A stretch of 64,000 bases of DNA from Bacteroidetes bacterium GWF2_29_10 (GCA_001768555.1 MEOD01000079.1:1-64000); one strand, 5' to 3'. Counted from the first letter of the stretch, positions 1-64,000 are shown. A program made the numbers and translations. Notes: generated by a model from the letters alone, not told the origin.

Positions 1-420
1 AATTACAACCGCACCTGCTTGGATTATTGCACCTTCACCAATAGTTATACCAGGAATAACTAAAACGCGACTGCCAAACCAAACGTTATCTCCAATATTT
101 ATTTTCTTTTTAATAACAACAGCGTCATAAGGCAATGTTTCCCCTTCGTAGTTGTGATTTTGAGTAATCATCATACATTCAGAGCCAGAATGGAAATTGT
201 CTCCGATGTAAACGTCTCCATGTCCAATAATCTGCATTCCATTAATGTTTACATTTTTACCAAAAGTAACTGTTTTGTATGGGATTGAGAATTTTCCATT
301 AACGTGTATTGGTAGTTTGTAATCCTTTAACTTCAATTTTGCAATTTTAGTATAATAGGCTCTTATTAAACCACTTTTAATATTGTAAATTAGTTTTCTT
401 ATTTTAGAAAATAAAATCAT
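1..420 (-). CDS. Hexapeptide-repeat acyltransferase (maltose/galactoside O-acetyltransferase-like), 3' part outside window
   Basis: Reverse-strand reading from ATG at 420: MILFSKIRKLIYNIKSGLIRAYYTKIAKLKLKDYKLPIHVNGKFSIPYKTVTFGKNVNINGMQIIGHGDVYIGDNFHSGSECMMITQNHNYEG...INIGDNVWFGSRVLVIPGITIGEGAIIQAGAVV; left-handed beta-helix hexapeptides; open at window edge. Confidence 0.8.
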   Translation of the reverse strand, partial: MILFSKIRKLIYNIKSGLIRAYYTKIAKLKLKDYKLPIHVNGKFSIPYKTVTFGKNVNINGMQIIGHGDVYIGDNFHSGSECMMITQNHNYEGETLPYDAVVIKKKINIGDNVWFGSRVLVIPGITIGEGAIIQAGAVVI

Positions 421-516
421 ATTGGTCAAAGTATTTAAAAAGTGCAATTATACAATATATTTTCACATATTCAACAAAAAATGTATTTCTCTGATTATGA
501 AAAATATTTTATAAAA

Positions 517-555
517 AAAACACCTCACTTGTAAAAAACAAGTAAGGTGTTTTAT
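517..555 (-). terminator. Rho-independent terminator downstream of gapA
   Basis: Inverted repeat ACACCTCACTTG-taaaaaa-CAAGTAAGGTGT flanked by A/T runs. Confidence 0.7.
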
Positions 556-583
556 AATTTTAATTTATTTTACAATGCTTTTA

Positions 584-1594
584 TTATAATTCACTTATTT
601 TTTTAGCTAAGTCAACTAATCTGTTAGAATATCCAGTTTCATTATCATACCAGGAAACTACTTTAACAAATTTTTTATCTTCCCCAACAACAGCAGTTAA
701 TTCTGCGTCAAATATACTTGAATATTTATTTCCAATTACGTCAACAGACACAATTGGGTCTTCACAAAATTGAAGAATACCTTTTAATGATGTTTCAGAA
801 GCTTTTTTAAACACTGCATTTATTTCTTCTGCTGTAGTTGCTTTTTTAACACTAAAACTAAAGTCAGTAATAGAACCATTAATAACAGGAACACGGAAAC
901 TAGTTCCACCGAGGTTGCCTTTTAAATGAGGTAATATTTTAGTAATAGCTTTAGCAGCGCCTGTTGATGTAGGAATAATAGAATTAGCAGCAGCTCTAGC
1001 TCTTCTTAGGTCTTTATGAGGTGCGTCAACTAATCTTTGATCTCCAGTGTATGCATGAGTAGTAGTAAGAAATCCTTTTTCAACACCCCAATTATCGTCA
1101 ATAATTTTCACTATTGGAGCTGCACAATTTGTAGTGCAAGAAGCGTTAGAAATTATTACATCCGATTTTGTTAGAATTTCATCATTAACACCAAGTACTA
1201 CTTGCTTAATATCGTCACCTTTAGCAGGAGCAGATATGATAACTTTCTTAGCACCAGCTTTAATGTGAAGAGATGCGCTTTCGCTATCTAAAAATCTACC
1301 AGTAGATTCAATAACAACATCAACATCAAGAGCTTTCCAAGGTAAGTTTTGAGGATCTTTTTCAGCGTAGATTTTTATTTTTCTTCCGTTTACTATCATA
1401 CCTTCATTATCAGAAAGTATTTCATTTTTATTCACGCCATGTACGGAATCGTATTTTAATAGATGAGCGAGTGTTTTACTGTCAGTAAGATCATTTAACG
1501 CTACTATTTCAAATTGAGGATTATTAATCATGGCATTAAAGGTAACCCTACCTATTCGGCCAAAGCCATTAATAGCAACTTTTATTGTTTTCAT
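584..1594 (-). CDS. gapA: Glyceraldehyde-3-phosphate dehydrogenase, type I
   Basis: INGFGRIGR, active-site SNASCTTNCAAP, SWYDNETGYSNRLVDL motifs; 336 aa. Confidence 0.97.
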   Translation of the reverse strand: MKTIKVAINGFGRIGRVTFNAMINNPQFEIVALNDLTDSKTLAHLLKYDSVHGVNKNEILSDNEGMIVNGRKIKIYAEKDPQNLPWKALDVDVVIESTGRFLDSESASLHIKAGAKKVIISAPAKGDDIKQVVLGVNDEILTKSDVIISNASCTTNCAAPIVKIIDDNWGVEKGFLTTTHAYTGDQRLVDAPHKDLRRARAAANSIIPTSTGAAKAITKILPHLKGNLGGTSFRVPVINGSITDFSFSVKKATTAEEINAVFKKASETSLKGILQFCEDPIVSVDVIGNKYSSIFDAELTAVVGEDKKFVKVVSWYDNETGYSNRLVDLAKKISEL

Positions 1595-1790
1595 AATATT
1601 ATAATATTTTATGGTAAATTCAAAATATTTACAAACCTACAGTTTTTTTTAATACAAACAATTTTTTTAATTAAAAAACACTAGCTTAAATCATGTATGT
1701 AATAGGCATCTATAAAGGGATATAGATTAAACATAAAAAAAAAGTTAAAAAAATGTAAATAAAATAATCTTGAAAGTTTAATTAATTATT

Positions 1791-1798
1791 TACTTTTG
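1791..1798 (+). promoter_or_regulatory. Bacteroidetes-type -7 promoter element for rpiB
   Basis: TACTTTTG (TAnnTTTG) with TTG (1770-1772) about 18 bp upstream. Confidence 0.45.
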
Positions 1799-1865
1799 TT
1801 TGTTTAAAAGGTAATAAGGATTACAATAGTTTCGTATTATCAAATATTAAGTAAAATTAGTTTTA

Positions 1866-2318
1866 ATGAAAAAAGGGTTGTTATTTGTATCTATAGGTTG
1901 TGATCATGCAGGATTTTTGTTAAAAGAGAAAGTAAAAATGTTGTTTACAGATGAAAAGCACTTTATTCTGAACGATTGTGGAACTTTCAGTGAGGAATCA
2001 GTTGATTATCCTGATTTTGTTCATCCAGTAGCTAAGTCTGTAAATAAAGATGAGTCAGATTTAGGGATATTAATTTGTGGCAGTGGCAATGGAGTTTGCA
2101 TGACTGCAAATAAATACCCTAATGTACGAGCGGCACTTTGTTGGACAAATGAATTGGCTGAATTATCAAGAGCACATAATGATGCAAATATTTTATGTTT
2201 GCCAGCGAGGTTTGTGAGTGAAGAATTAGCAATAGAAATGATTAATACTTTTTTAAATACAGAGTTTGAAAGTGGAAGACATTTAAAGAGAGTGATGAAA
2301 ATTAACAATATTTTATAG
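1866..2318 (+). CDS. rpiB: Ribose-5-phosphate isomerase B (RpiB/LacB family)
   Basis: IGCDHAGF, DCGTFSEESVDYPDF, LICGSGNGVCMTANK, HNDANILCLPAR motifs. Confidence 0.95.
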   Translation: MKKGLLFVSIGCDHAGFLLKEKVKMLFTDEKHFILNDCGTFSEESVDYPDFVHPVAKSVNKDESDLGILICGSGNGVCMTANKYPNVRAALCWTNELAELSRAHNDANILCLPARFVSEELAIEMINTFLNTEFESGRHLKRVMKINNIL

Positions 2319-2322
2319 TTTT

Positions 2323-3663
2323 ATGACAACTGAAAAGCATCAATACAGTAAACAAGTAGAGCAAGAGGTATTAAACTTAAGGAAGAATATTGATAATCAT
2401 AATTTTCAGTTTAGAGGAGCGTTACGTCAATTTGTGAATAAAGAGCAATCGAATAAACGCTTGGATTTTATAAAGTCAAAATCAATTGATGATTTAGATA
2501 GAAACATTGCTGATTTTGAAGTTAATTTTATAAATAGGGGAGGTAAAATCGCATGGATAAATAGTAATGAAGATTTTACACTAGAGTTAAATAAAATAAT
2601 AAAGCAACATGTTTCAAAGAAAATAGCGAAGCATAAATCAAATATAATCAAAGAATTCTCTTATGCAGAAGAGCTCTTTGAGCGTGTTTCCAATGTTAGT
2701 ATTTCAGAGATAGTGTCAGACAAGTTATCAAATCATTTGGTAAACCCATTGATAGAAGCAGATACTAAAAACATCCATTCATTTCTTAATGATAAATATC
2801 ATATACCTTTAACTGTTACAGAGAATGAAGTTTCTGAATTTTTAAGAACAGAAATCAACAAGATTATAGATAATACAGACATATCCATTTCAGAAGCAGA
2901 TTTTTTATTTGCAGATAATGGTTCTATTATTATTTCTGAAAATGATGGAGATATAGGCCTTTCTATATCAAAGCATAAAATTCATATTGTTATTGCAGGT
3001 ATTGATAATATATTCCCAACAATTAAAGAGTCGGAGTTTTTATTAAGCATGTTGTCCACTTATAGATATGGGCGAAAAGTCAATACATCAAACTTTATTA
3101 TTTCAGGAGTTAAACAACCAGAAGAAAGTGAAGGAATAGATGAATTATATTTATTTTTAGTTAATAATTACAGAACTGAATTACTTGCAAAGCCAGAGCA
3201 AAAGAAAGTTTTAAATTGCATTAAATGTGGCATTTGTCAAAATGTATGTCCTGTATATAAAACGATAGGTGACAGTAAATACAATGCAATTCAAACAGGA
3301 CCAATCGGGTTATTAACTACACCTTATTTAGATAAAGAAAAGACGTCAATATTATATCTTTGCTCATTGTGCGGCAAATGTTCTAATATTTGTCCTGCAG
3401 GAATAAATATTCCAAAACTAATATTGTATGATAGGCGTGATTTTTCAAACTTACCAGAATATTCAAGAATAAGAACAGCAATTAAAATATATAGAGCTAC
3501 TTATCTGAATAATTGGGTGAAAAATTATTGTCCAAATAGAATTAAAAAATGGATAAAAGATCTTTTGTTAAAAAAAATGATGCGATCTCCAAATTTAAAT
3601 GATTACAATAATATAAAGTTACCAAAAAAGAATTTTAATCAAATAGTCGGAAAAAGGATGTAA
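2323..3663 (+). CDS. LUD-domain 4Fe-4S protein (LutB/YkgF-like lactate utilization)
   Basis: LUD-like N-terminal region; C-terminal CIKCGICQNVCPVY and CSLCGKCSNICPAGI ferredoxin motifs. Confidence 0.85.
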   Translation: MTTEKHQYSKQVEQEVLNLRKNIDNHNFQFRGALRQFVNKEQSNKRLDFIKSKSIDDLDRNIADFEVNFINRGGKIAWINSNEDFTLELNKIIKQHVSKKIAKHKSNIIKEFSYAEELFERVSNVSISEIVSDKLSNHLVNPLIEADTKNIHSFLNDKYHIPLTVTENEVSEFLRTEINKIIDNTDISISEADFLFADNGSIIISENDGDIGLSISKHKIHIVIAGIDNIFPTIKESEFLLSMLSTYRYGRKVNTSNFIISGVKQPEESEGIDELYLFLVNNYRTELLAKPEQKKVLNCIKCGICQNVCPVYKTIGDSKYNAIQTGPIGLLTTPYLDKEKTSILYLCSLCGKCSNICPAGINIPKLILYDRRDFSNLPEYSRIRTAIKIYRATYLNNWVKNYCPNRIKKWIKDLLLKKMMRSPNLNDYNNIKLPKKNFNQIVGKRM

Positions 3664-3749
3664 TTCGGACTATCTGTATAATCAACCGTTCACAACCTAT
3701 TCAAAAAAAATATTTATACAAATAGTTTATAGTATAACTCTAATTGTTG

Positions 3750-3757
3750 TAATTTTG
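3750..3757 (+). promoter_or_regulatory. Bacteroidetes-type -7 element upstream of cysE
   Basis: TAATTTTG (TAnnTTTG) 41 bp before the ATG at 3799. Confidence 0.4.
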
Positions 3758-3798
3758 CAGAGTTTAAATAATAGTAGGTTATTAAATTATTATAAAAA

Positions 3799-4698
3799 AT
3801 GGAAGAAGAAATAGAAGATATATTGCAAAACACAGTAAACAAATTGTGTAAGCCCGATTCTTATAAAGATGTTTTTCATGGTACATTAAACAATGTTCCA
3901 ATGCCATCAATTTTGGCGTTAAAAGAAATTGTCGAATTACTTAGGGAAACAATATTTCCAGGATATTTTGGAAATCATAGTGTTAAAAAAGAAAACCTAT
4001 CTTACTACATAGGAGTTAATATTGATAAAATATACCGATTACTTAGTGAGCAAATAAAGAGAGGTATTTGTTTTGAAATGTGTGATATAAAGAAGCATAA
4101 TAATAGTTGCACAGAATGTGATAAGATTGCAGAATCTAAGTCTCAAATTTTCATTTCAAAAATTCCATTGATAAGGCATTTGCTAACAACTGATGTTCAT
4201 GCTACATTTAATGGAGATCCTGCTGCTAAGAATTATGGAGAAATAATTTATTGCTATCCAGGCATAAAGGCTTTAACTAATTATAGAATTGCACATGAAT
4301 TATTGAAATTAGATATTTCATTAATTCCTCGAATGATTACAGAATTAGCTCATTCGGAAACAGGAATTGATATACATCCAGGTGCAAGTATTGGTGAATT
4401 TTTTGCAATTGATCATGGCACTGGCGTTGTGATTGGAGAAACTAGTGTTATTGGTAAGAATGTAAAGATTTATCAAGGAGTAACTTTGGGAGCCAAAAGT
4501 TTTCCATTGGATGAGCAAGGTAATCCAATAAAGGGAGTTCCACGTCATCCTATTATTGAAGACAATGTTGTGATATATTCAGAAGCAACAATATTAGGGC
4601 GAATAACAATTGGGAAAGGTTCTATTGTTGGAGGTAATATATGGGTTACAAATGATCTTGCACCTAACTCAAAGATAACACAATCAACGCCAAAATAA
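3799..4698 (+). CDS. cysE: Serine O-acetyltransferase
   Basis: DIHPGASIGEFFAIDHGTGVVIGETSVIGKNVKIYQGVTLGAKSF hallmark. Confidence 0.92.
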   Translation: MEEEIEDILQNTVNKLCKPDSYKDVFHGTLNNVPMPSILALKEIVELLRETIFPGYFGNHSVKKENLSYYIGVNIDKIYRLLSEQIKRGICFEMCDIKKHNNSCTECDKIAESKSQIFISKIPLIRHLLTTDVHATFNGDPAAKNYGEIIYCYPGIKALTNYRIAHELLKLDISLIPRMITELAHSETGIDIHPGASIGEFFAIDHGTGVVIGETSVIGKNVKIYQGVTLGAKSFPLDEQGNPIKGVPRHPIIEDNVVIYSEATILGRITIGKGSIVGGNIWVTNDLAPNSKITQSTPK

Positions 4699-4699
4699 A

Positions 4700-5851
4700 C
4701 TATGTTATAGGGAACTTAGCTATTATTTTCTTTAATGTTTCTATGACGTAGTCTATTTCATCCACTGTATTATATTTTGAAAAAGAGAAACGTACGGTTG
4801 GGTAATTATCACCCTTACGAAGAATATCAATAACGTGTGATTTTTTATTTGAACCAGAAGAACAAGCGCTGCCAGAAGAAGCTGCAACGTTATTAATATC
4901 TAATAATTCGAGAAAAGTTTCATTGTTAATACTTACTTTAAAAGAGACATTTACAATATTGTATAATCCTTTATTGTCTGAATTGGCATTAAACTCAATA
5001 TGATGTTCAAAGTTTTCATTAAGTTTACTAACAAAATATCTTTTTAATGAAGCAATATAATCTTGATTATGTTTTAAATTATCAAAAGCAATTTGCATTG
5101 TTTGCGCCATAGTTGCAATACCTAAAGTATTTTCTGTCCCACTCCTAATATTTCTTTCTTGAGCACCTCCATTGATTATTCTTTCTATAAGAATATTGTC
5201 GCTTTTAAAAAGAAATCCAATTCCTTTTATGCCATGGAATTTATGAGCCGAACCTGCTGCCATTGAGATGTTCGACTTTTGGAAGTCAATATCATATTTT
5301 GCTATTGTTTGCACTGTGTCACAAAATAGAAAGGCATTATTTTTCAAGCAAACATTGGTAATATCTTTTAGAGGAATAAGTGAACCTGTTTCATTATTAG
5401 CATGCATTAGGCATAATAATGACTTAGGTTTGCATGATAATAATTCTTCTATATGATTAACGTCTGGTTCCCCATTCGTGTCAATATTTAAATAGTCAAC
5501 ATTTATGTTAAAATATCTTTTCAAAAAATTTATTGTATTTAAAACGGCATAATGTTCTAATGGCGACACTATGACGTTTTGCACCTCTTTGTTCTTTAAA
5601 ACAAAACCTAAGATGCCAATATTAATTGCTTCTGTTGCAGAGGATGTGAATATTATTTCTGAAGGATTAGCATGCAATAATTTTGCAATAATATTTCTGC
5701 TTTCTTCTATTAGAACTTTTGTTTTTCTACCTTCTAAGTGAATAGAAGAAGGATTGCCATAATACATATTTATTATGCTCTTTGAATATTCCAATACATC
5801 GTCATCTGTTTGAGTTGTTGCGGCATTGTCAAAATAAACATTCATCATCAA
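4700..5851 (-). CDS. Cysteine desulfurase (NifS/IscS family)
   Basis: MNVYFDNAATTQTDDDVL, SAHKFHGIKGIGFLF PLP lysine, ASSGSACSSGS active-site loop. Confidence 0.93.
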   Translation of the reverse strand: MMMNVYFDNAATTQTDDDVLEYSKSIINMYYGNPSSIHLEGRKTKVLIEESRNIIAKLLHANPSEIIFTSSATEAINIGILGFVLKNKEVQNVIVSPLEHYAVLNTINFLKRYFNINVDYLNIDTNGEPDVNHIEELLSCKPKSLLCLMHANNETGSLIPLKDITNVCLKNNAFLFCDTVQTIAKYDIDFQKSNISMAAGSAHKFHGIKGIGFLFKSDNILIERIINGGAQERNIRSGTENTLGIATMAQTMQIAFDNLKHNQDYIASLKRYFVSKLNENFEHHIEFNANSDNKGLYNIVNVSFKVSINNETFLELLDINNVAASSGSACSSGSNKKSHVIDILRKGDNYPTVRFSFSKYNTVDEIDYVIETLKKIIAKFPIT

Positions 5852-5928
5852 TCAAGTTTCAAAAGTTATTAATAATCATTTTCTTTGTTATAAGAAAACA
5901 AATCTAAAACTTTTTTTCTAAAATCCAT

Positions 5929-6426
5929 TTATATTTTATATTGTAAACTTCCATTTGGACAGGAAACAACACATTTTAAACATTTAGAACAAGTATAACT
6001 ATTACCAGGTTTTTGCATGTTTTTTTGATACAAACTAAATTTTTCTGGTTGCATTTGTACTACGTAACATTCCTTATCACAAATTCCGCATTTACTACAA
6101 TTGTTAGAGTCTATTTTTATGCTAAAAAATGAATACTTATTCAACCATCCTGATATCCATGCTATTGGGCAACCTATTTTATGATATTGGTACATTTGAT
6201 TCATTTTACTATTAGGGTTCATGTTCATAATGAGCTCCATAATTAATCCCATTGGGCATAACCATCTGCAAAATACTTTTCCAAAAACAATTCCTAACAA
6301 CACACCTACAAGCAAAACATACCAAAGCGAGATTTGATAACGAGATATTAATAAATAAATTACCGCACTCAAAACAGAAAGTATTAAAACTCGTTTATTG
6401 ACTAATATTTTTAATAATTTTCTCAT
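5929..6426 (-). CDS. 4Fe-4S membrane protein (NapH-like)
   Basis: GKVFCRWLCPMGLIMEL, CSKCGICDKECYV, CSKCLKCVVSCP motifs plus N-terminal TM helices. Confidence 0.8.
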   Translation of the reverse strand: MRKLLKILVNKRVLILSVLSAVIYLLISRYQISLWYVLLVGVLLGIVFGKVFCRWLCPMGLIMELIMNMNPNSKMNQMYQYHKIGCPIAWISGWLNKYSFFSIKIDSNNCSKCGICDKECYVVQMQPEKFSLYQKNMQKPGNSYTCSKCLKCVVSCPNGSLQYKI

Positions 6427-6430
6427 AAAT

Positions 6431-6937
6431 CTAAAATATGCTAAATTTAAAATTCATAAACACTAATATATTTTCTACTTCAAGAGAAACTTTTTCAATT
6501 AATGTTTCAGTTTCACCTCCAAAAAGTTTACCCATAATTGCGCCATTTGCAGTTGATAAATAAACTTGTCCATCAGCTTTTTCATAAATAGCAAAAGCCT
6601 TAGGCATCATTGCGCCCATTGCTTTTCTGCTATCAGAACTAAGCATTTGAGATGCGTATTTTCCACTACAATATTTAATAATAGTGTACTTCCCTATTGA
6701 TTTCCCCCCATTTTCAATCACTTCTTTATTCATATCATAGGTAGTTACAACATGCCATTCAGGCATTGACTGTATTCTTTTTTCTACAATTCTAATTGTT
6801 TTTTCATAATCATAAGGACTTTTCATTTCCTTAATCATCATTTTTCCTGCAGAAATATTTATTACAATTCCTGTAAAAATAATTCCAATAAAAATTCCGA
6901 ATATAGTAAAAACTATAGCTATTAATTTTGTTTTCAT
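6431..6937 (-). CDS. DUF302-domain protein with N-terminal TM segment
   Basis: 168 aa; hydrophobic N-terminus; SPYDYEKTIRIVEKRIQSMPEWHVVTTYDMNKEV resembles DUF302; KAFAIYEKADGQVYLSTANGAIMGKLFGG. Confidence 0.65.
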   Translation of the reverse strand: MKTKLIAIVFTIFGIFIGIIFTGIVINISAGKMMIKEMKSPYDYEKTIRIVEKRIQSMPEWHVVTTYDMNKEVIENGGKSIGKYTIIKYCSGKYASQMLSSDSRKAMGAMMPKAFAIYEKADGQVYLSTANGAIMGKLFGGETETLIEKVSLEVENILVFMNFKFSIF

Positions 6938-6957
6938 TTTTAATTATTATTAACGAA

Positions 6958-7908
6958 TTAATCTTCTTCTATGCATATTTCCCCTTTATAAGCTTGTATT
7001 ATAGTATACCAAGCAACGATAGAAATTGCTGTTATAGCAATTAAAAATAAAGTTATTGCAATAACTTTAAAAAATAGTACTGGCATAATTTGATATGCTA
7101 TAGCAGAAGCTATAGTTGCTGCTGTAAGAGGAAATGTAAATGCCCACCATGACATAAAAAACTTAAGCTTAAAAAAACTTTTGTACATTACAATAAGTAA
7201 TACTATAAAAAAGTAAGTTATTAAAAGTAAGAATGCGGAGAAATTATCCCAGCTCATATTAATTCTCATATAAGAAATAAATCCCACAGCTGGAGGTGCA
7301 ATTATAATGAAAAATGTAGGTATAAATTTTTCTGGGAGTTGAGCATGAAATATTACTCTATATAGAAAAATTGTAAATAACACAATCCAAAATAAAAATC
7401 CCACAGCAAAATAAAAATACGAGATAATTAGTGGAGCAAAATCTACTCCAGTAACAGGAATAAGAATATTTCCGACAACAGGAATAAACCAAGCTGGGCT
7501 AAAATGTTGTATTTCAAAGTTATGTTGTATCCAAAATCTTATAGTTGCAAGCATAAGGATTGTGTGAAGAATAACACCCATCCACCATAATGGGATAGAC
7601 AATATAGGATAATAAGAATGAAATGCTATTGATAGTAAAAGAATAGAAATACTGATTGTTGAGAAAAAGTTAATTCGAATTCTATGTTTAAAATCTTTTT
7701 TAACTTCACTTGGATATAAAATAAATTTAGCACCATATAATATAACAAAAAGAAAAAACAATGAAATAACAAAAAAAATAGAAACATCAAAAAATACATG
7801 AGGCATCCATTGAAGATGATTAAATTTTCCAAAAATTATTGTTAAACCAGTAAGTCCCATAATTATTGAAAAACTCGTAATAGGGAAAAATTGAATTTTG
7901 TTTTTCAT
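6958..7908 (-). CDS. TDT/SLAC1-family transporter (TehA/Mae1-like)
   Basis: About 10 hydrophobic TM segments; MGLTGLTIIFGKF and FMSWWAFTFPLTAATIASA typical of the TDT family. Confidence 0.8.
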   Translation of the reverse strand: MKNKIQFFPITSFSIIMGLTGLTIIFGKFNHLQWMPHVFFDVSIFFVISLFFLFVILYGAKFILYPSEVKKDFKHRIRINFFSTISISILLLSIAFHSYYPILSIPLWWMGVILHTILMLATIRFWIQHNFEIQHFSPAWFIPVVGNILIPVTGVDFAPLIISYFYFAVGFLFWIVLFTIFLYRVIFHAQLPEKFIPTFFIIIAPPAVGFISYMRINMSWDNFSAFLLLITYFFIVLLIVMYKSFFKLKFFMSWWAFTFPLTAATIASAIAYQIMPVLFFKVIAITLFLIAITAISIVAWYTIIQAYKGEICIEED

Positions 7909-7942
7909 TTATAGATTTATTATTAAAAGTGTAAAAAATATA

Positions 7943-8884
7943 TTATTGTTTAGCATTCTGCTTATGCAAATAATCGGAAGCAGATAATGCAGCGATAGTA
8001 CCATCTCCCACAGCAGTAGTAATTTGCCTAAAAAGTTTTACAATACTATCTCCTGCAGCATAAACACCTTTAATATTTGTGTTCATTCCTGGACCTACAA
8101 TAATTTCTCCAAATTCATTCAAATCAATCTTTCCTTTTAAAAATTCTGTATTTGGAATATATCCAATAAAAATAAAAACGCCATCTATTTTTAAATAATT
8201 AGATTCTCCTGTTTTTAAGTTTGTGACTCTAACTTTTTCAAGTTTTTCATTTCCAATAAATTCATTAATTGTAGATCCCATCATGAAATTTATTTTAGGA
8301 TGATTTTTTACCTCATTTATAGCATGTTGGAATGCTTGAAAATGATTAAACTGATGCAATATGGTTATTTTATTAACATATTTTGTCAAAGAAATAGCCT
8401 CTTCCAATGCCGAATTTCCACCACCAACAACAATTATGTCTTTATTTGTGAAAAAATCACCATCACATGTAGCACAATAAGAAATTCCTTTACCTTTAAA
8501 AAGAGCTTCTCCTATAGCATTTAAAGAACGTGGTCTTCCCCCAGATGCAATAATAATCGTTTTAGAATTATAAATATTTCCATCAGACAAAACAACTTTT
8601 TTTAATTCATCATTAAGATTTACATCTTTTATAGAAACATTTGATTTAATATTACATCCAAACATTTTTGCTTGCTTCTTCATTGTATTGGCTAGCTGGT
8701 AACCACTAACACTTTCTAATCCAGGGTAATTTGCTATTTCATGAGTAAATATCATTTGGCCCCCAATAGTTCCTTCATTTATTATTAAAGTTTTAATATG
8801 AGCCCTTGACAGGTAAATCCCTGCCGTTAATCCGGCAGGTCCAGCTCCTATTATTATTGCATCATAATAATTATTTGCATCCAT
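7943..8884 (-). CDS. trxB: Thioredoxin reductase
   Basis: GAGPAGLTAGIYLSRA, CATCDGDFF redox CxxC, GGGNSALEEA, YAAGDSI motifs. Confidence 0.93.
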   Translation of the reverse strand: MDANNYYDAIIIGAGPAGLTAGIYLSRAHIKTLIINEGTIGGQMIFTHEIANYPGLESVSGYQLANTMKKQAKMFGCNIKSNVSIKDVNLNDELKKVVLSDGNIYNSKTIIIASGGRPRSLNAIGEALFKGKGISYCATCDGDFFTNKDIIVVGGGNSALEEAISLTKYVNKITILHQFNHFQAFQHAINEVKNHPKINFMMGSTINEFIGNEKLEKVRVTNLKTGESNYLKIDGVFIFIGYIPNTEFLKGKIDLNEFGEIIVGPGMNTNIKGVYAAGDSIVKLFRQITTAVGDGTIAALSASDYLHKQNAKQ

Positions 8885-8889
8885 TATTT

Positions 8890-9246
8890 TTAATTTTTAT
8901 TTGGTTCTCCAAAATATTTATCAAGTATTATTATTACTTGAGACTTTGTTTGAATGCTTGATGTTGCTTTTACAACTTTCCCATTTTTATAATAAATTGT
9001 AAATGGAATACCCATGAAGCCTTGCACTTCTGGTAAATTTCTAATAATATTAGCTTCAAAACTATCAAATTCCATATCGCAAAACTTAACATGCTTATAA
9101 TCTTCTTCAAGCTCTTCAGCTATTCCATAAACGGGTATACACATAGGCCCCATACGACCACATATAACCATTACATTTTCATTTTCACTGATTATTTTTG
9201 TTAGAATATCAGCCGTTTCGATGTGTTTTAAATTTGTGTCTAACAT
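8890..9246 (-). CDS. Thioredoxin-fold protein lacking the canonical CxxC
   Basis: 118 aa thioredoxin-like layout (cis-Pro FMGIPFTIYYKNGKVV) but the active-site region reads VICGRMGPMCIPVY; 6 bp upstream of trxB. Confidence 0.75.
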   Translation of the reverse strand: MLDTNLKHIETADILTKIISENENVMVICGRMGPMCIPVYGIAEELEEDYKHVKFCDMEFDSFEANIIRNLPEVQGFMGIPFTIYYKNGKVVKATSSIQTKSQVIIILDKYFGEPNKN

Positions 9247-9306
9247 GATTTTTTAATAATTAAATAATTAAATTTTAACTTAAATCTTTAGTAAGATTAT
9301 GATATG

Positions 9307-9314
9307 CAAAGATA
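9307..9314 (-). promoter_or_regulatory. Putative -7 element for the trx/trxB operon
   Basis: Minus-strand TATCTTTG (TAnnTTTG) 61 bp upstream of the 9246 start codon. Confidence 0.35.
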
Positions 9315-9391
9315 CAGGCAATAAATGCGTTTATTTATTTTTAGGTATAGTAATATAACAACAATGTCGTTGAAATTGATTAACTTTTTTA

Positions 9392-9405
9392 TTGATTTTA
9401 ATCAA
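9392..9405. promoter_or_regulatory. FNR/CRP-family operator palindrome
   Basis: TTGATTTTAATCAA is a perfect match to TTGAT-N4-ATCAA, between a Crp/Fnr gene and a divergent redox operon. Confidence 0.65.
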
Positions 9406-9420
9406 TGTACAAAATAATAC

Positions 9421-9428
9421 TAACTTTG
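9421..9428 (+). promoter_or_regulatory. -7 element for the Crp/Fnr regulator gene
   Basis: TAACTTTG (TAnnTTTG). Confidence 0.4.
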
Positions 9429-9452
9429 ACACTTAATAAATAACATAATGAA

Positions 9453-10148
9453 ATGGAAACAATAACCGAGAATGATAGTAAATTTATTTGTGATATTGAA
9501 GCTCCTTGTTTTAAAACATTATCGTCTGAAGAGATAGAGTTGATAAGAGGAAGTAAGACACAAGTATTATTTCGAAAAGGAGATAATCTTTCAAAGCAAG
9601 GAACATTTGTGTCTTATATTTTATTTATAATAAATGGTTTGGTAAAACAATATATAGAAGGAGGAAATACAAAGACATATAATCTTAGAATTATTAAATC
9701 TGGCGAATTTATAGGACTTTCGTCTGTGTTTACGAAACATACTTTTGATTATTCTGCCATTTCTTTAACTGATTGTCAAGCATTTATAATAGAGAAAGAT
9801 GTTATTACAAAAATTGTCAAGCAAAATAGCACTTTTGGATTTAACATTATAAAAAGATATTGTGAGCAAAACACAAACTTGTTTGATAGTATCAATCATC
9901 TTGTTTATAAGCAAATGAATGGGCGCATGGCTAACACATTAATATATATTGATGAAATAAAGATTGAAAATGAAAACATTTTTCAACTTCTTTCACGTAA
10001 AGATATTGCAGACTTTGCAGGGATTTCAACAGAAAGCGCAGTAAAATTGCTTAAAAATTTTGAAAAAGATGGATTGATTATGCTTAATGAAAAAGATATA
10101 AAAATATTAAATAAAGAAGCCTTAATGCAAATTAGGAAAAATGGGTAA
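9453..10148 (+). CDS. Crp/Fnr family transcriptional regulator
   Basis: cNMP-fold N-terminus; HTH SRKDIADFAGISTESAVKLLKNFEKDGLI. Confidence 0.92.
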   Translation: METITENDSKFICDIEAPCFKTLSSEEIELIRGSKTQVLFRKGDNLSKQGTFVSYILFIINGLVKQYIEGGNTKTYNLRIIKSGEFIGLSSVFTKHTFDYSAISLTDCQAFIIEKDVITKIVKQNSTFGFNIIKRYCEQNTNLFDSINHLVYKQMNGRMANTLIYIDEIKIENENIFQLLSRKDIADFAGISTESAVKLLKNFEKDGLIMLNEKDIKILNKEALMQIRKNG

Positions 10149-10224
10149 TCGTCATTACTAAACACATATTTATGGCACTAAAATTGACGAACTTGAAATT
10201 TAAAATATAAAAAATGAAGATATT

Positions 10225-11481
10225 ATGACTCCTTCAACGATATTAAAGATATTTGTAGCCATATTCACTCTATTAATACTTATTACGATAGACTATCCTG
10301 TATATAAAAACATTAAGGATAATGTATTGCACAACAAAAAAAGATTATTCACTATTTTTAAAATACTGTATTGGACAATTAGTGGGACATCCTATAGCAT
10401 GCTAATAATATATTCGATAACTAGACCATACAAAATTCCAGCTGACTATTCTGAGATATTTATTATTATAAACAGCATTGTCTTTATTACATTTTTCTTT
10501 AAAATAATAGTATTCCTTTCGATAATGATAAAATGCTTGGTAAGTTTAATTATGCGAGTATTTAAGCTTAACAAAACCATTATTGAAAAAACAAAGCGAA
10601 CGATTGTAATTTTAGGAACCAGCATAGCTGATTTAATTTTTATCATTCTCTTCTATAATTTATTTTTTAGTGGACAGGATATAGTTATTAAAAGAGTAGA
10701 AATTAATTTGCCAGACCTACCTAAGTCTTTTGACAATTACAAAATTATTCAGATATCCGATCTTCATGCAGGCAGCTATTTGAATAATAAAATCATAGAA
10801 GACGCCGTAAGCATTATAAATAAAGAAAATGCTGACATGATTGCTTTTACTGGTGACATTGTTAATTTTCAGAGCTCAGAGATGAATGAATATTTGCCTT
10901 ATCTTAAGCGTTTCAAATCAAAAGATGGGGTATTTGCTGTTATGGGTAATCATGATTATGGAGAGTATGTTTCATGGGATACCTATAAAGAAAAACAAGA
11001 TGATGTTAGGAATATCATCCGTAATTATAATAAAATAAGCTGGAATATATTATTAAACGAAAACCGTATCATACGAAAGGGTGACGATTCGATTGCTATT
11101 ATTGGTTCCGAGAATTGGAGTAACAGTAAACGGTTTAAAAGCCCTGGTGATTTGAAAAAAGCAAAAAAAGGAGTTGAAGATGTTGGGTTTAAGATTTTAC
11201 TTTCACACGATCCTCAGCATTTTGAACTCAAAGTAATAAAAGAAAATAAAGACATACAATTAACTCTATCTGGGCATACTCATGCAATGCAATTTGGCAT
11301 TGACAACAAATACATAAAGTGGAGCCCTTCTAAATGGGCTTATAAATATTGGAATGGCTTGTATAAAGAAGGGCACCAATACATTTATGTAAATAGAGGC
11401 TTGGGGTATGTTGGATTTGCTTCAAGAATAGGGATGTTGCCTGAAATAACTGTAATTACACTAAAGAAATCATCTCAATAA
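10225..11481 (+). CDS. Membrane-anchored metallophosphoesterase
   Basis: ISDLHAGS, AFTGDIVNF, MGNHDYG, LSHDP, LSGHTHAMQFG metal-ligand motifs with N-terminal TM helices. Confidence 0.9.
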   Translation: MTPSTILKIFVAIFTLLILITIDYPVYKNIKDNVLHNKKRLFTIFKILYWTISGTSYSMLIIYSITRPYKIPADYSEIFIIINSIVFITFFFKIIVFLSIMIKCLVSLIMRVFKLNKTIIEKTKRTIVILGTSIADLIFIILFYNLFFSGQDIVIKRVEINLPDLPKSFDNYKIIQISDLHAGSYLNNKIIEDAVSIINKENADMIAFTGDIVNFQSSEMNEYLPYLKRFKSKDGVFAVMGNHDYGEYVSWDTYKEKQDDVRNIIRNYNKISWNILLNENRIIRKGDDSIAIIGSENWSNSKRFKSPGDLKKAKKGVEDVGFKILLSHDPQHFELKVIKENKDIQLTLSGHTHAMQFGIDNKYIKWSPSKWAYKYWNGLYKEGHQYIYVNRGLGYVGFASRIGMLPEITVITLKKSSQ

Positions 11482-11524
11482 ACGTCAGAGTATTTTATAT
11501 GCATTTAGATTAAAAAAAATAATG

Positions 11525-11532
11525 TACTTTTG
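11525..11532 (+). promoter_or_regulatory. -7 element for purB
   Basis: TACTTTTG (TAnnTTTG) 44 bp before the ATG. Confidence 0.4.
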
Positions 11533-11576
11533 ACCTAAATTTGACGTAAGTTTTTTGTAAAAAGATAATTAAAAAA

Positions 11577-12923
11577 ATGGACAACTTTGAATTATATGCA
11601 ATATCGCCTATTGATGGAAGATATTGGAAAGGTGTTGAGTCACTAAAAAACTATTTTTCCGAATATGCTTTAATACGTTACAGAGTACTAGTGGAAGTTG
11701 AATATTTTATTGCTCTTACTGCTGCTCAATTACCTAATCTGAAAGATATAGATAAATCGGATATAGAAACTAAGTTGCGCAATATATACATTAACTTTGA
11801 AGAAAGCTCTGCACTTCGCATTAAGGAAATTGAAAGAACTACCAATCATGATGTAAAAGCCGTTGAATATTTCCTTCGTGAAGAGTTTGAAAAAATAGGC
11901 ATCGCACAATTTAATGAATTTATTCATTTTGGATTAACATCTCAGGACATTAATAACACCGCTGTGCCGATGTCTTTAAAGGATGCTATTGAAAATGTTT
12001 ACGAACCTCTATTCAATGAATTGCTCAACAGAATTGAACAATTGGCAAAGGAATGGGACAAAATACCTATGCTCGCAAGAACTCACGGACAACCTGCCTC
12101 TCCAACACGATTGGGAAAGGAAATATACGTGTTCTACGAGCGTTTACAAAAACAAAAAGAATATCTTAAGGCAATTCCTTTTTCTGCAAAGTTTGGCGGA
12201 GCTACAGGGAATTTTAATGCTCATTATGCAGCGTTCCCTAACAATGACTGGATTGATTTTGCTAACAACTTTGTCAATAAAACTCTGAAATTAACAAGAA
12301 CTCGCACAACAACTCAGATTGAGCATTATGATAATCTCGCTGCATTGTTTGACGCAATGAAGCGTATCAATAATATTATCGTTGACATGAATCGAGACTT
12401 CTGGCATTACATTTCTATTGATTACTTCAAGCAAAAGATTAATAAAGACGAGGTTGGTTCTTCGGCAATGCCACATAAAGTAAACCCTATTGATTTTGAA
12501 AATTCGGAAGGCAATCTTGGTATTGCCAATGCTTTATTCGAACATTTATCAGCTAAGCTCCCTATATCTCGTTTGCAAAGAGATTTAACCGACTCAACCG
12601 TTTTGCGAAACGTTGGTGTGCCAATAGCTCATTCAATCATTGCATTCAAATCAACTCTTAGAGGCTTAAACAAGCTAATCATCAATAACAAAAAAATCGA
12701 AAACGATTTAAATGACAATTGGGCAGTAATAGCCGAAGCTATTCAAACCATATTACGAAGTGTTAACTATCCAGACCCTTATAATGCACTAAAACAATTA
12801 ACCCGAAATAACGAAAAGATTGATGCTACTTCATTGCAAACATTCATCAACAATTTAGATGTTGAAGAATCCGTAAAACAAAAACTTTTAAAGATTACAC
12901 CTTTTAACTATGTTGGAAAATAA
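11577..12923 (+). CDS. purB: Adenylosuccinate lyase
   Basis: ISPIDGRYW start, TNHDVKAVEYFL, RTHGQPASPT, GSSAMPHKVNPIDFENSEGN signature. Confidence 0.95.
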   Translation: MDNFELYAISPIDGRYWKGVESLKNYFSEYALIRYRVLVEVEYFIALTAAQLPNLKDIDKSDIETKLRNIYINFEESSALRIKEIERTTNHDVKAVEYFLREEFEKIGIAQFNEFIHFGLTSQDINNTAVPMSLKDAIENVYEPLFNELLNRIEQLAKEWDKIPMLARTHGQPASPTRLGKEIYVFYERLQKQKEYLKAIPFSAKFGGATGNFNAHYAAFPNNDWIDFANNFVNKTLKLTRTRTTTQIEHYDNLAALFDAMKRINNIIVDMNRDFWHYISIDYFKQKINKDEVGSSAMPHKVNPIDFENSEGNLGIANALFEHLSAKLPISRLQRDLTDSTVLRNVGVPIAHSIIAFKSTLRGLNKLIINNKKIENDLNDNWAVIAEAIQTILRSVNYPDPYNALKQLTRNNEKIDATSLQTFINNLDVEESVKQKLLKITPFNYVGK

Positions 12924-14187
12924 ATTCAAGCTTTTCATTTTAATTTTACTCTCTATTCTTTATAAGGAGAACTATGCTCAAAATAAATTCAAATACGCAC
13001 ACCTTAGCGACCCAATTACCTTTAAAGATTCAATAGAGAAAAGATTTACAATTGAAGAGGTTGAAAAATTTGTTTATGCTGATTCAACTAATAATGTTTT
13101 GCTTGAAAATGGTTATGCCCAAGCTAAAATATCAAACATCGCCAAATGGGATGCAATCAAAAGCAACGCTATTCCTCAAAAAGTCACTGTTATTTTCACA
13201 AAGTATCCAAAAAATAAAGAAGACTGGATTACTAATTTTTACAATCTGCTTGGAAAAAGATTGATCGAACTTTACAAATTAGACTCAACTCTTAACTTTA
13301 AAAATATAAAATATCATATTATTCTTCAAACAGCTTGCAACACCGAAGAAGAAACTAAATCATTCTTCCACGGCATCAAAATAGACTATATCAATAAAAC
13401 ATCTAACGTGAGCTATGACACGCTTAAAGTTACCACTCAAACGGATGATTACTCAATGAAACTTATTCGAAATCTAACCGAAAAGAAGCCCGTCAAAGAT
13501 TCAACACTTTATAAAATCATACAAAGAAACAATGGTTGGAATAATTCTTTATTTGCAATGAATTACACAAACTCTTTCTTTAATGATGAAACGGTTACAT
13601 TAGTAATAAATAGCGTTATGCTATCAAAAGCAAACAATGCGACCGTTGACTATTTTGTTGTACTTTTTAACAAATCATTCGACCCCTTGGGAAGCAACAT
13701 CCCAGAGAAAGTCGAAAACGTGTATATCAATAGGTCTTTCAATGCACGAAGCTTTTCTAAAGAAATATCTTTAGCAAAAGAACAATACTCCCAGTGCGAA
13801 GCATTCATATCAAAAATGTTTTACGGCAAACAAAACATTAATAATGAAAACATAATCCTTATTGTCAATAACTATTTCGATTATGAATACCTATCTTTAA
13901 TCGACATGAATGTCCCCATGAAAATAATCGTCAAAAATGCTAAAAAATCTAATGAAATAAACCCTTTATACTTCCTCCTTGCTAAAAAAACTAACGCAAC
14001 AATTCACACAATCAACAAAGATTACAGCATAAGCGAAGTAAACAAATACTATGAAATTAGTAAAAAAAACGATCCAAATGTAAAAAAGATTGAAGCAGAA
14101 CTATTAAAAAAAAACATTAAACCATCCCCTTCCGTTCACCAAAAACATAAAAAAACAAAAGAATTATGTTGTCCTAAATTTAATTAA
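12910..14187 (+). CDS. Hypothetical protein with signal peptide
   Basis: 425 aa ORF; MLENKFKLFILILLSILYKENYAQ secretion signal; overlaps purB by 14 bp; no recognised domain. Confidence 0.75.
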   Translation: MLENKFKLFILILLSILYKENYAQNKFKYAHLSDPITFKDSIEKRFTIEEVEKFVYADSTNNVLLENGYAQAKISNIAKWDAIKSNAIPQKVTVIFTKYPKNKEDWITNFYNLLGKRLIELYKLDSTLNFKNIKYHIILQTACNTEEETKSFFHGIKIDYINKTSNVSYDTLKVTTQTDDYSMKLIRNLTEKKPVKDSTLYKIIQRNNGWNNSLFAMNYTNSFFNDETVTLVINSVMLSKANNATVDYFVVLFNKSFDPLGSNIPEKVENVYINRSFNARSFSKEISLAKEQYSQCEAFISKMFYGKQNINNENIILIVNNYFDYEYLSLIDMNVPMKIIVKNAKKSNEINPLYFLLAKKTNATIHTINKDYSISEVNKYYEISKKNDPNVKKIEAELLKKNIKPSPSVHQKHKKTKELCCPKFN

Positions 14188-14259
14188 AACCACCAAAGAC
14201 AACAATCATATACCCTTTATTTTATTTACTTTTTAATTGATTTTATTCTGAAAAGATAT

Positions 14260-14267
14260 TATTTTTG
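14260..14267 (+). promoter_or_regulatory. -7 element for zupT
   Basis: TATTTTTG with TTG (14237-14239) about 20 bp upstream. Confidence 0.4.
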
Positions 14268-14301
14268 TAGAATAAATAAAGAGTAAAATAAACCCAGCAA
14301 T

Positions 14302-15102
14302 ATGACAACAGAAAATATATTAATTGCTTTTGGATTAACCCTCTTTGCAGGTCTTTCAACAGGTATTGGAAGTTTTTTAGCATTCTTTTCAAAAGGAAAT
14401 AGCCCCCGTTTTCTTGCAATGTCATTAGGATTTTCCGCAGGAGTAATGATATACGTATCAATGGTAGAAATATTTCAAAAATCCAAAATCGCATTAACTG
14501 GCGTTTATGGAGATTTTACAGGATACTTATACACAATAATATCCTTCTTCGCCGGAATTGCAGTAATCGCAATAATCGACAAGCTCGTCCCATCATACGA
14601 AAACCCTCACGAAATTAAAAGCATGAATGACACTGAAGCTGACAATAAAAACAAATTCTATCGAATGGGACTATTCTCCGCTCTTGCAATAACAATACAT
14701 AACTTCCCTGAAGGATTAGCTACATTTATTGCAGCACTGCAAGATCCTAAACTTGGCGTAGGCATTGCAGTTGCCATTTCAATACATAATATCCCAGAAG
14801 GCATTGCCGTGTCTGTTCCAATATACTATGCAACAAAAAGTAAGAAAAAAGCATTTGCATTCTCATTCGCATCTGGGCTTGCAGAACCCCTTGGAGCATT
14901 AATCGGATTTTTCATACTATTCCCTTTCATTAATGATGCACTACTCGGCTTTGTCTTTGCATCCGTCGCAGGTATAATGGTATACATATCACTTGATGAA
15001 TTACTCCCAACAGCTGAAAAATACGGCGAACACCATATTGCAATCTACGGACTAATTGCTGGAATGGCAGTAATGGCTATAAGTTTACTACTATTCGTTT
15101 AA
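14302..15102 (+). CDS. zupT: Zinc transporter ZupT (ZIP family)
   Basis: [16 protein letters not shown] and [22 protein letters not shown] metal-binding motifs. Confidence 0.93.
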
Positions 15103-15256
15103 AACGCGAATAAAATTAAAATATTAAATTATCAGAGGAAGTAAAAAAAAATAAAGATGTAATCTTAGATTGTTTTAAAATTTTATTCAGGTAATATTTA
15201 ATTTTCTCCCACCTACTTTATATATTTAAAATTATATTTAGTTAGTAAGGATTCTT

Positions 15257-15264
15257 TATTTTTG
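15257..15264 (+). promoter_or_regulatory. Putative -7 element for the ECF sigma operon
   Basis: TATTTTTG (TAnnTTTG). Confidence 0.3.
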
Positions 15265-15321
15265 TGTAACATTTTTTTTCTTTTTTAGTCTTATGATTTT
15301 AAAATGCAGAAAATTATATAA

Positions 15322-15819
15322 ATGACTGATTCAGAATTTAACAAGATTGTAGAAATGTATTCGGATAGTATATATCGTTTTGTACTAAAAAGTTTGAGGG
15401 ATAAAAATACTGCCAAAGATTTAATGCAAGATGTTTATGAAAGAGTATGGATAAAAAGACAAAATGTTAACATTGAAAAAGCAAAGTCTTATTTGTTTAC
15501 AACAGCTTATCATTGTATGATTGATTTAATAAAACAAAAAAATAGGTTTGTTTCCATAGAAACAGCTAATATTGAAAAAAATGAAACTGTGATAATTGAA
15601 AATAATTACAATAATATAAAGGAAATTATTGATGAACTTAGCAACAAATTGCCAGAAATTCAAAAGATGGTTTTAATGTTAAGAGATTATGAAGATTATA
15701 GTTATGAAGAAATAGGAAAAATAACAGGATTAACAGAATCACAAGTAAAAGTTTATATTTATAGAGCTAGGATTTTTCTAAAAAATAATTTAAAACGTTA
15801 TCAACATTTAATTTTTTAA
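15322..15819 (+). CDS. ECF-type RNA polymerase sigma-70 factor
   Basis: DLMQDVYERVWI region 2; YEDYSYEEIGKITGLTESQVKVYIYRARIFLKN region 4. Confidence 0.92.
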   Translation: MTDSEFNKIVEMYSDSIYRFVLKSLRDKNTAKDLMQDVYERVWIKRQNVNIEKAKSYLFTTAYHCMIDLIKQKNRFVSIETANIEKNETVIIENNYNNIKEIIDELSNKLPEIQKMVLMLRDYEDYSYEEIGKITGLTESQVKVYIYRARIFLKNNLKRYQHLIF

Positions 15820-15821
15820 AA

Positions 15822-16895
15822 ATGAAAATAAATAGAGAGAATTACGAATCATTTTTTTTAGATTATATAGATGGTAATCTTAATCCAGAACTTTACAATC
15901 AACTAATTGTTTTTTTGGAAAATAATCCAGATTTAAAAGAAGAACTCAATACTTATTATAATATAAAATTAAGTAGTGTAAACTATTCAGGTCCAAAAGA
16001 TATTTTAACAAGATCTAATGAACATGGAATAAGCGATATTGATTTTAATCTTTTAAGATATATAGATGGAGAAATGAATGGAGAAGAATTAAACAACTTT
16101 ATCGCAAGACTCGAAAATGATAAATATTTGAAGAGGGAATTATTGTATTTAGAAAATGTAAAACTTGAAAAAGAAAAAATAATATACCAAGAAAAGAAAA
16201 AATTAAAAAAGAGCTTAATTATAAGTTCTCGTAATTTTTTATATTATGCTATTGGTGTTGCCGCAAGCGTATTAATAGTCATATTGTTTTTTAACCAAAA
16301 TACCAAAGAAGGATATATTATTAAAAAATTCGCAAATAACACTAAAAAAACAAATAGCATAAATAATAATGTTGATAGCTCCTCTATAAATAATGCCATA
16401 ATTATACAAAATTTATTAATAGCATCAAAAAACAACTCTTATAAAAAACAACATAATGATAATAAAGCAAGAAAGTTTAAACAATCTGACATTATAGAAA
16501 AAAAGGAAAGAATAAAATCAGAAAACAACTTTTATTCATTAAATAACACTGCGGATGCAAAAGACTCTATCCTTTTGCTTGCAAATACTAAAGATAGTCT
16601 GACTTTACTTGAAAACAATGCAATAGTAAATAATATATCAACAGAGTCTCTCCTTGAATTAAGCAGTTTAAAAGAAGAGAATAAATTACAAGCAAGTGAT
16701 TCATTAATTGCCCAAAATGAAAATACAGCGAAAGAATATAATTTATCTAAAATTTCATTTAAATCATTGCTTAACATCTTTAGAAAAAACAAAAATGCAA
16801 AAGGTAAGTACTATTTTAACATCCAATTTAATAAAGAATATGAAATAGCTTTGCTCGAAATTAAAATAGGAGAATTGCACATAATAAAAAAATAA
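15822..16895 (+). CDS. Putative anti-sigma / membrane regulator with duplicated N-terminal module
   Basis: Starts 3 bp after the ECF sigma stop; FFLDYIDGNLNPELYNQLIVFLENNPDLKEEL repeated as LLRYIDGEMNGEELNNFIARLENDKYLKREL; single TM (YAIGVAASVLIVILFF). Confidence 0.7.
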   Translation: MKINRENYESFFLDYIDGNLNPELYNQLIVFLENNPDLKEELNTYYNIKLSSVNYSGPKDILTRSNEHGISDIDFNLLRYIDGEMNGEELNNFIARLENDKYLKRELLYLENVKLEKEKIIYQEKKKLKKSLIISSRNFLYYAIGVAASVLIVILFFNQNTKEGYIIKKFANNTKKTNSINNNVDSSSINNAIIIQNLLIASKNNSYKKQHNDNKARKFKQSDIIEKKERIKSENNFYSLNNTADAKDSILLLANTKDSLTLLENNAIVNNISTESLLELSSLKEENKLQASDSLIAQNENTAKEYNLSKISFKSLLNIFRKNKNAKGKYYFNIQFNKEYEIALLEIKIGELHIIKK

Positions 16896-16977
16896 AAAAA
16901 CATACAATAAATGTAACTTAATTTTATTACAAAAAGTCTTACAACAAAATTAATAAAACATTAAATCACAAGCAAAA

Positions 16978-17823
16978 ATGAGAACTAATTTAAATTTTAT
17001 TTCATTGTTTTTTATAACAATAATAAGCATTACATCTGTAGCTCAAACAACAGGAGATAGTATCCCTGATTCAAAAAAAGACACAACTATAATTAGGTTA
17101 AACAAAAACACAATTTACATAATAAAAAATGAACATAAACAAACACAAATTAATGACACAATAAAAAATTATAAAACAAATAAATTTCATACTGCTTTAT
17201 CAATAAACGACCTTACATTAGGAATAAACGGATTGATTAATAACAATATAGAGTTAAGAGATATATCTGAAAATTTACAACAACAATATGGAAAATCAAT
17301 TAATTTTAAACTTAAATTTTTTACATTTAGTTACAAAAAAATTAGAGATGGACAAATTAAAATAGCACCAAACTTAAAATTAGGATTTGCAAGTCTGGAA
17401 TTAGAATATGCAAATTACAGATTTAATAGTAATTATAAACTTCAAACAAATACAAACCATTTAACATTAAAAGAAAATACCGAAAATGACTATTACAAAA
17501 ACAAACTCACTGTTAGCTATATTAATCTACCTGTAACTTTTAATTATAAAGTAAAAAAAACTCCTTTTGTATTCACTGCTGGAATAGATTGCGGAGTCAG
17601 ACTTCGTTCTCATACAAAAGTTGTTTATTATTCGGGTAATTCAAAAAACAAAAGAAAAGAGCACGATGATTTTAATTTAAATAATTTTAAATATGGTGTT
17701 ACAGCAGGAATTAGTTTAAAAAATCATTTTGGAATCTTCGGTAACGTATCTCTAAGCACTCTATTTAAAAGTAATCAAAATATTGATTTATATCCTTTTT
17801 CAGTTGGAATTAGACTGTTTTAA
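16978..17823 (+). CDS. Outer-membrane beta-barrel protein
   Basis: Signal peptide; alternating aromatic/polar beta strands; KNHFGIFGNVSLSTLF...YPFSVGIRLF ending in F. Confidence 0.65.
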   Translation: MRTNLNFISLFFITIISITSVAQTTGDSIPDSKKDTTIIRLNKNTIYIIKNEHKQTQINDTIKNYKTNKFHTALSINDLTLGINGLINNNIELRDISENLQQQYGKSINFKLKFFTFSYKKIRDGQIKIAPNLKLGFASLELEYANYRFNSNYKLQTNTNHLTLKENTENDYYKNKLTVSYINLPVTFNYKVKKTPFVFTAGIDCGVRLRSHTKVVYYSGNSKNKRKEHDDFNLNNFKYGVTAGISLKNHFGIFGNVSLSTLFKSNQNIDLYPFSVGIRLF

Positions 17824-17828
17824 ACAAA

Positions 17829-17866
17829 AAAAAGAGACACCAAAGTTATGATGTCTCTTCAAAAAT
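17829..17866. terminator. Bidirectional terminator between convergent genes
   Basis: AGAGACA...TGTCTCT stem flanked by A and T runs. Confidence 0.6.
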
Positions 17867-17895
17867 TGTAATTTTTATTTGAACAATTTTAATAA

Positions 17896-20800
17896 TTATT
17901 TTATTTGAACAATTTTTTTGATAACAACTTCATTGTTGAATATAAAACGAACAAAGTAAATATTGCTGTTGTCGTTATTCGATAAAGAATTTGTTATAGT
18001 ATGATTCCCTTCAGTTTCATATTTGTTTGCAATAGTGCTTATTTTTTGTCCTTTTAGGTCAAATAATTCAATAGTAACATTTCCATTTTGAGGAATGTTG
18101 TATTCAATTGAGAAGTTTTCATTAAATGGATTTGGATAAACATTAAAGTTGGAAGAGATACTCGTTTTGCTTGTAACATTTTGTTGAATACTTTTTGGTT
18201 TTAAGGTATAAAATTGTTGTATTCCACTAAAATTAGAATATTCTGTCCCTTCTACATTACAGAAAGCTCTTATTTGCCATTCGTAAGTTGATATTGGTAG
18301 TAATTGGTCTGCTTCATTGCAAACAGCGCAACCAATTTGTTGTTCCGAAGACTGCTCATTAATATTTATATACATCCATGCACCGTTTTGAATTCTCCAT
18401 CTTAATAAATAATGGTCAGCTTTTGGCACAGTATCCCATTTTAATATTGCATAAGTAATTCCAACTTCTTGAGATAAACTACTTATGTCTGCGCAACTTT
18501 GAGAAGTTGTGAATTTAAATAAGTTTGTAAAGTCGGAAATTGAGTTATTATTGCAGATAGTTCTTATTTGCCATTCATATTCCGTGTTAGAAGTTAAACC
18601 ATTTATGGTTGCAATGCGAATACCAGATGGTGCATTATAATAACTCCAAGCATCTGGACCTGCTTTTACTCTCCAGCGAATCATATATATACTATCATTG
18701 CTAACAGGAACCCAATTAAAAGTTACTTGAGTTGATTTTAAGTTGCTAACGTTAAGATATTCTGCTTGTGTGCATAAGGCCACATTGTTTGTTGTAAATT
18801 CACTTCCCACTAAATTTGTAAAGTCAGAGTAGAACCCTCCTACACAGAATTTTCTTATTTGCCATTCATATTCTGTATCTGATGTTAAATCCCCTATAAC
18901 TATTGACGATTGTCCTGCCGTTGCAGTATAGTATCTCCATGCTTCCGGCCCTGCTTTTACTCTCCAACGTACCATGTATGATACTGCATTGATATCATTT
19001 ATCCAGTTTAATTTTGCAGTGCTTGTTGATACATTATTTACAATTAGAGAAGTGGCGATGTTACATGTATTTGTAATTTCCTCCTGGGTTGTAAATATGT
19101 AGTCAGTCATACATGAATAAGTACTTGAATCCTTAAATTGTCTTATTTGAAAAACATATTCAGTATTTGCTTCTAATGAATTAATAAGAATAGAGGTATC
19201 CGATGAATTTATTGTAAAATATCTTGTCCAGGTAGATTCAGTTGTTTTCTTCATTCTTGCCATATAACTTGTAGTCTCTATGTTTCTATTCCAATTTAAA
19301 ACAATTGATTTGTTTGTATTATTTACCTCTGTTATATTTGATACTTCTGGGAAGTAAGCAGGTTCAAATAAACTCATAGTGTCTTTAGTATAACAGCCAT
19401 TTATACCAATTGCAGTAACAATATAATCACCTCCTGACAAATCATAAATGCTATCTTCAGTTGAGCCGTTTGACCATACATACATGTAATCTTTATTATT
19501 TCCAAGCATTATTACTGAGCCAAAGCCATCAAAACTTCCATTACAGGTTACTCTTCCTGTTGTGTTAAATGAACTTATTATTGGTAACTCATTTACTGTA
19601 ACAATAACAGTATCTTGAATAGTGCACGCACCAGTAGTTCCTGTAACATAATAAGTTGTAGTTGTAACTGGATTTACAGATATTTTTGCTGTTATAGCTC
19701 CTGTATTCCATAAGTATGAAGTTGCACCAGTAGCACTTAAAGATTTTATATCTCCAGCACATATAGTTTGGTCAGCTCCAGCATCAACACTACATGTCAA
19801 AATTTCTTGAGGAGAAGTATAAGCTCTAATACATAAATTTCTAGCATATGCAGTTCCTCCTCCAATAGCTGTCCATGAAGAAGAATTATAACTAATCCAA
19901 CACTTCTCTGTTTGTATAACTGGAGTGCAACCAGATGCAGATTCTGTTGTTAAAGGATAATTATAAGTAGGAGTAACATACTTTACTCTTATGTAAAAAT
20001 TATTGCCTGTGGATATATTCACGGAAGAAGGAAGATTAATAACATGATACCCAGGATAGTCACAAAAAGCAGATACAGTAGCTAAAATACCTGTGGTACT
20101 ATCTAGAACATCTATTGTAATATTTGCACCAGCACTGTTTATCCATGTTCCTACTTTATCAACTTTTTCATTTCCTTCTGCTGTAAATTTTGTTAACCCA
20201 TAAGCTATTGTATCATTGTAACCAAAACTTCCAGTCCACCCAAAATTATCATAAAAATACTGCTTTATTTCTGGATTGTAATCCATTTTTGTTGGAAAAT
20301 AAGCTACAGAAGTATTTACTTTTGTATCATTATATGATATGTAAAAATATCCTGATTCTCCCCAGTAAGTTCCCCAGCTATTTTTTATTATCCAAGCACC
20401 AACACCTCCTGCTGTAATTTTAGTATCATCCCAACCTACTAATAATACGGCATGATTTGTAGAATTAGAAGTAGCACCACCATAAAAATAAGTCTTGTCA
20501 ACAGAATTATAAGAAGAATCCTCCCAACGCATATTAGTGTATAAGCCCCCATAGTCAAGTAAAGCCTGCTTTAATATCTCTGGAGTATTTATTAGAAATC
20601 TCGCTTCCATAACAAAAGCTGCAGGTTCTATGTCTGGATTACAATCATGAACAGTTGTACTATATACATCAAGACTATCATAAACAGGACCTTTTAGTCT
20701 TGATAAATATGCCATAGATTTAAAATGATTACCACCATCACAAGGTGCACTAGTAAAACCATGGCAATTTTTTAAATTATTTTCAGATAAATCATAAGTT

Positions 20801-21180
20801 CCATAACCATTTTTTTTCCAATAAGATTCTATAGACCCCATTGTCGCAAAAGTCCAACAAGCACCACAAGAGCCTTGATTTTTAGGAGGTGTAACCAAAT
20901 CGTAGTCCCTTAAATCATAACTTTCAGGAAAACCTAATGTTTTAGGGGCATATTTTGCTCCATTTTTTATTATATAACTAAAATTAGGTTTTTCTGCAGA
21001 AGGTATTTCTCCTAATCCAAATCCATCCTTTGTTACGTTTGATGTTTGTATATATTCCACAAAATATTTATTTAAAGGGGCTTCTTGAGGTAAAATATTT
21101 TGAGAATAAAGCGTATTACTTATAATAAATAAGTAAGCAAATATGCTCAAGATTAACTTTGTAAACAATTTCTTTTTCAT
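17896..21180 (-). CDS. Secreted C1A (papain-like) cysteine peptidase with FN3 repeats and T9SS C-terminal sorting domain
   Basis: NQGSCGACWTFATMGSIESY, HAVLLVGWDD, IKNSWGTYWGESGYFYISY; several WxxxxxAxxYxxRWR...L(T/E)xxTEYxxQIR FN3 repeats; C-term NFNVYPNPFNENFSIEYNIPQNGNVTIELFDLKGQKI...FVRFIFNNEVVIKKIVQ. Confidence 0.93.
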   Translation of the reverse strand: MKKKLFTKLILSIFAYLFIISNTLYSQNILPQEAPLNKYFVEYIQTSNVTKDGFGLGEIPSAEKPNFSYIIKNGAKYAPKTLGFPESYDLRDYDLVTPPKNQGSCGACWTFATMGSIESYWKKNGYGTYDLSENNLKNCHGFTSAPCDGGNHFKSMAYLSRLKGPVYDSLDVYSTTVHDCNPDIEPAAFVMEARFLINTPEILKQALLDYGGLYTNMRWEDSSYNSVDKTYFYGGATSNSTNHAVLLVGWDDTKITAGGVGAWIIKNSWGTYWGESGYFYISYNDTKVNTSVAYFPTKMDYNPEIKQYFYDNFGWTGSFGYNDTIAYGLTKFTAEGNEKVDKVGTWINSAGANITIDVLDSTTGILATVSAFCDYPGYHVINLPSSVNISTGNNFYIRVKYVTPTYNYPLTTESASGCTPVIQTEKCWISYNSSSWTAIGGGTAYARNLCIRAYTSPQEILTCSVDAGADQTICAGDIKSLSATGATSYLWNTGAITAKISVNPVTTTTYYVTGTTGACTIQDTVIVTVNELPIISSFNTTGRVTCNGSFDGFGSVIMLGNNKDYMYVWSNGSTEDSIYDLSGGDYIVTAIGINGCYTKDTMSLFEPAYFPEVSNITEVNNTNKSIVLNWNRNIETTSYMARMKKTTESTWTRYFTINSSDTSILINSLEANTEYVFQIRQFKDSSTYSCMTDYIFTTQEEITNTCNIATSLIVNNVSTSTAKLNWINDINAVSYMVRWRVKAGPEAWRYYTATAGQSSIVIGDLTSDTEYEWQIRKFCVGGFYSDFTNLVGSEFTTNNVALCTQAEYLNVSNLKSTQVTFNWVPVSNDSIYMIRWRVKAGPDAWSYYNAPSGIRIATINGLTSNTEYEWQIRTICNNNSISDFTNLFKFTTSQSCADISSLSQEVGITYAILKWDTVPKADHYLLRWRIQNGAWMYININEQSSEQQIGCAVCNEADQLLPISTYEWQIRAFCNVEGTEYSNFSGIQQFYTLKPKSIQQNVTSKTSISSNFNVYPNPFNENFSIEYNIPQNGNVTIELFDLKGQKISTIANKYETEGNHTITNSLSNNDNSNIYFVRFIFNNEVVIKKIVQIK

Positions 21181-21502
21181 AAACAGATTATATTAATTAA
21201 TAAAAAACTGATACAAATTAACAAATTAACACAATAAAAACCAAATCTATTTTAAAATAAATGTGTTTTTAAGAATAAACCGTAAGTTTATCTATTTAAA
21301 TAAAGTATTCTAAAAATATAGACGAACATGTTTTAAATCATTTTTTTGTAAAATAAAAATTATTAAACAATGATTACCCTAATAATTGTAGTTAAATAAC
21401 ACAATAAATGGCATAAAACAAGACCTCTCCGTAAAAATATTACGCATAAAATACCAAGTGGATACACGTGTAGAAATATAAAATGTAAATTAAATTAAAA
21501 AC

Positions 21503-21516
21503 GAGTGTTAGCACTC
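21503..21516. promoter_or_regulatory. Palindrome upstream of chemosensory operon promoter
   Basis: GAGTG-TTAG-CACTC, 24 bp before TAAATTTG. Confidence 0.35.
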
Positions 21517-21539
21517 TGTTTTATAAGTTAACCTTGCCG

Positions 21540-21547
21540 TAAATTTG
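21540..21547 (+). promoter_or_regulatory. -7 element for the chemosensory operon
   Basis: TAAATTTG (TAnnTTTG) 24 bp before the ATG at 21571. Confidence 0.4.
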
Positions 21548-21570
21548 CACAGATTTATAATCAAAATAAT

Positions 21571-22659
21571 ATGAAAAAAACAATAGCAATAATTGAAGAT
21601 GACCGTATAGCAAGAGAATCTATAAAAGATATCCTTGAAATAGAAGGCTACAATGTTCTTACTGCTAAAGATGGAGTAGAGGGATATCGTATTATTAAAG
21701 AATATATTCCTGATTTAATTCTATGTGATATTTCAATGCCTAAATTAAATGGTTATCAATTGTACGAACAATTACAAACTAAAAGTTCTCTTTTTGTAAT
21801 TCCTTTTATTTTTTTAACAGCTAAAGCTAGAAAAGAAGATATAAAAACAGGATTAAGGCTTGGCGTGGATGACTATGTTACAAAACCTCTTGATTATGAC
21901 GAACTGTTGGGAACAATTTCAAGACGTTTAAACAAAAGAGCATTAATAATTAATGAAACAGAAGAAAGATTTAAAATATTTTATGAAAATACTTTAACAG
22001 GTATATTTATTCTAGAAAAAGATAAAATAGTATTTGCTAATCCTAAGTTTTACAGTATTATTGGTTATGAAGTAGATGATCTTAATAATGAAGAATTGCT
22101 AAACATTATAGATTTAAAAAATAGAACTGATTTTATTCAAAATATAAATAATTGTTATAAAGGAATTGATAAAAATTTCTTTTCCGAATTAAATATAATT
22201 TCAAAAGATAAACAGTTAAAAAGGGTTCAGATTTTTGCAGGTATTTCCACAAAAAATGGGAAAAAAGTTATAGTAGGTTTACTAATGAAAAGTCATTATG
22301 AAAGCATTAATAATAAAGAAAAAATAGTTGTTGATGACTTAAAAATAACTAATAAACAAATAAAAATAACGGAAAATATAAACAACAAACAAATTGTTTG
22401 TATTCAATTAGCAGGAGATTTATCAATAAAAAATACTCAAAATATAAAAGAAAATATAATCCCAGTATTAAATAAATATTCAATATTTGAAATTAATCTT
22501 ATTAATGTTGAAAATATAGATCTAACATTTTTGCAATTATTATATTCTATTAAGAAAAAAATTGAAAAAGATAAGAAAAAAATTATATTTAATACTGAAA
22601 TCCCTGACGATATGAAAATGTTAATAGAACTTTCTGATTTTTACGAAATATTAAAATAA
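21571..22659 (+). CDS. Response regulator, REC-PAS-STAS
   Basis: N-terminal REC (IIEDD, LILCDISMP, FLTAKA, TKPL); PAS (FYENTLTGIFILEKDKIVFANPKFYSIIGYE); C-term STAS-like (IVCIQLAGDLSIKNTQNIKENIIPVL). Confidence 0.85.
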   Translation: MKKTIAIIEDDRIARESIKDILEIEGYNVLTAKDGVEGYRIIKEYIPDLILCDISMPKLNGYQLYEQLQTKSSLFVIPFIFLTAKARKEDIKTGLRLGVDDYVTKPLDYDELLGTISRRLNKRALIINETEERFKIFYENTLTGIFILEKDKIVFANPKFYSIIGYEVDDLNNEELLNIIDLKNRTDFIQNINNCYKGIDKNFFSELNIISKDKQLKRVQIFAGISTKNGKKVIVGLLMKSHYESINNKEKIVVDDLKITNKQIKITENINNKQIVCIQLAGDLSIKNTQNIKENIIPVLNKYSIFEINLINVENIDLTFLQLLYSIKKKIEKDKKKIIFNTEIPDDMKMLIELSDFYEILK

Positions 22660-22669
22660 ACTTAAATGT

Positions 22670-23698
22670 ATGAAAAAAATAATGATAATAGAAGATGACA
22701 AAACTGCAAGAGAATCAATTGTTGACATCTTACAAATGGAAAATTATGAAGTGTTTTCCGCTGATAACGGAAAAACTGGGTTAGAAATTTTAAAACAAAT
22801 TAATCCAGATTTAATATTATGTGATATAGCAATGCCTAAAATGAATGGTTATGAAGTTTATAAAGAAATTCAGGAAGATGACAATCTTTCTATTATTCCT
22901 TTTATATATCTGACTGCCAGAGCAGAAAAAGAAGATATTAAATTTGGATTAAGACTAGGTGTTGACGATTACATAACTAAACCTTTAAATTTTGATGAAT
23001 TATTATCAACAATATCAAGAAGACTAAAGAAAAGAGATAGAATAGTTAAAGAAACAGAAGAAAAATACAAAACTATATTCGAGAACAGTGTAACAGGTAT
23101 TTTTATATATAGCGAACAATCTACAATAAGCTATGCAAATTTAAAATTTTTAGACATCTCTGAATATGATGATTATTCCCAAATAGATGTTATTAATCTA
23201 TTCGACAAAGAAGAACAAAAAGAAGCTTTGTCAAAGCTAAATTCATGTTTGCTTGGAACAACAAAAAATGTAATTATGAACACAAAAATAATTACCAAAA
23301 CAAAGAACGTTAAACCTGTTCAACTATATGCTAGTCATACAGTAAAAGACGGCATAGATAGTGTTGTTGCTATAATCCAAGAAAGTGATTCTACTAATAA
23401 TTTTGACATAATCAAAAATAATAATCAAATTAATAAAATAGCACTTATTGTTGCTAATAAAGATAGTGTTAGAACTATGGTTATAAAATCAATGCTCGCA
23501 AGTGAAATAATTGATATTATTGAAATGAAAGATGAATTAAACTCAATAAAAAGCCTAGAGCAAGACGAATATGATTTAATTATAAGCGATATTGATATGA
23601 TTAGCACTGATGGAACTAGTTTAGTTAAAGAAATAAGAAAAATACAAATTTATAAAAACACCCCTGTAATAACATTTTCAACTCCCTTAAATTTTTAA
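22670..23698 (+). CDS. Response regulator, REC-PAS plus C-terminally truncated REC
   Basis: N-terminal REC paralogous to the 21571 product; PAS; C-term KIALIVANKDSVRTMVIKSML...YDLIISDIDMISTDGTSLVKEIRKIQIYKNTPVITFSTPLNF ends after beta4. Confidence 0.85.
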   Translation: MKKIMIIEDDKTARESIVDILQMENYEVFSADNGKTGLEILKQINPDLILCDIAMPKMNGYEVYKEIQEDDNLSIIPFIYLTARAEKEDIKFGLRLGVDDYITKPLNFDELLSTISRRLKKRDRIVKETEEKYKTIFENSVTGIFIYSEQSTISYANLKFLDISEYDDYSQIDVINLFDKEEQKEALSKLNSCLLGTTKNVIMNTKIITKTKNVKPVQLYASHTVKDGIDSVVAIIQESDSTNNFDIIKNNNQINKIALIVANKDSVRTMVIKSMLASEIIDIIEMKDELNSIKSLEQDEYDLIISDIDMISTDGTSLVKEIRKIQIYKNTPVITFSTPLNF

Positions 23699-23708
23699 TA
23701 AAAATATA

Positions 23709-24083
23709 ATGAAAACCCGTAAAGCATTAATTGTTGATGATTTCCTTAGCATACGAACTGTAATGAAAAGTATTTTAATTAGAGATAATATAGATGTTAC
23801 AACTGCTGAAAATGGAAAAGCAGCATTAGCTTTTACTGAAAATGAAACTTTTGATATTATTATTTCTGATTTAGATATGCCTATAATGGATGGACTAACT
23901 TTTTTCAAAGAACTAAGAAAAGATACAAAACATTTAAGCACTCCTTTAATAATACTAACAACTAATGCTGCTAATCAGGAAAGACATAAAAAAGATATTG
24001 AGCAAATTAATCTTTTTGCATGGATAATTAAACCTTTTGATTTTTTGGATTTTAGAAATATTGTAAATAAAGCTCTTAAATAA
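23709..24083 (+). CDS. cheY: CheY-like single-domain response regulator
   Basis: LIVDDFLSIRTVMKSIL, IIISDLDMPIMDGLTFFKELR, IKPFDFLDFRNIV. Confidence 0.88.
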   Translation: MKTRKALIVDDFLSIRTVMKSILIRDNIDVTTAENGKAALAFTENETFDIIISDLDMPIMDGLTFFKELRKDTKHLSTPLIILTTNAANQERHKKDIEQINLFAWIIKPFDFLDFRNIVNKALK

Positions 24084-26260
24084 TGGATCAATTTCAAAAA
24101 ATATTTATAGACGAGGCTAGTGATTTAATTCAAAGTCTTGAATCATTAACTATAGAGATAGAAAAAGAGCCTGAAAACAAAGATATTATAGCTCAGGTAT
24201 TTCGTGTTATGCACTCTTTAAAAGGAGCAGCAGGAATGTTTAGTTTTCAAGTAATTAGTGATTATACTCATAATCTTGAAACTATTTATGACCAAGTTAG
24301 AAATAACATTATTAAAATAGATAAAGATCTTATAAATATTACTTACAAAAGTGTTGACCATTTGAGAAATTTATTATCAGATCCAAAATTGTCAGATAAA
24401 AATATCAAATACACCCATGAAAACTTGTTATCAGAAATTAATGATTTTATTAATTCGACAAATATTGATTATGATCAAATAGAAAATAATATCAAAAATG
24501 ATAACAAACTTGAAAATTTTAATAACACTTATTACATTTATTTCAAACCTAATGAAAACATATTTATTAATGGAACAAACCCTCTATTTATACTATCAGA
24601 TTTAAACGAACTTGGAAAATGCAAAGCATTCAAAAAAATTAACAATATTCCTCCACTTGAAGAACTTGAAGTTAAAAAATCATATTTTTCATGGGAAATA
24701 ATACTTACCACAAATCTCAATATAAATGAAATCAGAGAGGTATTTATTTTTATTGAGGATAATTGCGATCTAAATATAATTAAAATAGCAGATTGTAATC
24801 TTGTAGATGCCCCATTTTTAAATGAATTTCTAGAACACGCTCGATTATCAGATGTTACTATGGATATTGAATGGCTAAAAAATAGAGCTTTAGATTGTTG
24901 CTTAAATTATAATAACTCCAAAAATGAAGAATTTAAAAGTGGTGGAACTCAAATAGAATCAAATGATCAAAATATATTTACTATAAATGACAAAAATACA
25001 GACGAAAAATCACTTAAAGAAAAAATACGTTCTAATATAGATAACTCGGAAAACTATATCAAACAAACAACAAAATCTAATATAAAAGTATCTTCCGAAA
25101 AAATTGATGAACTAATGAATTTAGTCAGCGAACTGGTTACAACTCAGGCTGAACTTGGAGTACTTGCAAATCAAAGTGGAATAACAAGACTTACAACCGT
25201 TGCAGAAAATATTGAAAAAATATCAAGGCGTTTAAGAGATAATGCTCTAAATATATGTTTAATCCCTTTAGAAGAGGTAATCGTTCAGTTTAAACGCTTA
25301 GTTCGAAATCTTTCTATAGAGTTGAACAAAGAAATTATCTTTGTAACAGAAGGAACTGAAACCGAACTTGATAAAAGAATTATAGATAATATTCGTGAAC
25401 CTTTTGTTCATATTCTAAGAAATGCTATTGATCATGGAATAGAAGATACCCAAACAAGAATAAAATCAGGAAAACCAAAAGAAGGAAAAATAACACTAAA
25501 AGCATACTATTCTGGAGCTGAAGTTCATATTCAAATAATTGATAATGGAAAAGGTATAAATCCAGATGTTATCAGAAAAAAAGCCATAGATAAAGGAATT
25601 ATAAATAATTCAACAATACTTACAAAAAAAGAAATTTTAGAATTAGTTTTCCATCCAGGATTTTCTACTGCCGAAAAAATCACAGATGTTTCTGGACGTG
25701 GTGTTGGAATGGATGTGGTAAAAAGAAAAATTGAAGAAATAAAAGGAATCGTTGAAATTGATTCTGAAATTGGAATAGGAACTACAATTACAATAAAATT
25801 ACCATTAAGTCTATCTATAATAGACGCATTGTTAGTTAAGATAGGCTGTACTCATTTTTTAATACCTCTACAATATGTTATTAAATGCGATGAAGCTACT
25901 AATAAAGATATAGAAAATTCAATAAACAATAGATTGATTATTGATGATGAACCTATATCCTTTATTAATCTTAGACATGAATTCCAAATAAAAGAAAATC
26001 GCCCACAGATAGAACGTTTGATTATTGTCAAATATGAAGATGTTAAGTTAGCTTTGGTGGTTGATTCTATTGTTGGGGAACATCAGGCTGTTCTTAAGCC
26101 TCTTGGAGAAATTAAAGCGCATCAAGATATAATCTCTGGAGCAAGCATACTCGGAGATGGAAGTGTGGCTCTAGTTATTGACACTAGTAAATTGATAAAA
26201 TTCTATTATTTTAAAAAGAAAAAAGAAGTAATTAATATTAAATCAAATAACAATTATTAA
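24083..26260 (+). CDS. cheA: Chemotaxis histidine kinase CheA
   Basis: P1 Hpt RVMHSLKGAAGMF; P3 SSEKIDELMNLVSELVTTQAEL; P4 HILRNAIDHGIE, DNGKGINPDVI, GRGVGMDVV; P5 CheW-like C-terminus. Confidence 0.96.
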   Translation: MDQFQKIFIDEASDLIQSLESLTIEIEKEPENKDIIAQVFRVMHSLKGAAGMFSFQVISDYTHNLETIYDQVRNNIIKIDKDLINITYKSVDHLRNLLSDPKLSDKNIKYTHENLLSEINDFINSTNIDYDQIENNIKNDNKLENFNNTYYIYFKPNENIFINGTNPLFILSDLNELGKCKAFKKINNIPPLEELEVKKSYFSWEIILTTNLNINEIREVFIFIEDNCDLNIIKIADCNLVDAPFLNEFLEHARLSDVTMDIEWLKNRALDCCLNYNNSKNEEFKSGGTQIESNDQNIFTINDKNTDEKSLKEKIRSNIDNSENYIKQTTKSNIKVSSEKIDELMNLVSELVTTQAELGVLANQSGITRLTTVAENIEKISRRLRDNALNICLIPLEEVIVQFKRLVRNLSIELNKEIIFVTEGTETELDKRIIDNIREPFVHILRNAIDHGIEDTQTRIKSGKPKEGKITLKAYYSGAEVHIQIIDNGKGINPDVIRKKAIDKGIINNSTILTKKEILELVFHPGFSTAEKITDVSGRGVGMDVVKRKIEEIKGIVEIDSEIGIGTTITIKLPLSLSIIDALLVKIGCTHFLIPLQYVIKCDEATNKDIENSINNRLIIDDEPISFINLRHEFQIKENRPQIERLIIVKYEDVKLALVVDSIVGEHQAVLKPLGEIKAHQDIISGASILGDGSVALVIDTSKLIKFYYFKKKKEVINIKSNNNY

Positions 26261-26263
26261 ATT

Positions 26264-26788
26264 ATGGATAACAAAGAAACAGAATACACTAAAGATTCGT
26301 ATTTAGCTTTTCGATTAGGTGGAGAGATCTTTGCCGTTAGTGTTCATAAAGTATTAGAAATACTAGAGTTACAAGTTATTACAAAAGTGCCACATACTCC
26401 TCAATATATGAGAGGAGTAATTAATATGAGAGGGGAGGTTATTCCTGTGGTTGATACAAGAATAAAATTCAATATGTCTGTAAGTGATGATACGGTAAGA
26501 ACTGTTATTATTGTTTTAGACTTATTCATTAAAAATAAAAAAGTAATCATTGGTGCTGTCGCTGATTCTGTTAAGGAAGTATTAGAAATAACAGAAGCTC
26601 AAATTAAAGATGCCCCTGAGATAGGTAGTAATTATAACACCGAATTTATTAAAGGCATGATTAAATCATCTGATGATAAATTTATTATGTTGTTAGATAT
26701 TGATGCCGTATTTGCATCAGAAGATATTGAACTAATAAGAGACATTAGCGATATAAATATAGTAAACACTCAAGTAAATAATTTATAA
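26264..26788 (+). CDS. cheW: CheW scaffold protein
   Basis: [45 protein letters not shown]. Confidence 0.95.
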
Positions 26789-26814
26789 ATATAAATAATA
26801 AGGAGAAAAGAATT

Positions 26815-29800
26815 ATGATTAACAACTTATCAATAAAGCTAAAACTTATAATAAGTTTTATAATAATGGCAATTTTAGCTGCTATAATTGGTTATATGGC
26901 CATTAATAGAATTAACATCATAAACAATGCTGATGCAGAATTATATGAGGTTGTTACCTCACCTCTTGGTAACTTAGTTTTTTTAGAAAGTAGTTTGCAG
27001 AAAGCAAGAATAGCAACGCGAGATATGATAATTGAAAATGAACCTAAAGAAATTGAGGAACATATATCTCAAGTGGAAGGTTATTTAAATAAAATGGATG
27101 AAGAAGCTGCTATATATAAAAAAAGCATACGAACAGAAGAAGGAAGAGCAATATTTAAAGCTTACCAAGACGCTAAATTAATCTATCAAAATGATTTAAA
27201 ACAATTATGCAAATTAGCATTATTAAATGACGATGTCGTTACTAATAATGAAATGGAGCATGGAGGTATTGCTAAAACAGTTATTGATGTTGACAAAGCT
27301 GTCAAGATGTTAGTTGATTTTAAGATAAATGAAGGAAGTATCATTAAGGCTGACAATTCATTAATTACAAATAATGCTATAAATTATATGATAATATTAA
27401 TTGTAATCTGTGTAATTTTAGCTATAACTTTAGGATTATTAATTGCTGCTAATATTTCTAAAATAGTCAAAACAATTATTAGTGAAGTAAATTCATTAGT
27501 TAATGCTGCCACAAAAGGTCAATTAGACAAAAGAGGAGCTCCAGAAAAAATTAATTTTGAGTTTAGAGAAATTGTTGTTGGCTTTAACAAAACCCTTGAT
27601 GCCGTTATTCATCCCCTAAATGTAGCAGCTGAATATATTGATAGAATAGGAAAAGGAGACGTGCCTGCAAAAATTACAGACAACTATAACGGTGATTTTA
27701 ATGAAATAAAAAATAGTTTGAATTCCTGCATTGATTCTATAAATCTATTAATAAGTGATATTAACGAAATCTCAGATGATATATCTATTGGTAAAATTAA
27801 CTCAAGAACTGATGTGAAAAATCACAATGGAGATTATGCAAAAATAATGCAAGGTGTTAATACTACTCTGGACACACTTGTATGGTTTATGGACAACATG
27901 CCAACACCTGCTATGATTATAGATAATGAATTTAATATTCATTTTATGAACAAAGCTGGAGCAGGTTTAGATAATAAAACAGGAAAAGAACTTACAGGAA
28001 AAAAATGTTATGATCATTTCAAAACAGGCGATTGCAAAACAGATAAATGTGCCTGTTATCGTTCAATTCAAAGCGGGTCAAGTGCAAGCAGTGAAACTTT
28101 AGCAAAACCAGGAAGTCACAGTTTAGATATTGCTTATAATGCAATCCCAATAAAAAATAAGGATGGGGTTGTTGTTGGAGCCTTTGAGGTTGTAATGGAT
28201 CAGACAGAAGTAAAAACTGCAATGCGTCGAGCTGAAAAAGTCAATAAATATCAAGGAAATGAAGTTAACAAACTAATAGATGGGCTAACAAAAATGTCTG
28301 AAGGTAATTTTGATTTTTCTATAGAAGTTGCCAATCCTGATGAAGAAACTCAAAAAGCATATGAAAACTTTGATGCAATTAACAATTCTGTTAAACAATC
28401 AATAAAAGCTATTTCTAATTTTGTAAATGACATGAACTATATGTCAAAAGAACATGATTTGGGCGATATTGATGTAGCAATAGATATAAATAAATTTAGA
28501 GGAGCTTATCAAAATATGGCAGATGGAGTAAATAAAATGGTTGCTGGTCATATCTCTGTTATAAAAAAAGCTATGGCTTGCGTTGCTGAATTTGGCAAAG
28601 GTAACTTTAATGCAGAACTAGAAAAATTTCCAGGAAAAAAAGCATTTATAAATGAAACTATAGAAGAAGTAAGACGCAACCTTTTAATATTTAACGTAGA
28701 ATTAGGAAATCTTATTGATGCAGCTAAAGCTGGAGAATTATCAAAAAAAGCAAATGCGGATGCATTTGTTGGAGACTGGAAAAAATTAACAAATGGAGTT
28801 AATGAAATAATCGAAAACATAATAAATCCATTAAATATTGCATCTGTCATGTTAGAGAAAATGTCAAAAGGCGATTTGACTGAAAAAATAACATCTGATT
28901 TTAAGGGCGATTTTAATAAAATAAAAGAAAGTTTAAACTCATTAAATGATGCATTATCAAGAATAATTGGAGAAATTAAAAGTGGTGCAGAAAGTGTCGC
29001 TTCTGCTAGTCAGGAAATGAGTTCTACAGCTCAAGAAATGTCACAAGGAGCATCAGAACAAGCTTCGTCTGCAGAAGAAGTGTCTTCTAGCATGGAACAA
29101 ATGGCTGCTAATATACAACAGAACACTGATAATGCACAACAAACAGAAAAAATAGCTCTTAAAGCAACTGCAGACATTGTTGAAGGAAGCAAATCAGTTG
29201 AAATTACGGTTAGTTCTATGAAAGAAATAGCTGATAAAATCTCTATTATTGGAGAAATAGCAAGAAAAACAGACCTGTTAGCAATAAATGCAGCCGTTGA
29301 AGCGGCTAGAGCTGGGGAACATGGTAAAGGATTTGCTGTGGTTGCTGCCGAAGTAAGAAAACTCGCAGAAAGAAGTCAAATTGCTGCTGATGAAATAAAT
29401 GAAGTGTCGAAAAATAGCGTAAATATTGCAGAACGTTCTGGAAAACTATTAGCTGAAATAGTTCCAGATATACAAAAAACAGCCAAACTTGTTCAAGAAA
29501 TTTCTGCAGCAAGTATAGAGCAAAATTCAGGAGCTAATCAAGTAAATTCTGCAATAACTCAATTAAATCAAGTAACACAACAAAATGCAGCTTCTTCTGA
29601 AGAAATGGCAACAAGTTCTGAAGAATTATCAAGCCAAGCTCAACAATTATTAGATACTGTTTCGTTCTTTAAAATAAATGATATTTTCTCAACTAACCAG
29701 AAAGTTAAAAAAGATATAAATATTACACATCAAAAGAAAGCGACTGTTTATAAATCAGAAAGAAATATACCAAAACAAAATGGTGTAAAAATAAATATGG

Positions 29801-29841
29801 GAAATATGCCAAGTATAGATGATGAGTATGAAAAGTTTTAG
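26815..29841 (+). CDS. Methyl-accepting chemotaxis protein with multiple HAMP-like units and a Cys-rich PAS
   Basis: N-terminal TM and 4HB-like sensor, repeated HAMP-like segments, PAS with [23 protein letters not shown] hairpin [37 protein letters not shown]. Confidence 0.95.
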
Positions 29842-29870
29842 TTTTTAGTGATTATAGTTAAGTATGACGA

Positions 29871-29908
29871 CCTGACAGAAAATAAATAGAAATCTGTCAG
29901 GTTTTTTT
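29871..29908 (+). terminator. Rho-independent terminator after the MCP gene
   Basis: CCTGACAG...CTGTCAGG stem followed by TTTTTTT. Confidence 0.8.
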
Positions 29909-29932
29909 AGAAATGATAAATTTTAAATAATA

Positions 29933-31858
29933 ATGTTAGAAAATAAAACGAAAATATTAATAATAGAAGATGATCTAAACATCCTTGAAACAACTGCAGA
30001 GTATCTCTCATTAGAAAATTACAATGTTATTAAAGCAACAGATGGAGATGAAGGTATAAAAATGGCTATAAAACATTTTCCTGATCTTATTCTTTGTGAT
30101 ATTAATATGCCTAAAGTTAATGGATACGACGTTTTTCTAACTTTGCAAAACAATTACTTTACTAGCCTTATTCCTTTCATCTTCCTAACAGCAAAATCAG
30201 AAAAAGAAGATATTTTTAAAGGAATGCAACTTGGAGCAAATGACTATATTGTTAAGCCATTTAATTATGATATTTTGCTTAACACCATAAAAATACGTTT
30301 GCAAAAATATGGCAATTTAATAAATACAAATGAAGAAAAGTTTTCAGCTATTATAAAAAATTCTGCTGATTGGATCTGGATTTCTGATATGTATGGAAAC
30401 ATTACTTTTTCTAATGATGTATGCGAAGAAATTACTGGCTTTAATAAAAATAACATTCTTGGGAATACTATATTAGACTATATCCCTATATATGAATTTG
30501 CAGATATTAGTAGTAATCATAATACTAAATTCAATAAAGAAAAACTTAAAAATAATTTTGAACATGTAGTTAAAAGAGCTGATGGAACAAATGTAAATGT
30601 CGACGTTAGCACATCAATTATTCTTAATAATGAGAATAAAGTGGCAGGAATTGTGGGTACTCATAGAAATATAACAGCGAAAAAACAAATAGAGACTCTT
30701 GAAAAAAATATAGAAATAGCAAAAACAGCGTCTCTCTTAAAACAACAATTTCTTGCAAATATGAGCCATGAAATGCGCACACCTTTAAATTGTATTATTG
30801 GCATGCTTGATTTTATGTTAAAAACCGAACTTAATGATAAACAGTTAAATTATGCAGAAACTATAAAAAGTTTCTCAGAAACTCTTTTAAAGATTATTAA
30901 TGATATTCTTGATCTTTCAAAAATAGAATCAGGAAAATTTGATCTAGAAAATGTTAATTTTAAGGTTGAAGATATCTTTGAAAACTCAAAATCGGTATTT
31001 AATTCTTTAGTAAAAGGGAAAAATATAGAATTTGTTGAGGTCACTGATGAAGCTATTCCTGAGCATATATTTGCAGATAAAATGCGCATAAATCAAATAA
31101 TCACAAACTACATATCAAATGCAATAAAATTTACCGAAACAGGAACAATTACTATAAAATATACATTATTAAACAAATTAACTACTGACAATAAACTAGA
31201 AATAAAAGTTGAAGTAATAGATACCGGGAAAGGGATTAGTAACGAAAATATAGAAAAACTTTTTAATACTTATTCTCAATTAAATAATTCAAGAATAAAA
31301 AATGTTGAAGGAACTGGATTAGGATTATCTATCTGTAAAAAATTAGCTGAACTTATGAATGGCGAAGTTGGCGTTTATAGTGAAATTAATAAAGGTAGTA
31401 ATTTTTGGTTTACTTTTGAAGCAGAAAAAGTAGCTAAGTTTGAAGAAGTAATATCTAAAATTGACAATAATGATTTTGAAGGAATTAAATTAAATCTTAA
31501 TATCCTATTAGTAGAAGATAAATATATTAATCAAGCAATGACAAAACTTCTTCTTAAAGATGCTAATTGCCAAATTGATATTGCTGAAAATGGCCAAATA
31601 GCATTAGAAATGTACAAGCAAGATAAATATGATATTATTCTTATGGATATTCAAATGCCTATAATGGATGGTATTACAACAACTTCTATTTTAAGACAAA
31701 GATATAAAAAACTACCTCCAATTATTGCCGTAACAGCAGATGTAATTGATTTAGGTTCTAAAGAACTTACTAATAAAGGGTTTGATGATTTATTACCCAA
31801 ACCAATTACAATTGAGTCTATTTATACTAAATTACTAAAGTGGAAAGAATTTTTATAA
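29933..31858 (+). CDS. Hybrid sensor histidine kinase REC-PAS-HisKA-HATPase-REC
   Basis: IIEDDLN...CDINMP REC; PAS; MSHEMRTPLNCIIGML H-box; GTGLGLSICKKLAELMNG G-box; LLVEDKYINQ...LMDIQMPIMDG REC. Confidence 0.95.
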   Translation: MLENKTKILIIEDDLNILETTAEYLSLENYNVIKATDGDEGIKMAIKHFPDLILCDINMPKVNGYDVFLTLQNNYFTSLIPFIFLTAKSEKEDIFKGMQLGANDYIVKPFNYDILLNTIKIRLQKYGNLINTNEEKFSAIIKNSADWIWISDMYGNITFSNDVCEEITGFNKNNILGNTILDYIPIYEFADISSNHNTKFNKEKLKNNFEHVVKRADGTNVNVDVSTSIILNNENKVAGIVGTHRNITAKKQIETLEKNIEIAKTASLLKQQFLANMSHEMRTPLNCIIGMLDFMLKTELNDKQLNYAETIKSFSETLLKIINDILDLSKIESGKFDLENVNFKVEDIFENSKSVFNSLVKGKNIEFVEVTDEAIPEHIFADKMRINQIITNYISNAIKFTETGTITIKYTLLNKLTTDNKLEIKVEVIDTGKGISNENIEKLFNTYSQLNNSRIKNVEGTGLGLSICKKLAELMNGEVGVYSEINKGSNFWFTFEAEKVAKFEEVISKIDNNDFEGIKLNLNILLVEDKYINQAMTKLLLKDANCQIDIAENGQIALEMYKQDKYDIILMDIQMPIMDGITTTSILRQRYKKLPPIIAVTADVIDLGSKELTNKGFDDLLPKPITIESIYTKLLKWKEFL

Positions 31859-31870
31859 ATTTGCATTTTA

Positions 31871-32485
31871 TTATTTAATACTTTTTAATCCTTCGTTTGC
31901 AGATGCATCATCAGGTTGAATAATTAACACTTTGTTAAACAACACGGCAGCTTCTTTTGTTTTCCCTAACTTAAAAGATGTCCAAGCAAGCATTAGCGTC
32001 GCATCATAGTCAAAAGGATAAAGATTTGCAACTTTTTCAAAATGTTTTAATGCATTTTGATAATCTTTATTACCATAATAAATATTTCCTAATCTATAAT
32101 TAGCGGTAGTATTATTAGGGTCAATCTTTAAAATATCATTATATTGTTTTTTTACAATTTCCCAATTACCAAGTGCTGATGCTGGCAATACTAATCCTAA
32201 TTTTGCTTCTATTGAATATGCTTTAAGCATTATTGATTTATTATAATAAGACGAAGATTCTGTAAAAAGTCCTGACATATAATAAAGCCAACCTAGTCTA
32301 AGGTTAATTTCATAAGATTTTTCATCATAATTTTTTTTGATTGCTTCTATAGCATTATTATATTCGCCTTTTTTCTCAAAAGCATAGCTGTTTTTAAAAG
32401 AGTTTGACAAGTTTTGAGCAAAAACATTGCTTGTTAATGCAATAGCAACGAAAAAAATAATTAGTCTTCTTAGTTTAGTTTCCAT
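31871..32485 (-). CDS. Secreted tetratricopeptide-repeat protein
   Basis: Signal peptide LRRLIIFFVAIALTSNVFAQ; TPRs (NNTTANYRLGNIYYGNKDYQNALKHFEKVANLYP etc.). Confidence 0.8.
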   Translation of the reverse strand: METKLRRLIIFFVAIALTSNVFAQNLSNSFKNSYAFEKKGEYNNAIEAIKKNYDEKSYEINLRLGWLYYMSGLFTESSSYYNKSIMLKAYSIEAKLGLVLPASALGNWEIVKKQYNDILKIDPNNTTANYRLGNIYYGNKDYQNALKHFEKVANLYPFDYDATLMLAWTSFKLGKTKEAAVLFNKVLIIQPDDASANEGLKSIK

Positions 32486-33813
32486 TTTATACCTCCAAAT
32501 ATTAAGTAATCATTAAATAAAATATTGTTCTTTATTGTAAAATTTATGTTTTCAGGAACATTATTGTACATGAAAACATCTTTGTTAATTTGTTGAATCG
32601 TTAAAGATAGTTCAATTTTTCGAGAAGGATAGTAATATAATCCAAAATTTATTATTTGCTTTATTTCTTCATTTATATTGTTTATATTATAATAAAGATT
32701 TCCATTGTTTAAATTAAAAAAGCTATGATTTCCTTTTGATATATTTGCCTCACAATATAATTTTGTAAATAATTTTGTAACAATACCTATTTTATAAAGT
32801 CCTTTTGTTTCAAATTGGTTATTTAAAACCTGATATGTCCCAAAAATATTAGTATTTAAATTATTAAAAGGATATACATTTAAACTAAAACCTATCTGAT
32901 TATTTCTAAAAGAACTTGATTTGGCAAAAGAATAATTTATTTCTGGTTTGAATATGTTAATCTGTTTGTATATTTTAAACGCAAATAAATAATCATTGAA
33001 AGAACTTGATTGCGTTCTAAATGTATTTAAATCTAAAAAACTACTCTCCTTATTTGTTCTAAAAAAATGAAAAGAAGGTTCAATAACAATTTTTTTTAAA
33101 TTAAATGAACTTATAATTTGATAATCAATTATTTTAGTTTTTAAATTATCTATTATTGTATCAAATCCCCCTAAATGATAGTATTTGTTATTTTGTATCT
33201 GCATGTATGATAAAGAATGACTAATAATCATTTTTTTTATCCTATGACTAAATGTAGGATTAATAAAAGTTTTATTTGTAGAGTATTCCGATTCTAAGTA
33301 TGGAATGGCCTTATTAGAAGAAATAATATAGTTGTTGATTTTTGACATAGGCGAATTATTATCAATACCAATATATAATCCCGCTTCATTGTAATTATAG
33401 TTATTATTAAATTTAAGTGATTCGGTATTTCTACTTGTGTTTATCATGCTGTAATGCAGATATGATTTGTTTAAAGCTTCGTCTTTGTTGAATTTATACG
33501 CTTTAATAAAATTATTGCTTGCAGTAAAATACTTTTCTGTATTATAAAATGCTATGCCTCTTCTCATCCTTAGATAAAACCAATCATGTCCATTTTTTAT
33601 AGATTCCTTTGTAACTATTTTTAGAGAATCATATTTTCCTTCGGTTAATAGCCGTAAGCTAACGTTATCGTAGTATTTAAAGTCTTTTAAATACGTCGTA
33701 TATTCAGTGTTTAATGATAACTTTAATGTATTCAACGGCTCAAATATATCTTGAGGGAAAATTTTAATGGTAATAAAAAATAATATAAAGAAAAAAGCTG
33801 TTAATATTTTCAT
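32470..33813 (-). CDS. TPR plus outer-membrane beta-barrel protein (YaiO-like layout)
   Basis: Signal peptide, helical repeat N-terminus (GHDWFYLRMRRGIAFYNTEKYFTASNNFIKAYKF), beta-strand-rich C-terminus; overlaps the next gene by 16 bp. Confidence 0.6.
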   Translation of the reverse strand: MKILTAFFFILFFITIKIFPQDIFEPLNTLKLSLNTEYTTYLKDFKYYDNVSLRLLTEGKYDSLKIVTKESIKNGHDWFYLRMRRGIAFYNTEKYFTASNNFIKAYKFNKDEALNKSYLHYSMINTSRNTESLKFNNNYNYNEAGLYIGIDNNSPMSKINNYIISSNKAIPYLESEYSTNKTFINPTFSHRIKKMIISHSLSYMQIQNNKYYHLGGFDTIIDNLKTKIIDYQIISSFNLKKIVIEPSFHFFRTNKESSFLDLNTFRTQSSSFNDYLFAFKIYKQINIFKPEINYSFAKSSSFRNNQIGFSLNVYPFNNLNTNIFGTYQVLNNQFETKGLYKIGIVTKLFTKLYCEANISKGNHSFFNLNNGNLYYNINNINEEIKQIINFGLYYYPSRKIELSLTIQQINKDVFMYNNVPENINFTIKNNILFNDYLIFGGIKWKLN

Positions 33814-33814
33814 T

Positions 33815-35989
33815 TTATTTGTTGTCTATAATAAAGGAATAAAGAGTTTTATTCAAAATGTATGAATAATTTATTTTGTTATCTATAATCCCAATTTTGA
33901 AATTTATTTTCTTTAATGTGTTCCCTAATATTTTTACCGTAATTGATGACTCCATATTAATTTTCGAATTATTAAGATATTTCTCGCATTGATTGTATTT
34001 ACATTGATATTTACTTTTAGTGAAAATATAGAAAGGGGCAAAAATATCTTGGAGCATTAGCATTATTTTATTATTAAATAATGTTAATGGCAAACTATCA
34101 TCATATTCAATGTCTTGATAAAATGATTTTAATATTTTATAATTAGCAAGGAAAAAATAAAACAAATGTGATTTTTTATTTCCATAAAAAGAAGTGAACA
34201 TGAAAATGTTATCTGTATTTATGAAATAGGCAGAAGAGTTTGTTTCTCTGCAATAAATGTATGTGTTGTTATATGCATCAGTTAATATTTCCCACTCAAG
34301 GTTAACTTTATTTGTTGATAATACTATCAATTTTTGTCCAGGAGTAAAGTTGTAAGCTTTAATCATGGAACTGTCAGAAACAATATTCATTACCGTTTCA
34401 TTCTCTTTTGGTATATCAAATAATTTTAGTGTATATTTATTATCTGTTTTGACTATGTAATTTGCAATAGGGTAATAAATAGTTTCTGAACCTATGTGTG
34501 GATATTTTTGTAATTGAAAATGTAAATGTGGATATGGAGAACGACCTGAATTGCCAACATAACCAATAATATTGCCTTTTTTTACAATGTCGCCTACTTT
34601 TACCTTTATTTTATCTGTTCTTAAATGATTTAATGATGCATATAGACTTTCCGAATATTTAATAATAACTGCATTTCCCCAATTTTCCTCAATATTAACA
34701 TCGCCTATATTATTATCTTTAACACTATCTATAATCTCAATAACAAGACCATCTATGGGAGCTAGTACTGGTTTGTTATAACAATAATAATCATCAAGAA
34801 CAAGCCCCTCTCCTTTAAATTGATTATCTGTATTATCTACAATGTTAAAGTCTAAAGCGTATTGCCAATCTCCTTTATGTGTATGATTGCCATTATTGCC
34901 TTGCGATATTTTCCACTCCCCAAAAAATGGGAAATCTATTGGTGCATAAAAAAAGTTATTAAAACGTTTACTATTATTCACATAATTATACAAATTTTGT
35001 TCTGGAGAATAAAGCTGAATATGTGGTATTTTTATAAATTTATTCGAATGACCAGATCTTAATACAAATAAAAATAATAATACCGCCATATTAAATGGCA
35101 TTGAATAAATTGGTAATCCAAAGATTGACAATAAAGAGCTAAATCCAGAGAGTATTATGGATGTTATTGGAATAAAAAGAATTATAGTGAAAAAGGAACT
35201 TATATTTGGTATAGTAAAAAAGGAGCCTATCGCTATTGATGTAAGGATAAAATTAAAGCCTATATATAGATAATTTAAATGTGTAATATCTGCTCCTATA
35301 AACTTATAATAATTATAGGTGAAGAAAAAACCTACAATTGACAATAGAAAAGCTATTCTGGAATGAATTAACAAACCTATTGCTATTATCACTCCTGCAA
35401 TAATATTATATTGAAAAAGAATTGCCCCTAGTGATTTGAAATAGGTAATAATAGGAATTGGTATTGCTAAATTGTTTATTTGTTCATATAGTGATACTGC
35501 CTGAATGCCTCCTATTCCATATAAATCATTTAATACGTAAATTCCCCTATCACTAATTTCTAAACTCTTAAATTCATGTCCCGATAAAACAACAAGCCAT
35601 ATGCTTATCATAAAGGGAAAACTTAAATAAGGAAGTAAATATTTCTCTAAAATATTTTCAATAGTAATAGTGAAAAACAAAGTTAGTATAGACGCAAAAA
35701 TCAGAAAAAATACAAACTGAACATTAAAATTATACGAAACTCCTAAAGCCAAACCTATAAATACATTATTAAAACTATAATAACCATTTTGTATATTTGA
35801 CCTGTTAAATCCTAAAAGCAAAGACAAAGATACTGACGTAAATATGGCTATAACTCCAGCCAAACCTGAATAAACATCAAAAAATGAAACTATCAACAAT
35901 AATAACCCAAATATTTTATTCTTAGAAAAAAATATTTGGGAATAACTATTTAAAAAACTATTTAAAATGAAAGATAGTTGATGTCTCAT
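33815..35989 (-). CDS. Urea-transporter-like membrane domain fused to an M23 (LytM) peptidase domain
   Basis: N-terminal ~310 aa polytopic with LLGFNRSNIQNGYYSFNNVFIGLALGVSYNFN (UT family-like); C-terminal HTHKGDWQYALDFNIVD, GNAVIIKYSESLYASLNHLRTDKIKVKVGDIVKKGNIIGYVGNSGRSPYPHLHFQLQ (M23). Confidence 0.8.
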   Translation of the reverse strand: MRHQLSFILNSFLNSYSQIFFSKNKIFGLLLLIVSFFDVYSGLAGVIAIFTSVSLSLLLGFNRSNIQNGYYSFNNVFIGLALGVSYNFNVQFVFFLIFASILTLFFTITIENILEKYLLPYLSFPFMISIWLVVLSGHEFKSLEISDRGIYVLNDLYGIGGIQAVSLYEQINNLAIPIPIITYFKSLGAILFQYNIIAGVIIAIGLLIHSRIAFLLSIVGFFFTYNYYKFIGADITHLNYLYIGFNFILTSIAIGSFFTIPNISSFFTIILFIPITSIILSGFSSLLSIFGLPIYSMPFNMAVLLFLFVLRSGHSNKFIKIPHIQLYSPEQNLYNYVNNSKRFNNFFYAPIDFPFFGEWKISQGNNGNHTHKGDWQYALDFNIVDNTDNQFKGEGLVLDDYYCYNKPVLAPIDGLVIEIIDSVKDNNIGDVNIEENWGNAVIIKYSESLYASLNHLRTDKIKVKVGDIVKKGNIIGYVGNSGRSPYPHLHFQLQKYPHIGSETIYYPIANYIVKTDNKYTLKLFDIPKENETVMNIVSDSSMIKAYNFTPGQKLIVLSTNKVNLEWEILTDAYNNTYIYCRETNSSAYFINTDNIFMFTSFYGNKKSHLFYFFLANYKILKSFYQDIEYDDSLPLTLFNNKIMLMLQDIFAPFYIFTKSKYQCKYNQCEKYLNNSKINMESSITVKILGNTLKKINFKIGIIDNKINYSYILNKTLYSFIIDNK

Positions 35990-35998
35990 TTCTTTGTA

Positions 35999-37357
35999 TT
36001 ACAACTCAAATTTGTTTAAATGTTCTGGTGTTTGTTCTGAACGTTCAAATGTTTCTGATGTTTCCCGCTTTCTTACTATATGAACATTGTTTTGTAAATC
36101 AATCATAACTATATTTGGACGTAAATTAATAAATTGCATCCATTGAGTCATATTATAGGCACCTATATTGCTAATAACTAAATTATCTCCTTTGTTTAAT
36201 AATGGTAAATTAATACTTTCCCTTATTACATCTATATTCATACATAAAGGACCATACAAAACGGTGTCTTCTGTAAAATGTGAAAATGGTTGTGCTGGGG
36301 TAATTTTATGATCATACCAAAAGGATGTAAACAAAATATTGACGCCAACATCAATTATTGTTGCTCGCTTCCCACTCGTAAGTCTCTTATTTGCTATTAC
36401 CGAACCTATCAAAAAGGATGTGTCGTCTATTAACGCTCGGCCTGATTCTAATATTAATGTTGGAAGATTTTCTGGTTTTATATTCGAATTTATTAATGTA
36501 GAAGTTATTGCATCTGCATAATCATTAATTGTAGGATTTGTATCAACCCCTTGCAAAAAGGAACCTTTTAATGTGTTCTTCGATGTAAAACCTCCTCCTA
36601 AATCAATATATGATATAGTATGACCATATTTTGACTGAAGATTAAGGCTAAGGTCTATAAGTTTTGATGTTGCTACAGAATAAGCCATAGGGGATAAAAT
36701 AAATGTGCCTATATGACAATGTAAACCCATTAGTTCTAAATAATCATTTAGCATAATCTTATTTAAAGCATCCCAAGCCTGACCATTCTCATAATTAAAT
36801 CCAAACCTATCCCACATAGGATAAATACCACAATCCAAATTAATTCTAATAGCCACTTTAGCCTTCTTGTTGCAACCTTTTGCAATTGACATTAAACTAT
36901 ATAATTCATCAAGATGGTCTATATGAATTAATGAATCATTATTTATAGCTTTAAGTAACTCTTCATCTGTTTTATGTGGCCCATTAAATATAATATATTT
37001 TCCAGGAACTCCATTTTTTAATGCCTTATCATATTCAAATCCAGAAACAACTTCTGCCCAAGAACCTTCTTGATGAAAAACTTTACACACACTATCCAAA
37101 TAATTTGTTTTATATGACCAGGCAAATTGAACTTTTGGATAACGATCCGTAAAAGCTCGCTTTGCTTCATTTATGTTTTTCCTAATTAACCTCTCTGAAA
37201 TAACAAAAAGAGGAGAACCATATTCTTTAACAAGATCTTTTACTTTATTATTTTCTATTTCAGTCATTGGTAAATATTCTGTTCTTAAACCAAATTTATT
37301 TGGCATGCCTGTCTCTACTTTTTTTATTACAGGTCTCTCATAACTTAATTTTGTCAT
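35999..37357 (-). CDS. PLP-dependent decarboxylase (diaminopimelate/ornithine decarboxylase fold type III) with N-terminal extension
   Basis: FAWSYKTNYLDSVCKVFHQEGSWAEVVSGFEYDKAL PLP-Lys region; GLHCHIGT; YIDLGGGF; LILESGRALIDD; YGPLCMNIDVI; preceded by MTKLSYERPVIKKVETGMPNKFG. Confidence 0.87.
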   Translation of the reverse strand: MTKLSYERPVIKKVETGMPNKFGLRTEYLPMTEIENNKVKDLVKEYGSPLFVISERLIRKNINEAKRAFTDRYPKVQFAWSYKTNYLDSVCKVFHQEGSWAEVVSGFEYDKALKNGVPGKYIIFNGPHKTDEELLKAINNDSLIHIDHLDELYSLMSIAKGCNKKAKVAIRINLDCGIYPMWDRFGFNYENGQAWDALNKIMLNDYLELMGLHCHIGTFILSPMAYSVATSKLIDLSLNLQSKYGHTISYIDLGGGFTSKNTLKGSFLQGVDTNPTINDYADAITSTLINSNIKPENLPTLILESGRALIDDTSFLIGSVIANKRLTSGKRATIIDVGVNILFTSFWYDHKITPAQPFSHFTEDTVLYGPLCMNIDVIRESINLPLLNKGDNLVISNIGAYNMTQWMQFINLRPNIVMIDLQNNVHIVRKRETSETFERSEQTPEHLNKFEL

Positions 37358-37378
37358 AATATATCTATTAAAATAATT

Positions 37379-38431
37379 TTATAATTCGCCTAATGTTGAA
37401 ATTTGTTCCAGTTCCTCAATATCTACAATCATATCATAAGAATATCTTACAAACATCTTCCCCGTTTTATAGTGTAATGATGGTGATACCTTTTCTCCAA
37501 TGCACAACTTTAATAGCATTTCCGGAATATTGTTCCCAACTCCAAAGCTTAAATATATCCAAGCTGGGATGCGAGGATTGATTTCCAATAAATAGTAATC
37601 ATTAGTATCTTTCTTTTTTATAATTTCCAATTCAAAAGCACCTCGCCATTTAGTTTTATTTATAAAGTTTTGCGTTATATTTTTTAGATTATCATCTTCT
37701 ATAGAAACACCTGCCCATGCTTTACCTTTATCCGTAATATATTGTTTTCGCATAGATACATAAGAAATAAGTTCCCCATTGCCATCTCCAAGTCCTGTTA
37801 CGTTTAACTCTTGACCATCTATAAATTCTTGAATTATTATTGGTAAGCCCCATTTATTTGCTATTTTATTAAAGTGTTGTTGTGCTTGTTCTATATTGGA
37901 AGCTATGCTTGCATCATAGTATTTACCTTTAACTGCTATAGGAAAATTAATATTTGATGGAAGTTTATAAAATTCATTAGGAGAATTTATTGTATGTGAA
38001 GCAGGAACCTTTATTCCATATTTATCTCCAAAACTATTTAAATTAACTTTATGCCTTTCCTCAAACTGTTCTATAGTTGGTAAAAAAGTTTTTATGCCTA
38101 TTTCTTCTAATCTATCCTTTAGTTTTATAAAAGAATATAATTCTGCATCAAAATTTGGAATGATAACATCTATTTTTTCTATACTATTTACATGCTTAAT
38201 CCTTTCAAAAAGAACTTCCATGCCTGCTGAGGGATAAGGAATTTGATATGTTTTGTCTATTAAATCATGCATGAAAATACCTGGCTCTAGCGACTCATAA
38301 GCAAGACCTATAATTTTTGAATTAAAAATTTCAGATTCTTTTATACATCGTATTACGGGAATACCTGGACCTGGATTATCTATAGCGTTTAGACCCGTAA
38401 CAGCTACTGTGATTGACTTCCTTTTATTCAT
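37379..38431 (-). CDS. ATP-grasp carboxylate-amine ligase-like protein
   Basis: ATP-grasp layout: FPIAVKGKYYDASIASN, PIIIQEFIDGQELNVTGLGD, WRGAFELEIIKKKDTNDYYLLEINPRIPAWIYLS. Confidence 0.85.
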   Translation of the reverse strand: MNKRKSITVAVTGLNAIDNPGPGIPVIRCIKESEIFNSKIIGLAYESLEPGIFMHDLIDKTYQIPYPSAGMEVLFERIKHVNSIEKIDVIIPNFDAELYSFIKLKDRLEEIGIKTFLPTIEQFEERHKVNLNSFGDKYGIKVPASHTINSPNEFYKLPSNINFPIAVKGKYYDASIASNIEQAQQHFNKIANKWGLPIIIQEFIDGQELNVTGLGDGNGELISYVSMRKQYITDKGKAWAGVSIEDDNLKNITQNFINKTKWRGAFELEIIKKKDTNDYYLLEINPRIPAWIYLSFGVGNNIPEMLLKLCIGEKVSPSLHYKTGKMFVRYSYDMIVDIEELEQISTLGEL

Positions 38432-38434
38432 AGC

Positions 38435-38683
38435 TTATTTATCTAGTTCTATTACTAAATAGGCCTTAAGTAAAGATACAAAATCATAGTAATCTTTTTC
38501 AAAAGCTGTAGATTCTACTTCATATTTGTCCATTATATGATCTTTTATTGATTCGTAAGCCATTTCGGCTTTTAGCATATTGATTATCTCTACTCCCATT
38601 TGGTTTGTTGTAAATGACTCGCCCGAAACTGGATTAAATATAAATCCCGTATTACTTATTGCTATACTATTTTTTATTTTCAT
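38435..38683 (-). CDS. PqqD-family small protein (RRE-like fold)
   Basis: 82 aa: NSIAISNTGFIFNPVSGESFTTNQMGVEIINMLKAEMAYESIKDHIMDKYEVESTAFEKDYYDFVSLLKAYLVIE, matching the PqqD winged-helix layout. Confidence 0.7.
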   Translation of the reverse strand: MKIKNSIAISNTGFIFNPVSGESFTTNQMGVEIINMLKAEMAYESIKDHIMDKYEVESTAFEKDYYDFVSLLKAYLVIELDK

Positions 38684-38858
38684 TTTATAGACAATTTTTT
38701 TATTTTTAAATATTAATTCTCAATCTTTGACAAACGAAAATAGTAAAAGGTTTAATCAAAAACAATATTATTTTTAAAAGAAAACTTTATATATCACATT
38801 ATCAATACAATTAAAAATAAAAAAACATGTAAATAAAAAAATGAAATAAACAAAATTC

Positions 38859-38924
38859 ATCGACGTAATTACTAAGATAAATTGACATAATTATTAATAT
38901 AGATTGACATAAACCTTAATTTAT
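38859..38924. repeat. Three 22-bp phased direct repeats upstream of the PqqD operon
   Basis: ATCGACGTAATTACTAAGATAA / ATTGACATAATTATTAATATAG / ATTGACATAAACCTTAATTTAT at exact 22-bp spacing (17/22 identity between neighbours). Confidence 0.6.
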
Positions 38925-39086
38925 CATTTTAAATTCTTGTTAATAATACAATAAAACTACATCTAGTGTGAAATATTTAGAGTTAAAATTGATAATTGGT
39001 TTTTTTGTTATTGTGTCATATTAAAAAGTAATGGCATAACTATTGATATTAATACTATTCTTTAAAAAAAAGTTTAATTTATTACT

Positions 39087-41513
39087 ATGTCAATTAATGA
39101 TTTAATAAAATACCAAATGATATCTGACAATATAAATGATGATTCGGATTTAATACCATTGATTTCTTTAGATGAAGATGATATGTTCAAAGTAGAAGAT
39201 GTCCCTGACATTTTGTCGTTGTTACCTTTAAGAAATACTGTATTGTTTCCGGGAGTTGTTATTCCAATTACAGTAACACGCGAAAAGTCAATAAAACTAG
39301 TAAAGGATGCGTATAAAGGGAATAAAATAATAGGCGTTGTTACTCAACGAAACAGTCAAATAGAAGAACCAAAACCAACTGATTTATTTAATGTTGGCAC
39401 AATTGCATATATCGTGAAAATATTGCAAATGCCTGATAGTACAACAACCGTTATTATTCAAGGAAAAAAGAAGTTTGCTATAAAAGATATCGTTGCTTCA
39501 AAACCATATTTTAAGTCAACATATACTATCTATAAGCAAAACAAACAAAAAAAGGATACAAAGAATTTTAGCGCTTTAATTTCTTCAATAAAGGATATTG
39601 CTCTAAAAGTAGTTAAGAACTCTCCTAATATACCTCCTGAAACAGCTTTCGCTATAAAGAATATAGAAAATAGCAACTTCTTGATTAATTTTATCTCTTC
39701 AAATATTAATATTGATATTTTGGAGAAACAAAATATGCTAGAAATTCAAGATGTGGAGGAGAGAGCCTTAAAAGTGTTAGAGTATTTATCTAAAGAGTTA
39801 CAGGTTATTGAACTGAAAAATGAAATACAATCAAAAGTAAAGATTGATTTAGATAAGCAACAAAGAGATTATATACTTCACCAACAGTTAAAAACAATAC
39901 AAGAAGAGTTGGGTGGATTGTCTTACGAACAAGAAATAAATGAGCTGAAAGATAGAGCAAAAGATAAAAAATGGAGTGAAAAGATTAAAGAATTATTCAA
40001 TAAAGAGTTTGCTAAATTACAAAGGATGAATCCTTCGGCAGCTGAATATTCTGTTCAAATGAATTATATTGAAACTTTGTTAGATTTGCCATGGAATGAA
40101 TATACTAAAGATAATTATAATCTAAAAAATGCAAAAGCTATATTGGATCAAGATCATTTTGGACTGGAAAAGGTTAAAGAAAGAATACTAGAATATCTTG
40201 CTGTTTTAAAATTAAAAGGAGATTTGAAATCACCAATCTTATGCCTTGTTGGACCTCCTGGAGTGGGGAAGACCTCTTTAGGTAAATCAATAGCGAGGGC
40301 TTTAGGTAGAGGTTATGTTCGAATGTCATTAGGAGGTGTGCATGATGAAGCAGAAATAAGAGGGCATAGGAAAACATATATTGGTGCAATGCCTGGTAGA
40401 ATAATGCAAAATATAAAGAAATCAAAGTCTTCAAATCCTGTATTTGTTCTTGATGAAGTGGATAAATTAGGCTCTAGTTCTGTGCATGGCGATCCATCAT
40501 CAGCCTTATTAGAGGTTTTAGATCCAGAACAAAACTATTCTTTTAATGATAATTATTTAGATGTAGAATATGATTTGTCTCGAGTTATGTTTGTCGCTAC
40601 GGCAAATAATCCCGGACTTATCCAAAGTGCATTACTTGATAGGATGGAGCTGATAGATATAAGTGGATACATAATTGAAGAGAAGGTAGAAATAGCAAAG
40701 CGCCATTTAATACCAAAGCAAATATCTGAACATGGATTAGAGAAAACACAAATATTTTTCAATAAGAATATATTGGAAAAGATGATACAATCATACACCC
40801 GAGAATCAGGTGTTCGAAATTTAGAAAGATTGATTGCAAAAATTATAAGAAATACGGCTAAGTTTATTGCTTCAAATGAGAAGTATAATCCGAAAATCTC
40901 ACTAGAAGATGTTGAAAGAATATTAGGACCAGAGCGATTCTTAAATGAACAATCAGAAAAAAATAATGCAGTTGGTGTTGTTACGGGATTAGCTTGGACT
41001 TCATTTGGAGGTGATATCTTGTTTATAGAAGCAAGCCAAAGTAAGGGTAAGGGAATACTTACAGTTACGGGTAATTTGGGCGACATAATGAAAGAGTCGG
41101 CTACGCTGGCTTATCAATATATAAAGTCGAATGCAGAAACATTAGGAATTGATTTGAACTCTTTAGAAAATACTAACATACATATTCATGTTCCTGAAGG
41201 AGCTACGCCAAAAGATGGTCCTTCTGCAGGAGTAACAATGTTTACATCTATTGTGTCAGTTTTGACACAAAAAGCAGTTAAGTCTAATTTTGCAATGACT
41301 GGAGAAATTACCTTGCGAGGGAAGGTTCTTCCTGTTGGAGGAATAAAAGAGAAAATATTAGCAGCTAAGCGATCAAATATTACTGACATTATTTTGCCAG
41401 CAGACAATCTTAAAGATGTTGCTGAAATTAGTGAAGTTTATATAGCAGGGTTGAAGTTTCATTATATAAAAAATATGATGGAAATTACAAAGTTAATATT
41501 TGCAAAGAAATAA
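39087..41513 (+). CDS. lon: ATP-dependent protease Lon
   Basis: LPLRNTVLFPGVVIPI, GPPGVGKTSLGKSIARALGR, VFVLDEVDKLG, HVPEGATPKDGPSAGVTMFTS Ser-Lys dyad domain. Confidence 0.97.
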   Translation: MSINDLIKYQMISDNINDDSDLIPLISLDEDDMFKVEDVPDILSLLPLRNTVLFPGVVIPITVTREKSIKLVKDAYKGNKIIGVVTQRNSQIEEPKPTDLFNVGTIAYIVKILQMPDSTTTVIIQGKKKFAIKDIVASKPYFKSTYTIYKQNKQKKDTKNFSALISSIKDIALKVVKNSPNIPPETAFAIKNIENSNFLINFISSNINIDILEKQNMLEIQDVEERALKVLEYLSKELQVIELKNEIQSKVKIDLDKQQRDYILHQQLKTIQEELGGLSYEQEINELKDRAKDKKWSEKIKELFNKEFAKLQRMNPSAAEYSVQMNYIETLLDLPWNEYTKDNYNLKNAKAILDQDHFGLEKVKERILEYLAVLKLKGDLKSPILCLVGPPGVGKTSLGKSIARALGRGYVRMSLGGVHDEAEIRGHRKTYIGAMPGRIMQNIKKSKSSNPVFVLDEVDKLGSSSVHGDPSSALLEVLDPEQNYSFNDNYLDVEYDLSRVMFVATANNPGLIQSALLDRMELIDISGYIIEEKVEIAKRHLIPKQISEHGLEKTQIFFNKNILEKMIQSYTRESGVRNLERLIAKIIRNTAKFIASNEKYNPKISLEDVERILGPERFLNEQSEKNNAVGVVTGLAWTSFGGDILFIEASQSKGKGILTVTGNLGDIMKESATLAYQYIKSNAETLGIDLNSLENTNIHIHVPEGATPKDGPSAGVTMFTSIVSVLTQKAVKSNFAMTGEITLRGKVLPVGGIKEKILAAKRSNITDIILPADNLKDVAEISEVYIAGLKFHYIKNMMEITKLIFAKK

Positions 41514-41520
41514 GCTATGG

Positions 41521-41552
41521 GGGGTGGATTATTTAATCTGCCCCTTTTTATT
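41521..41552 (+). terminator. Terminator-like hairpin after lon
   Basis: GGGGTGGAT-tattta-ATCTGCCCC then TTTTTA; stem imperfect. Confidence 0.45.
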
Positions 41553-41574
41553 TTAATAGGTTTTATTTAAGAAG

Positions 41575-42591
41575 ATGACAAAGGCATATTGGGAAAGTAA
41601 AATATTTGCTATAAAAGAAGACGATTTTCTTAGTTTCGCTTTAGAAGCGTTTGCTTTTCAAAAGAATAATAACCCTGTTTATAATAGATATTTAAAAGAA
41701 ACAAAGCAGTTTGAGAAAAATATTTCAGAATATTATCAATTCCCAACACTTCCAATATCATTCTTTAAAACTCATGATGTTGTAACGCCTAAACCAAATA
41801 CAGAGTCTTCTTCAACGCATGTATTTTTAAGCAGTGGCACAACCGATTCCTTTAACAGAAGCAAGCATATAGTATTAGATTTGAGTATTTATGAGAAAAA
41901 TATTTATAATATATTCAATAAATTTTACGGTCCAGTAAATCAATATTTTTTCATAGGACTTTTGCCTAATTACTTGGAAAATAAATCATCATCATTAATA
42001 CACATGGTTGATAAGCTAATTAAGCAAGGTAGGGGTGGTGCTTTTATTAATGAACTAGATGAAGTCATAATAAAAGTTAACCAGTTAACAGAAGCACATT
42101 GTAAGGTAGTTTTATTCGGTGTAGCTTATAGCTTATTAGACTTGGCAGAATACATGCAAAAAAATAATGTTAAATTTAATAACACTGAAAATATAATAAT
42201 TGTCGAAACTGGAGGCATGAAGGGGCGACGCAAAGAAATTACAAAAGAAGAACTTCATCTTATTTTACAAAAACAATTAAATATTGATAAATTACATTCT
42301 GAATATGGCATGACCGAATTATTATCTCAGGCATATTCATCAGAATGCAATAAATATTTATGTCCTCCACAAATGAAAGTGTTTATTACAGAGCTTAACG
42401 ACCCTTTTGCTATAATAAAAGAACCAAACAAAAAAGGAGTTATTAATATTATAGATTTAGCAAATATATATTCTTGTTCATTTATAAAGACTGAAGATAT
42501 TGGACAGATAAACAGTGATGGCACTTTCTCTGTAAATGGGCGTTTAGATTATTCTGACTTGCGAGGTTGCAACCTCTTAATGGATAGCTGA
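41575..42591 (+). CDS. LuxE/PaaK-like acyl-protein synthetase
   Basis: HVFLSSGTTDSFNRSKHIVLD adenylation P-loop-like motif; VETGGMKGRRKEIT; SEYGMTELLSQAYS; FIKTEDIGQINSDGTFSVNGRLDYSDLRGCNLL. Confidence 0.82.
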   Translation: MTKAYWESKIFAIKEDDFLSFALEAFAFQKNNNPVYNRYLKETKQFEKNISEYYQFPTLPISFFKTHDVVTPKPNTESSSTHVFLSSGTTDSFNRSKHIVLDLSIYEKNIYNIFNKFYGPVNQYFFIGLLPNYLENKSSSLIHMVDKLIKQGRGGAFINELDEVIIKVNQLTEAHCKVVLFGVAYSLLDLAEYMQKNNVKFNNTENIIIVETGGMKGRRKEITKEELHLILQKQLNIDKLHSEYGMTELLSQAYSSECNKYLCPPQMKVFITELNDPFAIIKEPNKKGVINIIDLANIYSCSFIKTEDIGQINSDGTFSVNGRLDYSDLRGCNLLMDS

Positions 42592-42710
42592 TAAATTATA
42601 AAAACATGTACTGTTTCATCGTATGTATGCCTTCAGTGCTCCGTTTGCCAAAACATTTATCAGACAGTATCTCACTAAGTGTGTAAACTGAAAAAGTTAC
42701 TCTAAATTTT

Positions 42711-42920
42711 AACTCCTCCAACGCCTTCCCGAACTCCTCCAACGTCTTCCCGAACTCCTCCAACGCCTTCCCAAACTCCTCCAACGCCTTCCCAAACTCC
42801 TACAACGTCTTCCCAAAATCCTCCAACGCCTTCCCAAACTCCTACAACGTCTTCCCAAACTCCTCCAACGTCTTCCCAAACTCCTTCAACGTCTTCCCAA
42901 ACTCCTCCAACGCCTTCCTG
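42711..42920. repeat. Minisatellite A: exactly 10 tandem copies of a 21-bp unit
   Basis: AACTCCTCCAACGCCTTCCC(G/A) x10 with scattered substitutions. Confidence 0.97.
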
Positions 42921-43095
42921 AAATTATACTTTAAAACTCTCAAAATCAAACACTTTGCTTAATAAAATATCCATCAACGTAATTGATTGTTTTTTGATGT
43001 TTTGCCTTGCAATAACTTCATTAAGGCACTTTTATTACAACAATATATTGTAAATAAATATATTATAAAAGCGTTTGTCGAATTGTTAAATAGAA

Positions 43096-43581
43096 TTATT
43101 TAACGTTACTAGTTCTTTTAATTAGTTCTTCTTGAAGTTTTGCAACTCTTTGTTGGTATTTTTCTTGATTTATAGGCAATAAGTTAAAGCTTATTTCTAT
43201 AGTATTTCCATTATTACAAAATTGAATACCATCAGATAAGCTTTTTATTATGAATAAACCTGTATGGTTGTAGTTTTCATTTTTAGGATCTGTAGGGTCA
43301 GGAATATTACAAAAATCAAAACCTTTGCCTTCATCAATAACAGTAAAAGTAATTTTATTATCAGTGTTTGCAAATGAAATCGTAACACTTTTTTCTTCAT
43401 CTAATTTATTTCCATGCACAACAGCATTATTAAACGCCTCTGTTATTGCTAATAAAATATTTCCGTAATATGTTGAACTTATATGGTAATAGTCACAAAT
43501 TTCATTTATAAACTTTTCAATAATATTAACATTTTCTATTTTAGATTCAAGTTTTAATATATGCCTTGCCTTCTTTTTCAT
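43096..43581 (-). CDS. RsbW/SpoIIAB-like ATP-binding protein (HATPase_c)
   Basis: LLAITEAFNNAVVHGNK (N-box), VIDEGKGFDFCNIPDP, HTGLFIIKSLSDGI. Confidence 0.87.
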   Translation of the reverse strand: MKKKARHILKLESKIENVNIIEKFINEICDYYHISSTYYGNILLAITEAFNNAVVHGNKLDEEKSVTISFANTDNKITFTVIDEGKGFDFCNIPDPTDPKNENYNHTGLFIIKSLSDGIQFCNNGNTIEISFNLLPINQEKYQQRVAKLQEELIKRTSNVK

Positions 43582-43590
43582 TAGTCTTCT

Positions 43591-46500
43591 TTATTTTGAT
43601 ATATTATTTAAATATTCGTTAACTTTATTTTTATAAAATTGATTAAATTGAGGAATTACATTATAAAATAATTCCAAATCAGTTTTTTTATTGTTGTTAT
43701 ACTCAAAAATCTCTTTAGGGTTACTATAATTTTTAACATTTGATTCATTAGATTCCCTTTTTTCTTCCATATCTCTTTCGTTTTCTGCTTTTTCAGCTTC
43801 AAGTAATTTTGTTAATATTTTTTCCTGACGAAAAATAGTATTATTATTTATCATTTTATTTAATATCTCTTTTTCGGTTTGTTCCATTTCTTGCATCATT
43901 TTATTTAATTCACTATCAGGTAATTTTCCCGCTTTTTTTATATCATTTTGCATTTGGTTTAGCATTTGTCTTATAGCTTCTTGTTGTGCCGCCATTCTAA
44001 CTAGTTCTTCGCTAAGAGAATTTCCTGGTCGTTTATTATTTTGACCTTGTTTTCCCATTTTGTTTTTAAGGTCTTCCAATTGTTTATTTAATGCCTCTTG
44101 AAGTTTTCGCGCGTTTTGCATTGATTGTTTTTTCCCTTCTTTCCCCCCTCCAGGTTTATTGCAACTGCCTGGTTTGTTGCATTTACCATTTCCTTTACTT
44201 TTGCTTTGCATTTGCATATTGGATTGCATTTTCTCGAGAGATTCGTTAAGCACGAGAGCTAAGTTATTGATAGAAGTCATCGCATATTGTTGCTTAGCAG
44301 AAGCGTTTCCAATATGTCTTTTAGCCATATTATCAATAGCTTGCTTCATATTGTTTTGAATGTCTGCAATTTCTTTATTGACGAAAGAGCTAATTTGTAT
44401 TTGTCTTTTACTTAGAGCAAAAAGAGAATCTTCAATCATTTTAGAATCTTCTTGAATTTCTTTTTGTTGCTGTATTAGTTTTATATATTCAGGATTAGTT
44501 GGAGAAGTTTTAGAAAATTTAAGCATAACCTCTTCTTGATTGAAAGATATTTTTAGCAAGTTATCTAGAATTTGTCGGAGGCTATTATAATCCTCAGCTT
44601 GGTTTTCTTGTTCAACTTCATCTTTATAATTATTTAAATCGTTTGCAGCACTTTCAATATCCTCACTCGCATTTTTTTGATTTTTTGCTGCATTTGAATT
44701 TTTATTTTTGCTTAAATTTTCTTTAGCATTACTCATTTCTCTTTTAGCTTTGTCAAGTTTATCTTCAAGTTTAGGGAGAGCTTTATTATCTTTTATAGAT
44801 TTACCTAATTCTTCTAATTTTTTAACATTATCTTTTGCTTCTTGAAGTTTATTTTCCAGATCTGTTTGTTGATTTGAGAGTTTTTCTTTATCCTCTTTTT
44901 TATTTAATGTATTTTCAGAAAGTTCTTTTTGTTTTTTTGCTAAATCGTTAAGCATATCTATATTTTCGTTAAGTTTATTTTCAAACTCAAGTTGTTTAAA
45001 TAGTTCCATGCTTCTATCTAGTTCTTTTTCTATATCTTTATTTGACAGTTTTATTTCATCAATTTTTTTTTGCAACTCATCTTTATTAAAATCTTTTGTT
45101 AGATCTTCTATTTTCTTTAAAAGGTCTTTTATATCATCCGTTAGCAACTTGTCAAACATTTCTTGTAACATCTTTTGTTTTTCTAACAAATCAGGGTCTG
45201 GTTCATTAATTTGTTGTTGTATTGCCATTCTGTTTTGAAGGTCTTTTTTTAGATTATTTACATTTTGTTTAACCTGATTATATTTTTCTATAAGGTTTAT
45301 TACCTTTTGTTTGTCTTCCCAGGATGTATTCTTCTTATCATACAAATTTTGATTAACAGCATCCATTTCTTTTTTCACCAAAGACAATTCTTTTAAAGAC
45401 TCTTTTATGTTTTGGTTTATATCATCATAGTTTTCTTCAAGATTCTTTTGTATTTCTTTCAATTCAGGTAAACGATATTTTATTGTTTCAGTTTTAGCAG
45501 ATTTGCTCCCATTAACAGCGTCATTATCCCAAACTTCAAAGTAATATTCTATATTGTCGCTTAAGTCAATATTCATATTGCTTAAGTCTATATAATGATA
45601 AAATGTTTGGCGATTAATTAGTTTGTTAATTTTAATTTCTTCTATATTAAATGTTTGTGATTTTTTATCATCTCGCCAATTGAATGTTAGTTTTTTAAAA
45701 CCATAATCATCAGCAATTTCTCCTTTAAAATAAATAAGTTTAAAATTAACACTATCTGTTTTTTGTTCAATATCAATAACAGGTTTTGCATCCTTTATTA
45801 CATTTATAGAGAATACCATTGAGTCATTGCAATTTACATTTACATTATATGGAACTATTGAATAAATAATGTTGTCTAAAGCTTTTGCCGTTGTTTCAAA
45901 ATAGTTTTGTTTAGAAGCTTTTAATATTTTATCAATTTTGTTAATTCTAAAATTTATACCATCAGTTTCTCTAGTATAAAACTTCCATGTAATATTTGTT
46001 CCTTCAGGTATAACCATATCACCTATATTCGCAATATTTTCGTCAGTTTTGCCTATATATGAAGGGTAATTAACAGTTAAAACAAAGTTCAGAATAATAG
46101 GCTTACTCAATACATTAATTTTATAATCAACTGAACGATATTCACATGATTCAAAGAAAAAATCTATTGAACTATTTAGGTTTTTTAATTTGTATTCAAA
46201 TTCTAGATTATTTTTTTTAATTAATTTATATGTTCCTATTTGAGTTTTAATGTAAACATCATTCGGAACTTCTGTTCCTATTAATTTTAGTTTAATTATA
46301 TAATCCTCATTTTGTAAAACGTTCAAATGTTTATTAAGCAATATAAACTTAAAAGGCATTGGTTTTTCAAAATGCTTATTATGTTGTACTATTCTTGTTG
46401 TTGGTTCGGTAATTACATTTGGAAATACAATCAATAAAGAAATAATAATAAAAATCGGAATTAGAGAATATTTAAAATATTTTAAAGTTGTTTTAAAATC

Positions 46501-46947
46501 TATTATTTTAATAAATTTTAGAGGTTTTATTAATTCTGTTTTTTGATTTATACTTTCGTTTATTAGTTCTTGGCTTCCTTGATTTTCATTTGCAAGCTCT
46601 TTTAATTGCAAAATGTTTATTAGTTTGTCTTGAACTTCTTCAAAGTGATTCCCTATTATTTCTGCAGCTTGATTATGGCTTATACATTTACCTATTTTAA
46701 ACAACTTAAACATCGGAATAAGTACAAACCTTGTTATTATGTAAAGATTGGCCGTAATAAATGCATAAAATAATATAGTCCTTACAATCTCGTTAAAACG
46801 CCCATAATACTCAAGTAAAGAGATGAAAATTAAGAATAGAACAAACACACTTATCCAATATATCAAACCCCTGTAAAGTTGGTTTTGATAATATTTACGA
46901 ATAAACTCGTCTAATTTATTTATCAATAATTGATAATTGTCATTCAT
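43591..46947 (-). CDS. DUF4175-like large membrane/coiled-coil protein
   Basis: 1118 aa; N-terminal TM helices, Ig-like middle, extended K/E/Q/N coiled coil (EMFDKLLTDDIKDLLKKIEDLTKDFNKDELQKKIDEI...). Confidence 0.7.
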   Translation of the reverse strand: MNDNYQLLINKLDEFIRKYYQNQLYRGLIYWISVFVLFLIFISLLEYYGRFNEIVRTILFYAFITANLYIITRFVLIPMFKLFKIGKCISHNQAAEIIGNHFEEVQDKLINILQLKELANENQGSQELINESINQKTELIKPLKFIKIIDFKTTLKYFKYSLIPIFIIISLLIVFPNVITEPTTRIVQHNKHFEKPMPFKFILLNKHLNVLQNEDYIIKLKLIGTEVPNDVYIKTQIGTYKLIKKNNLEFEYKLKNLNSSIDFFFESCEYRSVDYKINVLSKPIILNFVLTVNYPSYIGKTDENIANIGDMVIPEGTNITWKFYTRETDGINFRINKIDKILKASKQNYFETTAKALDNIIYSIVPYNVNVNCNDSMVFSINVIKDAKPVIDIEQKTDSVNFKLIYFKGEIADDYGFKKLTFNWRDDKKSQTFNIEEIKINKLINRQTFYHYIDLSNMNIDLSDNIEYYFEVWDNDAVNGSKSAKTETIKYRLPELKEIQKNLEENYDDINQNIKESLKELSLVKKEMDAVNQNLYDKKNTSWEDKQKVINLIEKYNQVKQNVNNLKKDLQNRMAIQQQINEPDPDLLEKQKMLQEMFDKLLTDDIKDLLKKIEDLTKDFNKDELQKKIDEIKLSNKDIEKELDRSMELFKQLEFENKLNENIDMLNDLAKKQKELSENTLNKKEDKEKLSNQQTDLENKLQEAKDNVKKLEELGKSIKDNKALPKLEDKLDKAKREMSNAKENLSKNKNSNAAKNQKNASEDIESAANDLNNYKDEVEQENQAEDYNSLRQILDNLLKISFNQEEVMLKFSKTSPTNPEYIKLIQQQKEIQEDSKMIEDSLFALSKRQIQISSFVNKEIADIQNNMKQAIDNMAKRHIGNASAKQQYAMTSINNLALVLNESLEKMQSNMQMQSKSKGNGKCNKPGSCNKPGGGKEGKKQSMQNARKLQEALNKQLEDLKNKMGKQGQNNKRPGNSLSEELVRMAAQQEAIRQMLNQMQNDIKKAGKLPDSELNKMMQEMEQTEKEILNKMINNNTIFRQEKILTKLLEAEKAENERDMEEKRESNESNVKNYSNPKEIFEYNNNKKTDLELFYNVIPQFNQFYKNKVNEYLNNISK

Positions 46948-47439
46948 TTTGTTTCAATTCTGTTTGCGAAATTACAAATTTATAGTTTATTTAATAACGA
47001 CCTAAATAAATTTTATTTTATAAAATAATGTTTGATTTATAATGATTTAGAATTCTGTTTTCTTCGCTAATCAAAATCATCCCATTATACTACTAATTGA
47101 TTACCTGACGCAATCTCCTAAACAAGGTTTATAAAGCCAAGCTTGTAAATCAATTTTCTCAAAAAATTAAGTATTATAAAAACTAAAAGATTTGACAGAT
47201 ACAAATTGAATTATAATATAGCTTTTAACACTTTAAGAACAAGTATTATTACTAAAAACAGTCCATATTTATATCATTACAGCATTTCATGTTGTTCCTA
47301 TAAATGATTTTATGTAAAAACTTATTTATCTCTATGAAGAATATTTCAACTTCCCATCGGCTTTTATACTAATATATTTTACATTAAATAAAAGGAGCTA
47401 ATAACTTTTTGCTTTAACCAAAATCAATTTTTGATATAG

Positions 47440-47488
47440 AGCACATGTAAAGCACATATAAAGCACATATAAAGCACATATACAGCAC
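47440..47488. repeat. 11-bp tandem repeat, about 4.5 copies
   Basis: AGCACATGTAA AGCACATATAA AGCACATATAA AGCACATATAC AGCAC. Confidence 0.9.
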
Positions 47489-47714
47489 TTTAATCTCGCT
47501 TTTAACTCTGTGCAATCAACCCGAAATCACATTTTATGCTAATAATCAAATGATTAACTATTAAAATTAACACATATTTACTTTTTGTTATTTTAAATAA
47601 TACATACATCATCAGCTTTAATTATCAATATATTAATTAAAAAAAATACAATGCGATAAAATTGATTATGTTTTTTTTTATTGAGAATAGATAATAGTTG
47701 TTTATTATTTTTGT

Positions 47715-47722
47715 TACTTTTG
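47715..47722 (+). promoter_or_regulatory. -7 element for the 47746 gene
   Basis: TACTTTTG 23 bp before the ATG. Confidence 0.35.
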
Positions 47723-47745
47723 AGCTATTATAAGTTTATAAATAA

Positions 47746-50700
47746 ATGCAAGTAGATATCAAGAAGTTTTTCATTTTTTTAGTTTGTATTTTGATATTTA
47801 ACACTATTTGTTTTTCCCAAGAAACCTATTTATTTACACGCTATAAAACGATATATCCTCAAAAGAATGTTATTTTTGAAATAGATAGTTTGTCGATTAT
47901 TCCTAATTCAGTAATAATTTATAATGAAAATGGTGTTATCGTTGATACTTCTAAGTATGAATTAAAATGGATTAATTCAAAAATTAAAGTAAAAAATATT
48001 ATTCCTAATGATGACAGCTTATGGCTTATAACTTATAGTGTCTTTGAAATAGACCTAGGTAAAGATTTTTATGATAAAAGAAAAAAGAAACTCCCAGATG
48101 ATATAAAAGAATTTATTAAAGATGGGAAAGTGGCTCCAAAGGTATTTTTTTTTAATCCAAACGAACAAGAAACATTTAATCTGAGTGAAATACAAAAGCA
48201 AGGCAATATTTCCAGAGGAATATCCATGGGGAATAATCAGGATGTTGTTGTAAATTCAGGTTTAAACTTGCAATTCTCAGGCAACCTGACAGATGATATA
48301 AAGATTAATGGAGTTATTACTGATAACAATATTCCAATACAAGCAGAGGGAACCACGCAACAACTAAATGAATTTGACAAGGTTTATGTTGATGTAGAAA
48401 TAAAAGACAAAAACAAAATAACAATAGGAGATATTGAAGTTCAAGAAAATGCTCAATTCCTCAAATTTAGTAAAAAAATACAAGGAATTAATTATTCAAC
48501 AGACCTTTCCGATACTAATTATATTCTCAAAAACGATCTTTCTTTAGCTCTCAGCAAAGGAAAGTATGCAAAAAAAAACATAATACCTGTTAACGGGAAT
48601 CAAGGTCCATATAAATTAAGTGGAATGGATAATGAGATGTTTGTTATTATTCTTTCTGGTTCGGAGAGAATTTATATTGATGGGAAGCTAATAAAAAGAG
48701 GAGAAGAAAATGATTATGTAATTGATTATAACACAGGGGAACTTGTTTTTACAAAAAACTTGCTAGTAAATAAAGAAATGCGAATCATTGCAGAATATGA
48801 ATATATTGACAAAAATTATGTTCGCACAATGTATTTTGAAAAAATTAATTATCAAAATAAAAATATAAATCTTAATTTCTCTTTTTTCTCTGAGCAAGAT
48901 TCTAAAAACCAACCTATAAATCAAAGCCTAACAGATAAAGAAAAAAAAGTACTTAATAATGCAAGTGATGATTACAATTATGTTTACATAAAATCCATTG
49001 ACACAAATTCTAATTCAAGTAATCAAATAACATACATTCTTACTGATTCTTTGGATTATGATTCAGTTTTGGTTTATTCAAACGATAAAAGTATTGCCAT
49101 TTATAGTGCAACATTTGCTTATGAGGGGCTTAATAAAGGAAATTATATAAAAGAAAACAACATTGTCAATGGAACTGTTTTTCGTTGGGTTAGCCCTTTG
49201 AATGGAGTATCTCAAGGTGATTACGATCCTATAAAAGTATTATACGCACCTTTAAAAAAACAAATGGCCGAACTAAACATCAAATTAAATCCTCGTGAAG
49301 ATTTCCAAATAAAATGTGATATTAGTTATAGTAATTATGATAAAAACACATTTTCCAGCAATAATCTAAATTCAAACAAAGGCAATGCTGTAAACATAGG
49401 AGTTGATAAAACTTTCAAAAGTAATAATTGGAAGTATAAAACTCACTTTGACGCACAATATATAAACAAGTTTTTTTCGCCTATTGAAAATTTCAAACCT
49501 GTAGAATATAATAGAGATTGGAATATTACTTCGACTAAACTCGCAAATGAATATTCTAGTAATCTTAACTTTGTTGCAAATAACAAAAACAACTCTGTCA
49601 ACTACACTTTTTCAAACCTATTTAAAGACTCTTATAAAGCATTTAAAAATGATATAAAAAGCATTTATTCAGTAAAAACATTTAATCTCTCAACAGATGC
49701 TAGCTATTTAACATCTGATGATATTATTTTCTCTTCTTCTTATTTAAAATATAAACTATCCGCTCAAAATCAATTCAAATACTTCTCTGCTCTCATATCT
49801 TATGAAGAAGATGTTAATAAAATATTAGATAGTAATAATATTTTAAATCTTAGTAGTTTTAGATATAATACACTTAGCTCCGAATTTAAGAACTCTAACA
49901 TATCGCATCATAATTTAAATCTAAAACATAGCATCCGTACAGATTTGTTTCCTAATAATAAAGGTTTTTCTTTCAAATCAGTTACAAATGAATACAAAAC
50001 CGATTACCAGCTTATTAACAAAACTAATAATCAATGTAAAATTTCCGGAACATATAGAAACACTAATTATAAAGACTCTATAAATAATGAAGATTATCTC
50101 ATTAGTGGAATAGAATTTTCTCAAAAAACAAAAAACTCTGCAATACAATTTAACATGTATTATGAATTTGGATCTGGAATGGAAAACAAAAAAGAGTATA
50201 CTTTTATTGAAGTTGGTAAAGGAAAAGGTTATTACGCTTGGAATGATTATAATAAAAATGGCATAAAAGAACTTAATGAATTCGAATTAACTCAGTTTGT
50301 TGACAATGCTGAATATATTAAATTATACACTCCAACAAATGAATTTGTAAAAGCATATTATAATCAGTATACTCAATCTATAAACTTCTCTCCTGAAAAA
50401 TTTTCAAGATTAAAAGATAATAGAGCATATTCAATATATAAAAGATTCCAATTTTTGTCTGTTTTGCGAACTGATAAAAAATTAATTCAAGAAAACTTCG
50501 TGGATGCAATGAACCCTATTTATAAAAAATCATCAGATACTACAATATTAACAAACAATATAAACTATAAAAACACTGTATACCTTAATCGCAATAACGA
50601 AATTTATACAATTGATTACTCATTTGCAAAAGACATTAAAAAAAATATTATGCTATATGGGCAAGACGTTAAATGGGATAAATTTCAATCAATTCATTCT

Positions 50701-51201
50701 AGGATAACTCTAATTAAAAAAATTGATATTCATATAACTCATAAATATGGGACAAAACTTTATAATTCCGAATTCTTAAAAACTAACAATTTTAGAGTAG
50801 CATATGCTCAATCCGAATTTACGGCAGAATACATCCAACAAAATAAATACAAAATAAGCATAACATACCAATACACTCAAAAAGAAAACAATATACAATA
50901 CTATGAAAGACTAGCTTTTATCAACCAATTCTCACTAGAATACAGGCTAAATATTCTTAAAAAAAGCGAAATAAGTATTAAATTTAATACATTTGCAATA
51001 AATTATAACTCTGAAAAAGAAGATGCTTTAAAATACGAAATGCTTGAAGGGTTAAATAATGGAATTAACAACACTTGGTCGGCTGACTTTAGTCAAAATA
51101 TTGGAAAAAATTTACAATTTGTAGCAACCTATTCTGGCAGAAAAATCAACGATAGCAAAGTTATACATTGGGGATCTGTTCAAGCCAGATTATTATTTTA
51201 G
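47746..51201 (+). CDS. Large secreted/outer-membrane hypothetical protein
   Basis: 1151 aa; signal peptide; QGNISRGISMGNNQDVVVNSGLNLQFSGNLTDDIKINGVITDNNIPIQAEGTTQQLNEFDKVYVDV; beta-rich C-terminus ending in LLF. Confidence 0.8.
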   Translation: MQVDIKKFFIFLVCILIFNTICFSQETYLFTRYKTIYPQKNVIFEIDSLSIIPNSVIIYNENGVIVDTSKYELKWINSKIKVKNIIPNDDSLWLITYSVFEIDLGKDFYDKRKKKLPDDIKEFIKDGKVAPKVFFFNPNEQETFNLSEIQKQGNISRGISMGNNQDVVVNSGLNLQFSGNLTDDIKINGVITDNNIPIQAEGTTQQLNEFDKVYVDVEIKDKNKITIGDIEVQENAQFLKFSKKIQGINYSTDLSDTNYILKNDLSLALSKGKYAKKNIIPVNGNQGPYKLSGMDNEMFVIILSGSERIYIDGKLIKRGEENDYVIDYNTGELVFTKNLLVNKEMRIIAEYEYIDKNYVRTMYFEKINYQNKNINLNFSFFSEQDSKNQPINQSLTDKEKKVLNNASDDYNYVYIKSIDTNSNSSNQITYILTDSLDYDSVLVYSNDKSIAIYSATFAYEGLNKGNYIKENNIVNGTVFRWVSPLNGVSQGDYDPIKVLYAPLKKQMAELNIKLNPREDFQIKCDISYSNYDKNTFSSNNLNSNKGNAVNIGVDKTFKSNNWKYKTHFDAQYINKFFSPIENFKPVEYNRDWNITSTKLANEYSSNLNFVANNKNNSVNYTFSNLFKDSYKAFKNDIKSIYSVKTFNLSTDASYLTSDDIIFSSSYLKYKLSAQNQFKYFSALISYEEDVNKILDSNNILNLSSFRYNTLSSEFKNSNISHHNLNLKHSIRTDLFPNNKGFSFKSVTNEYKTDYQLINKTNNQCKISGTYRNTNYKDSINNEDYLISGIEFSQKTKNSAIQFNMYYEFGSGMENKKEYTFIEVGKGKGYYAWNDYNKNGIKELNEFELTQFVDNAEYIKLYTPTNEFVKAYYNQYTQSINFSPEKFSRLKDNRAYSIYKRFQFLSVLRTDKKLIQENFVDAMNPIYKKSSDTTILTNNINYKNTVYLNRNNEIYTIDYSFAKDIKKNIMLYGQDVKWDKFQSIHSRITLIKKIDIHITHKYGTKLYNSEFLKTNNFRVAYAQSEFTAEYIQQNKYKISITYQYTQKENNIQYYERLAFINQFSLEYRLNILKKSEISIKFNTFAINYNSEKEDALKYEMLEGLNNGINNTWSADFSQNIGKNLQFVATYSGRKINDSKVIHWGSVQARLLF

Positions 51202-51207
51202 AAAAAT

Positions 51208-51705
51208 ATGAACATTACTATTTATACAGACGGTAGCTCGAGAGGAAACCCTGGACCAGGCGGATACGGGACAATACTTATTGCGGGAAAACATTATAAA
51301 GAACTGGCTATGGGTTTCAGATATACAACCAATAACAGGATGGAATTGCTTGCTGTTATTGCTGGATTAGAAGCCTTAATTACTTTAAAGCAAGACGTAG
51401 TAATATACTCCGACTCAAAATATGTTGTTGACACTGTGTCAAAAGGATGGATATGGGCATGGATTAAAAATGACTTTAAAGGAAAAAAAAACAAAGACTT
51501 ATGGCTCCGATTTCTAAAAGTTTATAACAAACATAATGTCAGATTTGTTTGGGTAAAAGGACATGCTAATAACGAATTTAATAACAAATGTGATGTCCTT
51601 GCCGTGGAAGCTTCAAAGCAAAAAGACCTCCTTATTGATTTTGAATATGAAGCATCTTCCAAAAATGAAGAAGATAATAATTTGTACTCACAAGCAAACT
51701 TATAA
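51208..51705 (+). CDS. rnhA: Ribonuclease HI
   Basis: IYTDGSSRGNPGPGGYGTIL, NNRMELLAVIAGLEAL, YSDSKYVVDTVSKGWIWAW, VKGHANNEFNNKCDVLA. Confidence 0.96.
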   Translation: MNITIYTDGSSRGNPGPGGYGTILIAGKHYKELAMGFRYTTNNRMELLAVIAGLEALITLKQDVVIYSDSKYVVDTVSKGWIWAWIKNDFKGKKNKDLWLRFLKVYNKHNVRFVWVKGHANNEFNNKCDVLAVEASKQKDLLIDFEYEASSKNEEDNNLYSQANL

Positions 51706-51798
51706 TCAAATTTTAAATAATATAAGCAATAACACTCACTTTTGGCTTAGTATGCAAAAAAAAAACTATAAAAAATTTCATTTTAAATAAATAACTAA

Positions 51799-51806
51799 TA
51801 ATTTTG
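51799..51806 (+). promoter_or_regulatory. -7 element for the 51859 gene
   Basis: TAATTTTG (TAnnTTTG). Confidence 0.4.
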
Positions 51807-51858
51807 CCCTTTAAAACATCCATAATGGATTATTAACCCTTAAATTAATATTATTTAT

Positions 51859-53373
51859 ATGAAACAACTTAGTATCATTTTACTCTTATCAGTAATGTTT
51901 TTGCATGGTTTTTCTCAAAACAAAATTAAAAAACATGAGCTTAAATTCCCAAAACAAAGCAAAACAAAATTTCTAAAATCTAATGAAATGCTGCCTGACT
52001 CAAGTACTTATTTTTTATTTGACACAACAAATAATGTATGGGTGCAAAATTCTGCAGAATACATAGAATATGGGTGTGATAAATCTATAGTATATGCTTA
52101 TTATACAATGAATGAAAATTCAATAACAACAGCATATCGACAATATTATTACAAAAATGCTAATGGTTATGACACACTTTTACTTATAGAAAAAAATGTT
52201 GCAGGGTCATGGGTAGTATCCCAAAAATTGACATATACATATAATGCAAACAATGACGTCACTGAAAATTCTTATTCTATTTATGAAAATGGAGCTTGGA
52301 AAGTAAAGAATAAAACAACAACAACATATAATGCAAATAATCAACAAGTAACTTATTCCGAATGGACTTATAGTCAATATTCCGACGCCTTATATGAATC
52401 ATTAGTACAAACATTTACTTATACTGGGAATGCTATAACTCAAATTGATGTAAAAAATGTTGATAAAGATTGTGATGAAAGATATACTGATATAATATGG
52501 TATAATCAAGATAAATTCCTTTTTAGTGAACAGACTTACTCTAAAACTACTAGTATAGGAGCAAATGATTATGCGATAAATTACAAAGTTACAACTTCTT
52601 ATAATGCTTCTGCAAACATTTTAATCAATTATTATTACCTAACTGATGAAAATGGTTATCTTGAGAGCCTATACTCATTCAGAGATATATATACTTATGA
52701 TGCTAAAGGAAATATTCTAACATTAAAATTTGAAGGACTTGACGCAAATAGTTCTTGGGTAACTTTAACAAATGAAGTTTATTCATACACATACGACAAT
52801 AACAACAATATTACTCAAAAAATACAAGAATCTTATGATGATGGTGTTTTATTGGGAGCAACTAAAGAGGAGCCAAATAGATATGTTAGCGTTGCACCTT
52901 TTACCTTAGTTACAACATTAGACCAAACAATATCTGGAGGCGTTAGTGTTGTTCTAAATGCTAGTGGTGCTAACAAATATTTATGGAGTACGGGAGCAAC
53001 AACTTCTTCTATTAACGTTACCCCAGCAAATACCACAGTATATACAGTTACAGGAAAAATTAGTGGTTGTCAAGAAACAGCATCTATTGTTGTAACAATA
53101 TCTGGAGTAAAAAATATATCAGAAAAAACAAATACAATAAAAGTTTATCCTAACCCAACTGTTGATAATGTTAATGTAAACATATCTAATGAAAACAATA
53201 GCAACATTACAATAGAAGTAGTTAACGGTATTGGAGCTAGCATATACAAAAGCAACTCTAATGAAGCTATTATTAATAATGTTATTTCATTAGAAAAATT
53301 TAATGCAGGAATATATTTTATAAATATTATTCAAGGTACTAGTATATATACAGAAAGAATAATCAAAAAATAA
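51859..53373 (+). CDS. Secreted protein with T9SS type A sorting domain
   Basis: Signal peptide; YTYNANNDVTEN-type repeats; Ig/PKD-like LDQTISGGVSVVLNASGANKYLWSTGATTSSINVTPANTTVYTVTG; C-term IKVYPNPTVDNVNVNISNENNSNITIEVVNGIG...IIKK. Confidence 0.88.
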   Translation: MKQLSIILLLSVMFLHGFSQNKIKKHELKFPKQSKTKFLKSNEMLPDSSTYFLFDTTNNVWVQNSAEYIEYGCDKSIVYAYYTMNENSITTAYRQYYYKNANGYDTLLLIEKNVAGSWVVSQKLTYTYNANNDVTENSYSIYENGAWKVKNKTTTTYNANNQQVTYSEWTYSQYSDALYESLVQTFTYTGNAITQIDVKNVDKDCDERYTDIIWYNQDKFLFSEQTYSKTTSIGANDYAINYKVTTSYNASANILINYYYLTDENGYLESLYSFRDIYTYDAKGNILTLKFEGLDANSSWVTLTNEVYSYTYDNNNNITQKIQESYDDGVLLGATKEEPNRYVSVAPFTLVTTLDQTISGGVSVVLNASGANKYLWSTGATTSSINVTPANTTVYTVTGKISGCQETASIVVTISGVKNISEKTNTIKVYPNPTVDNVNVNISNENNSNITIEVVNGIGASIYKSNSNEAIINNVISLEKFNAGIYFINIIQGTSIYTERIIKK

Positions 53374-53401
53374 AATAAATTATTTTCTGTTTTTATAAAT
53401 A

Positions 53402-53449
53402 AAAAAAAACGTTCATCTTTCCATTAAAAAGATGAACGTTTTTTTTTAT
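53402..53449 (+). terminator. Strong Rho-independent terminator
   Basis: AAAAAAAACGTTCATCTTTccattaAAAAGATGAACGTTTTTTTTT. Confidence 0.9.
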
Positions 53450-53614
53450 TTAAATAATGAGAGTATTTTAACTAAGCTCTGCTGAAAAACACAGAACGTA
53501 TTGGTAGTTAATAAAATTGTTAATGACTTTCATTGAATAATTGCAAGCAAATTATTAATTTTGAGCAAAAGAGTTTGCTTTTATGATAAAAATACACTTC
53601 CATTAATCATATAT

Positions 53615-53935
53615 TTCAATAGATGAATTCAAAATCCCATTTGAGATGCATTTGAATAAGAGTAATCGTTATGTTCAATTATTAGAACAGATTCTGGGAT
53701 AAATTTGTAGGGATTTATCTCAAAAAGTAAGAAACTATCTTCTCTTGTGCAAAAAATCCGTTAAACCTTTCGATAAATTTGCTACTATTGATGAAAATGG
53801 GATACCACGTATATATTAGGCTTTTGTTGAATTATTACAAATCATTTTTAGTAAAATACCAAGTGCTTAGCCTGACGGTAATGTGATTATTATTTGATTA
53901 CGCTCTTTTTTCAAAGAGTTGGATGGGATTATTTC
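53615..53935 (+). pseudogene. Degenerate coding remnant, possibly a transposase fragment
   Basis: Broken frames read KIPFEMHLNKSNRYVQLLEQI / WDKFVGIYLKK (frameshift) and ICRDLSQKVRNYLLLCKKSVKPFDKFATIDENGIPRIY*AFVELLQIIFSKIPSA*PDGNV. Confidence 0.35.
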
Positions 53936-53970
53936 TTATGACGTTCTGAAAATTTATGGTTTTAGAAAAT

Positions 53971-55236
53971 TTAACTGCCAAAATCGTCAAAAGCAATGTT
54001 TGATTTAGGAACGCCTAAAGAGTCTAACATTTTGAATACAGAATCTATCATTATTGGTGGACCGCAAAGATAATATTCTATTTCTTCTGGTTCGGGATGC
54101 TTTTTTAAGTATTCTTCTAGAACAACATTGTGTATAAATCCTTTATATCCGCTCCAATTGTCTTCTTTTAGAGGTTCAGATAATGCAAGATTAAACTTGA
54201 AATTAGGGAAGTCTTTTTCTATATTTCTGAAATCACTTTCATAAAATACTTCTCTTAAAGAGCGTGCTCCATACCAATAAGATACTTTGCGATGGCTTTT
54301 GTCTGTATGAAATAGTTGAAATATTTGGGAGCGTAAAGGAGCCATTCCTGCACCACCACCAATGTAAACCATTTCATTTTTAGTTTTCTTTATATGAAAT
54401 TCTCCGTAAGGACCAGAAATCATAACTTTATCTCCTGGTTTTCTGGAAAATACATAAGAAGAGCAAATGCCAGGGTTTACGTTTTTAAATTTATTGTTTT
54501 TCTTATCCCAAGGAGGAGTTGCTATTCTTATATTAAGCATAACAATATTACCTTCGGCTGGATGATTTGCCATAGAATAAGCTCTATAAATAGGCTCATC
54601 ATTTTTCATTCTTAAATCCCAAATTTTGAGATTATCCCAGTCTTCTCTAAATTTATCTTCAACGATAATATCTTTAAAATCAACTTCACATTTAGGCACA
54701 TCTATTTGCACGTATCCTCCTGATTCAAAATCAAGAGTTTCTCCTTCTGGCAGTTTTACAATAAATTCTTTAATAAATGTGGCTACATTATTGTTAGACA
54801 CTACTTCACATTCCATTTTTTTAATTCCAAATATTTCTTTTGGAATTTCAATTTTCATGTCTTCCCTAATTTTTACTTGACATCCTAACCGCCAATTATT
54901 TAGTTGCTCTTTGCGCGAAAAAAAACCTTTTTCCGTTGGTAATATAGACCCGCCACCTTCAACAACCTGACAACGACACATACCACATGTGCCTCCTCCG
55001 CCACATGCCGAGGGTAGAAAGATTTTTTCATTAGAAAGAGTAGAAAGCAAAGAACTTCCTCCTTCAACTTCTATTTCTTTATCGTTATTTATTGTTATTT
55101 TAAGTTTTCCCGATGGAGCTAATTTTGATTTCGCAAATAATAGCAAGCCTACTAATATCAACATTATAAGCAAAAATACTATGATACTATACAATACTAT
55201 GTTTGTAATTGACACTTGAAGTAATATATTTTCCAT
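53971..55236 (-). CDS. nqrF: Na+-translocating NADH:quinone reductase subunit F
   Basis: 2Fe-2[36 protein letters not shown]-binding [15 protein letters not shown]. Confidence 0.96.
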
Positions 55237-55245
55237 AAGTAATTA

Positions 55246-55863
55246 TTATAATTTTATTCCCATAAAACTCATAAAAGCAATAGCCATTAATCCTGTAATT
55301 ATAAATGTTATTCCTAGTCCACGTAAGGCTGGAGGAATATTCGAATAACTTATCTTTTCTCTTATTGCTGCTATTGATATTATTGCAAGAAACCAACCTA
55401 TACCTGAACCTGCTGCGTAAACAGTTGCTTCCGATATTGTTTGATATTCTCTTTCTTGCATAAATAAGGCGCCTCCAAGTATTGCGCAGTTTACTGCTAT
55501 CAATGGTAAAAATATCCCTAAGGCATTATAAAGGGGAGGGGAGTACTTCTCTATAACCATTTCTACTAATTGCACTATAGCTGCAATTACAGCTATGAAC
55601 ATTATGAAACTAAGAAAACTTAAATCAACTCCTTTAAAATCATCACCAAGCCAACTTAATGCTCCTGCTTTTAACATATAATTGTCTAGCAACCAGTTTA
55701 CGGGAACTGTTATTAATAATACAAATGTTACAGCAATTCCTAAACCAAAAGATGTCTTAACGGTTTTTGATACAGCTAAATAAGAGCACATGCCTAAGAA
55801 ATAGGCGAAAATCATATTATCTATGAATATTGACTTTACAAATAAATTAAATAAACTTTCCAT
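55246..55863 (-). CDS. nqrE: Na+-NQR subunit E
   Basis: [44 protein letters not shown]. Confidence 0.95.
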
Positions 55864-55873
55864 ACTCTATATA

Positions 55874-56494
55874 TTATTTTTCTATCAAATTAGGATTGTA
55901 ACTTCGTTGAACCCATATTATTATTCCGATAATTATTAATGCCATTGGTGGAAGAATCATTAATCCATTGTTTTCGTAACCTAAATCATATAAGAATTGA
56001 GGTACAACTTGATAACCATATATTTTCCCAGAACCAAACAATTCTCGCAAAAAAGCTACTAAAACAAGGATTAATCCATATCCTATACCATTTCCTATGC
56101 CATCAATGAAGCTTGGAATAGGTTTGTTTGACATTGCAAAAGCTTCTAAACGACCCATTAGAATACAATTAGTTATTATAAGTCCCACAAATACGGATAG
56201 TTTCTTACTAACATCGTAAACGTAAGCCTTTAATAACTGGTCAACTATTATTACTAATGCAGCAATAACTACCAATTGAACTATTATTCTTATTCTTGAT
56301 GGAATAGTATTGCGCAATAAAGATATGATTAGATTTGAAAAACCTGTAACTATTGTTACTGATAATGCCATAATTAAGGCTGGCTTCATCTGAACTGTTA
56401 CAGCTAAAGCCGAACATATTCCCAAAACCTGAACTGTTATCGGATTACTCAGATTAAATGGGTTTTTTAATAATTTTATATTATCACTCGACAT
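55874..56494 (-). CDS. nqrD: Na+-NQR subunit D
   Basis: NPITVQVLGICSALAVT; GLIITNCILMGRLEAFAM. Confidence 0.95.
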   Translation of the reverse strand: MSSDNIKLLKNPFNLSNPITVQVLGICSALAVTVQMKPALIMALSVTIVTGFSNLIISLLRNTIPSRIRIIVQLVVIAALVIIVDQLLKAYVYDVSKKLSVFVGLIITNCILMGRLEAFAMSNKPIPSFIDGIGNGIGYGLILVLVAFLRELFGSGKIYGYQVVPQFLYDLGYENNGLMILPPMALIIIGIIIWVQRSYNPNLIEK

Positions 56495-56506
56495 AATTAT
56501 AATTAT

Positions 56507-57214
56507 TTATTGTTTTAAATTCTTTTCTTTTTCAAAGTAACTACTATATAATGAAAGATTATCTTTAAGCATATGCGTGACCCCATCACTTGTTATCGTT
56601 CCACCTGAAATAGCATCAACTCCATGCATGTCATCTTTGTTCGCTCCTCCTTTTACTAGTTTGATACTTGTAAATACACCAGTTTCATCATAAATTTGCT
56701 TGTTAGTAAACTGAGCTTGAAAGCTTTTTGTATCTATTTCCGCTCCTAAACCTGGTGTTTCTCCTTTATGATCAAATATAGCTCCTTCAATTGTGTTATA
56801 ATCATTCTTTAACGCAATATAACCCCATATAGGTCCCCATAATCCTTTGCCTCTTAATGGAACTATAATATTTGTGTCTCCATTATCTTTAACACATATA
56901 AACAAAGGAAGTTGTCTTTCTGATTCTTTTTTCTTGTATTCCAATGGAATATCTATGGAAAATGCGTTTTCTACATTTAAAATTTCTCCATTAGAATTAA
57001 CTGCTATTGCAGATTTGATATATTTGTTGTATAACTCTTCTGCGTCCTTAACATTATTCTCAATATTAGCTGAATTAAGAATATTTTGCATCTTTTCAAT
57101 CTTTATATTATGTGATTGAATTGGCTGTAATTGTATTGCCGTAAACGATAATATTGCAGCTACAATAATCACTAATACTGATGAGTAAATAAATATATAT
57201 GTATTGCTGTGCAT
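56507..57214 (-). CDS. nqrC: Na+-NQR subunit C
   Basis: GLWGPIWGYIAL; GETPGLGAEI; VDAISGGTITSDGVTHML FMN site. Confidence 0.94.
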   Translation of the reverse strand: MHSNTYIFIYSSVLVIIVAAILSFTAIQLQPIQSHNIKIEKMQNILNSANIENNVKDAEELYNKYIKSAIAVNSNGEILNVENAFSIDIPLEYKKKESERQLPLFICVKDNGDTNIIVPLRGKGLWGPIWGYIALKNDYNTIEGAIFDHKGETPGLGAEIDTKSFQAQFTNKQIYDETGVFTSIKLVKGGANKDDMHGVDAISGGTITSDGVTHMLKDNLSLYSSYFEKEKNLKQ

Positions 57215-57230
57215 AATTATTTGTATTTTT

Positions 57231-58397
57231 TTAGTTAATATTTTTCACTCTGTTTAATCGCCTATTAATATTGCTTTGAATAACGTAGTAGTCTATCAAT
57301 GGAGCAAAGGTGTTCATTAATAGTATTGAAAGCATCGTTCCTTCTGGATAAGCAGGGTTAAAAACCCTAATCATTATAGCAAAGAAACCTCCTAAAAAAC
57401 CATAAATGTATTTGCCTATACTAGTCTGTGCCGCCGTAACAGGATCGGTTGCCATAAATACCGCACCAAAAAGAAAACTTCCCAATAGTATATGATATAA
57501 AGGGCTTAGTTGCATAAATTCATTTACTGCAAATATATTAAATATAGAACTCATTACTACTCCTCCCAAAACAAATGAAAGCATTATTTTAAAACTCCCT
57601 ATTCTAGTTATAATTAAAATAAATGCTCCAATTAATATTGCAAACTTTGATGTTTCTCCTATTGAGCCTGGCACAAATCCCCAAAATAATGTCCATAAGT
57701 CTGGGATTTTATCAAAAGCACCATGAGCCGCATTACCTAATGGCGTAGCACCCGAAAACCCATCAACTACAGCCAATTTGTTTTTACTAAGCTCTGAAAC
57801 CCATATTAAATCTCCTGTAATCTTTGATGGATAAGCAAAAAATATAAATGCCCTTGACAATAAAGCTGGATTGAATATATTCATTCCTGTTCCTCCAAAG
57901 ACTTCTTTTCCTATTATTACAGCAAATATTGTTGCAATACTAACCATCCACAATGGCACATCAACAGGCATAACCAATGGAATTAACATTCCTGATACTA
58001 AAAATCCCTCGTTTACTTCATGTCCTCTTATTTGCGCAGCCACAAATTCAACAGCCAATCCAGAAACATAACTGACTACTATAATTGGAAATACTTTTAT
58101 AAATCCATTAAAAAATACTTCAAAAAAACTAACGTTATCTTCTCCTAATGATAAGAAATGAAAGTATCCTACATTCCATATCCCAAATAATAAAGCTGGA
58201 ATTAACGACATTATAACTATTGACATAGTTCTCTTTAAATCAATGCTATCTCTTATATGGCTTCCTTTATTGGTTACTTTATTGGAAACATATAAAAACG
58301 TCTCAAAGGCATCAAAGGTTGATCGTAATTTCTCAAACTTACCTCCCTCTTGAAAATTAGGCTTTATATTGTCTATTATTTTTCTTAGTTGTTTCAT
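57231..58397 (-). CDS. nqrB: Na+-NQR subunit B
   Basis: RDSIDLKRTMSIVIMSLIPALLFG; VDGFSGATPLGNA FMN site; FMATDPVTAAQT. Confidence 0.95.
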   Translation of the reverse strand: MKQLRKIIDNIKPNFQEGGKFEKLRSTFDAFETFLYVSNKVTNKGSHIRDSIDLKRTMSIVIMSLIPALLFGIWNVGYFHFLSLGEDNVSFFEVFFNGFIKVFPIIVVSYVSGLAVEFVAAQIRGHEVNEGFLVSGMLIPLVMPVDVPLWMVSIATIFAVIIGKEVFGGTGMNIFNPALLSRAFIFFAYPSKITGDLIWVSELSKNKLAVVDGFSGATPLGNAAHGAFDKIPDLWTLFWGFVPGSIGETSKFAILIGAFILIITRIGSFKIMLSFVLGGVVMSSIFNIFAVNEFMQLSPLYHILLGSFLFGAVFMATDPVTAAQTSIGKYIYGFLGGFFAIMIRVFNPAYPEGTMLSILLMNTFAPLIDYYVIQSNINRRLNRVKNIN

Positions 58398-58409
58398 CTT
58401 TCAGTGATT

Positions 58410-59756
58410 TTAATTCATTTCTTTTCTGATTAAATCAATTCCTTCTCTCAATATAGATTGAATCTCTATCTTTGATGGACATATAAACTCACATAGAGCA
58501 AAGTCCTCTTCATCCACCTCGTATATCCCAAGTTGTTCCATTAAATCAATATCTCCAGCTAATGCAGCTTTGAGTAATTGCATTGGCATAATATCCATAG
58601 GAAGAACTTTTTCATATTGACCTGTCATAACGAAAGCCCTTTCTCCTCCATGAAAATTAGTATCAATTTTTAATTTTTTGTTAGGAAGTAAAGCAGACAA
58701 AAATGTTTTAGAAAAACTTAACTTATTAAGTCCTGGCAATGCCCAGCCTATCATTTCGTAATAATCTCCCTCCTCTATAATCGTTATCATATTATGATAA
58801 TAACCTATATAACCATCTTTTTCTATTTTTTCACCTGTAAGAACATTTCCACTTATTATTCTTACGTTTTGATTTTTCAAATTATCTTTAATGAGTCCTG
58901 CAATATTTGCTCCTATTGTAGTTTGAATATAGCAAGGTTTTGTTACTTCTGTTCCAGCTAATGCAATAAATGTTTCTGCACTTATTGTCCCATTGGTAAA
59001 CAAATATCCTATACGAATTATGTCCAATGGATATAAATACCATACAACTTCGCCCTTATTTATAGGTTTTGTGTGATGTATTTGTATCCCAACATTGCCA
59101 ACTGGATGCGGACCTTCAAATTTATTTACTATTATTTTATCTGAAGATAAATCTTTATATAAGCCTTTTTGTTCATTTGCCAAATTAATACCTAAATAAA
59201 TATTCCCATTTGTTAGAATACCTAATATATCTAAGCCTTTTCTGAAATATTTATAGTTGCTTTTTACATAATCATCAATGTCAGCCCCTAAAGGAGAACT
59301 GTCAAAGCATGAAACATAAATATCACGTGCAATATTTTCGGGATTAGCAATACATGAATATGGACGCTGACGAATAGATACCCATAATCCACTTTTCAAT
59401 AATATTTCTTTTACATTGTCAATATTATTTGTATTTATATCATAAGTAAGACTTTCATTGTTTTTGTCACTCTTTATTTCTATTGCCTCAATTCTTCTTT
59501 TATCTCCTCGCTTGACTCTTTCTACAACCCCACTTACAGGCGATGTAAATAGTATTTTTTCATTATTCTTATCATAGAAAAGTGCGGTACCTACCTTAAC
59601 AGTATCTCCCTCATTAACTAATAATTTTGGGGTAACATATCGAAAATTAGTGGGGCATATTGCGCAATAATCAGAATTATATATTATTACTTCTTTTTGC
59701 GCCGCTCCCTCTAATTCAATGTTATAACCTTTTTTTATTTTTACTAAATTATTCAT
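58410..59756 (-). CDS. nqrA: Na+-NQR subunit A
   Basis: KIKKGYNIELEGAAQKE; GTALFYDKNNEKILFTSPVSGVV; HPVGNVGIQIHHTKPINKGEVVW. Confidence 0.95.
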   Translation of the reverse strand: MNNLVKIKKGYNIELEGAAQKEVIIYNSDYCAICPTNFRYVTPKLLVNEGDTVKVGTALFYDKNNEKILFTSPVSGVVERVKRGDKRRIEAIEIKSDKNNESLTYDINTNNIDNVKEILLKSGLWVSIRQRPYSCIANPENIARDIYVSCFDSSPLGADIDDYVKSNYKYFRKGLDILGILTNGNIYLGINLANEQKGLYKDLSSDKIIVNKFEGPHPVGNVGIQIHHTKPINKGEVVWYLYPLDIIRIGYLFTNGTISAETFIALAGTEVTKPCYIQTTIGANIAGLIKDNLKNQNVRIISGNVLTGEKIEKDGYIGYYHNMITIIEEGDYYEMIGWALPGLNKLSFSKTFLSALLPNKKLKIDTNFHGGERAFVMTGQYEKVLPMDIMPMQLLKAALAGDIDLMEQLGIYEVDEEDFALCEFICPSKIEIQSILREGIDLIRKEMN

Positions 59757-59913
59757 AAAAATATACTTTATTTTGAAAGGTAAAATTAAAAACTTTTATT
59801 TGATTATTTATGAATTCAAATACTTAAATTTAAAAATGATTATTTAAATTACATATTTTTCTTAATTCTCTAAGATAAAAAACAATAGTATTAAACTTTC
59901 TTTATGTTAGAAA

Positions 59914-60426
59914 TTATTTATATTCTTTATAAAGTTCTTCATAGTGGTCAGCGTTATCTCTAATGCCTTTTGCTATTTTTTCCATGTCAACTTGTTTTAT
60001 CTTTTTCGCAGGAATGCCTCCATATATCCATCCTGATTCAAGTTCACTTCCACTTGTAACTACAGCCCCAGCTCCAATAATTACATTCGAATTAACTATT
60101 GCATTGTCTAGCACAACAGCACCCATTCCAACTAAAACATTTTCATGTATAATGCACCCATGCACAATCGCATTATGTCCTATAGTTGTATAATCTCCTA
60201 TTTCTACTGGTCCTGTTTCTGGTGTGCCGTGTATTGTAGCATTATCTTGCACATTAACGCATTTACCTATCTTTATATAATTTACATCACCTCTTAAAAC
60301 CGCACTATACCAAATACTAGATTTTGATCCAATAGTAACATCTCCTATAATGGTTGCATTTTCAGCAACAAAAACATCATTATCCAGTATTGGCGTTTTG
60401 TCTTTAAACTTAATTATATTTGCCAT
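59914..60426 (-). CDS. Gamma-carbonic-anhydrase-like hexapeptide protein
   Basis: SSIWYSAVLRGDVNYIKIGKCVNVQDNATIHG; DYTTIGHNAIVHGCIIHENVLVGMGAVVLDNA. Confidence 0.9.
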   Translation of the reverse strand: MANIIKFKDKTPILDNDVFVAENATIIGDVTIGSKSSIWYSAVLRGDVNYIKIGKCVNVQDNATIHGTPETGPVEIGDYTTIGHNAIVHGCIIHENVLVGMGAVVLDNAIVNSNVIIGAGAVVTSGSELESGWIYGGIPAKKIKQVDMEKIAKGIRDNADHYEELYKEYK

Positions 60427-60427
60427 A

Positions 60428-62017
60428 TTATTTTAAAGTGTTAATTAATTTTACTAATTTAAATGGGTAATCAATATTGTAATGTAACCCTCTGCTTTCT
60501 TTTCTGTCCATAGCCATTTCTATTATTAAATAACCAATATTTATGGCATTTCTTAATTCGCATAGTTTGGGAAATAGTTTTGAACGTTGATAAATATCCT
60601 CTGTCTCTCTGTAAATTATTTCCAATCTATCTAAGGCCCTCTTTAATCTTAAATCAGACCGCACAATTCCAACATAGTTAGACATTATAGATTGTACTTC
60701 TTTCATGCTTTGTGTAATAAGAACCATTTCTTCATGCAATACTGTTCCTTCATCATTCCAATCCGGAATTTCTTCACAAAAAGGTACATTTTGAAATGTT
60801 TTAACCGCATCATTTGCTGCTGTTTCCGATATAACAAGTGCTTCTAATAATGAATTTGATGCTAATCTATTTGCCCCATGCATTCCTGTTGATGCGCATT
60901 CGCCTGAAGCATACAAATTTTTTATTGAGCTCCTTCCGTATTTATCAACCTTTATTCCTCCACATAAATAATGTGCAGCTGGAACAACTGGTATCATTTC
61001 TTTTGTAATGTCAATACCTATATCTAAACATTTTTTGTAAATATTTGGAAATTTATTTGTTAAATCTTCTTTGTCAATATTTGTGCAGTCTATATAAACA
61101 TAATCTTTCCCACTAATTTTCATCTCATTATCTATTGCTCGTGCAACAATATCTCGTGGAGCCAAAGAGCCTCTTTTGTCATATTTTTGCATAAACTCAT
61201 TTTTGTAAAAATCTTTTAATATTGCGCCATGACCTCTTAATGCTTCGGTTATTAGAAAGGAGGGGGTTTCTTTTGGATTATATAAAGCTGTTGGATGAAA
61301 CTGAACAAATTCCATGTTTTCAACCTGTCCTTTTGCTCTATATGCAATAGAGATGCCATCTCCAGTTGCAATAACAGGGTTTGTCGTGTTAGAATATATC
61401 ATTCCTATACCACCTGTTGCAATTAGTGTTTTCTTTGCTAATATTGTTTTTATACTATTGTTTGATTGGTCTAATATATAAGCTCCAAAACAAGTTTTGT
61501 TTGTTGAAATTCGTTTTACTTCTATTCCAACATGATGTTCTGTTATAATATCAACAGCAAAGTGATTCTCTAATACTTCTATGTTTTTATTTTGTTTTAC
61601 ACTTTCTATTAAAGCTCTCATTATTTCCGAACCAGTATTATCTTTATGGTGAATAATTCTGTATTCAGAATGCCCTCCTTCTCGTCCTAAATCATATTCT
61701 CCAGTTTCTGTTTTGTCAAAGTTAACACCCCATTCAATCAGCTCATTTATTAATTGTTTTGATTCTTTAACAACAAAATTTACAGTATCTATGTTGCATA
61801 ATTCATCTCCAGCAATAATCGTATCGTTTATATGCTTTTCATAACTGTCTGGTTGATACAAAACAGCTGCAATTCCTCCTTGGGCATAACGTGTATTTGT
61901 TTCATTTTGGGATACTTTTGATATAACACAAACACTTCCGTATTTTGCTACTTTCAATGCAAATGTAAGTCCTGCAATACCACTTCCTATAACTAAAAAA
62001 TCTACTTTTTTTCTCAT
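60428..62017 (-). CDS. nadB: L-aspartate oxidase
   Basis: GSGIAGLTFALKVA; NTRYAQGGIAAVL; EFVQFHPTALYNP; HYLCGGIKVDKYGRSSIKNLYASGECASTGMHGANRLASNSLLEALV. Confidence 0.95.
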   Translation of the reverse strand: MRKKVDFLVIGSGIAGLTFALKVAKYGSVCVISKVSQNETNTRYAQGGIAAVLYQPDSYEKHINDTIIAGDELCNIDTVNFVVKESKQLINELIEWGVNFDKTETGEYDLGREGGHSEYRIIHHKDNTGSEIMRALIESVKQNKNIEVLENHFAVDIITEHHVGIEVKRISTNKTCFGAYILDQSNNSIKTILAKKTLIATGGIGMIYSNTTNPVIATGDGISIAYRAKGQVENMEFVQFHPTALYNPKETPSFLITEALRGHGAILKDFYKNEFMQKYDKRGSLAPRDIVARAIDNEMKISGKDYVYIDCTNIDKEDLTNKFPNIYKKCLDIGIDITKEMIPVVPAAHYLCGGIKVDKYGRSSIKNLYASGECASTGMHGANRLASNSLLEALVISETAANDAVKTFQNVPFCEEIPDWNDEGTVLHEEMVLITQSMKEVQSIMSNYVGIVRSDLRLKRALDRLEIIYRETEDIYQRSKLFPKLCELRNAINIGYLIIEMAMDRKESRGLHYNIDYPFKLVKLINTLK

Positions 62018-62233
62018 ATAATTTTTAAATATAATATCAAAGGTATAACATTTTTTTAATACAATGTTATAAGATGAAAATTTTTAAAGAAAAGTGGAAA
62101 TAAAGAATAGGTAAACCATTAAGCAAACTCTAAAAAAAAAATATTCCTTATTTCCCTTAGCTGTTTTATTGATAATGAAAATTAAAAATTAATAATAAAA
62201 AAATAATTATAAGCGTAGTTTAGTATATTTTTA

Positions 62234-62241
62234 TAATTTTG
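62234..62241 (+). promoter_or_regulatory. -7 element for tRNA-Arg
   Basis: TAATTTTG (TAnnTTTG) 18 bp upstream of the tRNA 5' end. Confidence 0.4.
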
Positions 62242-62258
62242 CAACATAAAAGTAATGA

Positions 62259-62332
62259 GGCCTCGTAGTTCAACTGAATAGAATATCAGATTTCGGCTCT
62301 GAGGGTTGGGGGTTTGAGTCCCTCCGAGGTCA
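62259..62332 (+). tRNA. tRNA-Arg, anticodon TCG; no encoded CCA
   Basis: GGCCTCG/CGAGGTC acceptor; D-stem GTTC/GAAT; anticodon stem TCAGA/TCTGA with loop TTTCGGC; T-arm GGGGG-TTTGAGT-CCCTC. Confidence 0.93.
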
Positions 62333-62360
62333 CTCTTTTTAATATTAGATATTTTCCTTT

Positions 62361-63260
62361 ATGACTATAGAAGCAACAAATTTAACAAAGTTATATTCTA
62401 CTCAAAAAGCTTTAGATAACGTTTCTTTTAAAATAAATAGTAATGAAATAGTTGGTCTTATTGGTCCAAATGGGGCTGGAAAATCTACATTAATGAAAAT
62501 AATTACTTGCTTCATTCCTCAAACCGAAGGAGAAGTGCGTGTATGTGGATATGATGTAACCGAAAATTCAATCGAAGTAAGACGTAATATAGGTTATCTT
62601 CCTGAAAATAATCCTTTATATTTGGACATGTATGTAAGGGAGTATTTAATGTTTATAGGCAATATATACAAAGTGAAAAATACAGAAAATGCTGTAAATG
62701 ATATAATCGGGCTAATAGGATTAGAAGTTGAAAAAAACAAAAAAATAGGAGCATTATCCAAAGGATACAAACAAAGGGTAGGGCTTGCTCAATCTATGAT
62801 TCATAACCCTAAAATATTAATACTTGACGAGCCTACATCGGGTCTTGATCCTAATCAAATAATTGAAATACGTAACTTAATTGTTAAAATAGGAAAACAA
62901 AAAACTGTTTTACTCTCAACTCACAACATGCATGAAGTAGAGACTGTTTGCGATAAAATATTACTCATAAATAAAGGCAAACTTGTTGCAAATACTAAAA
63001 CAGCTAATTTAGATGTTAACTCTTTAATTTCTACAATTATTGTCGAATTTGATAAAGAGTTAGATATTACAACTCTAAAAACAATAGAGGGTATAACAGA
63101 GGTTATTGCTATTAAAAAAAATACTTACAAAATAGTTGCTGGTAAAGAAGACATTCGATCTGAAATATTTGATTTTGCAGTAAAAAATAATTTGAAAGTA
63201 TTATCTTTAAACATGGAAAAACAAGACCTCGAATCCGTTTTCCATAACCTCACAAAATAA
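62361..63260 (+). CDS. ABC transporter ATP-binding protein (GldA-like)
   Basis: Walker A GPNGAGKSTLMK, LSKGYKQRVGLAQ signature, ILILDEPTSGLDP Walker B, STHNMHEVE; GldA-like length and C-terminal extension. Confidence 0.88.
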   Translation: MTIEATNLTKLYSTQKALDNVSFKINSNEIVGLIGPNGAGKSTLMKIITCFIPQTEGEVRVCGYDVTENSIEVRRNIGYLPENNPLYLDMYVREYLMFIGNIYKVKNTENAVNDIIGLIGLEVEKNKKIGALSKGYKQRVGLAQSMIHNPKILILDEPTSGLDPNQIIEIRNLIVKIGKQKTVLLSTHNMHEVETVCDKILLINKGKLVANTKTANLDVNSLISTIIVEFDKELDITTLKTIEGITEVIAIKKNTYKIVAGKEDIRSEIFDFAVKNNLKVLSLNMEKQDLESVFHNLTK

Positions 63261-63389
63261 AATTTTAAAACATTTATTGTAATATAAAGTATTCTTAAAA
63301 AAAACTATAAAATAGCTTTGAAACATTTAATAACCCAACGGTGCGACATCTTAGTCAATTTCCCTCAAATCCAACTTAAATAACCTAAT

Positions 63390-63509
63390 CCCAAACTTAT
63401 TTGTTGTCTCCCCAAACTCCTTTGTGCTCCACCCAAACTCCTTTGCGCTCCACCCAAACTTATTTGTTGTCTCCCCAAACTCCTTTGTGCTCCACCCAAA
63501 CTTATTTTC
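63390..63509. repeat. Minisatellite B: 21-bp unit, 5 full copies plus a partial, A-B-B'-A-B-A order
   Basis: A = CCCAAACTTATTTGTTGTCTC (63390, 63453, partial 63495); B = CCCAAACTCCTTTG(T/C)GCTCCA (63411, 63432, 63474). Confidence 0.93.
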
Positions 63510-63646
63510 CCAAAATTATCAAACGAACTTCACCGTAAGGCAATTATTAATTCTCAATAAAAACTATATTCATTTACTGATAATACCAAATTAATCAGTA
63601 TTACCTGTATTATATTATTAAAACAGTACCACTTATTTGATTTTCA

Positions 63647-64000
63647 TTAATACTTTGATAAGAAATTAGCTAGATTTTCATCTTTATCTAAGTTGAATTT
63701 TTTTCGTAATCTTGTTCTTGCTGTTTTTATTGAATCAGGGCTAATAAATGTAATGTTAGCTATTTCTTTGCTGGACATTGCTAATTTCAAAAAAGTAGAA
63801 AGTTTGAGTTCAGCTTTAGATAAAGTTGGAAAATCTTTAAGCAGGTTTTTATAAAAGTCGTTATGTAAATTTTCAAATCTAAATTTTAGTTCATCCCAAA
63901 TATTTTCAGAATTGTTTCTTTTTAAATCATCAATTAATGATTTAATATTGTTTTTATTAAAGTTAGAAAGTTCAGAATCATGTAATATAGTGCTTAAAGT
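63647..64000 (-). CDS. LuxR-type HTH regulator, C-terminal part; N-terminus outside window
   Basis: Reverse strand reads ...LSKAELKLSTFLKLAMSSKEIANITFISPDSIKTARTRLRKKFNLDKDENLANFLSKY*; absent from the ORF track because it is truncated. Confidence 0.8.
   Translation of the reverse strand, partial: TLSTILHDSELSNFNKNNIKSLIDDLKRNNSENIWDELKFRFENLHNDFYKNLLKDFPTLSKAELKLSTFLKLAMSSKEIANITFISPDSIKTARTRLRKKFNLDKDENLANFLSKY

Follow-up and report, generated by a model that had tools for sequence, protein, structure and literature searches.

A conserved six-gene operon of Bacteroidota combining a PqqD-like protein, an ATP-grasp ligase, and a PLP decarboxylase with a urea-transporter-fold M23 fusion

Layout of the operon

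We analyzed a 64,000-nucleotide stretch of DNA from Bacteroidetes bacterium GWF2_29_10 (MEOD01000079.1:1-64000), hereafter called the window. Six open reading frames, all starting with ATG, lie on the minus strand between positions 31871 and 38683 (Table 1). In transcription order, they are spaced by gaps of 3, 21, 9, and 1 bp, followed by a 16-bp overlap. These coordinates agree exactly with those in an initial annotation of the window, and its claim of a single co-transcribed unit is supported. The operon is far beyond what chance would produce because the same genes recur in the same order in about 40 further loci. No Rfam family exceeded its gathering score between 29000 and 42000, and a scan for promoters and terminators gave no signal above that of shuffled sequences.

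Table 1. Genes of the operon in transcription order
Product	Coordinates	Strand	Features
PqqD-like protein	38435..38683	-	82 aa, first gene of the operon; PF05402 28.9 bits (cut-off 23.4)
ATP-grasp ligase, CPSase-like/PylC-like type	37379..38431	-	350 aa; PF15632 and PF02655 above cut-off
Alanine-racemase-fold PLP decarboxylase	35999..37357	-	452 aa; PF02784 and PF00278
UT-M23 fusion	33815..35989	-	724 aa; PF03253 185 bits, PF01551 56 bits
Outer-membrane barrel protein	32470..33813	-	447 aa; signal sequence, TPR-like helices, ~14 strands
Secreted TPR protein	31871..32485	-	204 aa, final gene of the operon; TPR_2 and other TPR models above cut-off

The Pfam scores of the ATP-grasp ligase (ATPgrasp_Ter, 41) and the decarboxylase (Orn_Arg_deC_N, 103 bits) exceeded the curated cut-offs. 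The fusion protein consists of a urea-transporter (UT) channel at residues ~1-312, a basic linker, an M23 peptidase domain at ~350-500, and a beta-rich C-terminal domain at ~550-711. The barrel gene had no match in Pfam or NCBIfam; its AF2 model (pLDDT 79) shows an N-terminal TPR-like helical part followed by the barrel strands, and Foldseek returned only generic barrels for it, PelBC among them. The window barrel was not matched by the PgaA/BcsC/PelB-type families of TPR-barrel exporters, and its relatives gave only weak VexE-like TPR matches. The TPR protein starts with a signal sequence, as judged by eye.

A plus-strand gene pair (26815-31858) converges on the operon's 3′ end and, by eye, encodes a 1008-aa chemoreceptor-like protein and then a 641-aa receiver/PAS/histidine-kinase protein. 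On the other side lies a Lon-like protease gene (39087-41513), and downstream of it a plus-strand gene (41575-42591) for a 338-aa protein resembling, again by eye, a LuxE-type acyl-protein synthetase.

Conservation and co-inheritance in Bacteroidota

To follow the operon across its phylum, to which our deep genome searches were confined, we searched 396 Bacteroidota genomes with the UT-M23 protein. The fusion was found in 34 of them (~9%), representing 27 genera, with identities of 31-45% in the genomes beyond that of the window. A profile search with the ATP-grasp ligase in the same 396 genomes gave matches at E<1e-140 in exactly these 34 genomes and no further matches down to 1e-40. The chance of such an overlap would be ~10^-49 if the genomes were independent, which they are not, although 27 genera are covered. 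The divergences of the ATP-grasp and UT-M23 proteins are also correlated (r=0.905), which is explained in part by shared species history. One genome carries a shortened fusion of 532 aa (G255). In another (G005), the UT and M23 parts are split at L056:11011-11020; this split was considered as a clue to the location of the M23 domain and rejected, as the break falls within a run of seven Ts and is probably a single-base indel, i.e., a sequencing error or a recent frameshift.

A contig scan beyond the phylum sample added eight relatives, seven from Bacteroidetes and one named Ignavibacteriae. We then read 42 loci: 33 neighborhoods, the window, and these eight named contigs, which include Bacteroidales, Salinivirgaceae, Paludibacter, Ancylomarina euxinus, and one Ignavibacteriae MAG. 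The PqqD-like, ATP-grasp, decarboxylase, and UT-M23 genes occur on one strand and in this fixed order in all 39 loci with enough upstream sequence, including one (L058) in which the PqqD-like match is weaker and lies ~2.3 kb further upstream. The TPR gene is present in 36 of the 39 loci with enough downstream sequence, being missing there in L055, L056, and L058, and nearly all loci have a barrel gene, which belongs to one of three families (f5, f6, or f18); the f5 barrel holds the same position in other loci as in the window. In the loci read, no conserved neighboring gene encodes a precursor or an enzyme of amino-acid synthesis. In a plasmid collection, we found neither the fusion nor the system, only plain UTs, plain M23 proteins, and distant ATP-grasps. 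The initial annotation had made its proposal depend on the co-location of homologues in other genomes and had called for conserved co-occurrence, and both were borne out, by the ordered neighborhoods and by the identical genome sets of the ATP-grasp and UT-M23 proteins. The six genes almost certainly constitute a real, dedicated system, passed on as a whole within the Bacteroidota phylum.

The loci outside the window's class with a gene order unlike that of Bacteroidia, which we call the Ignavibacteria-like branch, have their barrel gene (f6) after the TPR gene. In most of them, the gene directly upstream of PqqD (family f7; L051-L054, L057, L060-L063, L065, and L067-L069) encodes a secreted protein in which an FG-GAP-like part is combined with a T9SS type A sorting domain (TIGR04183, 37.6 bits; cut-off 23), and a larger relative of it (f17) lies upstream in L058, L064, and L066. 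The f7 protein is likely to be an extra component of the system in this branch, and the f7 and f17 proteins are possibly its cargo or surface partner. A link of the system to the T9SS through SprA (34/34 versus 304/396 overall) was set aside because many of the listed absences fall in one family (f19).

Residue changes in the decarboxylase, the channel, and the M23 domain

Among solved structures, the decarboxylase is closest to the N-citrylornithine decarboxylase FigC (7kh2), which is also its best PDB match. The score of the operon enzyme against LysA (TIGR01048) was 223.6 bits, under the curated cut-off of 297.9, and that against FigC/FslC (NF041039) was 252 bits, under the cut-off of 500. 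We aligned 40 family members with FigC, whose specificity residues were taken from the literature (PMC7857480), and counted the residues in each column. The PLP lysine K83, the stacking histidine H213, and the catalytic cysteine C372 are invariant, as are W347, M373, I375, and Q405. The acid that binds the side-chain amine in ODC, ADC, and DAPDC is replaced by M373 in 40/40 members, the equivalent in FigC being M355, and the region of the DAPDC arginine reads T344, W347, and Y348. The family thus has neither the arginine on the specificity helix nor the acid beside the catalytic cysteine that characterize LysA. With N-citrylornithine decarboxylase it shares the methionine beside the cysteine in every member, but H357 and R387, both proposed to contact the citryl group in FigC, are replaced in 40/40 by I375 and Q405, respectively.

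Judging from these residues, neither basic amino acids in free form nor DAP nor citryl conjugates should be the preferred substrates of the enzyme; a conjugate whose tail carries less charge would fit best. Decarboxylation of a conjugate fits a FigC-like pocket that has lost both the amine-binding acid and the citrate contacts. The earlier label of the protein as DAP-decarboxylase-like is probably misleading in this respect, as the enzyme, by its pocket residues, is not specific for DAP or for free ornithine, lysine, or arginine. Enzymes of the same branch other than DAPDC and D-ODC have been argued to serve specialized metabolites more likely (PMC7857480). A separate LysA above the curated cut-off is encoded in 15 of the 17 genomes checked, the exceptions being G125 and the window's own genome. 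In the latter, the top LysA match is the operon decarboxylase itself; this assembly is 92% complete, and a gap is possible.

The UT part of the fusion has a genuine UT fold, as indicated by its PF03253 score and by an AF2 model (pLDDT 90) with a TM-score of 0.83-0.89 to dvUT. Through an alignment with dvUT, we mapped the published urea filter residues (E187 or Gln at the So site, T130 and T294 at the Sm site; PMC4357013) onto 40 UT-M23 sequences. The E187 position is occupied by A, L, S, F, M, I, or Y, never by Glu or Gln, in 40/40 sequences; Val or Ala replaces T294 in 22/40, and T130 is Ser in 37/40. The hydrophobic filter residues and most of the Si residues are retained. Among the 34 genomes with the operon, urease alpha is convincing in one, with weak matches (E ~1e-4 to 1e-5) in five others. 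Because E187 is lost throughout and urease is convincing in so few genomes, the UT part is unlikely, from its sequence, to function as a urea channel. The original urea-transporter label stands for the fold and is probably misleading for the function. The constriction of UT channels is narrow, ~2-3 Å (PMC10541013).

These data bear on one alternative, namely, that ordinary genes of urea, lysine, or polyamine metabolism happen to be adjacent. The automatic names "urea transporter" and "diaminopimelate decarboxylase" would suit it, as would the lack of a separate LysA above cut-off in the window's genome. However, it is contradicted by the co-occurrence in 34/34 genomes and the conserved order, by the rarity of urease and the presence of a separate LysA in most genomes checked, and by the lack of the residues that would recognize urea, DAP, or basic amino acids, and we regard it as extremely improbable.

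In the M23 domain, the zinc ligands and catalytic histidines (H371, D380, H455, H488, and H490) are invariant in 40/40 sequences. The termini of mammalian UTs are cytosolic, and this homology would place the M23 domain in the cytosol. A PE-N motif after the last UT-M23 helix aligns with the tail of UT-B, which also counts for a cytosolic M23 domain. The same M23 subfamily is found in haloarchaeal and Thermus plasmid proteins (L099:1192-2118, L100:1138-2097, and L101:1018-2094). In these relatives, the M23 domain is preceded not by a plain signal peptide but by membrane helices at the N-terminus and a basic linker, which favors the cytosol as well; since archaea lacking peptidoglycan carry the subfamily, it may have a substrate other than peptidoglycan. 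In contrast, 11 of 12 stand-alone M23 relatives from Bacteroidota show, by eye, signal peptides or lipoboxes, favoring the periplasm. The count of K+R per side of the UT part was 6.8 opposite the termini and 3.65 on the side of the termini, but the positive-inside rule was dropped as a guide to the M23 side because UT-B, with its cytosolic termini, shows the same bias by hand count. The periplasmic signature reported by the initial annotation thus finds a parallel in the exported relatives, whereas a simple periplasmic placement runs against the UT homology.

Were the M23 domain periplasmic, the operon could serve envelope modification, with an amine conjugate being attached to peptidoglycan or a surface protein and the peptidase acting on cell-wall peptides. 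The invariant catalytic residues, the exported stand-alone relatives in the phylum, and the T9SS-sorted surface protein adjoining the operon in the Ignavibacteria-like branch are all consistent with such a role. Nevertheless, we consider it unlikely, given that UT homology sets the C-terminus in the cytosol, that the M23 relatives extend to haloarchaea, which have no peptidoglycan, and that the operon has no known peptidoglycan-ligase partner.

The PqqD-like family is invariant at G13, F14, F16, G21, and N27, and its alignment of 30-33 members contains neither a carrier-type serine motif nor an invariant serine. Its domain score lies above the cut-off for the RRE/PqqD domain of RiPP pathways; any peptide binding is putative. 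Conserved catalytic residues of the ATP-grasp ligase (37 members) include K128, K168, E267, E269, E283, and N285; the protein gave PRK12767-type NCBIfam matches below cut-off, was unmatched by graspetide models, and scores as CPSase-like. In 33 loci, the 700 bp preceding PqqD contained no conserved small ORF, and none lies inside the tightly packed operon, in agreement with the earlier remark that no separate precursor peptide is present. The view that the first three genes are suited to making an amino-acid-derived product is likewise supported.

A RiPP pathway would use the same proteins differently: the PqqD-like protein would recognize a precursor encoded elsewhere, the ATP-grasp ligase and the decarboxylase would modify it, and a cytosolic M23 domain would remove the leader. 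The above-cut-off PqqD domain speaks for this scheme, a peptidase on a membrane component suits leader removal, and a cytosolic M23 domain is compatible with UT homology. Still, the missing small ORF both upstream and within the operon, the CPSase-like character of an ATP-grasp ligase unmatched by graspetide models, and a UT pore through which even a short peptide would not fit make it distinctly unlikely.

A proposed pathway and its relation to known systems

Of the mechanisms considered, we tentatively regard as the best one in which the first three proteins would ligate and then decarboxylate, and the channel, barrel, and TPR proteins would export the small product, with the outward direction being assumed. 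The ATP-grasp ligase would couple the side-chain end of an amino acid to a second small molecule or a peptide, and the PqqD-like protein may present this ligation partner to the enzyme. The conjugate, and not the free amino acid, would then lose its alpha-carboxylate to the PLP decarboxylase, which would expose an amine end. The UT-fold channel, having lost its tuning for urea, would pass the product or a fragment of it over the inner membrane, and the M23 domain attached to the channel would trim or release the product on its own side of that membrane, be it cytosolic or periplasmic. The barrel and TPR proteins would bring the product across the outer membrane or present it on that membrane. 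Co-inheritance, fixed order, intact catalytic residues, changed pockets, and the UT fold all speak for this scheme, and the signals carried by the TPR and barrel proteins speak for the export route. Counting against it, a large conjugate would not fit the UT pore, and the loci show no conserved neighbor that would supply a precursor or an amino acid. A more specific version, in which the peptidase would sit at the cytosolic mouth of a repurposed urea-channel fold and couple product release to exit, making the operon a new class of specialized-metabolite system, is speculative and, in our estimate, rather unlikely.

Transport may also be inward. UT channels are passive and bidirectional, and the barrel, TPR, and channel proteins are all compatible with import, so the operon might take up an amine conjugate, cut it with the M23 domain, and rework it in the cytosol with the decarboxylase and the ATP-grasp ligase. 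However, the ligase consumes ATP and has kept its catalytic residues, and the decarboxylase has relatives among specialized-metabolite enzymes; both point to synthesis, and we find uptake and breakdown improbable.

The ligation and decarboxylation steps proposed above have precedents. BtrI, BtrJ, and BtrK of butirosin biosynthesis likewise comprise a small partner, an ATP-grasp of the carbamoyl-phosphate-synthase group, and an AR-fold PLP decarboxylase (PMC7857480, PMC4431377). However, the butirosin partner is an acyl carrier protein with a phosphopantetheine serine, whereas here it is an 82-aa PqqD-type protein without an invariant serine, and BtrK is a weaker match to the operon decarboxylase than FigC or LysA. 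In the FigA/FigC pathway of the NIS siderophore rhizoferrin and in SbnH/AcsE relatives, ligation also comes first and the conjugate is decarboxylated afterward, and FigC has the same methionine beside the catalytic cysteine. There, however, the ligase is an NIS synthetase instead of an ATP-grasp, and H357 and R387 of FigC are Ile and Gln here in 40/40. The operon therefore belongs to neither the Btr nor the Fig system, as it has no carrier serine, no NIS synthetase, and none of the contacts proposed for citrate.

With the dvUT/SLC14 urea transporters, the UT part has in common the fold, the hydrophobic filter, and most of the Si residues; it differs from them in having no E187, in its fusion to M23 and C-terminal domains, and in the lack of a convincing urease in 33 of the 34 genomes. 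In PCAT-type ABC exporters, a cytosolic C39 peptidase is fused to a membrane export component. The likeness to them would hold only if the M23 domain is cytosolic, and here there is no ATPase, the membrane part has a passive channel fold, and the peptidase is M23 instead of C39. PqqD-containing RiPP pathways and graspetides resemble the operon in placing a PqqD-type protein beside a modifying enzyme and in their ATP-grasp chemistry, but no precursor was found here. Our search of the gene neighborhoods in a graspetide survey (PMC8939145) found no mention of a decarboxylase or M23. Our literature search of open-access papers found no description of this gene combination, in line with the initial annotation, which recognized no described pathway containing it.

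Each part of the operon comes from a known superfamily and its logic has precedents; it is the combination that is undescribed. The system has been hidden behind the names "urea transporter" and "diaminopimelate decarboxylase." As its parts are clustered and co-inherited, the whole system could be transferred to a laboratory host for direct testing. If the proposed reading is true, the operon adds a small-molecule pathway equipped to cross the two membranes by itself, and it shows that the UT channel fold has been put to another use and joined to a peptidase.
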